DNA of 58,723 bases from Muribaculaceae bacterium (lineage in GTDB: Bacteria; Bacteroidota; Bacteroidia; Bacteroidales; Muribaculaceae): positions 1 to 58,723 of the forward strand of contig JAIDQZ010000043.1 in assembly GCA_029062005.1 (NCBI GenBank). Direction: 5' to 3'. The translations under genes and the position numbers were made by a program. Numbering within the stretch: the stretch's first letter is position 1; each line of letters begins with the position of its first letter. Below are positions 1-58,723 of the stretch, one piece after another. Under the pieces are notes generated by a model, which did not search any database, was not told where the DNA came from, and worked only from the letters and a program-made list of their open reading frames with translations.

Positions 1-564
1 AAGGTTAGGTATAATCTTAATCCAAAGTTTGAAATAAAATGGAATAAGATTTCTCCAGCTCGTGTTGATTTCTATCTCGCGCTAGTGGACTTCTTTTTCG
101 ATAATCCGGATTTGCATTTCAGAGCGTTCATAATTCCCAATAAAGGGGAACTCAGGCATGAGGATTTCGGTCAGACACATGACGAGTTTTACTACAAATG
201 TTACTTCAGGCTACTGAAAACTCTTCTGGAGCCGGGAGCTTCTTATAACATATATCTTGACATAAAGGATACCCAAGGTGAGGAAAAAGTGCGTAAGTTG
301 CACGAATATCTATGTAATAGCCGTTATGATTTTGACCGCGAGATGATAAAACGGGTACAGCAAGTGCGTTCGCATGAGCTTGAATTGGTGGCTCTCGCCG
401 ATCTGTTTATCGGTGCGCTTTCGTATGTTCACCGCGGACTTCACGAGAGTTCTGCAAAGATGGCTGTTATTGATAGGATTCGTCAGCGATCCGGCTATCA
501 ACTGTTACGTAGCACACTTTATCGCGAGAATAAGTTTAATCTGTTCGTTTGGCATCAGGTATGA
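1..564 (+). CDS. DUF3800 domain protein, 5' end outside window
   Basis: The reading frame is open from base 1 and ends at TGA 562-564, so the N-terminus lies outside the window; the first in-window start candidate (GTG 85) is only internal. Visible landmarks fit the C-terminal half of DUF3800: a hydrophobic strand followed by 'YLDIKDTQG', then 'VRSHELELVALADLFIGAL', the family's Gln/Glu-x-x-D-L-x-x-GA region. DUF3800 proteins have an RNase H-like fold and are scattered in mobile and defence islands; the acidic N-terminal motif cannot be checked here. The stop overlaps the next ATG (ATGA at 561-564), so the two genes are probably translationally coupled. Confidence 0.8.
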   Translation, partial: KVRYNLNPKFEIKWNKISPARVDFYLALVDFFFDNPDLHFRAFIIPNKGELRHEDFGQTHDEFYYKCYFRLLKTLLEPGASYNIYLDIKDTQGEEKVRKLHEYLCNSRYDFDREMIKRVQQVRSHELELVALADLFIGALSYVHRGLHESSAKMAVIDRIRQRSGYQLLRSTLYRENKFNLFVWHQV

Positions 565-1124
565 TAGATAAAGATTTGTTGCCGTATAAGATATGCCTTG
601 AAGATTACGGAGGAAACTACAGGGCATATATTGATGCAGTCTATGAAGTTTTTGAGAAGGATTTTATTAGACATAAAACGACATTTGGGTCTCATAAACT
701 TAACCTGAAATATCATCCGGCATTTCAAGAACGGGCTTATACCTTCTATCACATGACCCACAAAGGTGAAATTGAATCTGAACGGGAACCGGATTTACGC
801 CGATGTGAGTGTATGCCATGGGCACGACCTACGATTGAAAATGTTGATGAATGGCACCTGAAATTCTGGAGACAATCACGTCAACGGTCGAGCAATCGCG
901 TATGTATTGCCCTTGAAACCGGTGAGGAAACTTACTTTGTTATTCTTGAAGTCAGGGAAACATACGTTCTGCTTTGGACGGCATTTCTATCAGAATTTCG
1001 ACACCAATCACAAAAGAAACTCAAGGAGTTTGAGGCGTGGAAACAAGGAGAAGGCATTGACATCAATACTCCCGACGAGCTTATTGCAATGATTCAGGAG
1101 TCCATTAAAAAAGCAAGAGGCTAA
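561..1124 (+). CDS. DUF3800-partner protein, putative BECR-like nuclease
   Basis: 187 residues from ATG 561, preferred over TTG 549 because it overlaps the upstream stop as ATGA. No signal peptide or membrane segment. From memory of similar pairs, the layout is family-like: 'TFYHMTHKG' (His64), 'EREPDLRRCE' (Arg75, Arg80, Arg81), 'MPWARPTIEN', a central 'KFWRQSR', a strand 'YFVILEVRETYVLLWTAF' (Thr140), then a basic helix. The order His, Arg cluster, late Thr resembles phage Barnase-EndoU-ColicinE5-RelE (BECR) nuclease folds, which suggests an RNase-type effector, but this is inference. The 3' end is overlapped by a predicted antisense RNA on the minus strand. Product could equally be a non-toxic accessory of DUF3800. 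Confidence 0.75.
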   Translation: MIDKDLLPYKICLEDYGGNYRAYIDAVYEVFEKDFIRHKTTFGSHKLNLKYHPAFQERAYTFYHMTHKGEIESEREPDLRRCECMPWARPTIENVDEWHLKFWRQSRQRSSNRVCIALETGEETYFVILEVRETYVLLWTAFLSEFRHQSQKKLKEFEAWKQGEGIDINTPDELIAMIQESIKKARG

Positions 1125-1180
1125 CCTTAACAGCCGCCTCCGTAACTCCTTCAACTGCGTGGTTGATGAGCTGATTTTAT
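1107..1180 (-). ncRNA. Predicted short antisense RNA with terminator
   Basis: On the minus strand a perfect promoter (1216-1185) should start a transcript near 1180. About 40 bases on, the strand forms GAGGC (1140-1136), a 14-base loop, GCCTC (1121-1117), then TTGC and six T (1112-1107), an intrinsic terminator. A second small hairpin TCAAC-CACGCA-GTTGA sits near the 5' end. The product would be about 75 nt, with no plausible ORF, antisense to the last ~18 bases of the upstream plus-strand gene and its 3' flank. The same terminator could also end the leftward HTH-gene transcript. No known RNA family recognised. Confidence 0.45.
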
Positions 1181-1184
1181 GGTG

Positions 1185-1216
1185 CAAAGTTACTAATTTT
1201 ACGTGAATCTAACAAA
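1185..1216 (-). promoter_or_regulatory. Bacteroidetes promoter for the short RNA
   Basis: Minus strand TTTG (1216-1213), exactly 20 bases, TAACTTTG (1192-1185). It lies downstream of the HTH gene and points toward the DUF3800 pair. Confidence 0.65.
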
Positions 1217-1336
1217 TTTATCTCAGTATTTGTTTCGTGAAAATCTTTATTCCGAGCGTAATCTGCTTATTTTTTCTGTAGAGTCGCAATCTATTTCGGA
1301 CTGTTCAGTTGCCTTTTGATGTTCTATCTAGTAGTA

Positions 1337-1939
1337 TCAGGTGCATAAACAGCCCGACAAAAAGTTAAAAAAATTGCGTTGTTTATGGTTGTCTGATACA
1401 AGATCCGGACGGCGCAGCTCTTCTAAATGGCTTTTGGAATAGTATGCGACACCATTCTCCTTTTTCGATGGTATGGTGTGACGATAAGCGTATGCCCTTA
1501 TTGCCGATGCTTTCATTCCAAATTGTTGCTCGACCTCGGCAGTCGTAAGCCACTCGGTAATGTGTGATGTGTCGACTGCGATGCCAAAGTGGGCATCGAC
1601 ATCAGGTCTGTTAAAATAGATTCGTCCGGCGATTTTGCAGGTACGTATACGGTAACGCTTGGTGCAGGTATACAGCCAGCCCTGACCGATCTTGAATTTC
1701 GACATTACTTCTTCGGAGGTATAATGCTCCATAGGCGCGTTGTCGGTCGATGTCTCCTTACGTGGCTTGGATGTGTTCTTGGACGGTCGTGCCACCGGCA
1801 CTACGCGCTCGTATGGGCATTGCGCCAAAAGAGACTCTATATCGGCCCGACGAATGAGCGACATACGGGCGCTTAACCTTGATGCCCTGAGCCGGCCCTG
1901 GGCAACGAGCTTATAAACGTACTGCCGGGTACACCCCAT
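1337..1939 (-). CDS. Triple excisionase-type HTH DNA-binding protein
   Basis: From ATG 1939 the protein has 200 residues with three HTH_17/MerR-like modules: residues 1-40 (CTRQYVYKLVAQGRLRASR, then RRADIESLL), about 70-115 (YTSEEVMSKFKIGQGWLY, then FNRPDVDAHF), and about 128-178 (WLTTAEVEQQFGMKASAIRA, then YSKSHLEEL). This type is found as excisionases or regulators in integrative elements. ATG 1939 cuts into helix 1 of the first module: the frame stays open to 2056 and encodes 'FINAVEPLIDLQNQEYLSFS', a normal-looking start of that module, but contains no ATG, GTG, TTG or CTG. The real start may be non-canonical or a 1-base indel may separate it from an overlapping frame starting at ATG 2114. 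The leader carries phased repeats. Confidence 0.75.
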   Translation of the reverse strand: MGCTRQYVYKLVAQGRLRASRLSARMSLIRRADIESLLAQCPYERVVPVARPSKNTSKPRKETSTDNAPMEHYTSEEVMSKFKIGQGWLYTCTKRYRIRTCKIAGRIYFNRPDVDAHFGIAVDTSHITEWLTTAEVEQQFGMKASAIRAYAYRHTIPSKKENGVAYYSKSHLEELRRPDLVSDNHKQRNFFNFLSGCLCT

Positions 1940-2045
1940 AAGTAGGGCTGCCTTTGAAAAAGAAAGGTATTCCTGATTTTGAAGGTCTATAAGCGGTTCG
2001 ACCGCATTGATGAAATCGTTGCGACGCTTTTTGCGCCTTCCGCGT

Positions 2046-2161
2046 GTAAACCGAAGTCAACCGTTGACAACCCATGTCAACTACTTGCACGAAATCACGA
2101 TTCCAAAACCTCATTTACCGCTGCTGACAACAGTTGTAAACCATCGTAAACCGATGTAAAC
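2046..2161. repeat. Eight phased 10-bp-spaced GWMAAC repeats
   Basis: Plus-strand hexamers GTAAAC 2046, GTCAAC 2056, GACAAC 2066, GTCAAC 2076, then GACAAC 2126, GTAAAC 2136, GTAAAC 2146, GTAAAC 2156. Consensus G-[A/T]-[A/C]-A-A-C (minus strand GTTKWC). All eight starts share the same phase modulo 10, including across the 50-bp gap, so all would lie on one face of the helix. They lie between the minus-strand promoter at 2221-2252 and the HTH gene, partly over its N-terminal reading frame. Best guess: cooperative binding sites for the HTH protein (autoregulation or excision complex); iterons of an origin are an alternative. Confidence 0.85.
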
Positions 2162-2220
2162 TGACCCCATAAAATGACGAAAGCGGAAAGCCTCAGCTTC
2201 TCCGCGGTAGAAATACGTCA

Positions 2221-2252
2221 CAAAAATATGCCTAAAAACGGCTACTTCCAAA
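2221..2252 (-). promoter_or_regulatory. Promoter of the HTH gene
   Basis: Minus strand TTTG (2252-2249), 20 bases, TATTTTTG (2228-2221). Predicted start near 2216 places the phased repeats about 55-170 nt into the leader. Confidence 0.6.
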
Positions 2253-2346
2253 TACTACCCACCAAAGTGTTAAATTCCATAATCCCCTGCAAATCACGCC
2301 TATTCTACTCGTTATTCCTAATTATTCCCTGTCTTTCCCTTCCCTC

Positions 2347-2564
2347 TAGATACAGTTGTAGAAAGTATCCTTACCGATTGAATTGACGGAATTTGGTATA
2401 TTTACCGAGGTCAGGCTGCTGCATCTTTCGAAAATATAGTCACCTATTGACGTGACTGCGTTCGGTATATTTATTGAAGTCAAGCTGTAACATCTGCAGA
2501 AAGCTCTTTCGCCGATTCGGTGCTCCCTGAATGTACATACCTCCTCCGTGAATCCTATTTGGCA
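2347..2564 (-). pseudogene. BspA-like leucine-rich-repeat remnant
   Basis: A minus-strand frame, open from the stop at 2567-2565 to a TAG at 2349-2347, reads as LRR_5 (BspA/TpLRR) repeats: '[19 protein letters not shown]', '[20 protein letters not shown]', '[16 protein letters not shown]'. Spacing and consensus (IG..xF..C.SLTS..IPNSV) match surface LRR proteins. There is no start codon and no signal peptide, and it ends abruptly, so it is a fragment of a lost gene. The rest of 2165-2598 holds only the HTH promoter, a pyrimidine-rich stretch near 2285-2346 and the GH92 promoter. Confidence 0.75.
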
Positions 2565-2589
2565 TTATGCCGGAAATTCCCTAATTTTG
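2559..2589 (+). promoter_or_regulatory. Promoter of GH92 gene, near-leaderless
   Basis: TTG(G) 2559-2562 and TAATTTTG 2582-2589, about 20 bases apart. The predicted transcription start is only a few bases before ATG 2599. Confidence 0.55.
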
Positions 2590-2598
2590 CAATAGATT

Positions 2599-4776
2599 AT
2601 GCGTAAGATTTTTTACTTCATATTGGCTTTATCGTTTATGGCGGGATGTTCGTCACGTACCGTCGAGGAGTCATTTGCCGGCAAAGTTGATCCGTTGATC
2701 GGCTCCGGCGGTCACGGTCATGTGTTTGTAGGGGCGAGCGTCCCTTTCGGGATGGTGCAGGTAGGTCCCACCGGAGTCCCTCAGGGTTGGGACTGGTGTT
2801 CCGGATATCATCGTAGCGATTCTACAGTTATCGGTTTTTCTCACACACATCTTTCCGGCACCGGATGCGGCGACCTCCTCGATATAACCGTAATGCCCGT
2901 CGTAGGTACAGACCTCACATATGCGCGAGGTTCCGTCGACTCTATAGGATCGGGACTTTGGTCATATGCCGACCGAAATCATGAGACAGTCCGTCCCGGA
3001 TATTACTCTGTTCCCCTTACCCGCTATGGGATTCTCGCTGAGATGACATCAACGTCTCGTGTAGGATTTCATCGCTATACCTTCCCAGACTCCTGTGGAG
3101 CGGCTGTTGTCTTTGACCTTCGCGACGGAGGGAATTGGGATCGTCCTGTAGATATACACATGGAGCCTGTCGGCGACTCTCGCATTCAGGGCTGGAGACA
3201 TTCCACCGGTTGGGCTGACGACCAGAAAGTGTATTTCGTTGCGGATTTTTCCTGTCCGTTCAGTAAATTTGAGATCAAGGATGAGGATGGATTGTTCGGG
3301 CGTGCTGACTTCGGAACGCTCTCATCCTCTCCGTTGCTCGTTAAGGTCGCGCTTTCTGCTGTCTCGGTTGAGGGAGCAGCTGCCAACATGGCGGCGGAAC
3401 TGCCCGGGTGGGATTTCGACGGGACTGTCATGGCTGCCGACCGTGCGTGGAATGATCAGCTAAGGCGTATCCGTATCTATGGAGCTTCGCCGGAAGAGGA
3501 AAAGATATTCTACACGGCTTTATTCCACACGATGATAGCTCCGTCGGAATTCAGTGATGCAGGAGCCTCATATCCGGAATATACCACTTTCTCGCTGTGG
3601 GACACGTACCGCGCTGCCATGCCACTTCTCAGCATCACGCAGCCCGGCAGGTATGCAGATATGATCAATACTATGATTCAGATATGCCACCGGCAGGGAC
3701 GCCTTCCCGTGTGGCATCTCTGGGGATGTGAGACCGACTGTATGGTTGGTAATCCGGCGATCCCTGTGGTTGCCGACGCTATTGTGAAAGGAATCCCGGG
3801 CATAGACAGGGAGAGTGCCTACAAAGCCCTTCTCACTACTGCCATGGATACCACAAGGGGCAACGGACTTCGGCAGAAATACGGCTATATTCCCTTTGAT
3901 CTTCATGCGGAATCGGTGGCTTACGACATGGAATATGCACTTGCCGACGGCGCTGTGGCTCAGGCAGCCCTGGCGATGGGGGACTCGGCGTCATACCGAT
4001 ATTTTTCCGCCCGTAGCCGTTCCTACAGGTATTACTTCGACCCTTCTACGGGCCTTGTACGTGGCAAAGACAGTCACGGTTGTTTCCGTAACCCGTTCCG
4101 ACCGTTCGATGCTTCCCACCGAGCCAACGACTATTGTGAGGGTACGGCATGGCAATACACATGGCTTGTGCCGCACGACATCGAGGGTCTTCGTGACTGT
4201 TTCGGCTCCAATACTGAAATGCTGGCTAAACTTGACTCCCTCTTCACTGTCGAAAGTCCGCTTGAAGGCGACGATATCTCGCCCGATGTCTCCGGACTTA
4301 TAGGGCAGTATGCCCACGGCAACGAGCCCGGTCATCATACTGCGTATATCTACACCATGCTTGGATATCCCGATAAGACGGCAGAGAAGGTAAGGGAAAT
4401 ACTTACCACGATGTATTCTTCCGCTCCTGACGGTATTTGCGGCAACGAGGATGTAGGTCAGATGTCGGCATGGTATGTTCTTTCAGCAATGGGACTCTAT
4501 GAAGTGGAGCCGGGGAGCGGTCTCTATTGGTTTGGATACCCTCTTTTCCGAAAGACTGAGCTGGATGTTCCAGGTGGCACTTTCAGGATCATATCTGAAG
4601 GAGGATCGGCAGCCGCTCCCTTGCACCTCGTCAAAGTTACCCTCGACGGAAAGGAACTCAAGGAAAGATACGTGCGATATGCCGACATAATGCGTGGCGG
4701 AGAATTGAAGTTTGAATGGCAAACCCTGCCTTCCGGGCGTGAAAAACGATTTGGTCGTCTCCCGAAAAATCCGTAA
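2599..4776 (+). CDS. GH92 alpha-1,2-mannosidase-like lipoprotein
   Basis: 725 residues, the usual GH92 size. Signal peptide with lipobox 'MAGC' (Cys16), so probably anchored to the outer membrane. Early 'DPLIGSGGHGHVFVGASVPF' and 'HTHLSGTGCGD' are GH92 N-terminal motifs. The catalytic domain has 'HGNEPGHH' at 573-580, with Glu576 at the general-acid position, and 'GNEDVGQMSAW' from 615, whose Asp618 is the base candidate. GH92 enzymes are calcium-dependent, inverting exo-alpha-mannosidases acting on N-glycan or yeast mannan mannose. It stands alone between the accessory region and rpoN; its stop codon is part of the rpoN promoter. Linkage specificity is not provable from sequence alone, but the Glu supports ordinary mannosidic substrates. 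Confidence 0.93.
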   Translation: MRKIFYFILALSFMAGCSSRTVEESFAGKVDPLIGSGGHGHVFVGASVPFGMVQVGPTGVPQGWDWCSGYHRSDSTVIGFSHTHLSGTGCGDLLDITVMPVVGTDLTYARGSVDSIGSGLWSYADRNHETVRPGYYSVPLTRYGILAEMTSTSRVGFHRYTFPDSCGAAVVFDLRDGGNWDRPVDIHMEPVGDSRIQGWRHSTGWADDQKVYFVADFSCPFSKFEIKDEDGLFGRADFGTLSSSPLLVKVALSAVSVEGAAANMAAELPGWDFDGTVMAADRAWNDQLRRIRIYGASPEEEKIFYTALFHTMIAPSEFSDAGASYPEYTTFSLWDTYRAAMPLLSITQPGRYADMINTMIQICHRQGRLPVWHLWGCETDCMVGNPAIPVVADAIVKGIPGIDRESAYKALLTTAMDTTRGNGLRQKYGYIPFDLHAESVAYDMEYALADGAVAQAALAMGDSASYRYFSARSRSYRYYFDPSTGLVRGKDSHGCFRNPFRPFDASHRANDYCEGTAWQYTWLVPHDIEGLRDCFGSNTEMLAKLDSLFTVESPLEGDDISPDVSGLIGQYAHGNEPGHHTAYIYTMLGYPDKTAEKVREILTTMYSSAPDGICGNEDVGQMSAWYVLSAMGLYEVEPGSGLYWFGYPLFRKTELDVPGGTFRIISEGGSAAAPLHLVKVTLDGKELKERYVRYADIMRGGELKFEWQTLPSGREKRFGRLPKNP

Positions 4777-4781
4777 TTTTG
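4750..4781 (+). promoter_or_regulatory. rpoN promoter overlapping GH92 stop codon
   Basis: TTTG 4750-4753, 20 bases, TAATTTTG 4774-4781. The TAA of the GH92 gene (4774-4776) is the first part of the -7 element. The start codon of rpoN begins at 4786, five bases after the element, so the transcript should be leaderless or nearly so. Confidence 0.7.
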
Positions 4782-4785
4782 CATT

Positions 4786-6189
4786 ATGGAAAAGAGCCGG
4801 CAGAACATCGTCTTGGAGCAGCGCCTCTCCCAGCGCCTCACTCAGCAGCAGCTTCGCTTTGTGAAGATGCTTGAGATGTCTGCCCCCGAACTCGACGATG
4901 AAGTGGAGCGTGAGATGGAGGCAAACCCGGCTCTCGAAGCAGTGGATGCCGATACATATCGCGAATCCGAGCCCTCAATTTCCCCTGTTCAGACAGAGTG
5001 GAACTCCACAAGGCATTCCGGCTCATCAGCCGACTATGCTGAAATTCCCATAGCCGATTCGGCTCCTTCACTCTATGACTCCCTGCTGATTCAGCTCGGT
5101 CAACTTCATCTTGATCCGGATGTCCTTACTGCCGCACGCTTCATCGTGGGAAATCTCGATTCAAACGGTCGCCTCCAGCGCGATCCCGCATTTCTCGTCA
5201 ACGATCTCGCTTTTTCCGAAGGCATCGATCTTCCGCAGTCTGTCATGGACAAGGCATTCGGAATAGTGCGCACACTTGAGCCGCACGGTGTGGGAGCCAT
5301 ATCCCTCGCTGACTGTCTTTCTATCCAGCTTGAATATCTCCCTCCTTCGCAGACCCGCGACGATGCGCTCCGCATACTCAACGAGCAGTATGAGGCGTTC
5401 TCTATGCTGCATACTCATCTTCTCGTCTCCCGCCTGAAGATCTCGCAGGAAAGGGTCACTGAGGCAATCGATCTCATCCGTACCCTTAATCCGAAACCGG
5501 GCGCATCGGTAGAGTCCGCCCCGGCAGGCATCAACACAATCATTCCGGATGTGATCATCGACACTTCCGGCAGTGAGCCTGTCATAACGCTCAACAACCG
5601 CATCCCCGAACTCCGTATCAGCGAGGCATTCTCGCAAGCTGAGACAGATATGAAAAAACGGGCTGAAAAATTGAAAGACAACACCGATCGTGAGTTTATC
5701 CTTAACAGATATAACGATGCCCGTGATTTCATCCGCTCCCTGCAGCTCAGGCAGCAGGCTATGATGTCGGTGGTGACGGCTATCGTAAAGTTGCAACGCG
5801 AGTATTTCGACACTGAAGACGTATATCGTCTTCGTCCCATGATGATCAAGGACATCGAGAAGCTTACCGGGCAGGATGCCTCGGTCATTTCCCGCTGCAC
5901 GGCTAATAAATACGTAGCGCTTCCGTGGGGTATCCTGCCGCTGCGGTTCTTCTTCAGTGACACTGTGGGTGACAATGCCGGCGAGGAGGAAACCGATGCC
6001 CTCACCAACCGCAAGATAGAGGCTGAGATTCGCCGTGTGGTGGATGCGGAAGACAAAAAGCATCCTTTGAGCGATGAAAAAATAACTCAGACCCTCCTTT
6101 CGGAAGGTCTGAATATAAGCCGTCGCACTGTAGCCAAGTACCGCGACCGTCTTGGTATTGCACCGGCCCGTCTTCGCAAGAAGATATAA
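4786..6189 (+). CDS. rpoN: RNA polymerase sigma-54 factor
   Basis: 467 residues, normal for Bacteroidetes RpoN. Region I is Gln/Leu-rich (SQRLTQQQLRFVKMLEM) with 'ELDDEVEREMEANPALE', the activator-response segment. A core-binding domain (about 90-290) follows, then the DNA-binding domain with an HTH and the RpoN box 'SRRTVAKYR' at 445-453, which reads the -24 promoter element, and a basic C-terminus. It directs transcription of genes that need enhancer-binding ATPases. No such activator lies in the window. It ends 7 bases before the convergent permease gene. Confidence 0.97.
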   Translation: MEKSRQNIVLEQRLSQRLTQQQLRFVKMLEMSAPELDDEVEREMEANPALEAVDADTYRESEPSISPVQTEWNSTRHSGSSADYAEIPIADSAPSLYDSLLIQLGQLHLDPDVLTAARFIVGNLDSNGRLQRDPAFLVNDLAFSEGIDLPQSVMDKAFGIVRTLEPHGVGAISLADCLSIQLEYLPPSQTRDDALRILNEQYEAFSMLHTHLLVSRLKISQERVTEAIDLIRTLNPKPGASVESAPAGINTIIPDVIIDTSGSEPVITLNNRIPELRISEAFSQAETDMKKRAEKLKDNTDREFILNRYNDARDFIRSLQLRQQAMMSVVTAIVKLQREYFDTEDVYRLRPMMIKDIEKLTGQDASVISRCTANKYVALPWGILPLRFFFSDTVGDNAGEEETDALTNRKIEAEIRRVVDAEDKKHPLSDEKITQTLLSEGLNISRRTVAKYRDRLGIAPARLRKKI

Positions 6190-6196
6190 GACGGGG

Positions 6197-7390
6197 TCAT
6201 GCAATTGGTGTGGCTCCCGGATGTTTCAGTGCTTTGATGCGCGAAGGCATCACATAGAAACGTTGCACCATGAATGCCAATATCGAATATCCTGCCGCCT
6301 GGATCCAGAGGGCAATATAGTCGCCGCTCACCTGTGCAAGACTTGCGCCGTTGGTATTCATCCTTATGAATCCTTCCACTCCGAATGTGGCGGGCACAAG
6401 ATCCGACAGAGTATGCCAGAAGGGTCCCATAGCATATCTCGGCCATGTCAGTCCCGACAGGAAGAGGAACGCAACGGAAGTGACGACCCATATCACGAAC
6501 ACCGACTCGCGTTCGCGGCAGAATGCCTGGAAACAGAATCCCAATGCTATGGAGGCTATCACCATCGGCAGGATGAATATCTGGATTTCAAAAGGATTGC
6601 CTGCCATTGGGAATCTGAACATCATCGGCACATAATGCAGCATATATACGCAGGCTACGATTATGACTGTCAGATAGGCAAGTCCGGCTCCCGACATCTC
6701 CTTTATAGTGCCGAGTCCTGTGGCTTTGTCGATATCTGTATAAAGCCATGGTTTCTCACGTTTTGCTCCGCCGGTCATTCCGATAGCGAGGATAAGGCAT
6801 TGCTGGAGAATCAGGACAAGCACTCCCGGCATGATGAATGAGTCAAACCCCGATTCCAGGTTGCCCATAGCTATATTCTCTACTCCAAGCGGGTCCCCCG
6901 ACACAAGGGTTTCGGCGAGAGGAGCGCTCTCGCTGATCTTTTCTGTCAGTATCTCGCTTCCCATGGCTTGAGCCACATTGGTGGTGGCGACAAGAAATCC
7001 GCGATAGCGCAGCAGAAGGCTCATCTCAGAATAGAGCACCGCAGGGGAAGACTCGCCGCGCCCCACTTTCTTTTCGAATCCCTCCGGAATCTCAAGGATC
7101 CCGTAGCAGTGATGGCTGTCCATCGCCTTTTTCCCTTCCCCAAGGTCAGCTGCGTAGCCGATGATCCTGACCTCCTGAGTGGCATCAAGATTCCTGACAA
7201 GCTCTCTCGAAAGGGAAGACCGGTCGTGGTCCACCACCACCATTCTCACATCTCTCACCTGCTCCGGATTATAGATCAGCGAGTAGATGATAGGGTAGGC
7301 GAGAGGCAGAAACGCCAGGAAGAGGATGATGCCTATGTCGTGGGTCATCAGCTTCAGCTCCTTTATATATGATTTAATAAATATTCCCAT
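6197..7390 (-). CDS. ABC-2 type permease (YhhJ/YbhR-like), distal
   Basis: 397 residues. Layout is typical of ABC2_membrane_3 permeases: one N-terminal membrane helix (about 20-40), a large extracytoplasmic domain beginning 'VRDVRMVVVDHDRSSLSREL', then about five C-terminal helices. It is the last gene of a leftward operon tolC-hlyD-permease-permease and pairs with the next gene upstream, presumably as a heterodimer. No nucleotide-binding subunit is encoded in the operon, so the ATPase must come from elsewhere. Substrate unknown; relatives export drugs or toxic organic compounds. Confidence 0.88.
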   Translation of the reverse strand: MGIFIKSYIKELKLMTHDIGIILFLAFLPLAYPIIYSLIYNPEQVRDVRMVVVDHDRSSLSRELVRNLDATQEVRIIGYAADLGEGKKAMDSHHCYGILEIPEGFEKKVGRGESSPAVLYSEMSLLLRYRGFLVATTNVAQAMGSEILTEKISESAPLAETLVSGDPLGVENIAMGNLESGFDSFIMPGVLVLILQQCLILAIGMTGGAKREKPWLYTDIDKATGLGTIKEMSGAGLAYLTVIIVACVYMLHYVPMMFRFPMAGNPFEIQIFILPMVIASIALGFCFQAFCRERESVFVIWVVTSVAFLFLSGLTWPRYAMGPFWHTLSDLVPATFGVEGFIRMNTNGASLAQVSGDYIALWIQAAGYSILAFMVQRFYVMPSRIKALKHPGATPIA

Positions 7391-7429
7391 CGTAATTCAA
7401 ACTTTCGATTGAGAAAGATTCTCAGTTAT

Positions 7430-7460
7430 CAATTCTCAATTCTCAATTCTAAATTAAAAA
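7430..7460. repeat. AATTCTC tandem AT-rich spacer
   Basis: Heptamer AATTCTC twice, then AATTCTA and AATT, in the 70-base gap between the two permease genes. Similar AT-rich strings occur at about 13815-13845 and 20835-20858. Confidence 0.5.
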
Positions 7461-8621
7461 TCAAGGTATATACACCGGCTTCTCAAAGTTCTTCTTGATG
7501 TTCCACATCATCGTGAAAGGCAAGAGCATATACGCGATATATGCCACATACCACCAGCGTGAATACCATATGTCGATACCGTTAAGTGCCTGATCGATAT
7601 AGATGAGGAAATTATAGCGTATCGGCATCAGCCAGCTGAATATCGCTATCGCTCCATACATGCTTTCCACCGGGAATGAGAATGCCGCAAGCGAGAATGA
7701 GAGGATGCCTAAAAGCGAGCATACCGACAGACTGAATCTCAGGTTGGGAAGCACACCGAAGAAAAATACCGCCATGCACTGGCAAGCCACTACATACATA
7801 AGTTCCGAAATGGTAAACCACCACCAGCTTCCGTGCATCGGATATCCTTGCCAGAAGTAAAGCCACGATTGCATGAAGAGTATCATGACCCACCATCCTA
7901 TGGTCTGAGGCAGAATCTTCGCTACGAGCGCCTTGCATACGTTGCCCCCCGCAAGCTGCATTAGCTTCGGCGACGTGCCGTATTTTATTTCCTCTCCCAG
8001 CGAGAAGCACACCATGAGCATGATCATAAGCTGGAACACACACGGCACGAAAGAGTTGCACAGATAGATCGCATAGTTGAGTCCCGGATTGCCGAGTCCC
8101 CTGCTCACTATGTTCACAGGCTGCATCATCGGCACCACCTCGTCTTGGGAAAGTCCTGCTGTCTCGGCTACGTTAAGCATGATGCCCGCCTTAGACATCA
8201 ATGCCGTTGTCTTGAACGATTTGAACAGCAGTGATGCGGGTACGAAATACGTCATGTTGGTGTAGAACGTTATTGTAGGTCCTTTCCCGGAAAGCAGGTC
8301 TTGTTCGAAGTTTTCAGGAATCATGAAAAATCCGAATATCTTTCCTTCCTGCATCTTGTGGCGCGCTTCCGTATAGGAATTGCTTTGATCCACCAGGTCC
8401 ACCATTTGCAGTGACCCAAGGTTCTGGGTGATTTCCCTGGAAAGGGCGGTTCCGTCCTTGTCTACGATGGCTGCGGGCACCTTGTCAGGCAGCCCGGATT
8501 CCATCATATTGGTGAGCATCAGCATCAGGAAGAGGGGCAGCACAAACATGGCGACCCAATAGATCGGACGCCCGGTCAGCTGTATGACCGACCTTTTGAA
8601 TATTTGCTTGAATCCACTCAT
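7461..8621 (-). CDS. ABC-2 type permease (YhhJ/YbhR-like), proximal
   Basis: 386 residues. Same family as the downstream permease: N-terminal helix (about 17-38, 'WVAMFVLPLFLMLMLTNMM'), extracytoplasmic domain starting 'VPAAIVDKDGTALSREITQN', and five C-terminal helices. The shared 'D.D..LSRE..(R/Q)NL' stretch shows the two are paralogues. It follows the membrane-fusion protein gene by 104 bases and likely forms the inner-membrane channel of a tripartite pump. No Walker ATPase in the cluster. Confidence 0.88.
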   Translation of the reverse strand: MSGFKQIFKRSVIQLTGRPIYWVAMFVLPLFLMLMLTNMMESGLPDKVPAAIVDKDGTALSREITQNLGSLQMVDLVDQSNSYTEARHKMQEGKIFGFFMIPENFEQDLLSGKGPTITFYTNMTYFVPASLLFKSFKTTALMSKAGIMLNVAETAGLSQDEVVPMMQPVNIVSRGLGNPGLNYAIYLCNSFVPCVFQLMIMLMVCFSLGEEIKYGTSPKLMQLAGGNVCKALVAKILPQTIGWWVMILFMQSWLYFWQGYPMHGSWWWFTISELMYVVACQCMAVFFFGVLPNLRFSLSVCSLLGILSFSLAAFSFPVESMYGAIAIFSWLMPIRYNFLIYIDQALNGIDIWYSRWWYVAYIAYMLLPFTMMWNIKKNFEKPVYIP

Positions 8622-8725
8622 CGTTGTCTTGTTTATATTGGTCCGGTAGTTTATGTGGTTTAAGATGTTATGGATTTCGCCATATGTAAAATCCTAAACT
8701 CATTAAACTCACTAAACCTTTTAAA

Positions 8726-9757
8726 CTATTTTTCAACTCCCAGATATACCACGCTCATGCCCGGGCGGAAATTCTCGATTTTCTTTTGAGGTCTTGCCTT
8801 GATCTGGAATGTACGGGCGTCATAGTCGCCTGTTGACTTGGTTGCCTGCCAGTTGGCATATGTGCCAAGGTCGCGGATATAGAACACTGTCATCACTTCC
8901 TCCTTGTCAAGAGCAGGTATTTTCACGCGGATCTTGCTTCCTTCCGTGATATCCTTCAGCAGAGTCTCACGCACATTGAACACAGCATGGTCATCGTCTT
9001 TCTGAAGGTTCATGATCGGAGCGCCTGTGGCTACAAGCTCGCTGACATTCGGATAGACCACAGTGATGACTCCGTCGGCAGGAGCCAGAAGATATTGGTC
9101 TTCAAGTAAGGCGTCGACTTCGCTTACGCCTCCTTGTGCAACCTTTACCATTGATTCGGCTGCCTCCTTGTCTTCAATCTGTGGACCGGCAACGGCAAGT
9201 TCATACTGGCTGCGTGCTGCCGCCTCTCCGGCTTTTGCCGCCTCATAGGCTGCTTTTGCCTCGTCGCGTTTCTGTTCGCTCACAACTCCTTTATTAAACA
9301 GGTTTTCCATCCTGTCGTATGTTTTCTTTGCTATGCCGGTGGCTGCCGCTGCCTGGTTCATTACGTCGCGCGCAGAGTTGACTATCTGCTTGCGGGTGCC
9401 TGCATCAACCTTGCGGTTGGTTGCTTTCGATGCATTTTCCATTGCCTCTGCCTGTGCGAGGCGTGCCTCTATGAGCGATGAATGTATATGCACCAGAGTA
9501 TCGCCCGCTTTCACACGTTGACCCTCCTCCACATATAGTTTTGTCACCCTGCCGGGTAGCTTTCCGGAAATTCTCACCTCGGTAGATTCTCCCATGCCCT
9601 GAATGGTGTCCGGAGCCGGCTTTATGAAGATGAATCCTACCACAGCCATCGCAGCCACTATAAGAAGAACAATGACAATTGTGAATATTAATGATTTTTC
9701 TTTTGCGCTCACCTCAGTTGCATCGGGAGCAGGAGTGTAATTGGTATGCTGTTCCAT
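8726..9757 (-). CDS. HlyD/EmrA-family membrane fusion protein
   Basis: 343 residues. Cytoplasmic tail, one N-terminal membrane helix (about 25-48), then the first half of a lipoyl domain ('SGKLPGRVTKLYVEEGQRVK'), a long alpha-helical hairpin rich in Ala, Lys and Glu (about 105-215), the second lipoyl half ('LLAPADGVITVVYPNVSELV'), and a beta-barrel end. It links the inner-membrane permeases to the TolC-type channel encoded just upstream. Order and spacing (99 bases after tolC) support one operon. Confidence 0.92.
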   Translation of the reverse strand: MEQHTNYTPAPDATEVSAKEKSLIFTIVIVLLIVAAMAVVGFIFIKPAPDTIQGMGESTEVRISGKLPGRVTKLYVEEGQRVKAGDTLVHIHSSLIEARLAQAEAMENASKATNRKVDAGTRKQIVNSARDVMNQAAAATGIAKKTYDRMENLFNKGVVSEQKRDEAKAAYEAAKAGEAAARSQYELAVAGPQIEDKEAAESMVKVAQGGVSEVDALLEDQYLLAPADGVITVVYPNVSELVATGAPIMNLQKDDDHAVFNVRETLLKDITEGSKIRVKIPALDKEEVMTVFYIRDLGTYANWQATKSTGDYDARTFQIKARPQKKIENFRPGMSVVYLGVEK

Positions 9758-9856
9758 GGCTTTTATAATTTCATTTATAGTTTGTCAGTAATAAATTTTC
9801 AGTCTCATCCCCACCCCAATTAATAATTAAACTAATTATAAATTGATAATTTCTCA

Positions 9857-11293
9857 TTAGTCATTAATATGTCCTGTCACTTTGCTAAGATAAGTATGAC
9901 ACAGGCGAATGCCGATCTGAGCGTCGATCACTTCCGACTTTGCTTTCAGCCATGCTGTCTGGGCTGCAAGCACATCGTCAGTGGTGAGCACTCCTTCCTT
10001 GAATGCATATTGGGCATTCTGCAGATTTTCCTCAGCGCTCTTCATATTGGTCTTCGTCATGTCGTATGTCTTGAATGCCTCGTTGTAGCTGTATTCCGCC
10101 TGGCTTACCTGAAGGCTTACTTTCTCTTCCATGTCCTCCAGCAGAAGTTTCTGGGCTGCTGTCTGTGATTTTGCTGCACGATACTTATTGTAGTTGCCTC
10201 CCCAGTGCCATAGCGGCACTGTCAGCATGGCGCCTACAGAGAAACCTCCCCCGAACTTCTTCTCGAATCCGTCGATCACGTTCGGGTTGGAAAATGAATA
10301 TGCTCCGAATGCCGCGACTTTAGGCAGCATCGCTGAGAGCGAAAGATTTTCCTTACTCTTCATAAGATCGATGCCCTTGCGAAGCACCTCAAGGTCTGAT
10401 CGGTGTGCATACACATCCTGCATGTTGGTGCTGGGCATCGTCATATCCGCCTCAAGATTCTCCGACGCTTCATCCGATAGGGTCATCTTGGTGCCTACCG
10501 GAAGTCCGCATATCTGGGCAAGCGACATGCGGGAGAGTGAAAGCCCGTTTTCGACTTTCGTGAGCATTATGCACGCCTCGTTATATTTAACGTCGACGTT
10601 GAGCACGTCTGATCTCGTGGCTACTCCCTCCTCCTTCATGTCTATCACGCTCTGACGGAGTGAATCCACAAGATTCACGAAGCTCTGGGCAAGATTGCGC
10701 TTCTCCACTAGTGAGACCACTTGCCAGTATGCTTCATCCACACTCAGGAGTACATCCTGTTCTGCAACGTCCTTCAGAGATCGTGCGATGCTCTGGCCAT
10801 GCTTTGCTATCTGGTTGAGGGCTCTGATCGATCCGCCTAAGTAGACTGGCTGTGTCAACGTGAAGGCTCCGAAAAAGACATTACGGGTATCATATTTCAT
10901 CGCTTCCTTGGGTATCACCGCCACCTCGCTTGGAATAGGCTGTCCGTTTGCCGGGTTTGTTACAGGTTTGCCGTCTGGTCCCATAAGGAGATTGTAATTG
11001 TAGCTCATCGTTTTCGGATCGAAACTCATGGTCGGCAGCTTCGCGTCTTCCCCGAGTAGGGCTATCTGGTTCTGGTTGTGTACGTATCCTCCCGAGAAGT
11101 CTATTCCGGGAAGATAGGCGGCTTTTGCCGCATCACGCAAATACCCTGCACCGCGGATATTTTCCTCTGCAATTCGTATCGCCTTATTATTGTTAAGCGC
11201 CAGATGGCGGCAGCTGTCAAGACTGACTGCTGCCTGTGCCATGGATGTTGCCGTGGCGGCTGATGCGAATATCAATAATAGTGTCTTTTTCAT
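9857..11293 (-). CDS. TolC-family outer membrane efflux protein
   Basis: 478 residues with a cleavable signal peptide (to about residue 21). Two OEP repeats of long coiled helices, starting 'VSLDSCRHLALNNNKAIRIA' and again near 280; typical TolC repeat text 'YQ..s..EKRNLAQSFVNLVDSL' precedes the second. A loop insert around 80-130 (PDGKPVTNPANGQPIPSE) is probably surface exposed. It is the first gene of the efflux operon and forms the outer-membrane duct. I did not find a clear promoter in the 280 bases between it and the divergent chaperone gene. Confidence 0.93.
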   Translation of the reverse strand: MKKTLLLIFASAATATSMAQAAVSLDSCRHLALNNNKAIRIAEENIRGAGYLRDAAKAAYLPGIDFSGGYVHNQNQIALLGEDAKLPTMSFDPKTMSYNYNLLMGPDGKPVTNPANGQPIPSEVAVIPKEAMKYDTRNVFFGAFTLTQPVYLGGSIRALNQIAKHGQSIARSLKDVAEQDVLLSVDEAYWQVVSLVEKRNLAQSFVNLVDSLRQSVIDMKEEGVATRSDVLNVDVKYNEACIMLTKVENGLSLSRMSLAQICGLPVGTKMTLSDEASENLEADMTMPSTNMQDVYAHRSDLEVLRKGIDLMKSKENLSLSAMLPKVAAFGAYSFSNPNVIDGFEKKFGGGFSVGAMLTVPLWHWGGNYNKYRAAKSQTAAQKLLLEDMEEKVSLQVSQAEYSYNEAFKTYDMTKTNMKSAEENLQNAQYAFKEGVLTTDDVLAAQTAWLKAKSEVIDAQIGIRLCHTYLSKVTGHIND

Positions 11294-11442
11294 ACAAGTT
11301 GGAATATAGTTTAAAGAATCATTCGCTTTTTTATGATTTTTTTAAGAATTATTGTAATAGTAATACAATCAACTCCGAGAAAAGTTGTGATCCCGCTCAC
11401 CCAATTCTGAAATCTCAAATCTTAATTAATTTCAAGATTAAA

Positions 11443-11474
11443 TTTGGATTTCAGCGTTTTTTTTTCTAACTTTG
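11443..11474 (+). promoter_or_regulatory. Promoter of PpiD-like gene
   Basis: TTTG 11443-11446, 20 bases containing a T-run, TAACTTTG 11467-11474. About 95 bases of leader before ATG 11574. Confidence 0.65.
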
Positions 11475-11573
11475 CATGATAATTCGGTACGTTGACGTGT
11501 CCGTGTCTTCCGGATTTTGATATTCGGAGGTGTTTGTTTTGTATTAATCAACTACTTACAGTATAAATTCAGA

Positions 11574-13715
11574 ATGGCAACATTAGAGAAAATCAGGAGC
11601 AAATCAGTCATGCTGATCGTTGTAATCGGCGTGGCGCTTCTCGCTTTCATTGTGGGTGACGCACTCACTAACAGCCGCAACCTTTTCGGCGACAACACTA
11701 CAGTGGCTAAAATCGGCGGCAAAAAAATCGACTATACCGAATATCAGCGTAAACGTGAAGAACTCAACCGTCAGCTCGAACAGCTCAAGCAGACAAATCC
11801 ACAGCAGTATGCTAATTTCGACGCTCAGATGCTTGCCCAGATGGCTGTGGAGCAGCTCGTCGGAGAGCGCCTTCTCGACGATGCGGTGAAGAATGCCGGT
11901 ATCGAGTCAAGTCCCGAGCAGCTTCGTTTCTTCGTCCTCGACAATCCTATCAATCGTGAGGATATGAGCAATATCATACAGCAGTTGAATGCTGCCGGAT
12001 TCAGTGTCCAGACTCCTGCTCAGGCTTATGAGGTGATCTTCAACCCGGGACGCAACGGCATGTCCGAGCAGCAGGCTAAGCCTTTCCAGAATGCTTGGGT
12101 CGCTATGGAGGAAGAGACAAAGCAGCTTATCAAACGCCAGAAATATCAGCAGCTTGTTGTCGGCACTGTGAAGGCTAATGATCTTGACAAGAAAGCCCTT
12201 TACAATGATTATGTGGCTACAAATAATGTCTCTCTCGCTTTCCGTCCCTACGGCGCTATCGATGAGAAGAAATATCCTGTCAGCGATTCTGAAATCAACT
12301 CCGCTTATAATGAGGAAAAATCCTACTTCAAGGTTGCAGAGCCTACAAAGGAGGTTTCCTTTATTGCAATCAATATCGCGGCTTCAGATGCCGACCGTGC
12401 AGCTGCAAAGGCTCTTGCTCAGAGCACTCTCAAGGCTCTCAACGACTCTGCCTCTTCCGGACTCCCTGCCAATATCAAAAAGGAAGGTGTGGTCATGACA
12501 CGCAGCAATGTCCGTACTTCAGATCTTCGCAATGGTCCGGTGAAAAATTTTGTTTCCGAGGCTAAGGCTGGAGATGTGAGCATGGTGACTGAAAATCTTC
12601 GCGGTTTTGAGATCGTAAAGATGGGTAAGCGCTCTTATGAGGTGGATTCCATTCAGATCAATATTGTTCAGGTTGCCGGAGGCGAGCTTGCCGGAAAAGT
12701 TGCCGCGCGTCTTAACGCCGGTCTCCCGATCGATAGCATCAATAAGGAATTCTCTTCTGACAGCGTATATTCTCAGAAGGAACAGTGGATTCCGCTTTTT
12801 GCCCAGGACGGTCCTACCGGAGCCCTCGCTTCTTCCCAGCTTGACTCTTTGCGTATGGCAGGTGGAAAATATGTGGCAATCATGAATTCTCCCGAAGGTG
12901 CTGTGCTTGCAAAGATCGTGAAGCAGAATGCTCCCGTAGAGGTAGTGGAGTTTGAGGAATACAACTATCAGCTCAATCCTTCCGCCAAGACTGTCGACGA
13001 CGAGATCTCCAAGTTTGAGAAATATCTTGAAAAGAATAATACTGCCGAGCTCTTCTCAAAAAATGCTCCTGAAGCCGGCTACAATGTGCAGACGTTCCAG
13101 TTCACTCAGTCCACTCCTGCTGTTCCGCGCATGGCTGGCTACAACCAGTTCTTCCCGGATAGCCGTCAGGTGGTTCGTTGGGCTATGATCGAAGGAAAGC
13201 CGGGCGAGGTCAGCCATATCTATGAGTCCAAGGATGCTTCCGCTCCTATGCTTTATGCAGTGGCAGTCGATGCGCAATATGATGAATATGTGCCTGCTTC
13301 CAACTCTGATGTAAAGAATTATCTGACCAACAAGGTGCGTCGCCAGAAAGCTGGCAAGGATCTCGTTGCTGAATATCAGAAAGGCGGTAAGGACATAGAA
13401 GCCGTTGCAAAGGCTATGGGTGTTGAACCCCGCCAGCTGACTGATTTCCGTTTAGGTCGTGGGATGGGCGTTAGCGATGCCAAGGTTCTCGGTAAGATCG
13501 CAGGTTCCAAGGCTGACAAGAAGCTTGTTGTCATTCCCGGTGACGACGGTGTCTATGCATTTGTTGTCAACAGCAATGTAAAGGCTGATATGCCCTACAA
13601 CGAATCCAACTACGAGCAGCAGTATTATCAGCTCGTAAATCCCAACTTCGACCAGATGCTCCGTGGCGGAGACAAACTCGTCAACAAGAGCTACAAGTTT
13701 GAAGGTGGAGAATAA
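11574..13715 (+). CDS. SurA/PpiD-like periplasmic folding factor
   Basis: 713 residues from ATG 11574; the frame is open 19 codons further up but those residues do not look coding. One membrane helix near the N-terminus ('VMLIVVIGVALLAFIVGDAL') anchors it to the inner membrane. A SurA_N-like chaperone region follows ('VAKIGGKKIDYTEYQRKREE', 'MAVEQLVGERLLDDAVKNAGI'), then parvulin-type segments ('VSMVTENLRGFEIVKMGKR') and a long C-terminal extension. Bacteroidetes PpiD homologues have this size and shape and help fold outer membrane proteins. Parvulin active-site residues are not obvious, so prolyl isomerase activity is uncertain. Strong terminator follows. Confidence 0.9.
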   Translation: MATLEKIRSKSVMLIVVIGVALLAFIVGDALTNSRNLFGDNTTVAKIGGKKIDYTEYQRKREELNRQLEQLKQTNPQQYANFDAQMLAQMAVEQLVGERLLDDAVKNAGIESSPEQLRFFVLDNPINREDMSNIIQQLNAAGFSVQTPAQAYEVIFNPGRNGMSEQQAKPFQNAWVAMEEETKQLIKRQKYQQLVVGTVKANDLDKKALYNDYVATNNVSLAFRPYGAIDEKKYPVSDSEINSAYNEEKSYFKVAEPTKEVSFIAINIAASDADRAAAKALAQSTLKALNDSASSGLPANIKKEGVVMTRSNVRTSDLRNGPVKNFVSEAKAGDVSMVTENLRGFEIVKMGKRSYEVDSIQINIVQVAGGELAGKVAARLNAGLPIDSINKEFSSDSVYSQKEQWIPLFAQDGPTGALASSQLDSLRMAGGKYVAIMNSPEGAVLAKIVKQNAPVEVVEFEEYNYQLNPSAKTVDDEISKFEKYLEKNNTAELFSKNAPEAGYNVQTFQFTQSTPAVPRMAGYNQFFPDSRQVVRWAMIEGKPGEVSHIYESKDASAPMLYAVAVDAQYDEYVPASNSDVKNYLTNKVRRQKAGKDLVAEYQKGGKDIEAVAKAMGVEPRQLTDFRLGRGMGVSDAKVLGKIAGSKADKKLVVIPGDDGVYAFVVNSNVKADMPYNESNYEQQYYQLVNPNFDQMLRGGDKLVNKSYKFEGGE

Positions 13716-13750
13716 TCAGAAATTTTGAATCTTTACAATCCCCGAATATC

Positions 13751-13792
13751 GAGGGTCATCCCCATCCGGGCGATGACCCTCCTTTTCTTTTT
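13751..13792 (+). terminator. Terminator after PpiD-like gene
   Basis: Perfect 10-bp stem GAGGGTCATC (13751-13760) with GATGACCCTC (13772-13781), 11-base loop, then CTTTTCTTTTT. Confidence 0.9.
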
Positions 13793-13847
13793 CAAAAAAA
13801 TATTAGAATTACCAATTCTCAATTAAAATATTCTCAATTAAAAAAAT

Positions 13848-14885
13848 ATGTTCCCATCACTAATAGGAATGAATCTTTCTGACCTCGAAGCAGTCGCCAG
13901 GCAAGGAGGTATGCCGCGTTTTGTCGCAAAGCAGCTTGCCGACTGGATATACTCTAAGCGGGTGACATCCTTTGAGCAGATGGCAAATATATCCAAGAAA
14001 AATCAGGCTTGGCTGGCTGCAAACTATGAAATTGGTCGTAGCAAACCGGTCAAGGCTTCCAGATCGCAGGATGGTACAGTAAAATACCTTTTCGATGTCG
14101 GAAATGGCAACCGTGTGGAGTCTGTCATGATCCCTGATAAAGACAGGTCTACTCTCTGCGTCAGCTCTCAGTGCGGCTGTAAGATGAATTGTTATTTTTG
14201 CGCCACGGGTAAGCTCGGTTTCAAATCTAATCTGACAGCTGCCGGTATTATGAATCAGATCCTCTCCATGCCAATTCGTCAGAATAAGACAGGTGGCAGC
14301 GAACAGGGTGAGCTTACGAATATTGTATTCATGGGTATGGGAGAGCCGCTTGATAATTTCCCTGAAGTCATGAAGGCAATAGAGATCTTGACCGCGCCAT
14401 GGGGACTTGGCTGGAGTCCAAAACGTATCACTGTCTCTACCGTAGGCAAGCTTCCGCAGCTTAAGGATCTGCTTGAGAAGACAAATGTCCACGTCGCTGT
14501 CAGTGTGCATACCGCCGATATTCCTCAGAGAGAATCGATGATGCCGGCTCAAAAGGCGTTCCCCATACAGTCAGTGGTCAAGCTTCTTCAGTCTTACGAT
14601 TTCTCCGGACAGCGGAGGCTCTCCTTTGAATATATCATGTGGCGTGGTGTCAACGATGATGTTGCCCATGCCAACATGCTTATAAAACTCATAGGAGATC
14701 TTGACTGTCGTGTCAACCTCATACGTTTTCATAAGATCCCTGGAGTTGACCTTTTTCCGGCTTCCGACGACCGTATGCAGATGTTTCGCAATATACTCAA
14801 TGAGCATGGTATCACAGCCACCATACGTGCTTCGCGCGGAGAAGATATCGATGCCGCATGCGGAATGCTTGCTGCAAAGAAGTGA
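13848..14885 (+). CDS. rlmN: 23S rRNA/tRNA adenine-C2 methyltransferase
   Basis: 345 residues. Radical-SAM motif C-x3-C-x2-C at Cys111, Cys115, Cys118 within 'QCGCKMNCYFCATGKLGF'. Further RlmN marks: 'NIVFMGMGEPLDNF', 'ITVSTVGKLPQL', 'VSVHTADIPQRESMMP', 'FEYIMWRGVNDD', and the C-terminal 'DIDAACGML' carrying the Cys that is transiently methylated. It methylates A2503 of 23S rRNA and A37 of some tRNAs. Upstream is a strong terminator and an AT-rich spacer with two copies of TTCTCAATTAAAA; no standard promoter seen. Confidence 0.96.
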   Translation: MFPSLIGMNLSDLEAVARQGGMPRFVAKQLADWIYSKRVTSFEQMANISKKNQAWLAANYEIGRSKPVKASRSQDGTVKYLFDVGNGNRVESVMIPDKDRSTLCVSSQCGCKMNCYFCATGKLGFKSNLTAAGIMNQILSMPIRQNKTGGSEQGELTNIVFMGMGEPLDNFPEVMKAIEILTAPWGLGWSPKRITVSTVGKLPQLKDLLEKTNVHVAVSVHTADIPQRESMMPAQKAFPIQSVVKLLQSYDFSGQRRLSFEYIMWRGVNDDVAHANMLIKLIGDLDCRVNLIRFHKIPGVDLFPASDDRMQMFRNILNEHGITATIRASRGEDIDAACGMLAAKK

Positions 14886-14910
14886 GATTTAAAATATTCC
14901 GTCGATTTGT

Positions 14911-14941
14911 TTTGTGCTTTGATGATTATTTTATAATTTTG
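14911..14941 (+). promoter_or_regulatory. pdxA promoter
   Basis: TTTG 14911-14914, 19 bases, TAATTTTG 14934-14941; leader of about 50 bases to ATG 14997. Confidence 0.6.
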
Positions 14942-14996
14942 AAAGCAAAACTCATCTCGACCCTACAAAAATACAACAACTACACATCTAAACAAT

Positions 14997-16070
14997 ATGC
15001 ACAACCCTATACGAGTGGGTATTACCCACGGAGATTTCAATGGTATTGGCTATGAGGTCATAATTAAGGCTCTTGACGAAGAGGGAATGACAGAACTGTG
15101 TACGCCTGTGATATTTGGAAGTCCTGAAATCCTCAATCAGATCCGTAAGGATCTCGGTACGGATACTTTCAGATTCACTCCTATGCGGAAAGCCTCAGAT
15201 GCCCAGGCTGGCAGAATTAATGTCGTCGACGTGTGTCCGAGAGGTATGGAGCTGACCCCGGGTCACCCCGCGCCTGAAGCCGGCGAGGCGGCTGTCGCAG
15301 CTCTTGAGGCGGCTTGTGACGCTCTTGAGGCTGGAGATATTGATCTGATCGTAACAGCTCCGATCAATAAAAAGACAGTCTACAGTGAAAACTTCCCTTT
15401 TCCGGGGCATACGGAATATCTTGCCCGAAGATTGGCTGAAGATAGCACGAAAGCTACTATGATATTGTTTGATGATGATATAAGGGTTGCATTGGTCACC
15501 ACCCACAAGTCGATTCGTGATGTGCCTGATTCCATTACCAAGGAGGCCGTCGTCAATACTGTCAGGAATCTTGACGCGGCTCTGAGACAGGACTTCCGGA
15601 TGGATAAGCCCAGGATTGCTGTCCTTTCCCTCAATCCTCATAACGGTGACAATGGTCTGCTTGGTGATGAGGAAATCAAAGAAATTGAACCGGCTGTCGC
15701 TGAGTGCGTAAGTGATGGTATTCTTGCTTTCGGTCCCTTTGCCGCCGACGGCTTTTTCGGTACGGGCGAATACTCCAGATATGATGGCATTGTTGCCATG
15801 TATCACGATCAGGGACTGGCTCCGTTCAAGGCGCTTGCTAAGGAATATGGCGTTAATTATACCGCGGGGCTCAAGTACGTCAGGACAAGTCCTGATCATG
15901 GCACCGGATACAACATCGCGGGAAAGAACCAGGCGGATCCTACTTCCATGCGACAGGCTATCTACCAAGGCATCGACCTTGCACGCAACCGCGAGAAATA
16001 CCGTGAACTGACAGCCAATCCGTTGCAGTTGGTCAAGCAGGAGTCGCGCAGGAAATCAAACGATGATTAA
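14997..16070 (+). CDS. pdxA: 4-hydroxythreonine-4-phosphate dehydrogenase
   Basis: 357 residues, slightly longer than E. coli PdxA. Motifs: 'GITHGDFNGIGYEVI', 'VTAPINKKTV', 'PGHTEYLARRL', 'VALVTTHKSIRDVP', 'LNPHNGDNGLLGDEE' and 'MYHDQGLAPFKAL', which include the metal-binding His and Asp residues. It oxidises 4-phosphohydroxy-threonine in the DXP-dependent pyridoxal phosphate pathway. The SIMPL gene follows after 23 bases and is probably cotranscribed. No other pdx gene nearby. Confidence 0.96.
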   Translation: MHNPIRVGITHGDFNGIGYEVIIKALDEEGMTELCTPVIFGSPEILNQIRKDLGTDTFRFTPMRKASDAQAGRINVVDVCPRGMELTPGHPAPEAGEAAVAALEAACDALEAGDIDLIVTAPINKKTVYSENFPFPGHTEYLARRLAEDSTKATMILFDDDIRVALVTTHKSIRDVPDSITKEAVVNTVRNLDAALRQDFRMDKPRIAVLSLNPHNGDNGLLGDEEIKEIEPAVAECVSDGILAFGPFAADGFFGTGEYSRYDGIVAMYHDQGLAPFKALAKEYGVNYTAGLKYVRTSPDHGTGYNIAGKNQADPTSMRQAIYQGIDLARNREKYRELTANPLQLVKQESRRKSNDD

Positions 16071-16093
16071 TTTCAACGAACGCTTAATTCTAT

Positions 16094-16789
16094 ATGGCTA
16101 TGTCAAAATCTATTGTTTCCGCAGCTCTGATAGCAGTAGCTATAGTGATACTGGGGATTTCATTGAAAGCGGGAATCGACAACATTGCTTTCCGTGACCG
16201 TGAAGTCACTGTCAAGGGTCTTGCCGAGCGTGAGGTTCCCGCTGATCTTGTCACGTGGCCCATATCTTACTCTGTGGCAGGCAATGATCTCGCTTCCCTC
16301 TATAATCAGGTAAGCAGCAATAATGAGATCATTATAAAGTTTCTTACCTCCAATGGAATAGGACGTGATGAAATCTCTATCAATCCGCCGGACACTTACA
16401 ATGCGGAGTCAAACCAATATAGGTCTAATACGTTCAACTACAATTTTTCCATCAGCAGTACTTTGACTGTGACGACAAAAAAAGTAGATAAGGTGCGAGA
16501 ATTGCTCAACCGCCAGTCGGAGCTTCTGAAGGAAGGTATTGCTTTTTCCAACTCTTATATCAACTATCAGTTTACCGGTCTTAATTCCATTAAACCGGAA
16601 ATGATTGGTGAGGCTACCAAGGCTGCCCGTGATGCGGCTGCTCGGTTTGCCGCCGACAGCGAAAGCCGGGTCGGAAAGATAAAGAATGCCCATCAGGGGC
16701 AGTTTTCTATCGACGATTCCGATTCAAGCACCCCTTATATCAAGAAAGTCCGCGTAGTCACCACCATAGTTTATTATCTTGAAGACTGA
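16094..16789 (+). CDS. SIMPL (DUF541) domain protein
   Basis: 231 residues. N-terminal membrane helix or uncleaved signal (SKSIVSAALIAVAIVILGIS), then the SIMPL domain with 'VTVKGLAEREVPADLVTWPI', 'EISINPPDTY' and 'RVVTTIVYYLED' at the end. SIMPL proteins are periplasmic or membrane-bound trimer-of-dimers folds with poorly known roles. The short gap behind pdxA suggests cotranscription but no functional link is known. Confidence 0.88.
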   Translation: MAMSKSIVSAALIAVAIVILGISLKAGIDNIAFRDREVTVKGLAEREVPADLVTWPISYSVAGNDLASLYNQVSSNNEIIIKFLTSNGIGRDEISINPPDTYNAESNQYRSNTFNYNFSISSTLTVTTKKVDKVRELLNRQSELLKEGIAFSNSYINYQFTGLNSIKPEMIGEATKAARDAAARFAADSESRVGKIKNAHQGQFSIDDSDSSTPYIKKVRVVTTIVYYLED

Positions 16790-16833
16790 TCCGGACCACT
16801 ATATTATCACACATTAGTTAACAATTGATTCCC

Positions 16834-17865
16834 ATGCTTGTAATCCCTCATAAATACAACCTGAAGCTTCTCCCCGAAACCACCGAGGTGGCTATTCAGC
16901 ACATTAAGGATTCTTTCCAGAAAGAACTTGCGAAAGCACTTAATCTCCGTAGGGTGACCGCTCCGCTTTTCGTATTGTCAGGTACCGGAATCAACGATGA
17001 TCTCAACGGAGTGGAGCATCCTGTCAGCTTCGCAATCGACGCTATTGGTGGAAGGAGGGCAGAGGTGGTTCATTCACTTGCAAAGTGGAAACGCATGAAA
17101 CTCGGGGCCTACGACATAGCTCCGGGCTATGGACTCTACACCGATATGAATGCCATACGCACGTTCGAAGAGCTTGACAATCTGCATTCCTTATATGTCG
17201 ATCAGTGGGATTGGGAGAAGTCGATACGAAAGGAAGACCGGAATCTCGGTTTCCTGAAAGACACAGTGTGTAAGATATATTCGGCTGTGAAGAAAGTTGA
17301 GGCTCAGATATATGAACGTTTCCCGCACATCACGCCTTGGCTTCCCGCGGAAGTCACCTTCATACACTCCCAGGAACTCCTCGACAGATATCCCGGGCTT
17401 ACACCGAAGGAGCGGGAGAATGAGGCTGCAAAGGAATATGGCGCTGTCTTTATTATCGGTATCGGTGCTCCGCTATCCGATGGCAAGCCCCACGATGGCA
17501 GGGCTCCGGACTATGATGACTGGATCTCGCCAAACGAGGACGGCTACAGGGGGCTTAACGGCGACCTTATTCTGTGGAATCCGATTCTTGAAAGTGGGTT
17601 TGAGCTTTCTTCGATGGGAATAAGGGTCAGTCCCGAATCCCTGCATGAGCAATTAAGGGAAAGCGGTTGTGAGGAACGTGAAAAATTCGGTTTCCATCGA
17701 TCTCTTCTCAATGGAGAACTGCCCTATTCGATAGGGGGAGGAATTGGACAAAGCCGACTTTGCATGTATCTTCTTCAGAAGGCTCACATAGGAGAAGTCC
17801 AGGCATCCATATGGCCTGAATCCCAGATTAAGGCATGTGAGGAAGCCGGTATCCGACTCCTCTGA
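16834..17865 (+). CDS. asnA: Aspartate-ammonia ligase
   Basis: 343 residues from ATG 16834, chosen over TTG 16825 because 'MLVIPHKYNLKLLPETTEV' fits the family start. Class II tRNA-synthetase-like fold: 'VTAPLFVLSGTGINDDLNG', 'VEHPVSFAI', 'VHSLAKWKRMKL', 'LHSLYVDQWDWEK', and 'LPYSIGGGIGQSRLCMYLL' near the end. It makes asparagine from aspartate, ammonia and ATP. It ends 3 bases before the convergent ung gene, with no terminator between them. Confidence 0.97.
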   Translation: MLVIPHKYNLKLLPETTEVAIQHIKDSFQKELAKALNLRRVTAPLFVLSGTGINDDLNGVEHPVSFAIDAIGGRRAEVVHSLAKWKRMKLGAYDIAPGYGLYTDMNAIRTFEELDNLHSLYVDQWDWEKSIRKEDRNLGFLKDTVCKIYSAVKKVEAQIYERFPHITPWLPAEVTFIHSQELLDRYPGLTPKERENEAAKEYGAVFIIGIGAPLSDGKPHDGRAPDYDDWISPNEDGYRGLNGDLILWNPILESGFELSSMGIRVSPESLHEQLRESGCEEREKFGFHRSLLNGELPYSIGGGIGQSRLCMYLLQKAHIGEVQASIWPESQIKACEEAGIRLL

Positions 17866-17868
17866 TAT

Positions 17869-18537
17869 TCACCATATGATAGGACTTTTCCCATGCGCCT
17901 GCAGATAGGCATTCGCTTGTGAGAAATGGCGGCATCCGAAAAATCCCCGTGAAGCCGAAAGAGGAGAGGGGTGGGGTGCTGTCAGCACAAGGTGGCGCGT
18001 TCTGTCTATCATGCTGCCTTTCCGGATAGCGTCAGCTCCCCAAAGCATAAACACCACATTCTCGCCATGCTCGTTGACAGCGCGTACGGCGGCATCTGTA
18101 AATTCACTCCAGCCAAGATTCGCATGAGATCTCGGCTGATGTTGTCTTACGGTAAGGGTAGCGTTTAGCAGAAGCACCCCTTGGCGTGCCCAGCGGGTTA
18201 GGTCTCCGTCTGCAGGTATGGATGCCCCGGTGTCAGAATTGATTTCCTTGAAGATATTTCGTAAGGATGGCGGTATGTCTATTCCCGGATTCACGGAGAA
18301 AGCGAGACCGTTTGCCTGTCCCGGTCCGTGATAGGGATCCTGACCTATTATCACCACCTTGGTTTCTGAAAACGGTGAATTGTCAAACGCCGAAAAAATC
18401 TTACCCGCCGGTGGATACACAGTCACACGGGGATCAGCATACTCCATGCGTACGGCATTGGTAAGCATCCCGAAATATGGCTTGTCAAATTCCGCGCATA
18501 ATTCCCGTTTCCATCCCTCTTCAATTCTTACATTCAT
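17869..18537 (-). CDS. ung: Uracil-DNA glycosylase
   Basis: 222 residues. Family 1 UDG motifs: 'VVIIGQDPYHGPGQANGLAF' with the catalytic Asp and water-activating His, 'GVLLLNATLTVRQHQPRSHA', 'VVFMLWGADA', and the DNA-minor-groove loop 'HPSPLSASRGFFGCRHFS'. It removes uracil from DNA to start base excision repair. Convergent with asnA. Confidence 0.97.
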   Translation of the reverse strand: MNVRIEEGWKRELCAEFDKPYFGMLTNAVRMEYADPRVTVYPPAGKIFSAFDNSPFSETKVVIIGQDPYHGPGQANGLAFSVNPGIDIPPSLRNIFKEINSDTGASIPADGDLTRWARQGVLLLNATLTVRQHQPRSHANLGWSEFTDAAVRAVNEHGENVVFMLWGADAIRKGSMIDRTRHLVLTAPHPSPLSASRGFFGCRHFSQANAYLQAHGKSPIIW

Positions 18538-18670
18538 ATATATCTATATCCAAATTTTTCCTCTTCGCTATATCATTCATCGCTATGCTGAGGTCGAAGT
18601 CTGAAGTCAGTAACTGCTCACCCTCATATTATCACAACAATAATTTTACATCTTTTTATCAGAAAATTAT

Positions 18671-18701
18671 TTTGACGATTCCAGTGAAAGTGTTAAATTT
18701 G
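18671..18701 (+). promoter_or_regulatory. Promoter of YeiH-type transporter
   Basis: TTTG 18671-18674, 19 bases, TAAATTTG 18694-18701; about 25 bases of leader to ATG 18730. Confidence 0.6.
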
Positions 18702-18729
18702 CACAAATATTTAACAATATTTAAAAAAT

Positions 18730-19707
18730 ATGGCTAAATACCTGTATTGGGTACTTCTTGTACTCATGTTCGTACCTTTCAGACTTTTGTTTGGAATCAG
18801 TGTGATTTCTGCGCCGGTAGCCCTTTTCATTGGTCTCGTTTTTGCACTGTGCTTCGGCATCCCATATCCGAAATTCAATAAGAAACTGTCTAAATATCTC
18901 CTGCAGGCATCAGTGGTGGGACTCGGTTTCGGAATGAACCTCGAGAAATCCCTCCAGAGCGGTGCCGAAGGCATGATATTCACAGTTGTTTCCGTAATAG
19001 TGGTGATGGTTGCCGGTGTGTTGCTTGGCAGATACATGCGGATAGACTCCAAGATATCCTACCTCATATCTTCCGGCACCGCCATTTGTGGTGGAAGTGC
19101 CATTGCGGCTGTCGGTGGAGTGCTCAATGCAAGGGAAAATGAAATGGCTGTATCGCTCGGTGTCATTTTCATTCTCAATGCCATAGCGCTATTCATATTT
19201 CCTCCTATGGGGCATGCACTTGGCTTGACACAGCAGCAGTTCGGCACTTGGGCTGCCATTGCTATTCATGACACAAGCTCTGTGGTTGGTGCCGGTGCCA
19301 TATACGGTAACGAGGCTTGTGACCTGGCGACACTCATCAAATGCACCCGTGCCCTCTGGATTATTCCGCTCGCTTTCTTCACAATGTGGTTTGTGGCGAG
19401 AGATTCCTCCCTATCCTCAGCCGAAGAAGGGAAAAAAGGAAAAGTCTCGATTCCATGGTTTATTTTCCTCTTCGTTCTCGCCATGATATTCAATACATAT
19501 GTAGGCACCGATACGCTACGTCCGGTATATGATGTGCTCGTAGTGATCGCGAAGCAATGTCTTATCGCCGTACTATTTGCAATTGGAGCAGGATTGAGCA
19601 TAAAGGTGATAAAGCAAGTTGGTGTAAAGCCGCTTGTGCAGGCTGTTATCCTATGGATAGTCATCGGAGTTGGTTCACTCGCAGCCATACTCTACCTCGG
19701 TATCTGA
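18730..19707 (+). CDS. YeiH/PSE-family (UPF0324) membrane transporter
   Basis: 325 residues, about ten membrane helices. Family marks: 'LLQASVVGLGFGMNLEKSLQ', 'SGTAICGGSAIAAVGGVLNA', 'AIAIHDTSSVVGAGAIYG', 'IKCTRALWIIPLAF'. The two repeats with 'CGGSAIAA' and 'HDTSSVVGA' are the conserved core. Annotated elsewhere as putative sulfate exporter; sulfonate or other anion transport is possible. No sulfur-metabolism gene next to it, though metK is 1.4 kb downstream. Confidence 0.92.
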   Translation: MAKYLYWVLLVLMFVPFRLLFGISVISAPVALFIGLVFALCFGIPYPKFNKKLSKYLLQASVVGLGFGMNLEKSLQSGAEGMIFTVVSVIVVMVAGVLLGRYMRIDSKISYLISSGTAICGGSAIAAVGGVLNARENEMAVSLGVIFILNAIALFIFPPMGHALGLTQQQFGTWAAIAIHDTSSVVGAGAIYGNEACDLATLIKCTRALWIIPLAFFTMWFVARDSSLSSAEEGKKGKVSIPWFIFLFVLAMIFNTYVGTDTLRPVYDVLVVIAKQCLIAVLFAIGAGLSIKVIKQVGVKPLVQAVILWIVIGVGSLAAILYLGI

Positions 19708-19784
19708 AGAAGAAAGAATCTCATTCAATACACAATTGAAAATAGATCATCAAAATAGGTAATTGATCATTAAAACAGACTACA

Positions 19785-20720
19785 GTGAACTCTCTGACCC
19801 GCACACTTGTACGCAACAGCCATCCTCATTCGCTCATATTAAGTTTAGGGGCGGTTATGGCAGGACTTACTGCATCTGTCATAAGAGGCGGCATCACTTT
19901 CTTTCCCGCATTGATGACCCTCATGTTTGCGATTCTTCTGCAAATATCAGGTAATCTTTATCATGGTTTCATCGATCTCCGATTTAGCGTAGGAGATAAC
20001 ATTTCTGGTATGGATGACCGTAATTCGAGGTCTAACATTGCATCCCGTGCTGGTCTGATGAAGATTGTGGCAAATGCAGTTGCCATTCTTGCGCTTACTA
20101 CCGGTTTGGCTCTTTTTTCGTTTGTCGGATGGTTGGGTGTGGCTTATCTTGCTATAATAATCATCGTCCTCTACATTTATTTTGCGGGTCCGAGACCGAT
20201 AGTCCGCACTAAATGGTCAATTCTTGTCACATTCATCCTGTTTGGTCCTATAGCTGTCAGTGGAACGGCAATAGTGCAGATACCTGACAGCAACGAATGG
20301 CTACCCATAGTGGTTTATTCGGTCATCAATGGTCTTATGGCTGCAAATGCTCACATTGCCATTCAGTATCTACGCTATAAGGAGGATCTTACCAACGGAG
20401 TAGAGACCCTTGTCACGTCGAAAGGGGGATTCTTCACAAGGTTTGTCTACCTTGGGAATGCAATAATTGTCTCTGCAATTCTCATTGTTCGACCGTGTGC
20501 CGTAGAGTATGTATCTTCATGGGTAGGCGTTGCGGTGGCGGTTGTGCTGCTCATTTCATCTGTATGGGTATTCAGTCATATGCATCGTGATCCGGAAAAA
20601 GTCTCGCGTCTCATCCGCTCCATTACATTGGATCAGTATATCCTCCTGATAGTAATCCTCTTGTGCATCAACCTATATGCCTTTGATGACTTCCAGCTAA
20701 ACTTCATCCGCCTTATCTGA
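19785..20720 (+). CDS. Degenerate UbiA/MenA-family membrane protein
   Basis: 311 residues from GTG 19785; the next ATG would lose helix 1. Nine or so membrane helices. The region 'LQISGNLYHGFIDLRFSVGD' aligns with the first Asp-rich motif of MenA-type prenyltransferases (N..ND...D......D), but the ND pair is His60-Gly61; Asp64 and Asp71 remain. The second motif, 'QYLRYKEDLTNGVETL', has Tyr where the family has the first Asp. The fold is therefore probably UbiA-like while catalysis is doubtful or altered. No other menaquinone gene in the window, so I do not call it menA. Confidence 0.65.
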   Translation: MNSLTRTLVRNSHPHSLILSLGAVMAGLTASVIRGGITFFPALMTLMFAILLQISGNLYHGFIDLRFSVGDNISGMDDRNSRSNIASRAGLMKIVANAVAILALTTGLALFSFVGWLGVAYLAIIIIVLYIYFAGPRPIVRTKWSILVTFILFGPIAVSGTAIVQIPDSNEWLPIVVYSVINGLMAANAHIAIQYLRYKEDLTNGVETLVTSKGGFFTRFVYLGNAIIVSAILIVRPCAVEYVSSWVGVAVAVVLLISSVWVFSHMHRDPEKVSRLIRSITLDQYILLIVILLCINLYAFDDFQLNFIRLI

Positions 20721-20865
20721 TCCCCCCGAAAAATTCAGATCCTCCGATGTGATTCCCAGATTCCAAATCCCCAAAAACTCACAACCCCTCAACTTCATCT
20801 TGCGAAAGTCGAGTCAATAATTAAAAATTATCTACTCTCAATTCTGAATTCTAAATTATTTTTAG

Positions 20866-20873
20866 TAATTTTG
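20866..20873 (+). promoter_or_regulatory. metK promoter -7 element
   Basis: TAATTTTG, with only a weak TTCTG at the -33 position. It lies 25 bases before the predicted riboswitch. Confidence 0.55.
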
Positions 20874-20897
20874 CATTATAATTCCGAAAGGAATACA

Positions 20898-20950
20898 AAA
20901 GTGGAAAAATTTGGCTGCTTGCAACCACTGAAAAAAATGCTAAAACTGCT
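20898..20950 (+). promoter_or_regulatory. SAM-II riboswitch candidate upstream of metK
   Basis: P1 is AGTGG (20900-20904) with CCACT (20925-20929); the loop holds 'TTGGCTGCTTGCAA' and the tail 'AAAAAATGCTAAAACTGC'. The conserved TGCTTGCAA before P1 3' and GCTAAA after an A-rich link match the SAM-II H-type pseudoknot layout as I remember it. SAM-II occurs in Bacteroidetes before methionine and SAM genes. Between it and ATG 21089 lies a terminator hairpin. Expected action: SAM binding lowers metK expression. Also within 20721-21088: an AT-rich spacer before the promoter. Confidence 0.7.
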
Positions 20951-20991
20951 TTGTAATAATTCTGTCCGGATGGGCAGAGAAAGCTGTTGAG

Positions 20992-21023
20992 GCATTTGGC
21001 GCGCAAGCCATATGCTTTTTTTT
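20992..21023 (+). terminator. Hairpin with T8 in metK leader
   Basis: GCATTTGGC (20992-21000), loop GCGCAA, GCCATATGC (21007-21015), one mismatch, then eight T. It lies 40 bases after the SAM-II candidate and 66 before metK, so it is likely an attenuator rather than the end of an operon. Confidence 0.75.
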
Positions 21024-21088
21024 ATCCCGTGACAAAATTATTCATTTATAATTGATCATGGATCATTAATAATTTATCATTAGTTAAA

Positions 21089-22414
21089 ATGAGCTATTTA
21101 TTTACTTCCGAATCAGTATCTGAAGGTCATCCTGACAAAGTGGCTGATCAGATTTCAGACGCGCTCCTCGACGAGTTCCTGGTTCGCGATCCCAAAAGCC
21201 ATACCGGCATCGAAACACTCGTCACCACTGGACAGGTTGTGATTGCAGGGGAAGTCTCCTCTGATGCCTATATAGATATCCACTCGGTAGTTCGCAACGT
21301 CATCGACCGTATCGGCTACAACAGGGGGGCTTATCGTTTCGACTGCGACAGCTGTGGTATTCTGTCTGCTATCCACGAGCAGAGCCCGGACATAGCTCAG
21401 GGCGTTAACCGTGATGTGGAAGAGCATCAGGGTGCCGGCGATCAGGGCATGATGTTCGGATATGCGGTAAATGAAACTGAAAATTATATGCCACTCACTC
21501 TCGACCTTGCACATATGTTCATGCGCGAGCTCGCTGATATTCGTAGGGAGGGGAAAGAGATGACATACTATCGCAAAGGAAAACTTGTCACTTATCTGCG
21601 GCCGGATGCAAAAAGTCAGGTTACTGTGGAATATGACGACAATGGCAAGCCGTTGCATGTAAATACTATTGTAATCTCCACTCAGCACGATGAGTTTATA
21701 GAACCTCTCGAAGACACTCCGGAAGCAAGGAAAGTTGCGGAAAACAAGATGCTGGAGGTTATACGTCGCGATGTGCGCAATGTTCTCATTCCTCGTGTAC
21801 TGGCTAAACTCCCGGAAAAGACACGGGCGCTTTTCGACGACCGCTATATATTGCATGTCAATCCCACCGGTAAATTTGTTCTTGGCGGTCCTCATGCAGA
21901 TGCCGGTCTCACGGGCCGAAAGATAATAGTTGACACCTATGGTGGACGCGGTGCTCATGGCGGGGGCGCTTTCTCAGGTAAGGATCCTTCCAAAGTTGAC
22001 CGTTCGGCTGCTTATGCATGCCGTCATATAGCTAAGAACCTTGTGGCTGCCGGTGTTGCGGATGAAGTGCTCGTCCAGGTGGCTTATGCCATAGGAGAGG
22101 CAAGTCCCGTAAGTTTCTGTGTTAATACGTTCGGTCGAGCTAAAGTAAACATGTCTGATGCCCAGATAGCGGATGTAGTCAAGGTTCTCTTCGATATGCG
22201 TCCTCTTGCTATAGAGAAACGCTTTGGACTCCGGGAGCCCATTTATTCCGAGACTGCTGCCTACGGTCATATGGGGCGCGAACCACGAAAAGTCAAGAAG
22301 ACTTTCAAGTCCGGCTATGATGCCGAGCCGATAGAGCGTGAAGTCGAGCTCTTCTCATGGGAAAAGCTCGACTCGGTGCCTGACATACGCAAGGCATTCA
22401 ATTTCGATGTATGA
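21089..22414 (+). CDS. metK: S-adenosylmethionine synthetase
   Basis: 441 residues; Bacteroidetes MetK is longer than the E. coli enzyme. Motifs: 'FTSESVSEGHPDKVADQISD' at the N-terminus, 'GAGDQGMMFGYA', 'LHVNTIVISTQHDE', 'GRKIIVDTYGG', 'GGGAFSGKDPSKVDRS' and 'ISVSFCVNTFG'-like text near 345. It makes S-adenosylmethionine from methionine and ATP. Monocistronic by layout: riboswitch leader in front, hairpin terminator behind. Confidence 0.98.
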   Translation: MSYLFTSESVSEGHPDKVADQISDALLDEFLVRDPKSHTGIETLVTTGQVVIAGEVSSDAYIDIHSVVRNVIDRIGYNRGAYRFDCDSCGILSAIHEQSPDIAQGVNRDVEEHQGAGDQGMMFGYAVNETENYMPLTLDLAHMFMRELADIRREGKEMTYYRKGKLVTYLRPDAKSQVTVEYDDNGKPLHVNTIVISTQHDEFIEPLEDTPEARKVAENKMLEVIRRDVRNVLIPRVLAKLPEKTRALFDDRYILHVNPTGKFVLGGPHADAGLTGRKIIVDTYGGRGAHGGGAFSGKDPSKVDRSAAYACRHIAKNLVAAGVADEVLVQVAYAIGEASPVSFCVNTFGRAKVNMSDAQIADVVKVLFDMRPLAIEKRFGLREPIYSETAAYGHMGREPRKVKKTFKSGYDAEPIEREVELFSWEKLDSVPDIRKAFNFDV

Positions 22415-22430
22415 CCCTCCATATGATAAA

Positions 22431-22465
22431 TCACCCCGGGCATTTTTTCAGCCTGGGGTGATTTT
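22431..22465 (+). terminator. metK terminator
   Basis: TCACCCCGGGC (22431-22441) with GCCTGGGGTGA (22451-22461), one mismatch, then TTTTCT. Confidence 0.8.
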
Positions 22466-22618
22466 CTATCCATGAACTCCACTCAATCCCCAAAGTCAAA
22501 AAGTTTTGTCTCCGGCTCCGGGCTTAAGAGAGGAGAAATAGCTGCAATATTGAAGCCTCCAAGTGTAACGACTCCTGACAAGTGAACTCATCTGAGACAT
22601 GAGGATGTCTGACAAGTT

Positions 22619-22665
22619 GAACTGCACTCCATAAGTTTTTGTGTTAAACTTTTGGGGTGCAGTTC
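22619..22665. terminator. 20-bp inverted repeat, convergent terminator
   Basis: GAACTGCACTCCATAAGTTT (22619-22638) and its near-perfect complement (22646-22665, two mismatches), 7-base loop. It sits 6 bases past the pectinesterase stop and can end that minus-strand transcript. A short repeat CTGACAAGT(T)GAACT occurs at about 22574 and 22610, which hints at a mobile-element scar. Confidence 0.65.
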
Positions 22666-22670
22666 ATATT

Positions 22671-25600
22671 TTAGCGTTTGATCATCTTCTGGATGCTTCC
22701 GTTGCTTAGGCGGATGATGTTGACTCCTTTCGTAGGAGCGGAAATTCTCATGCCGTTTATGTTGTAGATTCCTTCGACTATGTTGTCCTTTTCAGCCGTC
22801 TTGACTCCTGTGGTTGAGCCATATTCAACTGCTGCCTTGGCACTGAGACCTCCGAATTCGTTGACTGCCTGCACGAAGTAGCCTTCCGGTGTGTTGGCAT
22901 CGGTAGTGATGCAGGTTTCTGTGGTGATGTCCACTACTTCATCATTGCGGGTCACTACGTAGCATATTGCGTAGTCAACCGGTTCCCATTCGATTGTTCC
23001 GTTGAGAAGGCATGCTGTGGGAGCGGCACACGATTCTGTCTTTATTGTCGGTTGCCAGTTGTCTGAGCCTGTAAGTACATTTTTAACGGTGTATTCTGCA
23101 GCTTCTTCGTCGGTGAGGAAGTTCTTCGCTTTACCGTAGACGCGGTTTCCTTCGCTATCGGTGTAATAGTAGGTGTCGCGGCGTTGTGAAAGGTCAAGCA
23201 GGTTGCCGTTTGCGTCCGTTGTGTTCCAGTCTGCCCATACGGCGGGAAGACCACCCATCGTCTCATACCAGCCTGTAGCCGGGATAGTCACCTCTGCACG
23301 AGTGTTGAGGAAGACTGTTTTGGGAGCGTTGTGCCATGGGCGTCCGAGCCATACTGTTGTCTCGGAAGGAACACCCGGAGCTGTGATGGTGCAGTTGTTG
23401 AATACATATCCCCATTCCACGTCGGCGCCGTGTGATGGTGCTACTATGTAGCCTCCGCTCTTGCGGGTGATGTAGAGCGTGGTGTTGTCGATATAGATGT
23501 TGCCGCTATTATATATGAAGTCAACTGCACCCTCGATGAAGGAGTTGTGTACGTATGCGCGGTAATTTGATGTCGACGGTGTGATCCAGGTGTCCTGATA
23601 GGAGAGTAGGGCTACATTGTTGAGGATCGTACGGTCTCCCATGGTGTTAAGCGCGAGAGCCTGCGGACCATCTTGTTTCTCGTGTCCCCATGAATTCTCT
23701 ATGGTGATATTCTCGAAGAAGCAGTCGTCTGATTTCACTACTGCGGTTGCTCCCACGCTTACGTGGAGTGCGTTTGCTCCGCCGCAGAGTTTATCGTCAA
23801 GTATAACTGTCTTGTCGCGGTCTTGACCGATTATATGGAGCATAGGCTTGCTGGCAGGGATGTCGATGTGCTCGTTATATGATCCGTTTTTGACGAAGAT
23901 GAGCCAGGGATTTATTCGACCTTCGGGCGCGGCGTCTATCGCTGCCTGAACTGTCGGGAAGTCTCCCGTGCCGTCAGCGGCTACGATGGCGTCAAATGTA
24001 CGTGCTGCGGGGCGCATGCGCTCCATTGTGGTGAAGGTGGAGGTGAGTTCTGCGCAAGGATTGCCGCTGCGGTCTGTGATCGCTCCTGCGGGGAGGGTGA
24101 AGGTGTAGGTGGTGCCGTAATCAAGACCGGCGTAATTGTAGACTACGCTCTTTCCGCTGATACGTGGTGTTAGTCTTTCGCCGTTGAGGGTTGCGTCGCC
24201 GGACCCTACCGTGATTTTCTCGTCGAAGTTGACGATGATTGATCCGGTTGCCGATGCACCTTCTTCTCCGTTGGCAGGTATGATGCTGAGTGCCTGAGGT
24301 GCGGTGTTGTCATCTGCAGCTTCTTTGTTGGCAAGGACGAATACCTCTGCTATTGCAAGACCGTCATAGTCGCTGGAGTTGCCGACCAGTTTGGAGCTCC
24401 TGTCCGGCATGAAGCGTACCCATACGCGCTGTGCATTGGATGCATCCGCCGGGAGTGCAACTTCTTTCGATGTCCAGCCGGAAGTCAGTTCGTAGGTGGC
24501 GACTGTGGTGAATTCCGAGCCGTCGGTGCTGTACTGCATCTCGTTTTTCGAGTATGAGTTGTACTGTATCCCGAGGGCTGCGGCTACAGTGATGTCGGTG
24601 TAGCCTATTGTTGAGAAAGATATTTCGAAGTAGTTCTGGTCGCTGAGAAGTTTCCATATGCGTGCGCCCCATTTGCCGTTTTCTGCGCCGTTGCCTACTC
24701 CGCGTGTGAGCCATGAGGTGGTGTTGCCGGCAGCATTGCGTAGGCTGAGCAGACCTGCGTTGTCGGTTTCGTCCTTATAGTCTGCGGCGCGTTCACTGGC
24801 TGGCTGGTCATAGTATAAATCCCATCCTACGATGTAGTCGCATGCTGCGAAGTTGGCGGTGACATTTTTGTCTCCGTCCATGGAGATGTCGCGGGTCGGG
24901 GTGGTTGAGTTGTCTTCCCAGTTGGTGAAGGTCAGGATGCGGTTGTTGTAGGTGGTTAGGCGCACATCGGTGCCTTCCTCATAGTAATGCACTCCGTCTG
25001 CCACATGCCCTTCAGGGGTATACTGTACGAGATTAACGTTGGCTCCTCCCTGTAGATCGAGATTAAGGGCATACACATTGTTTTTCTCATAGTTGGCAGT
25101 GAGTTTGGTGTCTGCTGTGATCTTGAATGAATATGGATTGTCGGTCGATACCTTGTTCCCTTCCGCGTCGCTCCAATACGAGAAGTGATAGCCGAAGTTT
25201 TCAGTGCTGCTTACGGTGAGTAGGGTTCCTTCATCGAATTCGGCTCCTGCCGGCGAGCATGAGAGTGCTCCGGCTCCTTCCATTGCTGAATTGAGTGAGA
25301 ATGTATAGGAGGGTACTGCTATGAGCTCTCCTGTGATGTCGGCGGAGAAGACTACGTTCTGGTAGCCGTACTGCTTGTTGTTGGCGAGTCCTTTTATATA
25401 GATCCTAAGTTCAAGTGTCGATGTTATCTCGCCGAGTTTCGAGAGATCGATTGAATAGTGACCTACGTATGGAGCTTCTTTGACAAGCTGCGGAGTCTGG
25501 TCTTCAAGAAGGAAGGTCTCTTTACCGTCTACGGTCGCCGAACAGCTGAATTTACCACCGTTGGTTCCCACGCGGCATGCATCGAACTCCCATGCCTTGG

Positions 25601-26543
25601 GAGTTAGTGTCAGTCCGGCTTTAGGAGTGATGGTAAAAGTGATGGCGTTGGCATCGTTGTTCTCTCCGTTGTTTCCCTCAATGGGTTGGAACTGTGAGAT
25701 AGCGTTGCCACCGTCTGTCCTGATTCCGGAGAGAAGTGTGAGGTTGGAGCCAATCGACATTTCTGCAACTGAATATACACCTTCAGCTGAGGATACGCCG
25801 GCTGTTGCTGAGTCAGAGCCGTTGTGGAGTTCCCATGTAAGGGTGGCTCCTTTGATATCCATGGATTCCTGGATATCCCCTTTCTCTGCAGAGACGGAGA
25901 TATTGCGTAGATTCCAGTTGGTCTCTCCCTCAGTGGGCAGTAGACGCACTTTCACCTGTTCTTTATTGTTGACCGAAAGCGCTACTGTCTGGTCGGTATA
26001 CTGAAACCAGACAGGGGAGGTGTTTTTTGATCCGGAGTCAAACCATGTCTGTCCTCCGTCGGTGGATACTACCATCTCCACAGGAGTCTCTGTGTTGTTG
26101 CCGGGGGCGAGGGCGTATGTGATCGTCACGTCCTTATATCCCTTTGTTGGGAAGGTCAGCTCGTAATAGGCTTTGTGGTTTTCGGGGTTAGTGAAGTCTG
26201 TAGTGACGTTTGGTGCTGTTGCGTTTTCTATGCGGAGCACCCTGGTCTGGTAGCCGTTTGTCAGTGACCAGTAGCGAGGTTCGCAATAGGCTGAGAGGGT
26301 ATAGTCGCTGGCGTTGCCGTTTGCTTCTTCCGGGAGGATGACAGGTACGCTCTCGTTAAACCATTTAGTGATATCTTCTGGCGCAAGTGAGGCATCTGGA
26401 GTGTAGAGTGTCTTCTTGTCGCCCAGATCGGTTACTTCGTAGCCGGTCTCGAAAGTCCACGAGGCAAGTGTCTCTGCAGCCGCAGGGATCTGGACTGCGA
26501 GGGCGATTGCACCCATAGCGGACAATAATGCTTTCTTGTTCAT
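22671..26543 (-). CDS. Secreted multidomain pectinesterase (CE8-like)
   Basis: 1290 residues with a signal peptide (to about 23). About 25-420: beta-rich carbohydrate-binding-like segments. About 420-570: two InlB B-type repeats ('FSYWSDAEG..', 'FTNWEDNSTT', 'NVTANF'). A further beta segment and a Big_5 Ig-like domain (about 760-850) precede the pectinesterase beta-helix (about 855-1130). Catalytic set is complete: Gln961 (QALAL), Asp984 (YQDTW), Asp1008 (GAVDFIYNSG), Arg1068 (LGRPW). The last ~40 residues (IYNINGMRI..KGVNIIRLS) look like a type 9 secretion tail, so it is probably exported to the surface. It removes methyl esters from homogalacturonan. Second gene of the esterase operon. Confidence 0.92.
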   Translation of the reverse strand: MNKKALLSAMGAIALAVQIPAAAETLASWTFETGYEVTDLGDKKTLYTPDASLAPEDITKWFNESVPVILPEEANGNASDYTLSAYCEPRYWSLTNGYQTRVLRIENATAPNVTTDFTNPENHKAYYELTFPTKGYKDVTITYALAPGNNTETPVEMVVSTDGGQTWFDSGSKNTSPVWFQYTDQTVALSVNNKEQVKVRLLPTEGETNWNLRNISVSAEKGDIQESMDIKGATLTWELHNGSDSATAGVSSAEGVYSVAEMSIGSNLTLLSGIRTDGGNAISQFQPIEGNNGENNDANAITFTITPKAGLTLTPKAWEFDACRVGTNGGKFSCSATVDGKETFLLEDQTPQLVKEAPYVGHYSIDLSKLGEITSTLELRIYIKGLANNKQYGYQNVVFSADITGELIAVPSYTFSLNSAMEGAGALSCSPAGAEFDEGTLLTVSSTENFGYHFSYWSDAEGNKVSTDNPYSFKITADTKLTANYEKNNVYALNLDLQGGANVNLVQYTPEGHVADGVHYYEEGTDVRLTTYNNRILTFTNWEDNSTTPTRDISMDGDKNVTANFAACDYIVGWDLYYDQPASERAADYKDETDNAGLLSLRNAAGNTTSWLTRGVGNGAENGKWGARIWKLLSDQNYFEISFSTIGYTDITVAAALGIQYNSYSKNEMQYSTDGSEFTTVATYELTSGWTSKEVALPADASNAQRVWVRFMPDRSSKLVGNSSDYDGLAIAEVFVLANKEAADDNTAPQALSIIPANGEEGASATGSIIVNFDEKITVGSGDATLNGERLTPRISGKSVVYNYAGLDYGTTYTFTLPAGAITDRSGNPCAELTSTFTTMERMRPAARTFDAIVAADGTGDFPTVQAAIDAAPEGRINPWLIFVKNGSYNEHIDIPASKPMLHIIGQDRDKTVILDDKLCGGANALHVSVGATAVVKSDDCFFENITIENSWGHEKQDGPQALALNTMGDRTILNNVALLSYQDTWITPSTSNYRAYVHNSFIEGAVDFIYNSGNIYIDNTTLYITRKSGGYIVAPSHGADVEWGYVFNNCTITAPGVPSETTVWLGRPWHNAPKTVFLNTRAEVTIPATGWYETMGGLPAVWADWNTTDANGNLLDLSQRRDTYYYTDSEGNRVYGKAKNFLTDEEAAEYTVKNVLTGSDNWQPTIKTESCAAPTACLLNGTIEWEPVDYAICYVVTRNDEVVDITTETCITTDANTPEGYFVQAVNEFGGLSAKAAVEYGSTTGVKTAEKDNIVEGIYNINGMRISAPTKGVNIIRLSNGSIQKMIKR

Positions 26544-26638
26544 GATTTATGATGTCAGTTATAGATAATTTAAAGATAGTGACACACCACGGTTCGTGCG
26601 TCCGGTGCTGTCAGGGATAGCGTATCCGGGTTGTGAAT

Positions 26639-28543
26639 TTACATTCTTACCTTGGAAGTGGTGAGTGTGCCGTCTGCCCGGCGTTCGCATTTGATGTAGA
26701 CTCCCCCCTCTGCCGGATTCTCAACAGCTATTCCTTGCAGTGTTAAGTAAGTAGTGCCCTCAGAGGTCCCAGCCACGTTCTCTACGCCCGAGAGGTCGGT
26801 TGCCGAAGCATATCCGTGAAATTTGATGTCGGAGAGACAGAGTGTTTTGCCGGTGGCGGTGCCATTATACCAGGGATAGAATCTCAGTCGGGCAGACTGG
26901 TTGGGCTGAAGTTTCACTACCGGCTGTATCTTACCGTCCTGCATGTTGTTGGCTGGCATTTTTGTCATGGAGAAGATGAGCTGGGCATTGGAAAAGTCAT
27001 CCTCTGTGGAATACCATACATGCAGACACATGCCGTTGCCGCCGCATCCGCAGCAGAAATAGCTGATTTCATCGATGTTTAGCTCAGTGCCTTCCGGTGC
27101 GGTGATGCCGAATTCTATGTAGCGTGTCGATACCTCGTCTATTTCTCCTTCCGGCCATTTCTCCCCTTCGATTACGTTGCGCTGGGTCTTGCGGGTTGCA
27201 TCAAATCCCGTATAGTCAGGCCATATGGTATTGGCGTTCGGATTGGAATATCTCTGCAGCTCCATGCCGTGCCATGACTCTGGTATTATGCTGACCGGAC
27301 CTTCCGTTACGCAGTTGTCATCTGATTCAAGACGCCAGTAGGCTGAGAATTCTGTTCCTCCGGTGAGTTCTACTCCAGTGACTGAAACCGGAATCTCGAT
27401 CTGCTTGTCGCCGGCTTTAATCTTGACTAAGGCTGTATTTACACCATTTTCAGCGATGGCCATTTTTGCGTAGAAACGCTGTATGAGCGTTCCTCCGTTG
27501 TAGGTCATTGTAGCGCTCTCTGTCCAGTTTTGTTGGTCGGTTGAGACAAGGACATTGCCGGTTGTGGTGATGGTCACGTTGCCGGAAGACGGAGTGAGAT
27601 CAAAGCCGCTCACCATGAATTCCCTGGTCATGGATTGTCCTTTATATCCCTGTCCGAGGTCTGCGTTGTCCGGGGTCACGGAAAGCTCGCTGCTCAGGTT
27701 GATGTATTCGCTCAGAAGCCCCTGTTCCTGACATAGCTGCACGAATCTGCGTGCTATAAGGGCTGCGCCGGTAGCACTTAGGTGGGTTGAGCCGTCGCCG
27801 TCGCCGAGGATCGAGTGGCAGTCCTGGTCGCCGTAGCTGAGGTAGAGGTCCGCTGTTGCTGAGGTGAGGTCTACATATGGTACATTCATTTCCTCTGCAA
27901 CAAGCTTCATCTGGTATGGATAGTCCATTGAATGGTCGCTGGATGCTACTTTCTGACCTGTCTTGATGCCGTCCGTGGTCACGATAGAGAAACTGTCCCC
28001 GAGGTCGTGCCTGCCGTTGCGTCTTATGGTATTGCCGTAGAAATACATGCGGCAGATGCCTCCTACGAGAATCGGGGTGCATCCTGCGTCGCGCGTTTCC
28101 TTCACATATTTGCGCAGATATTCTTTATAGGTGGTGTTGGGGCATGTGCCACGGTAGTCTGTGGCGTTTGCCTGGGCTGTTTCTCCTATGGATTTATAGT
28201 ACGACTTAACCTCGTCGCCGTCCATACCTTGAGTCTTTTCGTCATTGTGGGCAAACTGTATGAGGACAATATCACCTGCCTCCATCTGCTTCTTTACGGA
28301 AGTCCAGAACGATGCTTCTTCATAGAAGCTTTTGCTTGAGGCTCCGTTCTTACCTCGGTTGTTGACCTCGATACCCTCAAGAAATTGCTGTAGATATTGG
28401 CACCATCCTCTGGTCACGGTAGCGTTTTCGTCATAGTTTGCCATTGTGGAGTCTCCGATGGTGTGGATTTTTTTTGCAAGGGCAGGACTGAAGTCTCCTA
28501 TACTGAGGACGGCAGCTGCCATGAAAGCTGTAATTTTTTTCAT
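26639..28543 (-). CDS. Rhamnogalacturonan-acetylesterase-like SGNH hydrolase (CE12-like)
   Basis: 634 residues with a signal peptide. SGNH blocks: 'IHTIGDSTMANY' (Ser32), 'VNNRGKNGASSKSF' (Gly/Asn), 'VLIQFAHNDEK' (block III), and 'DGDGSTHLSATGAALIA' with Asp250/His254 as the Asp-His pair. The catalytic domain ends near 275; two beta-rich domains follow (about 290-390 and 400-590) and a short C-terminal tail of sorting type. It probably removes acetyl groups from pectin side or backbone sugars. First gene of the operon, 95 bases ahead of the pectinesterase gene. Confidence 0.88.
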   Translation of the reverse strand: MKKITAFMAAAVLSIGDFSPALAKKIHTIGDSTMANYDENATVTRGWCQYLQQFLEGIEVNNRGKNGASSKSFYEEASFWTSVKKQMEAGDIVLIQFAHNDEKTQGMDGDEVKSYYKSIGETAQANATDYRGTCPNTTYKEYLRKYVKETRDAGCTPILVGGICRMYFYGNTIRRNGRHDLGDSFSIVTTDGIKTGQKVASSDHSMDYPYQMKLVAEEMNVPYVDLTSATADLYLSYGDQDCHSILGDGDGSTHLSATGAALIARRFVQLCQEQGLLSEYINLSSELSVTPDNADLGQGYKGQSMTREFMVSGFDLTPSSGNVTITTTGNVLVSTDQQNWTESATMTYNGGTLIQRFYAKMAIAENGVNTALVKIKAGDKQIEIPVSVTGVELTGGTEFSAYWRLESDDNCVTEGPVSIIPESWHGMELQRYSNPNANTIWPDYTGFDATRKTQRNVIEGEKWPEGEIDEVSTRYIEFGITAPEGTELNIDEISYFCCGCGGNGMCLHVWYSTEDDFSNAQLIFSMTKMPANNMQDGKIQPVVKLQPNQSARLRFYPWYNGTATGKTLCLSDIKFHGYASATDLSGVENVAGTSEGTTYLTLQGIAVENPAEGGVYIKCERRADGTLTTSKVRM

Positions 28544-28598
28544 GAGTCAGTTTAGATTGATTTTGAATTTGTCGGTGAAGTCTAAATAACTTCGGCTA

Positions 28599-28606
28599 CA
28601 AAATTA
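28599..28606 (-). promoter_or_regulatory. Promoter of the pectin esterase operon
   Basis: Minus strand TAATTTTG at 28606-28599, leader of about 50 bases. The -33 box is poor (TTTTA near 28631), which suits an activator-dependent promoter. Confidence 0.6.
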
Positions 28607-28627
28607 TCTTGTTTGTCCCGTTTCTAT

Positions 28628-28657
28628 GGGTAAAATCGAGTAAAACAAGGGTAAAAT
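28628..28657. promoter_or_regulatory. Phased GxGTAAAA operator candidate
   Basis: GGGTAAAAT 28628-28636, GAGTAAAAC 28638-28646, GGGTAAAAT 28649-28657: spacing 10 and 11 bases; an inverted TTACCC follows at about 28676. The array begins 21 bases upstream of the -7 element, the position of class II activator sites, and the AraC-type regulator gene is the next gene upstream. Paired sites about 21 bp apart are typical for AraC-family dimers. Confidence 0.6.
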
Positions 28658-28709
28658 AGCCTCAATAATATCAGAATTACCCAAAATCATCTAAATTGCA
28701 TAAGTTTTT

Positions 28710-31499
28710 TCAGTTCTTCAGCTTGTCGGTTTGTTCTGTACGGAAATTACCAGGACTCATCCCGAAGGCAGCCTTGAAGCACTTCCCGAAATAGTTCATA
28801 TCGGAGAATCCGCAGTCAAAAGCAATAGCCTTGATGGAGAGGGAGGTCTCTTTAAGCATGATTTTAGACTTCGAGAGTCTTGTCGTTTTGAGGAAGTCGG
28901 CAGGTGTCACTCCCATAAGCGATTTCATTTTCTTCGTCAGGCTGCTCTTGCTCATGGCTAAAGCCGTTGCCATGTCATCGACAGTGATGGTGCTGTCGGA
29001 GAAGTTCCGGTCTATGAAATCCGAAATTCTTGATATCAGTATCTTATCCTCTTCCGGTATCTCAACATTGATTTTTGATGCCGGTTCTGTAGCCTGTTGT
29101 GATTCATTGTGAGGTTCCGGCTCTTTATTGGTTCGGCTTTCATACTCGGCTGACGTTCGTGCTTCAAGCAGACTGAGATAGTCTTCGAGAATCTCGCGTT
29201 GTTTGCGTTTGATATTGCGCATGTAGAGCCATATCCATACAGCTCCGGCTATTATGCAGAGAGTCGCAAGTGCATATAGCAATTTCGCCCACCCTGTTTC
29301 AAGGAAAGTCGGCTTCACGTCAATGGTGATGGTGCATTCATTGTCTGTCCATCGCCCCATTAGGTCGGTAGATCTTACACTGACACGGTGTATTCCCGGT
29401 TCAAGCTTGGAAAAAGTGAGTGTTCGCAGCGATCCTACACCTATCCACTCCTTGTCATCATCGATTCGGTATGAATATCGGATCGTTTCGGTGTCTGAAT
29501 AGCACAATGCAGAAAATGTCAGGGTCATTGTCCTCTCGTCTGACTTGAGTGTTATAGTATCCGTAAGCGGGCTCAAAGCTATTGTCGGACCACCTTCAAT
29601 ATTGTATGATGTGAATTTGATGGGAAAAGATTTGTCTTGGGTGGTATCTTTCAGTTCGGCTGTCACAGCGCCCTCGCTGAGTCCGATCAGCCATCTGCCG
29701 TCAGATAGAAGTAACGGATTGACCTCTTTGAAGACAAGATCCTTATTCCAGAAAGTATGACCGAGCACTTCGGTATGTCTTTCATCATTCGGATCAATCA
29801 AAATTATATCCCTTCTGCCTATTACGATAAGGCGTCCGTCTGGCATCTCGCTTAGGGCGAGTGTTGTCTCAGTCATAGCCGGAAGATCTGTGTTACTGCC
29901 CGAAAATTCCCATTTTTTGCTTATGTCTGTCGTGAGTGGGGTGGTCAGTATGTTGAGACCATCGCTTTCGGTAGCCACATAAAGTCTACCGTCACTCCCC
30001 GCTATTGCGTCCATAGTGGCTATGTTGCCAAGTGAATGATTGTTGCCAGGCTCTGATCGATGAAGGGTAAATGTGATTTTATCTGCATGCGGATTGAGTG
30101 GCATTGGAAAACTCAGAAGCCCTTCCGTTGTTGTCGCTACGATCAGGGAATCTCCAATGATACGCAGTCGTCTTGCCTTGTTCGCTTCTTGAGGATATTG
30201 TTTTTGCTCATTTAGCGAAATTATCTGTGGATTTTTGCTCGACGGGTTGTCTATCACCTCGATGCCGTTGCCCATGGAAGCCAGCCAAAGTCTGCCTCTT
30301 CTGTCAAAAGTCATGTCGTAATAATTGTCGTATTGGCTGGAAGGGTCATCATATTGTGTGAGGTTCATTGAAGATCTTGTGAAGTGATCGACGGCATATC
30401 CGTTTCCTTCCTGGCGTGGAGTAAGCCTGAAGAGTCCATCCGGCTTTGATCCCAGCCATATCTGTCCGTCCGGTCCGCTCGCCATTGAGTATATCGGGGA
30501 GCCGAATCGGATTGCCGCCAGCGTCAGATTGCCATCCGGATTCAAATAATAAGTATCGGCATCCGTTCCGTCACAGACATTCACATATTCTGAATCGCTC
30601 CATGACAACCATATTCTTTGCTTGCTGTCCGTCATTGAAGCGCGCAGTTGGGATGGTTCCGGAGGGGTGATATAGGTTAGGGGCGAGGTCCCCAAGGCTA
30701 TCCTGTGGATTCCTCTGTTGCTTGTCATCCAAACGTTGCCCTGGTCATCCTCGCAACTGTATTTTATAGCACTGCCTCCTGTGTCGACTATAGATATGAC
30801 CTTGAAGGTGTCGTTCGGTTGCGAGCCGGTCATTATTCTTCCATCTTTTGTAATGCACCAGATATTGCCCCGTTCATCTTTTTTGGAATATGCCGCATCT
30901 TTCCTTGAGAATGATGGTGGAAGTGGAGTCTTGAAGAATGAGGCGCTTTTGAGCTTGATAGGAGTATCTTTTGCCAAGACACTGAGTGCTGTGATAGGAT
31001 CGGCGGACTCAGAGAGCTTGTGTGCGTCAAATGTCAGATATCTGCCATCGGAAGTATTGAGCGCCATATTGCCTCCGGGTGTTTCTCTGATGGAATTTTC
31101 GATCTTTATTTTTTCACCTAAAAAATCTTCTATCCGGGAGTGCAGGTCATGGAAGTCATATGTATCAACATCGAAAAGCACTATATTATCGTCTATACGG
31201 CACCACATTTTCCTATCCGGACCCATCTTGATGTCGCGGAAACGTGAAGAGTATTTTATTACCTCATTGTCTGAGTCCGGACGGATCTGTCTGAACTCAT
31301 ATCCGTCGAATCGGTAAAGTCCGTTCCAGGTAGCGATCCATATGAAGCCGTTGTGGTCCTGCACTACTCTTGACCCTGTTGAAGAAGGCACACCGTCTTT
31401 ATATCCATAAGTGGTCACATTGCAATAAGGTTCCGCCGGCATAAGCGGCAGCCAACACATCAAAACAACAAGCCCGACAAAAAACCGATACATAGACAT
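28710..31499 (-). CDS. HTCS-like transmembrane AraC-type regulator
   Basis: 929 residues from ATG 31499; the longer frame from 31535 starts upstream of the promoter and is unlikely. Signal peptide, then a two-propeller periplasmic sensor of Reg_prop repeats ('GFIWIATWNGLYRFDGYEF', 'GQIWLGSKPDGLFRL', 'GRLWLASMGNGIEVI'), a Y_Y_Y domain (about 650-730), one membrane helix (about 740-760), a short linker, and an AraC HTH pair (about 820-925, 'ITVDDMATALAMSKSSL', 'IAFDCGFSDMNYFGKCFK'). Hybrid two-component sensors have a kinase and receiver between helix and HTH; here both are absent, so it should act as a one-component membrane-tethered regulator. Likely target: the adjacent pectin esterase operon. 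Confidence 0.88.
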   Translation of the reverse strand: MSMYRFFVGLVVLMCWLPLMPAEPYCNVTTYGYKDGVPSSTGSRVVQDHNGFIWIATWNGLYRFDGYEFRQIRPDSDNEVIKYSSRFRDIKMGPDRKMWCRIDDNIVLFDVDTYDFHDLHSRIEDFLGEKIKIENSIRETPGGNMALNTSDGRYLTFDAHKLSESADPITALSVLAKDTPIKLKSASFFKTPLPPSFSRKDAAYSKKDERGNIWCITKDGRIMTGSQPNDTFKVISIVDTGGSAIKYSCEDDQGNVWMTSNRGIHRIALGTSPLTYITPPEPSQLRASMTDSKQRIWLSWSDSEYVNVCDGTDADTYYLNPDGNLTLAAIRFGSPIYSMASGPDGQIWLGSKPDGLFRLTPRQEGNGYAVDHFTRSSMNLTQYDDPSSQYDNYYDMTFDRRGRLWLASMGNGIEVIDNPSSKNPQIISLNEQKQYPQEANKARRLRIIGDSLIVATTTEGLLSFPMPLNPHADKITFTLHRSEPGNNHSLGNIATMDAIAGSDGRLYVATESDGLNILTTPLTTDISKKWEFSGSNTDLPAMTETTLALSEMPDGRLIVIGRRDIILIDPNDERHTEVLGHTFWNKDLVFKEVNPLLLSDGRWLIGLSEGAVTAELKDTTQDKSFPIKFTSYNIEGGPTIALSPLTDTITLKSDERTMTLTFSALCYSDTETIRYSYRIDDDKEWIGVGSLRTLTFSKLEPGIHRVSVRSTDLMGRWTDNECTITIDVKPTFLETGWAKLLYALATLCIIAGAVWIWLYMRNIKRKQREILEDYLSLLEARTSAEYESRTNKEPEPHNESQQATEPASKINVEIPEEDKILISRISDFIDRNFSDSTITVDDMATALAMSKSSLTKKMKSLMGVTPADFLKTTRLSKSKIMLKETSLSIKAIAFDCGFSDMNYFGKCFKAAFGMSPGNFRTEQTDKLKN

Positions 31500-31523
31500 C
31501 CCAGATATTTCATGTTCACCTCG

Positions 31524-31555
31524 CAAAAATAACAATTTCCCCCCTCTTCTCCAAA
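31524..31555 (-). promoter_or_regulatory. Promoter of the HTCS-like gene
   Basis: Minus strand TTTG (31555-31552), 20 bases, TATTTTTG (31531-31524). It decides the start codon at 31499 (or 31493) for the gene. Confidence 0.7.
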
Positions 31556-31715
31556 TCCGCTCCCCAAATTCTCACTCCTGTCTTTCCCCCTTCCTCCACA
31601 TCGACCTCGACATCCTCTTTACATCGAAGCAATCCTGATCAATCCCATCCGATTCTTCACGCATCCGCTACGCCGCGCCGCGCTCCATTATATGAATTAA
31701 CCGCAATAAATTCAG

Positions 31716-31762
31716 GGCATACTTCCAGATGTTTTCCCTATACTTGGAGTATGCCTTTTTTT
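31716..31762 (+). terminator. Orphan rightward terminator before pheT
   Basis: GGCATACT (31716-31723) with AGTATGCC (31748-31755), partly extended by CCA/TGG, then seven T. No plus-strand gene ends here, and the pheT promoter lies after it. The remaining bases of 31556-31932 hold a C-rich spacer, the pheT promoter and its leader. Confidence 0.65.
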
Positions 31763-31833
31763 ATGACCATACCACAGTTCGATATCTACTGATCGTGCTT
31801 AACAGGCAGCTTAGGCTTAAAAACAAAATTCTA

Positions 31834-31865
31834 TTTGCATATTAGCCGATTATTTTGTACTTTTG
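31834..31865 (+). promoter_or_regulatory. pheT promoter
   Basis: TTTG 31834-31837, 20 bases, TACTTTTG 31858-31865; leader of about 63 bases. Confidence 0.65.
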
Positions 31866-31932
31866 CAAGTTGAAAGGGAAAGATCGGATAAAATCCCTTC
31901 TTTTAGCCCCGAATTCAGATAACTATACCTTT

Positions 31933-34428
31933 ATGGATATATCATATAAATGGCTTAAACGCTATATCGATTTCAATGAGTCGCCCAAAGAACTGGCGGC
32001 TGTGTTCACTTCCACCGGTCTGGAGTGCGACCAGATAGAAGAAGTGGAATCTATTCGTGGAGGACTCCGCGGTCTCAAGATAGGAAAGATCCTTACCTGC
32101 GTGCCTCACCCTGATTCCGATCATATGCATGTGACTACTGTCGACATAGGCGGTGACGCTCCTCTTCAGATCGTTTGCGGCGCTCCCAATGTGGCTGCCG
32201 GTCAGACTGTTGTGGTAGCGACTATCGGCACTGTCCTTTATGACGGTGACAAGGAATTTACAATCAAGAAAGGTAAACTCAGAGGAGTTGAGTCTTACGG
32301 TATGATCTGTGCGGAAGATGAAATTGGTCTCGGTAATGATCATGCCGGAATAATGGTGCTTCCGGATGATATACCCGCCGGAACAGAAGCCGCAGCTTAC
32401 TTCAACGTAGAAAGTGATTTCCGTCTTGAAGTTGAATTGACTCCAAACCGTGTTGATGCTGCAAGCCATTACGGATGTGCCCGTGACCTGAAGGCGTACC
32501 AATGGGCACAGATACTTGAGAAAGGTGATGGCGCTAATGTCGGTATGCCGGTCATCAGTCTGCCGGATGTGTCATCGTTCTCTATCGACAGAACCGATGG
32601 CGCAGTCAAAGTGCAGGTGGAAGATTCTAAACTTTGTCCACGCTATTGTGGTGTGACTATCCGCGGTGTAAAGGTGAATGAATCTCCTGAATGGCTGAAG
32701 AATCTCCTTGTGGCGGCAGGACAGCGCCCGATTAATTCAATAGTGGATATCACCAACTTCGTGCTGCTCGGTATAGGTCAGCCTCTTCATTGCTTTGATC
32801 TTGCAAAGGTGGCAGGTGAAAAAATCGTGGTCCGCACATGCCCGACAGGAACAAAATTCACTACTCTCGATGAAGTTGAGCATACCCTCGACGAAAAGGA
32901 CCTTATGATATGCGATGCAGAAAAGCCAATGTGTATAGCAGGCGTTTTCGGAGGTCTTGACTCCGGTGTTACGGAAGCCACTACAGATGTGTTTATCGAA
33001 AGTGCCTACTTCAATCCGACCTCTATCCGCCGTTCGGCACGTCGTCATGGTCTTAGCACGGATGCATCGTTCCGCTACGAACGCGGAACGGATCCTAATA
33101 TATGCGATTATGCCGCTAAACTTGCGGCTGTACTTATTCGCGAGATAGCAGGCGGTGAGATATGCGGTGGAGTCGTCGATATATATCCGGATCCGGTCCT
33201 GCCGGTGGAGATGAATTTCTCGTTGAAATACTGTTGCGGCTTGATAGGAAAGCAGATCCCGCGGCATATCATCATAGGTATTCTGAGAGCTCTTGAATTC
33301 GAGGTGAAAGAGACATCTGATGATGACGTTCTCTCAATTAAGGTGCCGACATACAGGGTGGATGTCACCCGTCCTTGCGATGTGGTGGAGGAAATCCTGC
33401 GTATATATGGCTACAACAATGTGGAATTCGGAACTGAAATGCATGCCAACCTGTCAAAACGCACTGCCGTGGATGAGGCTTACACTCTACAGCAAGTGAT
33501 AAGCAACGATCTTTCCGGGCAGGGATTCCGCGAGATTATGAATAATTCACTTTCAGCTGTCAAATACTACGACGGAAACAACGATTTCCCACTTGAAAAC
33601 GCAGTGAAGGTGATGAATCCTCTCAGCAATGACCTTGGTGTGATGCGTCAGACGCTCCTGTATGGTGGTCTCGAAAGTATAGCGCATAATGTAAACCGCA
33701 AGTCCACAGATCTGAAATTTTATGAGTTCGGCAATGTCTATACGTTTGATCCTGCCAAGGAAAAGACCGAAGATAAACCTCTCGCTCAGTATTCAGAGCA
33801 TATGGAACTCGCAATATGGATGACCGGTGACATTCAGGGCTCATCCTGGAATCGTAAGGCGGTCGAGACTACGGTATTCGACCTTAAAGCAACGGTCTTC
33901 AATATCCTCACAAAGACCGGAGTCGCACTTTCCGGACTAAAGATAACACAGTCTACTGATGAAACTTTCAGCGCCAAGCTTGAGATAACTCATCGCAGTG
34001 GCAAGGCTTTGGCTGTGCTCGGCATTCTGAGTCGTAAAGCCTTGAAGAGTCTTGATATTGATCAGGAGGTGTGCTACGCCTCTATCAATTGGGACTATCT
34101 CTGCAAGCTCTCTGCCAAATTCCAGACTGCCTATTCACCACTTGAAAAGACACAGCCGGTAAGACGTGACCTCGCGCTCCTGCTTGACTCTGCGACTCCA
34201 TTCGATGCTGTGGAGACATGTGCACGCAAGGCAGGTGGAAAGCTGCTCAGGGATATCAGGCTGTTTGATGTCTATGAAGGCAAGAATCTGCCTGAGGGCA
34301 AGAAATCATATGCAGTGTCATTCACGATTCAGGATCCTGAAAATACGCTTAAGGACAAACAGATCGACAGCGTAATGGATAAGATAATCAAGAGTCTGCA
34401 GCAACAGCTCGGAGCATCCCTCCGTTGA
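31933..34428 (+). CDS. pheT: Phenylalanine-tRNA ligase beta subunit
   Basis: 831 residues from ATG 31933 ('MDISYKWLKRYIDF'); the frame opens earlier but overlaps the promoter. Domains in order: EMAP-type tRNA-binding OB fold (about 40-155, 'ILTCVPHPDSDHMHVTTVDI'), B3/B4 editing domain ('DITNFVLLGIGQPLHCFDLA'), B5, catalytic-like core ('VMNPLSNDLGVMRQTLLYGG'), and a C-terminal FDX-ACB anticodon-binding domain ('PVRRDLALLLD'). It works with PheS, not present in this window. yebC follows after 59 bases. Confidence 0.97.
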   Translation: MDISYKWLKRYIDFNESPKELAAVFTSTGLECDQIEEVESIRGGLRGLKIGKILTCVPHPDSDHMHVTTVDIGGDAPLQIVCGAPNVAAGQTVVVATIGTVLYDGDKEFTIKKGKLRGVESYGMICAEDEIGLGNDHAGIMVLPDDIPAGTEAAAYFNVESDFRLEVELTPNRVDAASHYGCARDLKAYQWAQILEKGDGANVGMPVISLPDVSSFSIDRTDGAVKVQVEDSKLCPRYCGVTIRGVKVNESPEWLKNLLVAAGQRPINSIVDITNFVLLGIGQPLHCFDLAKVAGEKIVVRTCPTGTKFTTLDEVEHTLDEKDLMICDAEKPMCIAGVFGGLDSGVTEATTDVFIESAYFNPTSIRRSARRHGLSTDASFRYERGTDPNICDYAAKLAAVLIREIAGGEICGGVVDIYPDPVLPVEMNFSLKYCCGLIGKQIPRHIIIGILRALEFEVKETSDDDVLSIKVPTYRVDVTRPCDVVEEILRIYGYNNVEFGTEMHANLSKRTAVDEAYTLQQVISNDLSGQGFREIMNNSLSAVKYYDGNNDFPLENAVKVMNPLSNDLGVMRQTLLYGGLESIAHNVNRKSTDLKFYEFGNVYTFDPAKEKTEDKPLAQYSEHMELAIWMTGDIQGSSWNRKAVETTVFDLKATVFNILTKTGVALSGLKITQSTDETFSAKLEITHRSGKALAVLGILSRKALKSLDIDQEVCYASINWDYLCKLSAKFQTAYSPLEKTQPVRRDLALLLDSATPFDAVETCARKAGGKLLRDIRLFDVYEGKNLPEGKKSYAVSFTIQDPENTLKDKQIDSVMDKIIKSLQQQLGASLR

Positions 34429-34487
34429 GTATTACTAACTCAAAAAAACACAACCTCACAACTCAACAACTCAACAACCAACAAAAT

Positions 34488-35207
34488 ATGGGAAGAGCAT
34501 TTGAATTCCGTAAGGCCCGTAAGCTTAAACGCTGGGGCAATATGTCAAGAACATTCACTCGTATAGGAAAAGAAATTACAATTGCGGTCAAGGCTGGTGG
34601 TCCGGATCCGGACATGAATCCGCGTCTTCGTATGCTCATGCACAATGCGAAGGCTGCCAATATGCCTAAAGACACTATCGAACGTGCAATCAAGAAAGCG
34701 ACCGATAAGGATGCCTCTGACTACAAGGAGATCGTCTATGAAGGATATGGTCCTTTCGGTATCGCTATCGTGGTTGAGACTGCTACTGACAATAATCAAC
34801 GTACCGTGGCTAATGTCCGCAGCTATTTCACTAAGCATGGCGGTTCTCTGGGCACTCAGGGATCGCTCTCATTCCTTTTCGATCACAAGAGTGTTTTCCA
34901 TGTAAAACCGAATCCCGATACAAGTCTCGAAGATTTCGAACTTGAACTCATGGATCTCGATGCAGAACTTGAGGCTGAAGACGAGGAGTGGCTCGTTTAT
35001 GGTGCATTTGACCAGTTCAACAACATCCAAAAGTTCCTTGAAGGATCTGGACTGGAGATTGTCAGTGCCGAATTCGAAAGAATTCCGACAGACTATAAGG
35101 ATGTGACTCCTGAGCAGCGTGAGAGCATTGAGAAACTTCTCGAACGTTTCGAGGATGATGACGATGTGCAGAACGTGTTCCATAACATGAAGGAAGCTGA
35201 AGAATAA
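34488..35207 (+). CDS. YebC/PmpR-family translation or transcription factor
   Basis: 239 residues from ATG 34488; 'MGRAFEFRKARKLKRWGNMS' is the usual Bacteroidetes N-terminus. Further marks: 'GGPDPDMNPRLRMLMHNAKA', 'NMPKDTIERAIKKA', 'YEGYGPFGIAIVVETATDN', 'NRTVANVR'-like text and 'GSLGTQGSLSFLF'. Family members act as DNA-binding regulators or relieve ribosome stalling. The preceding 59-base leader is rich in CAACTCAACAA. Eight bases separate it from the next gene. Confidence 0.95.
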   Translation: MGRAFEFRKARKLKRWGNMSRTFTRIGKEITIAVKAGGPDPDMNPRLRMLMHNAKAANMPKDTIERAIKKATDKDASDYKEIVYEGYGPFGIAIVVETATDNNQRTVANVRSYFTKHGGSLGTQGSLSFLFDHKSVFHVKPNPDTSLEDFELELMDLDAELEAEDEEWLVYGAFDQFNNIQKFLEGSGLEIVSAEFERIPTDYKDVTPEQRESIEKLLERFEDDDDVQNVFHNMKEAEE

Positions 35208-35215
35208 TTTACCGC

Positions 35216-36598
35216 ATGAAATACTTCCTCAAAATATTTATGATAGCGGTGGCCATGGTCACCGCTATTCCGTCTTTTGCTGTCTCCGATAAGGAGATGG
35301 AGCAGGCAAAGACTCTGGCTGCCAAGCATTATCTGCGCTATGCCAACAACGGTTCAGACTATCTGGATAAGCTGAATCCGACCTCTATGAGTGAACTGAC
35401 AAAATCCCTCAAGAACAAGGAGATTGAAAATATCAAGAGTTTCAATGCCGTGGCGGTTCCTAAGGATTATGCTTCATGGGACAAACAGAAACTTGTGGAG
35501 TATTGGAGTTCTACTTTCTTTAAGGCTCCTGGTCTGAAGGAAGACGGCAAGAAATGTCTCGGCATTCTTGCCCGAAACCTTAACAAGATAAATGTAAGTG
35601 CTTCCGCTGCTCCTAAGGAAGCGGCACCTGCCGCCGCTGACCAGGCTGATACTGATGCTCGGAAACCTGAAGTGACTTCATCGCCTGCCCCTTCCCCCGC
35701 TCAATCGCCGGAAAAATCGCAGTCGCAAGAAGAGACTGTAGATAATCCAGTTGTGGATCAGGTTGACACGGATGTCGATGCCGTTGTAGCTCAGGCTGAT
35801 GCCGATACCGGTATGGCTGAGGAACAGACTCCTAAATCAAGCAATACAGGGTGGTATATAGGAATACTGGTGGTGCTGATCGGTGTGGTGGTGTGGCTCG
35901 TAATGTACGCTTCAAAGAGCATGAAAGAGACAGGTGCATCTGCATCCGGCAACAAGGATATGGATAAGGAAATCCGTGACACCAAGCGCGCCGCAAAGGA
36001 AGAACTCAATAAGATGAGGGAGCAGTATGCAAGCTCGCTGACTTCTAAAAATGAAGATATAAAGCATCTGAAGGCTCAATGCGAAACCCTTGAATCTCAA
36101 CTGGAGGCGGCACGCAGGGATGCGGAAACCTTGAAGCGAGAGCTGGCTGCCGCTAAGGAAGCTGCGGCTCAACGTCCCGTAGTTCGCGAATCCGTACAGC
36201 AATCCAGGGAGTCAGCTCACGTTGTCCCTGCAGCACATGAAGCAAAGCCGCAGACACCACAGGCAAAAGGTCCTGGTCTTCCTCCGGTGGTATTTCTCGG
36301 TCACGTCAATCAAAAAGGTCTTTTCGTAAAGGCATCCCGCAGTCTTAACGCAGAGTATTCCGTATATAGGATGGACATTCCCGATGGACATCATGGCGTA
36401 TTTAAAGTCGTTAATAATCCCGACATCCTTGATCGTCTTCTCGAAAACCCGGAGCACTGGCTTGCTGGTGGATGCTTGATTGAGAATCCCGAGGACGCGG
36501 ATATTGCCGCTGAAATCGTGACTCTTCAGGAAGGGGAGGCTCTGTTTGCCGACAACACCTGCAGGGTCACTAAAAAAGCAAGAATAAAATTTATCTGA
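35216..36598 (+). CDS. Unknown signal-peptide, single-TM, coiled-coil protein
   Basis: 460 residues, not recognised. Signal peptide (to about 22), a helical extracytoplasmic domain (about 23-125), a Pro/Ala/Asp/Gln-rich linker (about 125-205), one membrane helix (about 212-232, 'WYIGILVVLIGVVVWLVMYA'), a coiled coil (about 245-325, 'LEAARRDAETLKRELAAAKE'), and a compact C-terminal domain from about 355 beginning 'LPPVVFLGHVNQKGLFVKAS'. The C-terminal domain contains 'VVNNPDILDRLLENPEHWL' and seems cytoplasmic. Eight bases after yebC, 10 bases before the histidine kinase, so cotranscription and a signalling link are plausible. Confidence 0.75.
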   Translation: MKYFLKIFMIAVAMVTAIPSFAVSDKEMEQAKTLAAKHYLRYANNGSDYLDKLNPTSMSELTKSLKNKEIENIKSFNAVAVPKDYASWDKQKLVEYWSSTFFKAPGLKEDGKKCLGILARNLNKINVSASAAPKEAAPAAADQADTDARKPEVTSSPAPSPAQSPEKSQSQEETVDNPVVDQVDTDVDAVVAQADADTGMAEEQTPKSSNTGWYIGILVVLIGVVVWLVMYASKSMKETGASASGNKDMDKEIRDTKRAAKEELNKMREQYASSLTSKNEDIKHLKAQCETLESQLEAARRDAETLKRELAAAKEAAAQRPVVRESVQQSRESAHVVPAAHEAKPQTPQAKGPGLPPVVFLGHVNQKGLFVKASRSLNAEYSVYRMDIPDGHHGVFKVVNNPDILDRLLENPEHWLAGGCLIENPEDADIAAEIVTLQEGEALFADNTCRVTKKARIKFI

Positions 36599-36608
36599 TA
36601 CCTCGCCA

Positions 36609-37838
36609 ATGAAACTCTCCGTAATTTCCGACCGGTATGGGAAGACTGTTTTTTTGATATGCTCCACGATAGCGGTAATAATTTTTCTGATCATATCCAC
36701 CAATCTCGTGAAGCAGCTTTCCACTCAGGAAAGGGAGAGGATGAATATCTGGGCTTCGGCTACGGAAAAGATGGCAAAATCGGAAGGAAATGCCGATTTT
36801 GAATTCCTGCTCAACATCATAGCGCAAAATAATTCCATACCCGTTATGGTGACAGATGCCGATATGAACATTCTTGAATATAGAAACTACGAGCTTCCCG
36901 ACCATGTTGAGGACGGGGAGCACGTTGCTTTTTCTGAGCTTACCGAAAAGAACCGAAAGTTCCTTAGAAATCGTCTTGAAAGGGCGGTTGGTAATAAGGA
37001 TTTCGACAGGTTGGTAAATAACGATCCGCATTTCATAAAGGTTGAGGTATATCCGGGAATCAATCAATATATTTACTATGAGGATTCCATTCTATTGCGG
37101 AGATTAAGCCTTTATCCTTATGTTGTGCTCGGAGTGATGATTGTTCTTGTACTCATCATTTACTCCGCTGTGGTTTACACTAAAAAGGCGGAGCAGAACA
37201 GGGTATGGGTTGGTCTGTCGAAAGAGACTGCTCATCAGCTCGGTACGCCTATATCTTCGCTGATGGCGTGGAGTCAGTATCTTGAGGCATGCGGCACAGA
37301 CCGGGAGGTGACTTCGGAGATCGACAAGGATGTAAAGCGTCTGTCAAAGATCGCTGAAAGATTCTCGAAAATTGGTTCCCGGCCCAGTCTTGAACTTGAA
37401 TATATTAATCAGACCATCGAATCTTCTCTCGAATACATGCGTGGACGAATATCCGGGAAAGTGGCTCTGAATTTCCATTTTGGAGAGGATGACTATGGCG
37501 TTCTGGTGTCTGCCAGCCTTTTCGAATGGGTGATGGAAAACTTGACAAAAAACGCGGTGGACGCTATGGCGGGAGTCGGCGAAATACACATAACTACCGG
37601 GCGAGGAAAGGATTGCATCTGGATCGAAGTGCGTGATACGGGAAAGGGTATTCCTCGTAAAAATTTCAGCAAAGTGTTCAATCCCGGTTATACCACAAAA
37701 GAAAGGGGATGGGGACTCGGACTTACTCTCGTGAAGCGAATCATTGAGGAGTACCACGATGGTAAAATCTTCGTCAAGGAATCAGAACTCGGTCAAGGCA
37801 CTACTTTCCGAATTGAACTTCCCGAGGCAAAAGCCTGA
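36609..37838 (+). CDS. Sensor histidine kinase without adjacent regulator
   Basis: 409 residues. Two membrane helices (about 12-33 and 168-190) around a ~130-residue extracytoplasmic sensor. Cytoplasmic part: H-box 'SKETAHQLGTPISSLMAW' (His phosphorylation site about 212), N-box 'ENLTKNAVDAM', G1 'DTGKGIPRKN', F-box 'FNPGYTTKE', G2 'GWGLGLTLVKR'. All ATPase motifs are intact. No HAMP domain is apparent and no response regulator gene is near, so it is an orphan; the adjacent unknown membrane protein may feed it a signal. Confidence 0.93.
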   Translation: MKLSVISDRYGKTVFLICSTIAVIIFLIISTNLVKQLSTQERERMNIWASATEKMAKSEGNADFEFLLNIIAQNNSIPVMVTDADMNILEYRNYELPDHVEDGEHVAFSELTEKNRKFLRNRLERAVGNKDFDRLVNNDPHFIKVEVYPGINQYIYYEDSILLRRLSLYPYVVLGVMIVLVLIIYSAVVYTKKAEQNRVWVGLSKETAHQLGTPISSLMAWSQYLEACGTDREVTSEIDKDVKRLSKIAERFSKIGSRPSLELEYINQTIESSLEYMRGRISGKVALNFHFGEDDYGVLVSASLFEWVMENLTKNAVDAMAGVGEIHITTGRGKDCIWIEVRDTGKGIPRKNFSKVFNPGYTTKERGWGLGLTLVKRIIEEYHDGKIFVKESELGQGTTFRIELPEAKA

Positions 37839-37907
37839 AATCACCACAAAATTCCCATGAAATTCCCAATTAGAAAAAATCTAAATTCAACATTTTAAAT
37901 TATTTCC

Positions 37908-38450
37908 ATGACCCTATTCATAGTTGGCTATATGGCATCCGGCAAGACAACATTTGGAAAGGCTCTTGCCCGCCGTACAGGTATGCAGCATATCGATCTT
38001 GACTTCTACATAGAGCAGCGTTTCCACTCATCGATCAGAGAAATCTTCGCTTCAAAAGGAGAGGCTGAATTCAGGCGCATAGAGTCTTCAATGCTTCGCG
38101 AAGTTGGTGAGATGGAGGGTGTGATTGTCTCGTGTGGCGGAGGCACACCATGTTTCGGAGATAATATGGATTATATGAATTCAAGGGGTATCACAGTATG
38201 CCTTACCGCTTCCGACGATATCATTGCAGAACGGATAATCCAAGCCGGCAACAAACGTCCGCTTATGGCTGGAAAATCACGTGAGGAAATCCTGAAGACA
38301 ATTGGTGAGCACATGGCGGTGCGCTCTCCTTTCTATGGAAAGGCTAAGGTCAATATTTCGGGCGACAGTCTGGAAAACAAATCTCAGATCACCGGTACGG
38401 TTGAGAACTTTTTGAAAAATCATATGCACAATTTGGAGGAATTGGAATAA
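37908..38450 (+). CDS. aroK: Shikimate kinase
   Basis: 180 residues. Walker A 'GYMASGKTT' at 7-15; 'IDLDFYIEQR' binds shikimate (Asp of D-x-D); 'GEAEFRRIESSML' with the conserved Arg; 'VSCGGGTPCF' Walker-B-like Gly-rich turn; lid 'NKRPLMAGKS'. It phosphorylates shikimate in chorismate synthesis. No other aro gene here. The 3' end of the gene contains the -33 box of the next promoter. Confidence 0.95.
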   Translation: MTLFIVGYMASGKTTFGKALARRTGMQHIDLDFYIEQRFHSSIREIFASKGEAEFRRIESSMLREVGEMEGVIVSCGGGTPCFGDNMDYMNSRGITVCLTASDDIIAERIIQAGNKRPLMAGKSREEILKTIGEHMAVRSPFYGKAKVNISGDSLENKSQITGTVENFLKNHMHNLEELE

Positions 38451-38463
38451 TTTGTTAATTTTG
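38432..38463 (+). promoter_or_regulatory. Promoter of AlaDH-like gene
   Basis: TTTG 38432-38435 inside aroK, 20 bases, TAATTTTG 38456-38463. Confidence 0.65.
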
Positions 38464-38524
38464 CCTTTGAGGATTCCGCTGATCAATCCGGGTCCGTCAT
38501 ATACCGTCAAAACAACCACGAGCC

Positions 38525-39643
38525 ATGAATGAAGAAGTAGTTCAGAAAAAAATAACCCAGATTGAGATAGAACCATTATTGATGCACGCAAATATGCTGG
38601 CAGATGGAGAAGGCACCGATATTTCCATACTTGCCAACTATCCTGATACGGACGAGACCAGGATGCTCCTGACCCCCGAGGCATGTGGACTGCTGACATC
38701 ATCAGGAATGAAAGTAGCCATGGAAGAGGGTGCAGGTGTGGACATTGCTTTCAGCGACGATGCCTATGCCGAATATGGCGTGAAGATAGTCTCTCGTGAG
38801 GAGGCGCTCGGAGCTTCTATCGTGCTTTCATTCCAGCCGCTTCGTCCTGCTGATATACGCCTTATGAAGCCCGGTAGTGCTTTGCTCTGTACAATGGCAT
38901 CCGGTCTTATTGACAAGGAGTCCATAAATGCCCTTCTGGATATGGATATCACAATGGGATGTCTTGATAATATGTATAGCCACAACGATACCCCTATATT
39001 TGCAGATATTATAGACGAAATCGATGGAAGGGCAGCAATAATGTACGCTCAGGAAAATCTTTCTTATCTCGGCGGTGGAAAGGGCGTGCTTCTGGCGAGT
39101 GTAGCCGGAATCAATCCTTGCGAAGTCCTGATAATAGGCGATGGAACTGATGTATATTCTGCAGCCAAGGCGGCACTCAATATGGGGGCTCAGGTGACGG
39201 TGATCAACAATGATGTCTCTATGCTTGCTGTGGCAAGGGAAGTATGCGGTCCCCAGATACAGACTATCATGATTCATCCGCGTGTGCTTTACAATAAGGT
39301 GAAGACTGCAGATGTGATTCTTCTGGGCACTACCACTCGACAGTTTGAATTTCCAAAGAACCTTTCTGCCGTGATGAAAGACAGTGCATATGTGCTTGAC
39401 TTCAAGGAGTCGCATCCGTCTGTTTCGGTGCCGCGTACGGTTGCTATGGCTCTAAGCAACGTAATGGTGAATTTCTTGGATGAACTTCGTATAAAGGATC
39501 GGTTTGACAGCATGATATCCACCAATGAAGGTGTAAGGCAAGGAATTGTGACATATCATGGAAAGCTTGTTGATAAGCTTGTAGGGTCTTATACAGGATT
39601 GCCGGCTGTTGACCTGTCTGTTATGCTTGCGGCACGCAATTGA
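38525..39643 (+). CDS. Divergent alanine-dehydrogenase/transhydrogenase-fold protein
   Basis: 372 residues. The N-terminal domain ('TDETRMLLTPEACGLLTSSG', 'VAMEEGAGVDIAFSDDAYAE') and the Rossmann domain ('EVLIIGDGTDVYSAAKAALN') follow the AlaDh/PNT layout, and the end ('GVRQGIVTYHGKLVDKLVGS') matches the ~400-residue Bacteroidetes branch. Key sites differ: the usual substrate-lysine motif (K-x-(K/A)-x-P) reads 'VLSFQPLRPADI'; the catalytic-His region reads 'LLCTMASGL'; and the third Gly of G-x-G-x-x-G is Tyr. NAD binding may survive, alanine deamination is doubtful. The GT4 gene starts 6 bases later. Confidence 0.75.
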   Translation: MNEEVVQKKITQIEIEPLLMHANMLADGEGTDISILANYPDTDETRMLLTPEACGLLTSSGMKVAMEEGAGVDIAFSDDAYAEYGVKIVSREEALGASIVLSFQPLRPADIRLMKPGSALLCTMASGLIDKESINALLDMDITMGCLDNMYSHNDTPIFADIIDEIDGRAAIMYAQENLSYLGGGKGVLLASVAGINPCEVLIIGDGTDVYSAAKAALNMGAQVTVINNDVSMLAVAREVCGPQIQTIMIHPRVLYNKVKTADVILLGTTTRQFEFPKNLSAVMKDSAYVLDFKESHPSVSVPRTVAMALSNVMVNFLDELRIKDRFDSMISTNEGVRQGIVTYHGKLVDKLVGSYTGLPAVDLSVMLAARN

Positions 39644-39649
39644 TTAAGG

Positions 39650-40729
39650 ATGAGGATTGTCCATATCCTATCATCGGTGATGTGGTCGGGTGTGGAGCGC
39701 TATGCTCTTGATATATGCCGCCACTGTAGCGGACAAGGTGATGATGTCCTTGTCATAACAAGAGACGCACGTGCGGTAGACGATGTGTTCCGTAGAAACA
39801 GCATTCCTGTCAGATTCGCCCCTTTGGGCGGATTCCTGTCTTATCATGCAGTCAAAGCGATATGTGACGTGCTCGGAGAGACCAAAGAGCATACAGCTAT
39901 ACATTGCCATGACACGCGGGATGCGTTCGCCGCTCTCACGGCGCGCAGCATGATGGGCAGACATGACATAAAGGTGATTCTTACCTGGCATTATGTAAGA
40001 AGAGCTGGAAAATCACCGTTCCATAGGTTTGTGTACCGTAATGTAGACAATCTTATATTTGTTTCCGAAACTGCTAAATCGAGATTCTTTTCAGGATGGC
40101 ATTGGAAAGGACGCTATTCGGAAGAGGAAATAAACTCTTTAGTAATCCACAATAGCCTTAACATTGATCTTGATCCCGTTGTCCCTGAACCTGCAAAAGG
40201 TCCCGTGATTGCCATGTATCTTGGCAGGCTGGCTCCGGACAAAGGGTTGGAAGATATAATAGATGCTCTCAGCCGATTGAAAGACATGAAGCTGCGTCTA
40301 AGGATAGTGGGTACAGGGCACCCTGATTATGTGGACTCTCTTAGGCGTCGTGCGCTTACTGCCGGCGTGATGAATATGATTGACTGGCCCAGACATAGGG
40401 AAAATACCCAGGAGTTCATACGTATGTCGCATTTCGGAGTCCTGCCTTCATCAGCACCCGAGGCTTTCGGCCTGTCTAACATAGAGTTTATGAAAGAAGG
40501 ACGTCCGATCATAACGACCGACAATGGGGCGCAGAGCGAATACATTGAAGATGGCAGCGAGGGCATCCTTGTCCCCCCGCATGATGTGGAAAGACTGGCA
40601 TGCGAGATGAAAAGACTGGCACTCTCGTCAGATATACGCGGTAAGATAGGCGGTGCTGCCAGGCGACGCTTTGAGTCCGGGTTGTCATGGGGTCACTTCA
40701 TCGCAAGGCTTTATCCACTCTATTGTTAG
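39650..40729 (+). CDS. GT4-family glycosyltransferase
   Basis: 359 residues, GT-B fold. N-terminal acceptor domain ('IVHILSSVMWSGVERYALDI', 'IHCHDTRDAFAALTA'), then the donor domain with 'IAMYLGRLAPDKGLEDIIDA', 'LRIVGTGHPDYVDSL', 'MSHFGVLPSSAPEAFGLSNI' (E-x7-E nucleotide-sugar motif) and 'EGILVPPHDVERLACEMKRL'. Likely adds a sugar to lipid or polysaccharide at the cytoplasmic membrane face; substrate unknown. No other capsule or O-antigen genes nearby. Confidence 0.9.
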   Translation: MRIVHILSSVMWSGVERYALDICRHCSGQGDDVLVITRDARAVDDVFRRNSIPVRFAPLGGFLSYHAVKAICDVLGETKEHTAIHCHDTRDAFAALTARSMMGRHDIKVILTWHYVRRAGKSPFHRFVYRNVDNLIFVSETAKSRFFSGWHWKGRYSEEEINSLVIHNSLNIDLDPVVPEPAKGPVIAMYLGRLAPDKGLEDIIDALSRLKDMKLRLRIVGTGHPDYVDSLRRRALTAGVMNMIDWPRHRENTQEFIRMSHFGVLPSSAPEAFGLSNIEFMKEGRPIITTDNGAQSEYIEDGSEGILVPPHDVERLACEMKRLALSSDIRGKIGGAARRRFESGLSWGHFIARLYPLYC

Positions 40730-40746
40730 CTATTGCAGCAAACTTG

Positions 40747-40794
40747 TGTCTCAAAAGATAAGAGTAGGGATAAGAGTAGGAATGTCTCAAAAGA
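40747..40794. repeat. Nested short repeats between GT4 and tRNA-Pro
   Basis: TGTCTCAAAAGA at 40747-40758 and 40783-40794 flank a perfect tandem of GATAAGAGTAGG (40757-40768, 40769-40780). GTCT-CAAA-AGAC then T8 after 40795 may act as a weak terminator for the GT4 gene. Confidence 0.6.
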
Positions 40795-40812
40795 CGTTTT
40801 TTTTGTAAAAAA

Positions 40813-40844
40813 TTTGGATATTCTAAAAAAAAAGATTAATTTTG
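40813..40844 (+). promoter_or_regulatory. tRNA-Pro promoter
   Basis: TTTG 40813-40816, 20 bases, TAATTTTG 40837-40844, 41 bases before the tRNA. Confidence 0.7.
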
Positions 40845-40885
40845 CATCCGCAATTGAGTGGTAACCGCCGCAATGATATTGCACT

Positions 40886-40959
40886 CGGGGTGTAGCACAG
40901 TTGGTTAGCGCGCTACGTTCGGGACGTAGAGGTCGGGCGTTCGAGTCGCCTCACCCCGA
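40886..40959 (+). tRNA. tRNA-Pro (CGG)
   Basis: Acceptor CGGGGTG (40886-40892) pairs with CACCCCG (40952-40958), discriminator A. Anticodon stem CTACG/CGTAG with loop TTCGGGA gives anticodon CGG. T-arm GGGCG-TTCGAGT-CGCC(T). CCA is not encoded (CGA-CA follows). Confidence 0.97.
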
Positions 40960-40976
40960 CATAATTTCAGAAAAAA

Positions 40977-41009
40977 GGTCTGACTCATGGAGTTAGGCCT
41001 TTATTGTTT
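40977..41009 (+). terminator. tRNA-Pro terminator
   Basis: GGTCTGACTC (40977-40986), loop ATG, GAGTTAGGCC (40990-40999), fully paired with G-U wobbles, then TTTATTGTTT. Confidence 0.75.
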
Positions 41010-41068
41010 CTGATGGCGGGACGTATTCGCGTCAATCCGAAATATAAATTATGGTTATATCGATATAA

Positions 41069-42877
41069 ATGATGCTGAACTACTGCAATATGCAAAATTT
41101 CTTGACGGGACATAAACGGGACGTGATTTGGTATTTTACGGTAGCTGCATGTCTGCTTTTTGACTGGTGGATGATGAAGACCGAACTTGGATTCAGTTAT
41201 AGCAATGCGTTTGGCACTTTGTCTAAGGCGGTAGGTGATGTGGCACTGGTTCTGATACCCTACTGGATATTGCCTCCCAGATGGCGTTGGTCGGCGATAT
41301 TGCCGGTTTGCCTGATGTCAGTATGGTGCATTGCAAATCTTGCATATTATAGATTTTGGGGCGATCTTATTCCTTCTGCGGCCTTTACTATGGGAGGGAA
41401 TGTCGATGGAAGCCTTTTTAAGTATGGTATGGCTCTTTTACGCTGGAGTGATCTGCTTTTTATTCTTTCTCCATGTGTGGCATGGATTGTAATGGTGCGT
41501 ATCAGACTCTTTCAGACTTCTCCTTTCAGTACAAAGATAAAACTCGGTTGCTTAGGAATATCTTTAATCATCGGATTTCTCGGACAGATGTCGTATTTTA
41601 AGTCTACATCATCATGGCGCGGTGTCAATACCGATCAATCGCTTAAAGAAGATTTATATGATCATTTTATAGGAGGATATACCGGACAGAAGCAGCTTTA
41701 TATTTATAACGGACCTATATATTATTGTGTGAGATTTATTGCCGATGCGGTGAGTGTACTGACAAGTTCCATAGATCTTGATGATTCTCAGAAAGAACTC
41801 ATAACCGGATTTTTAAGCCGATATGAGCGTAATGGCAACCAGGATGTGGTTGATTACAATTATGATGCATCCTGTGAGAGAATGATTGACCCGGATTCCG
41901 TCAACGTGGTTTACATAATTGTAGAATCATTAAATGCGGATATGGTAGGGAAGAAGATAGGGGGTATGGAGGTGATGCCCGTGCTTGATTCCCTTTCGGG
42001 AAGGAATGGGACCGTCGTGTTTGACAATGTGGTGAGCCAGATAAAGGCCGCGAGTTCTTCCGACGGTCATCTTCTGCTTCTGACGGGACTTCTGCCACCG
42101 GAAAAAATTGCTTATTCTATAATGTATGGTGCGCAAAACACATATCCCTCGCTCGCTGACGTGCTTCCTGATCATCATAAATATCTTTTGCTTGCCGATG
42201 ATGGAGTATGCTGGAACGAGGGTAAGACGCTTTGTAACTTTGGACTTGGCGACCCTCTCGTCATGAAGGATCGAGCGGAATTTGATGTAAATGTATTCGG
42301 CAGAGACGGAGCCATGTTTATGCAGGCAATCGATATGGTCAGTAAGGATAAGGTCAAGACTCCTTTCCTGATGACTCTTATGACCATATCAATGCATATA
42401 CCTTTCACTGAAGAGGCATGGAAGTTGCCTCAAGAACTGATAGATGCCGAAGGTATTTCAGATATGGAGAAGGATTATGCCAATATGTGTCATAATACGG
42501 ATCGGTATATCGGGGAATTCCTCAAGTGTCTTCCGGAAAACACAATAGTATTTATTGCGTCGGATCATCATCAGTCTGTGGCGACAGATTCAAAAGAGAC
42601 GCCCATGGCGTTTTTCATGGCATTGCATACCGGCCGCACTGAGCGTGTATCCCGTGTTGTAGGTCAGGTGAATCTCTTCCCTGCCACTCTTGATATCCTT
42701 GGCTATCGGGGATCATATGGCGGCCTTGCTCCTTCTGCTTTCAATCCCGATGTTGATGGATCAGTTGATTCTTATGGTAATATCTATGGAAATCCTTCGA
42801 AGGAGACTCTTGGTACACTGTCGGAAGCCTATAGAATATCGGATCTAATAATAAGAGGTGACTTTTTCCGGAAATAA
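41069..42877 (+). CDS. LtaS-like sulfatase-fold membrane transferase
   Basis: 602 residues; ATG 41072 is an equal start. Four to five N-terminal membrane helices (up to about 180), then an extracytoplasmic alkaline-phosphatase/sulfatase domain. Motifs: 'VVYIIVESLNADM' (metal-binding Glu), 'AASSSDGHLLLLTGLLPP' where LtaS-type enzymes carry the nucleophile (here Ser rather than Thr), and 'VFIASDHHQS' with Asp499-His500 as metal ligands. Relatives transfer phosphoglycerol or phosphoethanolamine to surface glycans. Bacteroidales do not make lipoteichoic acid, so a modification of lipid A or glycan is more likely. Substrate not deducible. Confidence 0.85.
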   Translation: MMLNYCNMQNFLTGHKRDVIWYFTVAACLLFDWWMMKTELGFSYSNAFGTLSKAVGDVALVLIPYWILPPRWRWSAILPVCLMSVWCIANLAYYRFWGDLIPSAAFTMGGNVDGSLFKYGMALLRWSDLLFILSPCVAWIVMVRIRLFQTSPFSTKIKLGCLGISLIIGFLGQMSYFKSTSSWRGVNTDQSLKEDLYDHFIGGYTGQKQLYIYNGPIYYCVRFIADAVSVLTSSIDLDDSQKELITGFLSRYERNGNQDVVDYNYDASCERMIDPDSVNVVYIIVESLNADMVGKKIGGMEVMPVLDSLSGRNGTVVFDNVVSQIKAASSSDGHLLLLTGLLPPEKIAYSIMYGAQNTYPSLADVLPDHHKYLLLADDGVCWNEGKTLCNFGLGDPLVMKDRAEFDVNVFGRDGAMFMQAIDMVSKDKVKTPFLMTLMTISMHIPFTEEAWKLPQELIDAEGISDMEKDYANMCHNTDRYIGEFLKCLPENTIVFIASDHHQSVATDSKETPMAFFMALHTGRTERVSRVVGQVNLFPATLDILGYRGSYGGLAPSAFNPDVDGSVDSYGNIYGNPSKETLGTLSEAYRISDLIIRGDFFRK

Positions 42878-42898
42878 AAAAAATGCGTATGTCTGATG

Positions 42899-43087
42899 TC
42901 ATCTATTTTTGTATTTGTCAGATCCGAACCATGGCAGCCCCGGACCTTTATTAATTTGTGTGTGGGTACGTGTTTTTTTCCTTCGCTCCGGGACTTTGTA
43001 GTCTTCGGGGTGCTTTTTCTTGTCGCGAATCATTGCGACAAGCAATATTACCAGTCCGATGACAATTATGATTTCTATCCAGATCAT
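42899..43087 (-). CDS. Small single-TM basic protein
   Basis: 62 residues from ATG 43087: one membrane helix ('WIEIIIVIGLVILLVAMI') and a highly basic tail (RDKKKHPEDY, PERRKKTRTHTQ). It follows nudC by about 30 bases and would be the last gene of the nusA operon. A 74-codon plus-strand frame covers the same bases, but its protein is Cys- and Phe-rich without pattern. Function unknown. Confidence 0.55.
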   Translation of the reverse strand: MIWIEIIIVIGLVILLVAMIRDKKKHPEDYKVPERRKKTRTHTQINKGPGLPWFGSDKYKNR

Positions 43088-43116
43088 GTTGACTGTGATT
43101 CTAAGAATTTTCTTTT

Positions 43117-43767
43117 TTAGGATTCCTTCCAAAGGTCGATAATGCGGCGTGAAAGGGATGGTTGCGATGGGAGAGGCGGATGATTTTCACGTGTGAACCA
43201 TCCTGCTGATGTCAGCTCCCCGTCCGTAAGCCTTATTTCACCTCCTATGTATTCAGCTGTGAATCCCACCATCAACTGTCCAGGAAAGGGCCAGCTCTGA
43301 CTTCCGACATACCTTATGTTTCCGATGTCAAGAGAAGTCTCTTCCTTCACCTCACGTGCTACGCATTGCTCAAGTGTTTCTCCTGTCTCGACGAAACCTG
43401 CTACAAGAGCATGCACGTCGGCATGTTTGAAATTGGCTGCATGGACGAGCAGGGCCTCATTCCCGTCGTTGCGGGTTACAAGCACGACAATGGCAGGAGA
43501 AAGCTGAGTCCATATCTCTTTGCCGCATGATTCGCACTTCAATGATATTTCTGATGCATAATGCATTTTACCTCCGCAAAATCCACAGAATCTGTGAGCT
43601 TTGTTGAAATTTTCAATTTCCTGTGCCCTTACAGCCATTTGCCATTTTTCGTCTCCCAGGCGTTGCCACGACGTGCGCAGCTCCACCCATTCTGCATCAT
43701 GTTCTGAGTTGGCGAAGTCATTTCCGGTTAGTCCTACACATCCGTCTTTAAGCAATATCTTTTTCAT
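43117..43767 (-). CDS. nudC: NudC-type NADH pyrophosphatase / NAD-decapping Nudix enzyme
   Basis: 216 residues. Zinc ribbon Cys61, Cys64, Cys78, Cys81; Nudix box from Gly124 (GFVETGETLEQ then REVKEET); and 'SQSWPFP' at 156-162, the NudC-specific SQPWPFP motif with one change. E. coli NudC (257 residues) has a longer N-terminal domain, shortened here. It hydrolyses NAD(H) and removes NAD caps from RNA. Placed 15 bases after folK in the nusA-infB operon. Confidence 0.93.
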   Translation of the reverse strand: MKKILLKDGCVGLTGNDFANSEHDAEWVELRTSWQRLGDEKWQMAVRAQEIENFNKAHRFCGFCGGKMHYASEISLKCESCGKEIWTQLSPAIVVLVTRNDGNEALLVHAANFKHADVHALVAGFVETGETLEQCVAREVKEETSLDIGNIRYVGSQSWPFPGQLMVGFTAEYIGGEIRLTDGELTSAGWFTRENHPPLPSQPSLSRRIIDLWKES

Positions 43768-43782
43768 TGGTGTTGTGTTTTA

Positions 43783-44241
43783 TCAGAGTTGCTCAAGCAT
43801 TTCCGAGGCTGATAGTCCTGATTCCGGATTTCGCCATTCGGGGGCAAGCTCCGAGAGTGGCTTTAAAAAGAAGTCCCGTCTTGCAAGATGCCGATGGGGT
43901 ATACGGAGTATCGGCGAATCATAAATGCCGCCATCGGTAGCCATGATGTCAATGTCGATTTCCCTGTCGTTATAGGACCCATCCCAGCGACGATGTCCGC
44001 GATCAGATATGCTCTTCTCTATGATCTGCAGCCGTCGCATCACATCTTCAGGTGAAAGATCACTTTCTATTGCCACACCGATATTGACAAAACGATTTGT
44101 GGAGTCGAACCCCCACGGGTCCGACTCCACCTTATGGCTTGTCTCATATGGTCCGAACTCCTCACCGATTGCCTTCATGGCTCGCGTAAGATGTAGCAGC
44201 CGGTTTCCCAGGTTGCTGCCGAGGTTCAGATAATATTTCAT
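43783..44241 (-). CDS. folK: HPPK (6-hydroxymethyl-dihydropterin pyrophosphokinase)
   Basis: 152 residues. '[20 protein letters not shown]', '[20 protein letters not shown]', and the signature '[19 protein letters not shown]' (R-W-x-x-R-x-x-D-x-D) with metal-binding Asp residues, then '[20 protein letters not shown]'. Folate synthesis. The start codon overlaps the infB stop (ATGA), so translation is coupled. Confidence 0.95.
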
Positions 44242-47126
44242 AGTTTCTTCTTCACTTCCACTTCTTCATAGCCTTCTATTAGGTCACCTTCACGGATATC
44301 GTTATATCCGGCTACTGAGAGTCCGCAGTCATATCCGCTCACTACCTCCTTGACATCATCCTTGAAACGCTTGAGAGAGCCAAGTTCTCCTGTGTAGACG
44401 ACGATACCGTCGCGGATAACCCTGATCTTGCTCCGGCTCTTGATGCGACCGTCGCGTACGATAGCGCCTGCGATAGTGCCGACCTTGGATATATGGTAAG
44501 TCTGAAGCACTTCTGCCGTACCGGTGATCTCTTCTTTGATTTCGGGAGAAAGCAGACCTTCCATCGCCTGCTTGACTTCCTCAATAGCTTTATAGATCAC
44601 AGAGTAAAGACGGATTTCGACACCTTCCTTCTCAGCCTCTTTTCTTGCGGCTCCCGAGGGACGCACCTGGAATCCGATGATGATGGCATCCGATGCAGCG
44701 GCAAGCGTCACATCGCTTTCCGAAATTGCTCCGACACCCTTATGCAGTACATTGACCTGGATTTCCGGAGTGGAAAGCTTGATAAGAGAGTCAGACAATG
44801 CTTCGATAGATCCGTCCACGTCTCCTTTGACTACAAGGTTAAGCTCGTGGAAGTCGTTGAGGGCGCGGCGTCGTCCGAGTTCCTCCAGCCCGAGTCGTTT
44901 GGTGGTGCGCAGACCGAGCTCGCGTTGCAGCTGCTCACGCTTGGCTGCGATCTCACGTGCTTCCTGTTCGGTGTCAAGCACATTGAATGTGTCGCCGGCT
45001 GCCGGAGCGCCGTTGAGACCCAGTATAAGTACCGGAGTGGATGGACCGGCTTCTTTCACACGCTGGTTGCGCTCGTTGAACATTGCCTTAATCTTGCCGT
45101 GGTGAGTTCCGGCGAGAATGACATCGCCTACATGCAGAGTGCCGTTCTGCACCATAACGGTCGCCACATATCCGCGACCTTTGTCGAGCGAAGATTCAAT
45201 GATCGATCCGATAGCCTTTCGGTTTGGATTTGCTTTCAATTCGAGCATTTCAGCCTCCAGAAGCACTTTTTCCATTAGTTCATCGACACCGATACCTTTC
45301 TTAGCCGATATATCCTGACTCTGATATTTACCACCCCAATCCTCTATAAGGTAATTCATGCCGGCGAGCTGTTCCTTGATCTTGTCTGGGTTGGCGGTAG
45401 GCTTGTCTATTTTATTGATGGCAAACACCATCGGCACGCCTGCTGCGGTGGCATGGTTGATTGCTTCTATCGTCTGTGGCATCACGTCATCGTCTGCCGC
45501 TACAATAATGATCGCAAGGTCAGTGATCTTTGCGCCACGCGCACGCATGGCAGTAAAAGCCTCATGACCCGGAGTGTCAAGGAACGTAATGTGGCGTCCG
45601 TCGTTCAGCTTCACGTTGTATGCACCGATATGCTGGGTTATACCTCCGGCCTCGCCTGCGATTACATTGGCATTTCTGATGTAGTCGAGCAGTGATGTCT
45701 TGCCGTGGTCGACGTGTCCCATTACAGTTACGATAGGGGGACGAGGTACGAGATCTTCTTCTGAATCTTCTTCTGTGGCGATGGCGTTGGTTACTTCGGC
45801 GCTGACATACTCAGTAGAGAATCCGAATTCCTCTGCCACGATGTTGATGGTCTCGGCATCAAGCCTTTGGTTGATAGAGACCATAACGCCGAGGTTCATG
45901 CATGTCGCTATGACATTGTTGACCGGCACGTCCATCATCTGGGCGAGATCGTTGGCGGTAACGAATTCAGTCAGCTTGAGCACCTTGCTTTCAGCTGCAG
46001 CCGCAGCTGCAGCCGCTTCTTCCCTGTTGTGGAATTCTTCTCTCTTTTCTTTTCTCCATTTCACAGCCTTCTTGGCGGGCTTGTTGGTGAGGCGTGCGAG
46101 AGTTTCCTTTACCTGCTTCTGAACATCTTCGGCACTTACCTCCTGGCGCTGTGGCTGGCGGTTGCGCTCGTTGTTCTTCTTGTTGCGGTTTTTGCCATCA
46201 TGGTTTTGGGCATCTTTGTTTAAGTTGCCCCCCTTGCCTTGTTTTTCGGGTCGTTGATTGGTGCCGTGTGCGGCTGCTTTATCTATGTCTACTTTTTCCT
46301 TGCCGATGCGGTTGCGCCTGCGACGGTCGCCGTTGCCGCTTCCTTGTGCAGATGCCCCGTTACCCTGACCATTGCGGTTACGCTCGTTTTTGCTTTTCTT
46401 TTTCGGTCGGGTATTCTGATTGAGGGTATCAAGATCGATCGTTCCGAGGACCTTGATTTTCGGTGCATCAGCCGTGGCTTTCAGACGGAACACTCCGTTG
46501 GTCTCGGTTCCCTCAATTTCCGGTTTCTTCTGGTCTTTTTCAGCCGTTTTTGACTCGACGTTTTTATCTTCCTTGGGTTGAGGGTTTGCTTCCGGCTTAG
46601 GCTGCTGGCTTGACTGAGATTTTATCTCCGGCTTGGGTTGGGGCTTCTCCTCGACCTTTTTCACAGGTGCCGTTCCCTGTTTCTGAACCGGTGCCGCTTC
46701 CTGCTTCTGAGTCTGTTTCTGCTCCGGCGCATGCTGAGCAGCCTGTTCCTGCTGAGATTTCTGGGAAGACGGCTTTTCTATCGGTTTCTCGACATTCTTT
46801 TCCACCGGTTTTTCCACCGGTTTTCCTGTATTCAGGTCGATTTTTCCTAATATTTTTGGTCCCATAGCCTTGCGGGTCTCAGCGGCTTTCTCACGTTCCT
46901 GACGTGCACTTTTCTTTTCTTCCTTACGCTGGAAAGCCTGGTCTGTAGCTTGGGCTTTTGCACTTTTGTCAGTGCTGAAGGCTTTTGTAAGGATATCGAT
47001 CGCAGTGTCATCGATCCTGATATTTGGATCATCTGCAACCTCTATATTGTGTTTGCGAAGCAACTCAGCCGCGGTGCCTATCCCGACGTTGAGGTCTTTC
47101 GCTATTTTACCTAATTTTGTTCGCAT
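44238..47126 (-). CDS. infB: Translation initiation factor IF-2
   Basis: 962 residues. IF2_N helix at the N-terminus ('[20 protein letters not shown]'), a long low-complexity Lys/Gln/Pro-rich region (about 60-350, with repeated KPVEK and QKQ), a second IF2_N-like module, then the GTPase: G1 'GHVDHGKTS' at 470-478, 'DTPGHEAF', 'NKIDK', and domains II, III and IV ending 'EVEVKKKL'. It places initiator tRNA on the ribosome. 40 bases after nusA. Confidence 0.98.
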
Positions 47127-47166
47127 TCGCTCTCTTTTAAAATGTTTAATAAACCTTTAGTTGGGG

Positions 47167-48417
47167 TCAGTCTTCGAATTCTGCACGGAGCACCTGCATC
47201 ACGTGTTCAAGAGTCTCGTCTTCCAGGTCAGCCTGAGCGAGTGTGGATTCTGAAGCGTTGAGCACGGCCTTTGCGGTGCCGAGTCCGAGGTCTTTGAGTG
47301 CCTCGATTACCCAACCGTCGATTTCATCGCGGAATTCGTCAAGATAAATGTCTTCTTCACCCTCCTGGATGTCACGGTATACGTCGATGGTGTAGCCAGT
47401 GATCAATGTTGCAAGGCGGATGTTGAGGCCCTCCTTGCCAATGGCGAGAGACACTTCTTCAGGATGAAGAAATACTTCGGCTTTCTTTTCATCTTCGTTG
47501 ATGCGGATTGAACTGATTTTTGCAGGAGATAATGCGCGTTGTATGAAAAGTGAAGGATTGGATGTGTAATTCAGGACATCGATGTTCTCATTTCGCAGTT
47601 CTCGTACTATCCCATGGATTCGGCTCCCCTTTATGCCGACACATGCACCGACCGGATCAATGCGGTCATCGTAGCTTTCCACTGCGATTTTTGCTCGTTT
47701 GCCGGGAATGCGTGCCACTGCCTTGATAGTGATTAGTCCGTCGTGAACCTCGGGTACTTCCTGTTCGAAAAGGCGACGAAGGAATCTTTCGTCGGTGCGG
47801 CTCACGATTACCTTCGGATTGTTGTTGGGATTGTCGACACGCTTCACTACAGCGCGCACAATGTCTCCCTTGTGGAAGAAGTCTCCCGGAATCTGCTCTT
47901 CCTTGGGCATGATGAGTTCGTTCTGGTCTTCGTCAATCAGGAGCATCTCTTTCTTCCATATCTGATGCACTTCGCCGGAGATGACTTCTCCTTCGAGCTC
48001 CTTGAATTTGGAATAGATAGCGTCTTTCTGTAGGTCAAGGATCTTTGACTGGAGAGTCTGGCGGAGATTGAGGATAGCACGGCGACCGAACTTCTCGAAA
48101 TAGATGCGTTTAGTGACATCTTCGCCGATTTCGCATTCCGGGTCTATCTCGCGTGCTTCCGTAATGCCTATTTGTGTCACTTCATTGTCGACGTCATCGT
48201 CTGCAACGACTTCAAGATTCTGGTAGATCTCGCAGTCTCCCTTGTCCGGATTCATGATCACATCGAAGTTTTCATCTGTTCCGAACATTTTTGCGATCAC
48301 ATTACGAAACGACTCTTCGAGTACGCTGATCATCGTGGTCTTGTCGATGTTCTTGTGTTCCTTGAACTCTGCAAATTGGTCAACCATGTTGTTGACCGCT
48401 TCTACTTTTTTTGCCAT
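47167..48417 (-). CDS. nusA: Transcription elongation/antitermination factor NusA
   Basis: 416 residues: NusA N-terminal domain binding RNA polymerase (1-125), S1 domain (about 130-200, 'EVISGEVHQIWKKEML'), KH1 and KH2 (about 230-345, 'DPVGACVGIKGSRIHGIVRE', 'EVSLAIGKEGLNIRLATLI'), and a short acidic tail. Normal length for Bacteroidetes. First gene of nusA-infB-folK-nudC. The usual neighbour rimP is 2.8 kb away, separated by an opposite GH92 gene. Confidence 0.97.
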   Translation of the reverse strand: MAKKVEAVNNMVDQFAEFKEHKNIDKTTMISVLEESFRNVIAKMFGTDENFDVIMNPDKGDCEIYQNLEVVADDDVDNEVTQIGITEAREIDPECEIGEDVTKRIYFEKFGRRAILNLRQTLQSKILDLQKDAIYSKFKELEGEVISGEVHQIWKKEMLLIDEDQNELIMPKEEQIPGDFFHKGDIVRAVVKRVDNPNNNPKVIVSRTDERFLRRLFEQEVPEVHDGLITIKAVARIPGKRAKIAVESYDDRIDPVGACVGIKGSRIHGIVRELRNENIDVLNYTSNPSLFIQRALSPAKISSIRINEDEKKAEVFLHPEEVSLAIGKEGLNIRLATLITGYTIDVYRDIQEGEEDIYLDEFRDEIDGWVIEALKDLGLGTAKAVLNASESTLAQADLEDETLEHVMQVLRAEFED

Positions 48418-48655
48418 TATGTTGTTTTTTATTAATTTTCATAAATTGCCGTCGTCAGCGATTGTAAGTGCAATCGCTTCGCATCAGATAATAAAACAAA
48501 CCTGAAGAAGCTTATGGGCTTCCCCGGGTGTCAGAAGCAGTCTGAAACCTGTCACGAGGCTGCGTTCTGAGTGGGATATGCAAGGAATTTCGAGCAATAT
48601 TCCAAAAGAAACAGAGAGAACGCATGCGTCCCCTCTGGAATTCAATGCAAAGATA
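48418..48655 (-). promoter_or_regulatory. Long structured leader and promoter of nusA operon
   Basis: Minus strand TATCTTTG at 48655-48648 is the likely -7 element (no good -33), leaving a ~220-base leader. It can form several hairpins: a 10-bp stem CAGAGGGGAC/GTTCTCTCTG with loop GCATGC (about 48633-48608), GGAAT/ATTCC (about 48603-48584), TCAGA/TCTGA (about 48544-48530), GAAGC/GCTTC and GCGATTG/CAATCGC near 48475-48456. No ORF or known riboswitch recognised; autogenous control is possible. The rest of 48656-48800 is AT-rich spacer between divergent units. Confidence 0.5.
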
Positions 48656-48800
48656 CAAAAAAAAATTGATATAACGCGATTTTACCTCTAAATATGGTGG
48701 CGAATAGCCTTTCGTTAACAAATTTTAATAAAATTTAATTAAATTATACGTATGCAATATGTGATATGGCTGTGTCAGGCTCATGTTTATATGATTTAAC

Positions 48801-48831
48801 TTTGCTTCATTCAAAAAAAATTGTATTTTTG
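48801..48831 (+). promoter_or_regulatory. Promoter of second GH92 gene
   Basis: TTTG 48801-48804, 19 bases, TATTTTTG 48824-48831; this places the start codon at ATG 48854, not at 48821. Confidence 0.65.
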
Positions 48832-48853
48832 CAATGATAAAAAACATCTCATC

Positions 48854-51151
48854 ATGATTTTTCCAAAGAATCTCTTGACTGCATTTGCAGCGGGTTGTCT
48901 TATCTCCACTGTGGGCATGCAGGCGTTCGCCTCATCTGCAGATCCGGTGGATTACGTCAGTACTCTGGTCGGATCTCAATCAAAATATTCCTTGTCCAAC
49001 GGCAATACCTATCCCGCCATAGCCATGCCGTGGGGTATGAATTTCTGGACTCCTCAGACTGGGAAAATGGGTGACGGGTGGATGTACACCTACGATGCGG
49101 ACAAAATCCGCGGATTCAAACAGACACACCAGCCGAGTCCATGGATAAACGATTACGGTCAGTTTTCCATTATGCCGGTGGTGGGAAAGCTTGTATTCGA
49201 TGAGAATGAGCGGGCAAGTTGGTTCTCTCATAAGTCGGAGAGGGCAACTCCATATTACTATAGTGTCTATCTCGCTGACCATGATGTAATGGCAGAGATC
49301 ACACCTACAGATCGAGCCGCAATGATGCGCTTTACATTTCCTGAGACTGAATACGCATATGTAGTCATAGATGCCTTCGACAATGGATCGTCGGTGTCCG
49401 TGATCCCGCAAGAAAACAAGGTTGTAGGTTACACTACTAAAAACAGTGGGGGAGTTCCCGAAAATTTCAGAAACTATTTCGTGATTGAGTTCGATAAGCC
49501 TTTTTCGTATATAGCTACGGTGGCAGATGGAGATATCATCCCCGGGGATTTGTCTTCCGAAGCTTTCCATGCCGGGGCGATAGTCGGTTTTCAAACGGAG
49601 AGAGGGGAAAAAGTTACGGCGCGGGTCGCGTCTTCATTCATAAGTCCGGCGCAGGCACGTCTAAATCTGGGTGAACTCGGAACTGATGATTTTGAGACAG
49701 TGAAGAGCAATGGACGTGACCGTTGGAATGCAGCTTTAGGTCGTGTTGAAATCGAGGATGACGATATAGACCGTCTCCGTACATTCTATTCATGCCTTTA
49801 CCGTTCAGTCCTTTTCCCCAGAATGTTTTATGAGATAGATGCAGCCGGCGATCCCGTGCATTACAGCCCTTACAATGGAGAGGTGCTTCCGGGCTACATG
49901 TTCACAGACACAGGATTCTGGGATACATTCCGTTCGTTGTTCCCTTTTCTCAATATGCTGTATCCGTCGATCAATGAAAAGATGCAGGCAGGCTTGGCAA
50001 ATGCATACAGGGAAAGCGGATTCCTTCCGGAATGGGCAAGTCCGGGTCATAGGGGATGTATGGTAGGCAACAATTCTGCGTCAGTTGTAGCCGATGCATA
50101 TCTAAAGGGTGTGGATTGTGGTGACATCGATACTCTTTGGGAAGCTGTCGTCAGTGGGACATGTAAGGTTCATCCCGATGTTACGTCGACCGGACGACTC
50201 GGTCATGAGTATTATAATGAGCTGGGTTATGTTCCTTATAATGTGAATATAAATGAAAGCGTGGCCCGTACTCTTGAATATGCATACGACGACTGGTGTA
50301 TCTATCGTCTTGGAAAATCACTCGGAAAGCCTGAATCGGAACTTGCTCCATACGCAGCCCGCGCCTTGAACTATAGGAATACTTTCGATCATGAGCACAA
50401 TCTTATGAGAGGCAGGAACAAAGACGGATCATTCCAGTCTCCGTTTAATCCGCTGAAATGGGGAGATGCTTTCACTGAAGGAAACAGCTGGCACTATACG
50501 TGGTCAGTGTTCCACGACCCGCAGGGTTTGATCTGCCTTATGGGCGGAAAAGAGACGTTCAATCAGATGCTTGATTCAGTATTCATCATCCCACCGGTGT
50601 TTGACGACAGCTACTACGGAGGAGTCATACATGAGATCAGGGAGATGCAGATCATGAACATGGGTAACTATGCCCACGGCAATCAGCCGATTCAGCACAT
50701 GATATATCTATATAACTATTCAGGAGAACCATGGAAGACCCAGTATCATGTGCGCGAGGTCATGGACAGGATGTACAATCCTGACCCCGACGGATATTGC
50801 GGTGATGAAGACAATGGTCAGACATCGGCATGGTATGTTTTCTCGGCTTTGGGTTTCTATCCTGTATGCCCGGGGAGCGGCGAGTATGTGTTGGGTTCGC
50901 CCCTTTTCAGGAATGTAAGGCTCAATCTCGAAAACGGGAATACCGTGACTATATCAGCTGCAGACAACAGTAATGCCAGAAGGTATGTGGACAGATTGAC
51001 GGTCAACGGAATGACACATGATCTTAACTACATCAGGCATGATGATCTTATGAAAGGAGCGCAACTGAAATTCATTATGTCTGACACTCCTAATAGGTGC
51101 AGAGGCATATCAGAAAATTCAGCTCCGTATTCATTCAGTAAAATGAAATAA
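48854..51151 (+). CDS. GH92 mannosidase with Gln at the acid position
   Basis: 765 residues. Signal peptide ending 'VGMQAFASSA', no lipobox Cys. GH92 N-terminal text 'DYVSTLVGSQSKYSLSNGNT', 'AMPWGMNFWTPQTG', then the catalytic domain. The general-acid motif reads 'HGNQP' with Gln611, where most GH92 have Glu. The base region 'CGDEDNGQTSAWYVFSALG' (Asp651, Asp653) is intact. Known GH92 enzymes that uncap mannose-1-phosphate-6-mannose carry Gln there because phosphate leaves without an acid; by analogy this one may cleave mannosyl-phosphate diesters. It lies between nusA and rimP on the opposite strand and appears inserted. Confidence 0.9.
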   Translation: MIFPKNLLTAFAAGCLISTVGMQAFASSADPVDYVSTLVGSQSKYSLSNGNTYPAIAMPWGMNFWTPQTGKMGDGWMYTYDADKIRGFKQTHQPSPWINDYGQFSIMPVVGKLVFDENERASWFSHKSERATPYYYSVYLADHDVMAEITPTDRAAMMRFTFPETEYAYVVIDAFDNGSSVSVIPQENKVVGYTTKNSGGVPENFRNYFVIEFDKPFSYIATVADGDIIPGDLSSEAFHAGAIVGFQTERGEKVTARVASSFISPAQARLNLGELGTDDFETVKSNGRDRWNAALGRVEIEDDDIDRLRTFYSCLYRSVLFPRMFYEIDAAGDPVHYSPYNGEVLPGYMFTDTGFWDTFRSLFPFLNMLYPSINEKMQAGLANAYRESGFLPEWASPGHRGCMVGNNSASVVADAYLKGVDCGDIDTLWEAVVSGTCKVHPDVTSTGRLGHEYYNELGYVPYNVNINESVARTLEYAYDDWCIYRLGKSLGKPESELAPYAARALNYRNTFDHEHNLMRGRNKDGSFQSPFNPLKWGDAFTEGNSWHYTWSVFHDPQGLICLMGGKETFNQMLDSVFIIPPVFDDSYYGGVIHEIREMQIMNMGNYAHGNQPIQHMIYLYNYSGEPWKTQYHVREVMDRMYNPDPDGYCGDEDNGQTSAWYVFSALGFYPVCPGSGEYVLGSPLFRNVRLNLENGNTVTISAADNSNARRYVDRLTVNGMTHDLNYIRHDDLMKGAQLKFIMSDTPNRCRGISENSAPYSFSKMK

Positions 51152-51182
51152 GGATGCGCAATATATGGCGCATCCTTATTTC
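51145..51182. terminator. Bidirectional terminator between GH92 and rimP
   Basis: Perfect 15-bp stem GAAATAAGGATGCGC (51145-51159) with its complement (51168-51182), 8-base loop; T-rich on both strands. The GH92 stop TAA (51149-51151) lies in the stem. Confidence 0.9.
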
Positions 51183-51206
51183 ATAAGCTGCTTGTGAGAA
51201 GGGTTC

Positions 51207-51671
51207 TTAGAATTTGAGATCGTAGACAGCTTTTTTGATTAGGGAGTAGGGAAGGTCGATATCTGTAGTCTCAATTACAGGTTTCTTGGATCCTTCCTTT
51301 TTTACTTTCTGCTGCACGGCAAGTGTAATGCCGTCGTCATCTGCTTTACGCAGCATTCCGTGAAGCTTTCTGCCGTCACCGGTAAGGACTTCGAGATCCT
51401 GACCGATGTATTTGTCATATTGGCGTCTGACCTTGAGAGGCGAGGTCAGTCCGGCTGTGCCGACTTCAAGTTCATAGTCATCTTCATCGCGGTCAAAAGC
51501 CTCTTCTATAGCCCGTGTAAGTCGTACACACTCTTCGATGTCGCCGGGAGTAATGCTGTCGATTTCTACTGTGATTTCGTTTGCCGGGGATATTTTCAGA
51601 TCGGTGAGGAAATATTCGGTGCCTTTGAGCTGATCTTCAACGAAGGTCAGGAGTTTGTTCTTATCTATCAT
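51207..51671 (-). CDS. rimP: Ribosome maturation factor RimP
   Basis: 154 residues from ATG 51671 (TTG 51677 is the alternative). N-terminal alpha/beta domain with 'EITVEIDSITPGDIEECVRL', 'EDDYELEVGTAGLTSPLKVR' (the conserved (E)V-x-(S/T)-P-G-(L) region reads VGTAGLTSPL), then an SH3-like domain ('YIGQDLEVLTGDGRKLHGML'). Needed for 30S subunit assembly. It follows the flavodiiron gene and is cut off from nusA by GH92 and a terminator. Confidence 0.93.
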   Translation of the reverse strand: MIDKNKLLTFVEDQLKGTEYFLTDLKISPANEITVEIDSITPGDIEECVRLTRAIEEAFDRDEDDYELEVGTAGLTSPLKVRRQYDKYIGQDLEVLTGDGRKLHGMLRKADDDGITLAVQQKVKKEGSKKPVIETTDIDLPYSLIKKAVYDLKF

Positions 51672-51691
51672 ATTCAAGAATTCCGGTTATG

Positions 51692-52882
51692 TTAATTTTT
51701 TGATAATTGGGAGATGATTGTATTTGCAAGGGCATCAATCGTCGGGCGGTCTGCCTCCTTGAATGCACCTCTGATTGTGACAGTGTCAGGAAGTATTTCA
51801 ATCCCTTTCATGCTTTCAAGCATGGCGCGCATTGATTTTGCCGCTGACGGAGCCCAGGAACCGTTTTCGATAATGGCGGCTTCCCGGTTGCAATATCCTT
51901 TGATCGACAGAAGATGCAGAAACGTGTGCATAGGAGTGAAAAGCCCGGCATCATAGCTTGAGGCACAGAATACAGCCATAGGATACTTGAATGCTTCAGC
52001 TACTGCTGCGGAAAGGTCGTAGCGCGTGAGGTCGGCTACAAACACATCCCCGGCACCGAGCTGCCTGAGTCTCTCTGCGAGGTATTCGGCAGCTTCCAGT
52101 GTATTGCCATGGATAGACGCCGCTGCAATGAAGACACCCTCTTTCTCCGGTCGATAGCTGCTCCAGGTGTCGTAGAGTGATATGTAGTGGCTGATGTTTT
52201 CGGTGATCATAGGTCCGTGAAGAGGACAGATTGTCTCGATCTCAAGAGTTGACAGTTTCTTGAGTGCGTTTTGCACCTGTGCGCCGTATTTGCCTACTAT
52301 ATTGAAGTAATATCTGCGTGCCTCTTCCGCCCAGTCGTCGGTCAGCGAGTCAAGTGCGCCGAAAGTACCGAAAGCATCGGCACTGAAGAGAAGCTTCCTT
52401 TCCGGACAATATGCCATCATTACCTCTGGCCAGTGTACCATCGGCGCAAGATAGAAATGAAGTGTGAGTCCCCCGAGATCGAGGGTGTCACCCTCCTTCA
52501 CTGTCATTATTTTGCAGTCGGAGGGAATCGGATCAAAGTAATTTGGGAGCATCCGCGCGGCTGTAGCCGACATCACGAGAGTTGCATCGGGATATATCTC
52601 TACAAATGTGGAAATAAGCGATGAATGGTCTGGTTCGAGATGCTCTATGATAAGATAGTCAGGTTTCCTGCCGTCAAGTGCTTTTTGAAGGTTGGCGAGC
52701 CATTCGGTGCCTGTCTGGTCATCGGTAGTGTCTACTACAGCTGTCTTTTCGCCTTTTATGAGATATGAGTTATAGCTCACTCCTTCCGGTACTTTATATT
52801 GATTTTCAAATAAGTCTATCGCATGGTCGTCAACGCCGATATATGTGATGTCGCGTACGACCTCAAAGATATTTCCGGTCAT
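51692..52882 (-). CDS. FprA-type flavodiiron protein
   Basis: 396 residues from ATG 52882 (TTG 52888 alternative). Beta-lactamase-like diiron domain with H-x-E-x-D-H (His81, Glu83, Asp85, His86 in 'IEHLEPDHSS'), 'MVHWPEVMMAY', 'FSADAFG', 'ICPLHGPMI', and a flavodoxin domain (about 255-396, 'AAASIHGNTLEAAEYLAERL'). It reduces oxygen or nitric oxide to protect anaerobes. The lack of a rubredoxin fusion means electrons come from a separate donor. 20 bases before rimP, probably one operon. Confidence 0.95.
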   Translation of the reverse strand: MTGNIFEVVRDITYIGVDDHAIDLFENQYKVPEGVSYNSYLIKGEKTAVVDTTDDQTGTEWLANLQKALDGRKPDYLIIEHLEPDHSSLISTFVEIYPDATLVMSATAARMLPNYFDPIPSDCKIMTVKEGDTLDLGGLTLHFYLAPMVHWPEVMMAYCPERKLLFSADAFGTFGALDSLTDDWAEEARRYYFNIVGKYGAQVQNALKKLSTLEIETICPLHGPMITENISHYISLYDTWSSYRPEKEGVFIAAASIHGNTLEAAEYLAERLRQLGAGDVFVADLTRYDLSAAVAEAFKYPMAVFCASSYDAGLFTPMHTFLHLLSIKGYCNREAAIIENGSWAPSAAKSMRAMLESMKGIEILPDTVTIRGAFKEADRPTIDALANTIISQLSKN

Positions 52883-53088
52883 TTTCAAATGATTTTTTAG
52901 TAGTTTCTATCAATATAACAATTTTTGCGTGCATAAGATGTGGCTATGATAAAAAAGTCCGTTACGGCGTTAATATAATAGGTGGGTCACGGGTGGGGCT
53001 GACAGTTTGTATGTATTTGGGAAAAGATTTAACGTAATATAAACAGGTATAGTATAATATCGGTATATTATAATATTAAGGTGTACAG

Positions 53089-53766
53089 ATGCGAATAGAT
53101 ATATTGACAGTGATGCCTGAGATACTTGAATCCCCGCTAAATTGCTCCATACTTAAGAGGGCGCAGGATAAGGGACTTGCTGAGATTCATGTGCACAATT
53201 TGCGAGACTATACGGAAGATAAGCACAGGAAGGTGGACGATTATCCGTTTGGTGGAGAGGCTGGAATGGTGATGAAGATTCAGCCTGTGGATGCCTGTAT
53301 ATCGAGACTTATGAATGAACGCGAATATGACGATGTGATATTCATGACTCCTGATGGCGCTACATTCGACCAGCCGATGGCAAACTCTTTGTCAATGGCG
53401 GAAAATCTGATCATACTTTGTGGTCATTACAAGGGTATAGACTACAGGATAAGGGAGCATTTCGTGACTAAGGAAATATCGATAGGTGATTATGTACTGA
53501 CAGGGGGGGAGTTGCCGGCGGCTTGTGTGGTGGATGCAGTTGTGAGGCTGATCCCGGGTGTGATAGGAGATGAGCAATCGGCTCTTTCAGATTCGTTTCA
53601 GGACAGACTGCTTGCACCTCCTGTATATACGCGTCCGGCTGATTACAAGGGCTGGAAGGTGCCTGAAGTGTTGCTCAGCGGACATGAGGCAAAGATAATG
53701 CAGTGGCGTCTTGATCAGGCTATGGAGCGCACGAGGCGGCTCCGTCCTGATCTGTTGGATGAGTGA
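53089..53766 (+). CDS. trmD: tRNA (guanine37-N1)-methyltransferase
   Basis: 225 residues, standard length. '[12 protein letters not shown]', '[20 protein letters not shown]', '[20 protein letters not shown]', '[20 protein letters not shown]' (the SAM-binding trefoil knot) and '[20 protein letters not shown]', '[18 protein letters not shown]'. Methylates G37 to prevent +1 frameshifts. In many bacteria it sits with rimM and rplS; here it stands alone. The preceding 200 bases are AT-rich with no clear promoter. Confidence 0.97.
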
Positions 53767-53875
53767 TCGCCGTAAAGGTTCCCGTTTCGTGTGGGCATGT
53801 GTCGGAATACAACTTTGATCCAATATGCGGGATTGGGATAAATTGTGGTGATATTTACATTTTTTTAGATTGTTC

Positions 53876-53908
53876 TTTGGTTTTTTCGCATTTATTTGAT
53901 TAATTTTG
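53876..53908 (+). promoter_or_regulatory. Promoter of ftsB-like gene
   Basis: TTTG 53876-53879, 21 bases, TAATTTTG 53901-53908; leader of about 25 bases to GTG 53936. Confidence 0.6.
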
Positions 53909-53935
53909 CATTTTCATATTGTAAATTGAGCAGAC

Positions 53936-54253
53936 GTGAGTAGCTTTTCAAGAAAGGCGGTATATTGGTTTAGAAGATGCGCGAATATACCCCTGTTGAT
54001 AATAGGAGTATTTTTCATTGGGTTGTTATTGCTCAATGAAGATGCCTCGTTTACTCAGAGCATGATTTATGAGAAAGAGATAGTAAGGCTGAAAAAGGAA
54101 ATAAAGGAGAACAAGGATTCGGCTGCGTTCTATCGGAGCCGCAGGCTCGCTATAGAGCGTGGAGATGAGGCTCTTGAGTATATAGCTCGTGAGCAGTATC
54201 ATATGAAGCGTCCTACTGAGGATGTATTTGTGCTTGTGCCGCCGGCAAAATGA
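53936..54253 (+). CDS. FtsB/DivIC septum formation initiator
   Basis: 105 residues from GTG 53936. One membrane helix (about 17-36, 'ANIPLLIIGVFFIGLLLL'), then a coiled coil (about 47-70, 'KEIVRLKKEIKENKDSAAFY') and the DivIC end 'DEALEYIAREQYHMKRPTED', matching the family E..AR..y.m.k..E pattern. Divisome linker protein. The next ORF starts 7 bases after the stop. Confidence 0.9.
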   Translation: MSSFSRKAVYWFRRCANIPLLIIGVFFIGLLLLNEDASFTQSMIYEKEIVRLKKEIKENKDSAAFYRSRRLAIERGDEALEYIAREQYHMKRPTEDVFVLVPPAK

Positions 54254-54260
54254 AAGATTC

Positions 54261-54719
54261 ATGAAAAGGGAAAAAGAGTATGGTCAAAAAGGCGATGCGT
54301 CTTTGGAAATGAGACGCAGATATGTGGAGATTGTGGCATCAGTAGGATTGCTGCTTGTCCTCGCTGCCATGATGGCGCCTTTTCTTGGAGGACTGCTTGG
54401 CAATTCAATGCCTTGGGCTAAATGGGTCTATGCAGGAGGCGCATTGGTGTATACGGTTGCACGTGTGGTCAATGTCAATGCCCCCGGTGATTCACTTAGG
54501 CTTAGAAGGCTCCGCAGACTTGAATTCTGGGCAGGGATGTGCTTTGTGATAGGTGCCTCATTCTGGTTTTATAAGCTTCAATACTATTCCGGCTTTTTTG
54601 CAGGTCCGTTGGCTGTGATGCGCCAGACTGTAGCGTTCACTATGGCGGGAGCTGTGCTCCAGATTGTAGCGAGCTGGATGATAGCAGCCAGGATGAAGAA
54701 GGAAAATAAGCAGCAGTGA
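54261..54719 (+). CDS. Unknown four-helix membrane protein
   Basis: 152 residues from ATG 54261. Four membrane helices ('IVASVGLLLVLAAMMAPFLG', 'WVYAGGALVYTVARVV', 'LEFWAGMCFVIGASFWFY', 'FTMAGAVLQIVASWMI') with a basic loop 'DSLRLRRLRRLEF' between the second and third. Not recognised as a named family. It lies between the DivIC-like gene and coaX and overlaps the coaX GTG, so it belongs to the same operon. Confidence 0.8.
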   Translation: MKREKEYGQKGDASLEMRRRYVEIVASVGLLLVLAAMMAPFLGGLLGNSMPWAKWVYAGGALVYTVARVVNVNAPGDSLRLRRLRRLEFWAGMCFVIGASFWFYKLQYYSGFFAGPLAVMRQTVAFTMAGAVLQIVASWMIAARMKKENKQQ

Positions 54720-54724
54720 TCAGG

Positions 54725-55468
54725 ATGGATGGAAAAAGATTTCTCGCAATAGACCAGGGCAACACCCTGCTTAAACTTACTCTGATGGAGGATGGAGTGT
54801 GTTCGGGGTCATATCGCTTTGCGCCGGAAGCGATAGAGGATATATTTTCTGTAGTGGAACGTTGGAATCCGGATTGCGGTGCTTTTTGCTCCGTTGGTAG
54901 GATAGATCCTCGGTTGGTGGAATCGCTGCGGCTTTCGGTCGGTGGTAATCTTTTGATACTTTCACGTTCCACAAAGTTGCCGATCGGCATAGATTATGCC
55001 ACTCCTGCCACTCTTGGTCTTGACCGTGTGGCGCTTGCAGTCGGAGCTGCTTCTATATATATGGGAGAGGCATTGGTGGTGGCTGATGCCGGGACTGCGG
55101 TTACGGTCGATGTTTTGGACGGTAGCCATACTTTTATGGGTGGACGCATTACGGCAGGATTGCGTCTTAGGTTCGATGCGCTGCATGCCCGCACATCGGC
55201 TCTTCCGTTGCTTGATGCCGAAGGAAGTCTGCCTGTTGTAGGAGACTCTACTGAGACCTGCATAAGATCCGGTGTCGTTCTTGGCATGGCAGACGAGCTG
55301 ACAGAAACGTTCAGACAATTTAAAGACACTTTCGGATGCTCAAGGCTTGTTCTCACAGGAGGCGATGCCGCGTTGCTTGCCGGCTGTATAAATTCACGCA
55401 TACCAGTCGACTATGTGCCGGATCTGATGGCCCGTGGTCTGCTTTATATCTATAACTACAATGAATAA
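54725..55468 (+). CDS. coaX: Type III pantothenate kinase
   Basis: 247 residues from ATG 54725; a GTG at 54716 overlapping the upstream stop is the alternative. Motifs: 'LAIDQGNTLLKLTLM' (phosphate-1, D-x-G-N-T), 'LGLDRVALAVGA' (G-x-D-R), 'VVADAGTAVTVDVL' (phosphate-2), 'GGRITAGLRLRFDALHA', 'VLTGGDAALL'. First step of coenzyme A synthesis. It overlaps the next gene by 8 bases. Confidence 0.95.
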   Translation: MDGKRFLAIDQGNTLLKLTLMEDGVCSGSYRFAPEAIEDIFSVVERWNPDCGAFCSVGRIDPRLVESLRLSVGGNLLILSRSTKLPIGIDYATPATLGLDRVALAVGAASIYMGEALVVADAGTAVTVDVLDGSHTFMGGRITAGLRLRFDALHARTSALPLLDAEGSLPVVGDSTETCIRSGVVLGMADELTETFRQFKDTFGCSRLVLTGGDAALLAGCINSRIPVDYVPDLMARGLLYIYNYNE

Positions 55469-56717
55469 AATAAAATCATTATCCGCTGTAATAGTATTGC
55501 TCGCGACCATATTTTCGGCTTATGCCGACGTAAACACGCCTTATTCTATGTATGGATATGGCATCATCGGAGATCGTGCCACCTCAATGCAGAGGCAGAT
55601 GGGTGGAGTTGGCTACGCCATGCAGTCGGGGCGCCAGATCAATGTGATGAATCCCGCGTCGTATGCCTCTATTGACTCATTGACCTTTCTTTGGGATATG
55701 GGAGCGAACATGAATATGAGGTGGAGCAAGGACAGCAATGCTTCCGACCATGGATTTGGTGGCGGTCTTGATTATGTCACAATGGAGTTCCCATTGTCAA
55801 AATTTATGGGCATGTCGATCGGTATGGTACCGCTGAGCCAGGTCGGATATTCATTTGGTGACGATATAAAGTATGGTGCGCGTCAGAATCAGGGTAGCGG
55901 TGGCATCACCGAAGCATATGCCGGTCTTTCAGGCAAGATAGGAGGTTTCTCAATAGGTTTGAATGTATCCTACGACTTCGGCACTATCCAGAACGATGTC
56001 TATGCCACTCCCGGATCCGGCTCTCAGTCTCTGTTTGAGCAGGTTATGCAGGTCAGGGACTGGAATGTAGTTGCAGGCATTCAGTATAAGCAGCCTATCA
56101 ATAAGTATAATTCGGTTACGCTTGGCGCTACCTATTCACCAAAAAAATCATTTCATGGTAAAACATGGCTGACACTTCAGGATCTTTCTGCAGACAGTGC
56201 ACCGGATACTGTCGCCACAAGCAACCTGAAAGGCAAATATTATTCTCCTCAGACATTGGGATTCGGTGTCGCCTACACTCACGAGAAAGTGCACAGGATA
56301 GTCGTGGAGGCTGATTTCACATGGCAGCAATGGTCGAAGGCTCCTTTTTCGTCACTTGTAGATGACAATGGTCAGGTTGTTTTTGACGGAATGAGATTCA
56401 CCGACAGAAGGAAGTTAGCTGTCGGCGGTGAATATACCCACAATATTCGTGGTAATTATCTTGAGAGGATGCCGTTCAGGTTGGGCGCGTTCTATACGCA
56501 TGATTATCTGAAGATAGACCGCAACACAATGAAGGAATATGGAATTTCGCTTGGCACCGGTTTTGTGGCGCCACACGGAAAGACGATGATAAATTTCGGA
56601 CTTGAATGGCGTCATCGCCAGACTTCCCCTGTCAGCCTGCTGACTGAGAACTACTTTAATATCATGGTTGGTGTCAACTTCAATGAGGTTTGGTTCTTCA
56701 AGCGCAGGCTGAATTGA
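55461..56717 (+). CDS. Outer membrane beta-barrel protein
   Basis: 418 residues from ATG 55461. Signal peptide ('SAVIVLLATIFSAYAD'), then 'NTPYSMYGYGIIGDRATSMQ', a stretch typical of Bacteroidetes FadL/OmpP1-like barrels, alternating beta strands rich in Gly and aromatic residues, and a terminal strand ending in 'VWFFKRRLN'. Function unknown; in related genomes this gene accompanies coaX and lptC, so a role at the outer membrane is plausible. Confidence 0.85.
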   Translation: MNKIKSLSAVIVLLATIFSAYADVNTPYSMYGYGIIGDRATSMQRQMGGVGYAMQSGRQINVMNPASYASIDSLTFLWDMGANMNMRWSKDSNASDHGFGGGLDYVTMEFPLSKFMGMSIGMVPLSQVGYSFGDDIKYGARQNQGSGGITEAYAGLSGKIGGFSIGLNVSYDFGTIQNDVYATPGSGSQSLFEQVMQVRDWNVVAGIQYKQPINKYNSVTLGATYSPKKSFHGKTWLTLQDLSADSAPDTVATSNLKGKYYSPQTLGFGVAYTHEKVHRIVVEADFTWQQWSKAPFSSLVDDNGQVVFDGMRFTDRRKLAVGGEYTHNIRGNYLERMPFRLGAFYTHDYLKIDRNTMKEYGISLGTGFVAPHGKTMINFGLEWRHRQTSPVSLLTENYFNIMVGVNFNEVWFFKRRLN

Positions 56718-56769
56718 TTCCTTCCACCAGCAGTTGAAGTTGTTCATGATTCGGCTGAATTGATAGCAT

Positions 56770-57357
56770 ATGAAGAGATACGTGTCTTATGGTCGGTTTT
56801 CAGGCATGGCTGTAGTTGTGTCCTTTGCCGTAATGATGATGCTTTTCGGCTGTAAGGATGATGGGAAACTTGGGGTGGCAAGTAGGATAGACCCGAAAAA
56901 AATGCCGACTATGACTACTGTCAATGTATCGACATTGATTTCTGATTCAGGAATCACTCAATATAAGATAGTGTCGCCTTTGTGGAATGTCTATGATGAG
57001 GTTGACACTCCATATTGGAATTTTCCGAAGGGTATATATCTGCAGAAATATGACAAGGCGTTTAATGTTATAGCTTCGGTGGCTGCCGATTCAGCAAAAT
57101 TCTTCAGAATGCTTAATCTCTGGAAACTTGACGGAAATGTGGAGTTGAAGAAGGAACCCGGAGAATTGTTTCTCACTCAGCAGCTTTTTTGGGATCAGAG
57201 GCGCAATCGCCTGTATAGTGATTCATTCATACATATTGAGACTCCTGACCGTATGCTGGAGGGACATGGATTTGAAAGCAATGATCGGCTGACCAAATAC
57301 ACCATACGGCGTCCGACGGGTATCTTCCCCGTAGATGAGAATTTAAAAAGAGAATGA
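56770..57357 (+). CDS. lptC: LPS export periplasmic protein LptC
   Basis: 195 residues. A hydrophobic N-terminus ending 'MMMLFGC' looks like a lipoprotein signal (Cys27). The LptC domain has 'DSGITQYKIVSPLWNVYDEV', 'NFPKGIYLQKYDKAFNVIAS', 'WKLDGNVELKKEPGELFLTQ' and the final 'GFESNDRLTKYTIRRPTGIF', the family's repeated beta hairpins. It links LptBFG to LptA in LPS transport. The next gene follows by one base. Confidence 0.93.
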   Translation: MKRYVSYGRFSGMAVVVSFAVMMMLFGCKDDGKLGVASRIDPKKMPTMTTVNVSTLISDSGITQYKIVSPLWNVYDEVDTPYWNFPKGIYLQKYDKAFNVIASVAADSAKFFRMLNLWKLDGNVELKKEPGELFLTQQLFWDQRRNRLYSDSFIHIETPDRMLEGHGFESNDRLTKYTIRRPTGIFPVDENLKRE

Positions 57358-57358
57358 T

Positions 57359-58630
57359 ATGTCGTTTACAGTTGCTCTTATACTGACAATATTGGCTGTT
57401 GTCTTCTCCGCTTTCTTTTCGGGGATGGAGATAGCATATGTGCAGTCTAATAAGATCAGGATGCAGATCGATGGTTCGCGCGGAGGAGTTATCGACCGTA
57501 TCATACAGGGATTCAGCCATAACGAGGATATGTTCATATCTTCGCTGCTGGTAGGCAATAATGTGGTGCTCGTGATTTATGGCATCACTTTGTCTGTGCT
57601 TATCAATCCTGTATTGGAGCGTTGGTTTGGTGATTCAGAGGCAATGGTGCTGATTGCCAATACAATATTCTCAACTCTGGTGATTCTGTTATGTGGAGAG
57701 TTTATACCGAAGGCCACTTTCCGTATAAATCCCAATTTTATGATGAGGATGTTTGCACTTCCTCTTTATATCATTTACATTGTTTTGTATCCCGTATCGA
57801 AGTTCATATCCTTTATCACGAAGGGTCTGATGGGATTGTTCGGTATCCGGGAGAATAGGGTGGATGCGCGTCTGATTACTATGGATCAGCTCGACGATTA
57901 TCTTGAAGAGCAGCTTCATTCCACCCAGCAATCGCAGGTTGAGGTTGAGAATGAGGTGAAGATTTTTCGGAATGCTGTCGATTTTAAAGACACTACGATA
58001 GCCGAATGTATGCGTCCGCGCAATGAAATCGTGGCAGTGGAAAAAGATTCTACTACACGTGCCGATCTGCTTTCGCTCTTTTCCCGTACCGGACTTTCAA
58101 AGATAGTGGTATATCGTGAGGATATTGATGATGTGGTAGGCTATATCCATATTTCGGAGCTTTTCAATATAGATTCCGACTGGCGCGGGCACATAAAACC
58201 TGTCATTTTCACCCCGGAGACAATGCTCGCCAATAAGATGATGCGTCGCATGATAGCCGAGAAGAAATCTCTCTGCATAGTGATCGATGAGTTTGGCGGT
58301 ACTTCCGGACTTGCAACTCTTGAGGATCTCGTGGAGGAGATCTTCGGTGAGATAGAGGATGAGCATGACCGTCAGCGCCAGATGTTCCGTAAGCTGGCAG
58401 ATGGTGTGTATGAGGTTTCAGGACGCGCGGAGATTGCAGCAGTTAATGAAGAGACCGGACTTGATTTGAAGGAATCCGAGGATTACAATACCATTGCGGG
58501 ATACATTCTTCATTACACAGAGGCTCTTCCGTCGGAAGGGGAGACTTTTGATATCGGTGATCTGAAATTCACAATCGTAAGGATGTCTACTACGAGGATA
58601 GAGATGGTCAGGGTCCAAAGAAAGGATTGA
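57359..58630 (+). CDS. CNNM/CBS-domain (CorC-HlyC) membrane protein
   Basis: 423 residues. CNNM domain (DUF21) with about four helices (1-175, 'SAFFSGMEIAYVQSNKIRMQ', 'VILLCGEFIPKATFRINPN'), a CBS pair (about 205-325, 'MRPRNEIVAVEKD', 'VIDEFGGTSGLATLEDLVEE') and a C-terminal CorC_HlyC domain. Relatives are magnesium or cobalt efflux proteins; the gliding-motility protein GldE is another branch. The last 93 bases of the window after its stop show no gene. Confidence 0.93.
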   Translation: MSFTVALILTILAVVFSAFFSGMEIAYVQSNKIRMQIDGSRGGVIDRIIQGFSHNEDMFISSLLVGNNVVLVIYGITLSVLINPVLERWFGDSEAMVLIANTIFSTLVILLCGEFIPKATFRINPNFMMRMFALPLYIIYIVLYPVSKFISFITKGLMGLFGIRENRVDARLITMDQLDDYLEEQLHSTQQSQVEVENEVKIFRNAVDFKDTTIAECMRPRNEIVAVEKDSTTRADLLSLFSRTGLSKIVVYREDIDDVVGYIHISELFNIDSDWRGHIKPVIFTPETMLANKMMRRMIAEKKSLCIVIDEFGGTSGLATLEDLVEEIFGEIEDEHDRQRQMFRKLADGVYEVSGRAEIAAVNEETGLDLKESEDYNTIAGYILHYTEALPSEGETFDIGDLKFTIVRMSTTRIEMVRVQRKD

Positions 58631-58723
58631 GGTATCATATTTTGATTAAGACCCCATCTCATAAAATTTCAGAGTCCCTGGGGCGGTTTAGGGCGAGTGA
58701 TTTTTGCAAGTTGAAGAAGGAAT

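Follow-up and report, generated by a model that had tools for sequence, protein, structure and literature searches.

The question raised by this locus is why eight short repeats, set one helical turn apart, lie in the leader of a gene for a helix-turn-helix (HTH) protein. The window, i.e., the whole stretch of DNA that was analysed, is 58,723 bp long. We propose, at a probability of roughly 0.6, that the repeats form a docking array for a TnpA-type protein at the attachment (att) end of an integrative element.

The Repeat Array

A preliminary description of the window listed eight G[A/T][A/C]AAC hexamers, starting at bp 2046, 2056, 2066, 2076, 2126, 2136, 2146, and 2156, and all eight are there. 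On the gene (minus) strand, the unit is GTTKWC followed by 4 bp, and the array consists of two clusters of four units. Cluster 1 extends from 2126 to 2161 and reads GTTTAC, GTTTAC, GTTTAC, GTTGTC; cluster 2 extends from 2046 to 2081 and reads GTTGAC, GTTGTC, GTTGAC, GTTTAC. GTT is found in 8/8 units, and base 4 is G in four and T in the other four. On the strand opposite to the repeats, the best hexamer set has two sites on one phase.

The tandems at 2126 and 2046 are the top two period-10 four-unit tandems in the 58,723 bp, each with a stacked score of 0.83. In 100 shuffles of the window in 200-bp blocks, the mean period-10 maximum was 0.68 and the highest 0.81. The stacked score alone is not extreme, since other periods score higher elsewhere in the window (0.92 for periods 7 and 9, 0.89 for period 8); the period-10 result is. 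In the 3.06-Mb genome, GTTKWC-N4-GTTKWC-N4-GTTKWC has five matches, against one for the reversed pattern, and the five fall at two loci only. One is the window array, and the other, with the same motif, lies directly upstream of a full-length homologue on another contig (C72).

The expectation that the hexamers would be conserved while other leader bases vary is upheld by the near relative L033, which amounts to one independent whole-array comparison. Between it and the window, 0/48 hexamer bases, 1/24 spacer bases, and 9/44 gap bases differ (Fisher p 0.005); L034 gives the same counts. The proposed continuity of the 10-bp phase across the gap is true of the window, where the clusters are spaced by 80 bp, but it is not conserved. 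The spacing is 80 in L003 (equivalent to L033), 79 in L004, L135, L139, and L140, 78 in L175 and L178, and 101 in L182. With spacings of 78–80 or 101 bp, phase across the gap is no rule in the Tn4555 clade.

Just before cluster 2, at 2086–2093 (minus strand), is a TTCGTGCA box matching the (T)CGTGsA/GTGGA box that precedes the array in many relatives. Further upstream, TTTG...TATTTTTG at 2221–2252 (minus strand) resembles a Bacteroides-type promoter. The position of the repeats between this promoter-like sequence and the coding region agrees with the preliminary description, as judged from sequence only. In the family scan, promoter-like sequences just upstream of the array gave 28/142 strict matches and 0 on the reverse strand. 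The sequence TGTATCTAGA (gene strand) at 2345–2354 is a probable element boundary: the similarity to L033 and L034 stops near here, and a TGTATTTAGA-like counterpart marks the element edge in relatives. In the Tn4555-like clade, the edge TGTATtTAGA ends an LRR-like reading frame (..AFxGCI-stop) in the window (2345–2600, minus strand), L175, L178, and L182; by its pattern, this frame is presumably of the BspA/LRR_5 type. In L034, the element edge ends a different gene.

The Gene behind the Array

The window gene (1340–2035, minus strand) is a truncated gene of the tnpA type. The preliminary description took it for a triple-HTH gene, but members of its clade have four modules and a zinc-ribbon-like N-terminus. 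The window copy is without that N-terminal stretch, the fourth HTH module, and an ATG, GTG, or TTG before module 1. Domain matches place HTH_17 module 1, with recognition helix TRQYVYK, at 1826–1972, and the HTH_17-like modules 2 and 3 at 1586–1729 and 1415–1555, all on the minus strand. The suspected link with an HTH_17/Xis-like protein stands: the protein matches HTH_17 (E 2.3e-20) and TIGR01764 excise (E 5.3e-09), and module 1 is the module that tracks the array motif. The window protein is 53% identical over 224 residues to TnpA, which serves for targeting in the Bacteroides transposon Tn4555. By sequence, then, the gene is homologous to TnpA over the HTH modules, the trait that marks the TnpA family.

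Three near relatives, L032, L033, and L034, all from metagenome-assembled genomes labelled Porphyromonadaceae or Muribaculaceae, share the window leader, L032 only from within the array. In each, a start codon comes after the leader, and then a stretch with the cysteine pattern CxxC...CxxxC. It is called zinc-ribbon-like because of this pattern, and Pfam gives it a sub-threshold treble-clef match only. L032 and L033, which extend past module 1, have four HTH_17 modules and, about 150 bp further, a tyrosine integrase; that of L033 has an arm-binding domain. A frameshift behind the missing start codon of the window gene was considered and rejected, as the alignment with the three relatives shows absent sequence. 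Given the truncated gene and the failure to find an integrase in the 58,723 bp, the window locus looks like the remnant of a TnpA-family member with an intact array rather than a complete member. Adjoining the remnant, the plus strand from 85 to 1124 encodes a DUF3800 protein and then a 191-residue protein without a confident family; both are possibly element cargo.

The Array as a Family Trait

An array lies ahead of most homologues of the gene. A profile made of the zinc-ribbon-like stretch and the first module matched 162/392 Bacteroidales genomes and, among genomes of the window's own family, 144/297 (weak partial matches counted). Counting identical first 120 residues once, there are 160 members with distinct N-termini, 159 with enough upstream sequence. 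In the 250 bp before the ATG, the best tandem period between 7 and 15 is 10 in 150/159 homologues, versus 15/159 inside genes and 16/152 at −500 to −250. Among 58 loci collected later it is 10 in 52. The preliminary description was right about the one-turn phasing.

Altogether, 143/159 leaders pass p ≤ 0.02 against dinucleotide shuffles. Of these, 122 arrays are within 130 bp of the ATG; 105 are in the ..AC register, with 17/122 falling outside it, and 98 of the registered arrays have at least three units. At some loci (e.g., L020, L069, and L086) the automatic choice took another upstream tandem, and these were omitted from later counts, even though arrays of the GTTGAC type are present close to the start codons of L020 and L069. 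Units mostly read N1-N2-N3-N4-A-C plus 4 bp, and 28 different hexamers occur among the 98 arrays. The commonest unit number is four (69/105 registered arrays). In the registered arrays of four-module loci, the third unit reads ACG more often than the other units do; unit positions within the array may therefore not be equivalent.

Fuller relatives have a zinc-ribbon-like start, from one to seven HTH_17 modules, and an adjoining tyrosine integrase. Where 600 bp or more of downstream sequence is available, the integrase follows in 131/134 loci. Where the upstream sequence reaches 450 bp, 108/153 loci have the gene behind a stretch that resembles the mnmE (trmE) 3′ end, and in the Bacteroides finegoldii annotation mnmE is directly ahead of a tnpA-type gene. 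A GTGGA box immediately preceding the array is found with 16/19 three-module and 49/72 four-module proteins, as against 1/12 one-module and 5/17 two-module proteins. The extra modules may make contact with this box, but the module groups also differ by descent. Several contigs (G520:C7, G513:C13, G540:C10, G497:C5, G636:C1, and G515:C1) carry two to four members tens of kb apart, which suggests piled-up elements. The families of G057 and G186 yielded no new places.

The loci share ancestry, so the counts are not those of independent events. Partial answers to this are a set of 60 module-1 sequences with identities below 80%, prediction from far-lineage nearest neighbours, and a blind set.

A Two-Residue Code

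In the set of 60 sequences, the strongest protein–DNA mutual information (z 12.5) joins position 17 of the module to base 4 of the unit. Next come position 21 with base 2 (z 11.0) and position 23 with base 8 (z 10.6), whereas module 2 reaches 5.1 at most. A structure model (mean pLDDT 77, pTM 0.34) puts position 17 at residue 2 (Q73) and position 21 at residue 6 (K77) of the recognition helix of module 1, which extends over residues 72–80. The rules can be read from the 98 arrays. Arginine at 17 goes with C4 in 18/18 arrays, alanine with G4 in 14/14, proline with TT in 10/10, and glutamine with TG in 11/12, while arginine at 21 goes with G2 in 37/42. By its helix, TRQYVYK, the window protein falls in the class that goes with GTTGAC arrays; the glutamine rule fits half of the window units, given the even division of their base 4 between G and T.

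For 74 loci, N1–N4 were predicted from far-lineage neighbours. The recognition helix scored 0.77 and the rest of module 1 0.60, against a baseline of 0.32; the module-2 helix scored 0.37, modules 2 onward 0.48, and the integrase 0.47. Residues 2 and 6 are not the whole story, since the position 23–base 8 value is high and the non-helix residues of module 1 predict at 0.60. Module 1 is likely the domain that reads the repeats, as the repeat sequence changes together with two of its residues.

The code predicts arrays outside the set from which it was derived. The rules were fixed before new loci were collected. Of 58 new loci, 47 had tandems at p ≤ 0.02 (mononucleotide shuffles in 50-bp blocks here, dinucleotide-preserving shuffles in the training set). 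There were 44 within 130 bp and 36 in the AC register with at least three units. In 21 of these 36 arrays, partly from other orders, module 1 was less than 90% identical to the training set (46–90%). For these 21, 34 of 36 predictions were right, i.e., 15/16 and 19/20, where permutation gave means of 4.6 and 12.1 and reached the observed values in 0/5000 trials. The failures were L248 (T17 with TGAAAC) and L235 (R21 with CTGCAC). The 15 closer arrays gave 14/15 and 12/12.

Natural Exchange of Array and Module 1

The array motif is tracked by module 1 and not by the integrase or modules 2 onward. Across four-module loci, 61 of 72 of which entered the Mantel test, array similarity has a partial rank correlation of 0.52 with module 1 (reached in 0/500 permutations) and −0.06 with modules 2 onward. 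With the integrase, a weak residual link is left, at 0.10 (reached by 1/500). Where module 1 is similar and modules 2 onward are dissimilar, arrays are similar (0.88, 52 pairs; background 0.69). In the converse case, array similarity is 0.69 (82 pairs), equal to background. Likewise, N1–N4 agreement is 0.30 in 55 pairs with integrases at least 90% and recognition helixes at most 50% identical, and 0.93 in 33 pairs with integrases below 70% and helixes at least 80% identical. Modules 2 onward co-vary with the integrase (identity correlation 0.81).

Array and module 1 are exchanged as one block. L039, L134, L147, and L149 have integrases 96–100% identical and modules 2–4 97–99% identical, yet their first modules are only 25–43% identical, and their arrays read GTTGAA, TGGAAC, TGAGAC, and TTTTAC, respectively. 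When the DNA of L039 is compared with that of L147 and L149, identity is 0.97–1.0 over the 200 bp that precede the array. It falls to 0.30–0.57 over the array, module 1, and the linker that comes after it, and then returns to 0.83–0.96. The L039/L134 pair shows the same mosaic, except that the 30 bp immediately upstream of the array are 0.63 identical. The mosaic is also found in L077/L107/L117, L009/L110, L007/L021, and L011/L012, with the zinc-ribbon part more similar (0.6–0.7); in L011/L012 identity recovers already in the linker. In L007/L008 the flanks have diverged too, and the pattern is blurred. Because the motif follows module 1 and the two are exchanged as one block, array and module 1 are, on sequence evidence, a swappable address cassette. 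At L071 (G578:C27), a TGATAC-class array precedes a protein with the glutamine, GTTGAC-class helix; either array and module 1 have truly been recombined here, or the assembly was possibly misjoined at the contig end.

Position of the Array at the Att End

The first unit is 200–204 bp from the att sequence in 53/78 mnmE loci, while the distance from the array end to the ATG varies from −1 to 73 bp. With similar flanks removed (<75%, n = 29), the att-to-array distance keeps a 10-bp phase (R 0.48, p 0.0013), and the att-to-ATG distance does not stand out (p 0.13). The phase weakens as redundancy is removed, with R of 0.61, 0.48, and 0.47 for 48, 29, and 15 flanks. Each element in six 40-kb stretches has a single array, on the integrase/att side; the G515 stretch has one further tandem, which is part of the other element there. 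A second att copy was found in none of the six stretches within 40 kb (one copy in four stretches, none on the plus strand in two). A role at the att end is favoured because the distance and phase between att and array are kept and the distance between array and ATG varies.

About 64–76 bp before the array, mnmE loci such as L137, L146, and L060 have an 11-bp two-copy direct repeat of the TTTGTACC/TTTGTTGC type. In the att-to-array stretches, lag 11 is best in 39/89 and lag 10 in 31. The 11-bp repeats are candidate integrase arm sites.

Proposed Role and Its Rivals

The proposal is as follows. One protein molecule would place its first winged-HTH module on each 10-bp unit, and recognition-helix residues 2 and 6 of that module would read bases 4 and 2, respectively. 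Some four molecules would form a head-to-tail row along a single DNA face, close to the att site at which the integrase presumably acts. By analogy with BldC, Xis, and Apl, neighbouring molecules would be one helical turn apart and touching. The array would thereby bring TnpA and, via its other modules, the integrase to the element's own DNA. Modules 2 onward probably work with the integrase. As general target selectors they are a weakened idea, because one-module members also sit at mnmE ends (15/18 of those with enough upstream sequence). Repression of the tnpA-int transcript may be a by-product of docking. Points against this proposal are the L071 mismatch, the 17/122 arrays out of register, the half fit of the glutamine rule in the window, the weakening of the att-to-array phase, and the promoter-like sequences just upstream of arrays, which would suit an operator as well.

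The main rival turns this by-product into the whole function: module 1 would bind the array and repress the tnpA-int transcript, and the array would have no part in recombination. This is the less likely reading. Where promoter-like sequences are found, as at 2221–2252 in the window, they precede the array and the start codon follows it, and Apl and RdfS are described as regulators of promoters as well as of att. An operator alone sits poorly with a fixed att-to-array distance and a variable distance to the ATG, although the flanks share ancestry, and with the description of tnpA as a targeting gene. It is far less probable that the units are arm-type sites for the N-terminal domain of the integrase; we give this little credence. 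The integrase does have an arm DNA-binding domain and the array is near the att site, but integrases at least 90% identical go with unrelated motifs when the helix differs (0.30, 55 pairs), and the partial correlation with the integrase is merely 0.10. Neither the correlation nor the pair tests found the site sequence to follow the integrase, and the separate upstream 11-bp TTTGTACC-type repeat, with its lag winning at 39/89 loci, is a better candidate.

Equally hard to credit is the version of the preliminary description, in which one polypeptide spans three consecutive repeats, its successive HTH modules sitting on successive units. Loci do have several modules and several repeats, and the commonest class pairs four with four. 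Yet unit number does not track module number: for example, one module goes with six units, two with 4–5, three with 4–5, four with four, and seven with four. Further modules thus do not simply occupy further units. Moreover, only module 1 tracks the motif, with the module-2 helix at 0.37 against a background of 0.32. Exchange of array and reader together also recalls phage immunity regions, in which site and reader are exchanged together. The cassette might then be an immunity or incompatibility device, the resident protein shutting off newcomers with the same array, and G520 has two elements whose integrases are 97% identical and whose cassettes differ. We nevertheless think this very improbable. 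The arrays of 17 co-resident pairs, a small sample drawn from a hand-made genome list with four loci represented by loci of the same N-terminus, agree at 0.43 versus 0.36 when permuted, with two identical hexamers versus 1.0 expected, and identical copies coexist in G552 and G481.

We lean, then, towards the docking array, and beyond it towards the broader view that integrative elements of Bacteroidota carry a modular DNA address made of a phased 10-bp array, a two-residue winged-HTH code, and cassette exchange. If so, exchange of the cassette would re-address the recombination complex to its own element while integrase, target site, and other modules stay constant, and the code would be simple enough for an array to be predicted from protein sequence alone. 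The family offers about a hundred natural protein–array pairs with a readable code and with module swaps on a constant background. The readable code, the natural swaps, and the blind prediction together make three questions testable: how direct-repeat winged-HTH assemblies choose DNA, how a Tn4555-type targeting protein recognizes its own element, and why cassettes are exchanged. Predicted binding sites can also be proposed for many integrase-adjacent genes annotated merely as 'helix-turn-helix' or 'excisionase family'.

Comparison with Known Systems

Tn4555 is the nearest described system. Its TnpA resembles the fuller relatives in having a zinc-ribbon-like start, four HTH modules, and a gene directly before the integrase, and its tnpA leader has two GTTKWC-type clusters, as does the window. 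Unlike Tn4555, the window copy is truncated and without an integrase. The gene order in Tn4555 is tnpA, integrase, tnpC, and an excisionase-family gene; given this separate downstream gene, the window gene is not filed as a recombination directionality factor (RDF). According to a review (PMC5704250), deletion of tnpA makes the insertion pattern of Tn4555 essentially random. The accessible portions of the open-access literature on Tn4555 gave no TnpA binding site or code.

As for target, SGI1 is reported to insert at the 3′ end of trmE (mnmE). The target gene end is common to SGI1-type islands, which belong to Gammaproteobacteria, and 108/153 loci here.

Foldseek aligns individual modules with Pukovnik Xis (TM 0.83) and with BldC in its DNA-bound form (TM 0.82–0.84), at E 0.025–0.34; the top ranks are long, poor alignments, and only single-module matches were used. 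BldC, lambda Xis, Pukovnik Xis, 186 Apl, and RdfS are described as binding direct repeats one helical turn (9–11 bp) apart, head to tail and cooperatively. In these descriptions, Apl has low sequence specificity and RdfS no consensus. The arrays described here differ: each has a clear motif, which varies between elements and follows two helix residues. BldC is reported to make contacts through Lys26 and Arg30; in the structure model, module positions 17 and 21 appear to be spaced like this pair, and the fold also matches. Unlike BldC and the winged-HTH RDFs, TnpA-type proteins have extra modules, and Tn4555 has its separate excisionase gene.

A code of comparable form is known for the MerR family, in which recognition-helix residues 1, 2, and 6 are named as the most important (PMC5045206); here, residues 2 and 6 stand out. 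The accessible open-access literature gave no description of the arrays, the code, or the cassette exchange. The binding mode itself is of a known kind. The MerR sites in PMC5045206 are two half-sites of dimers, unlike the tandem units of the present family with their natural module swaps and blind test.
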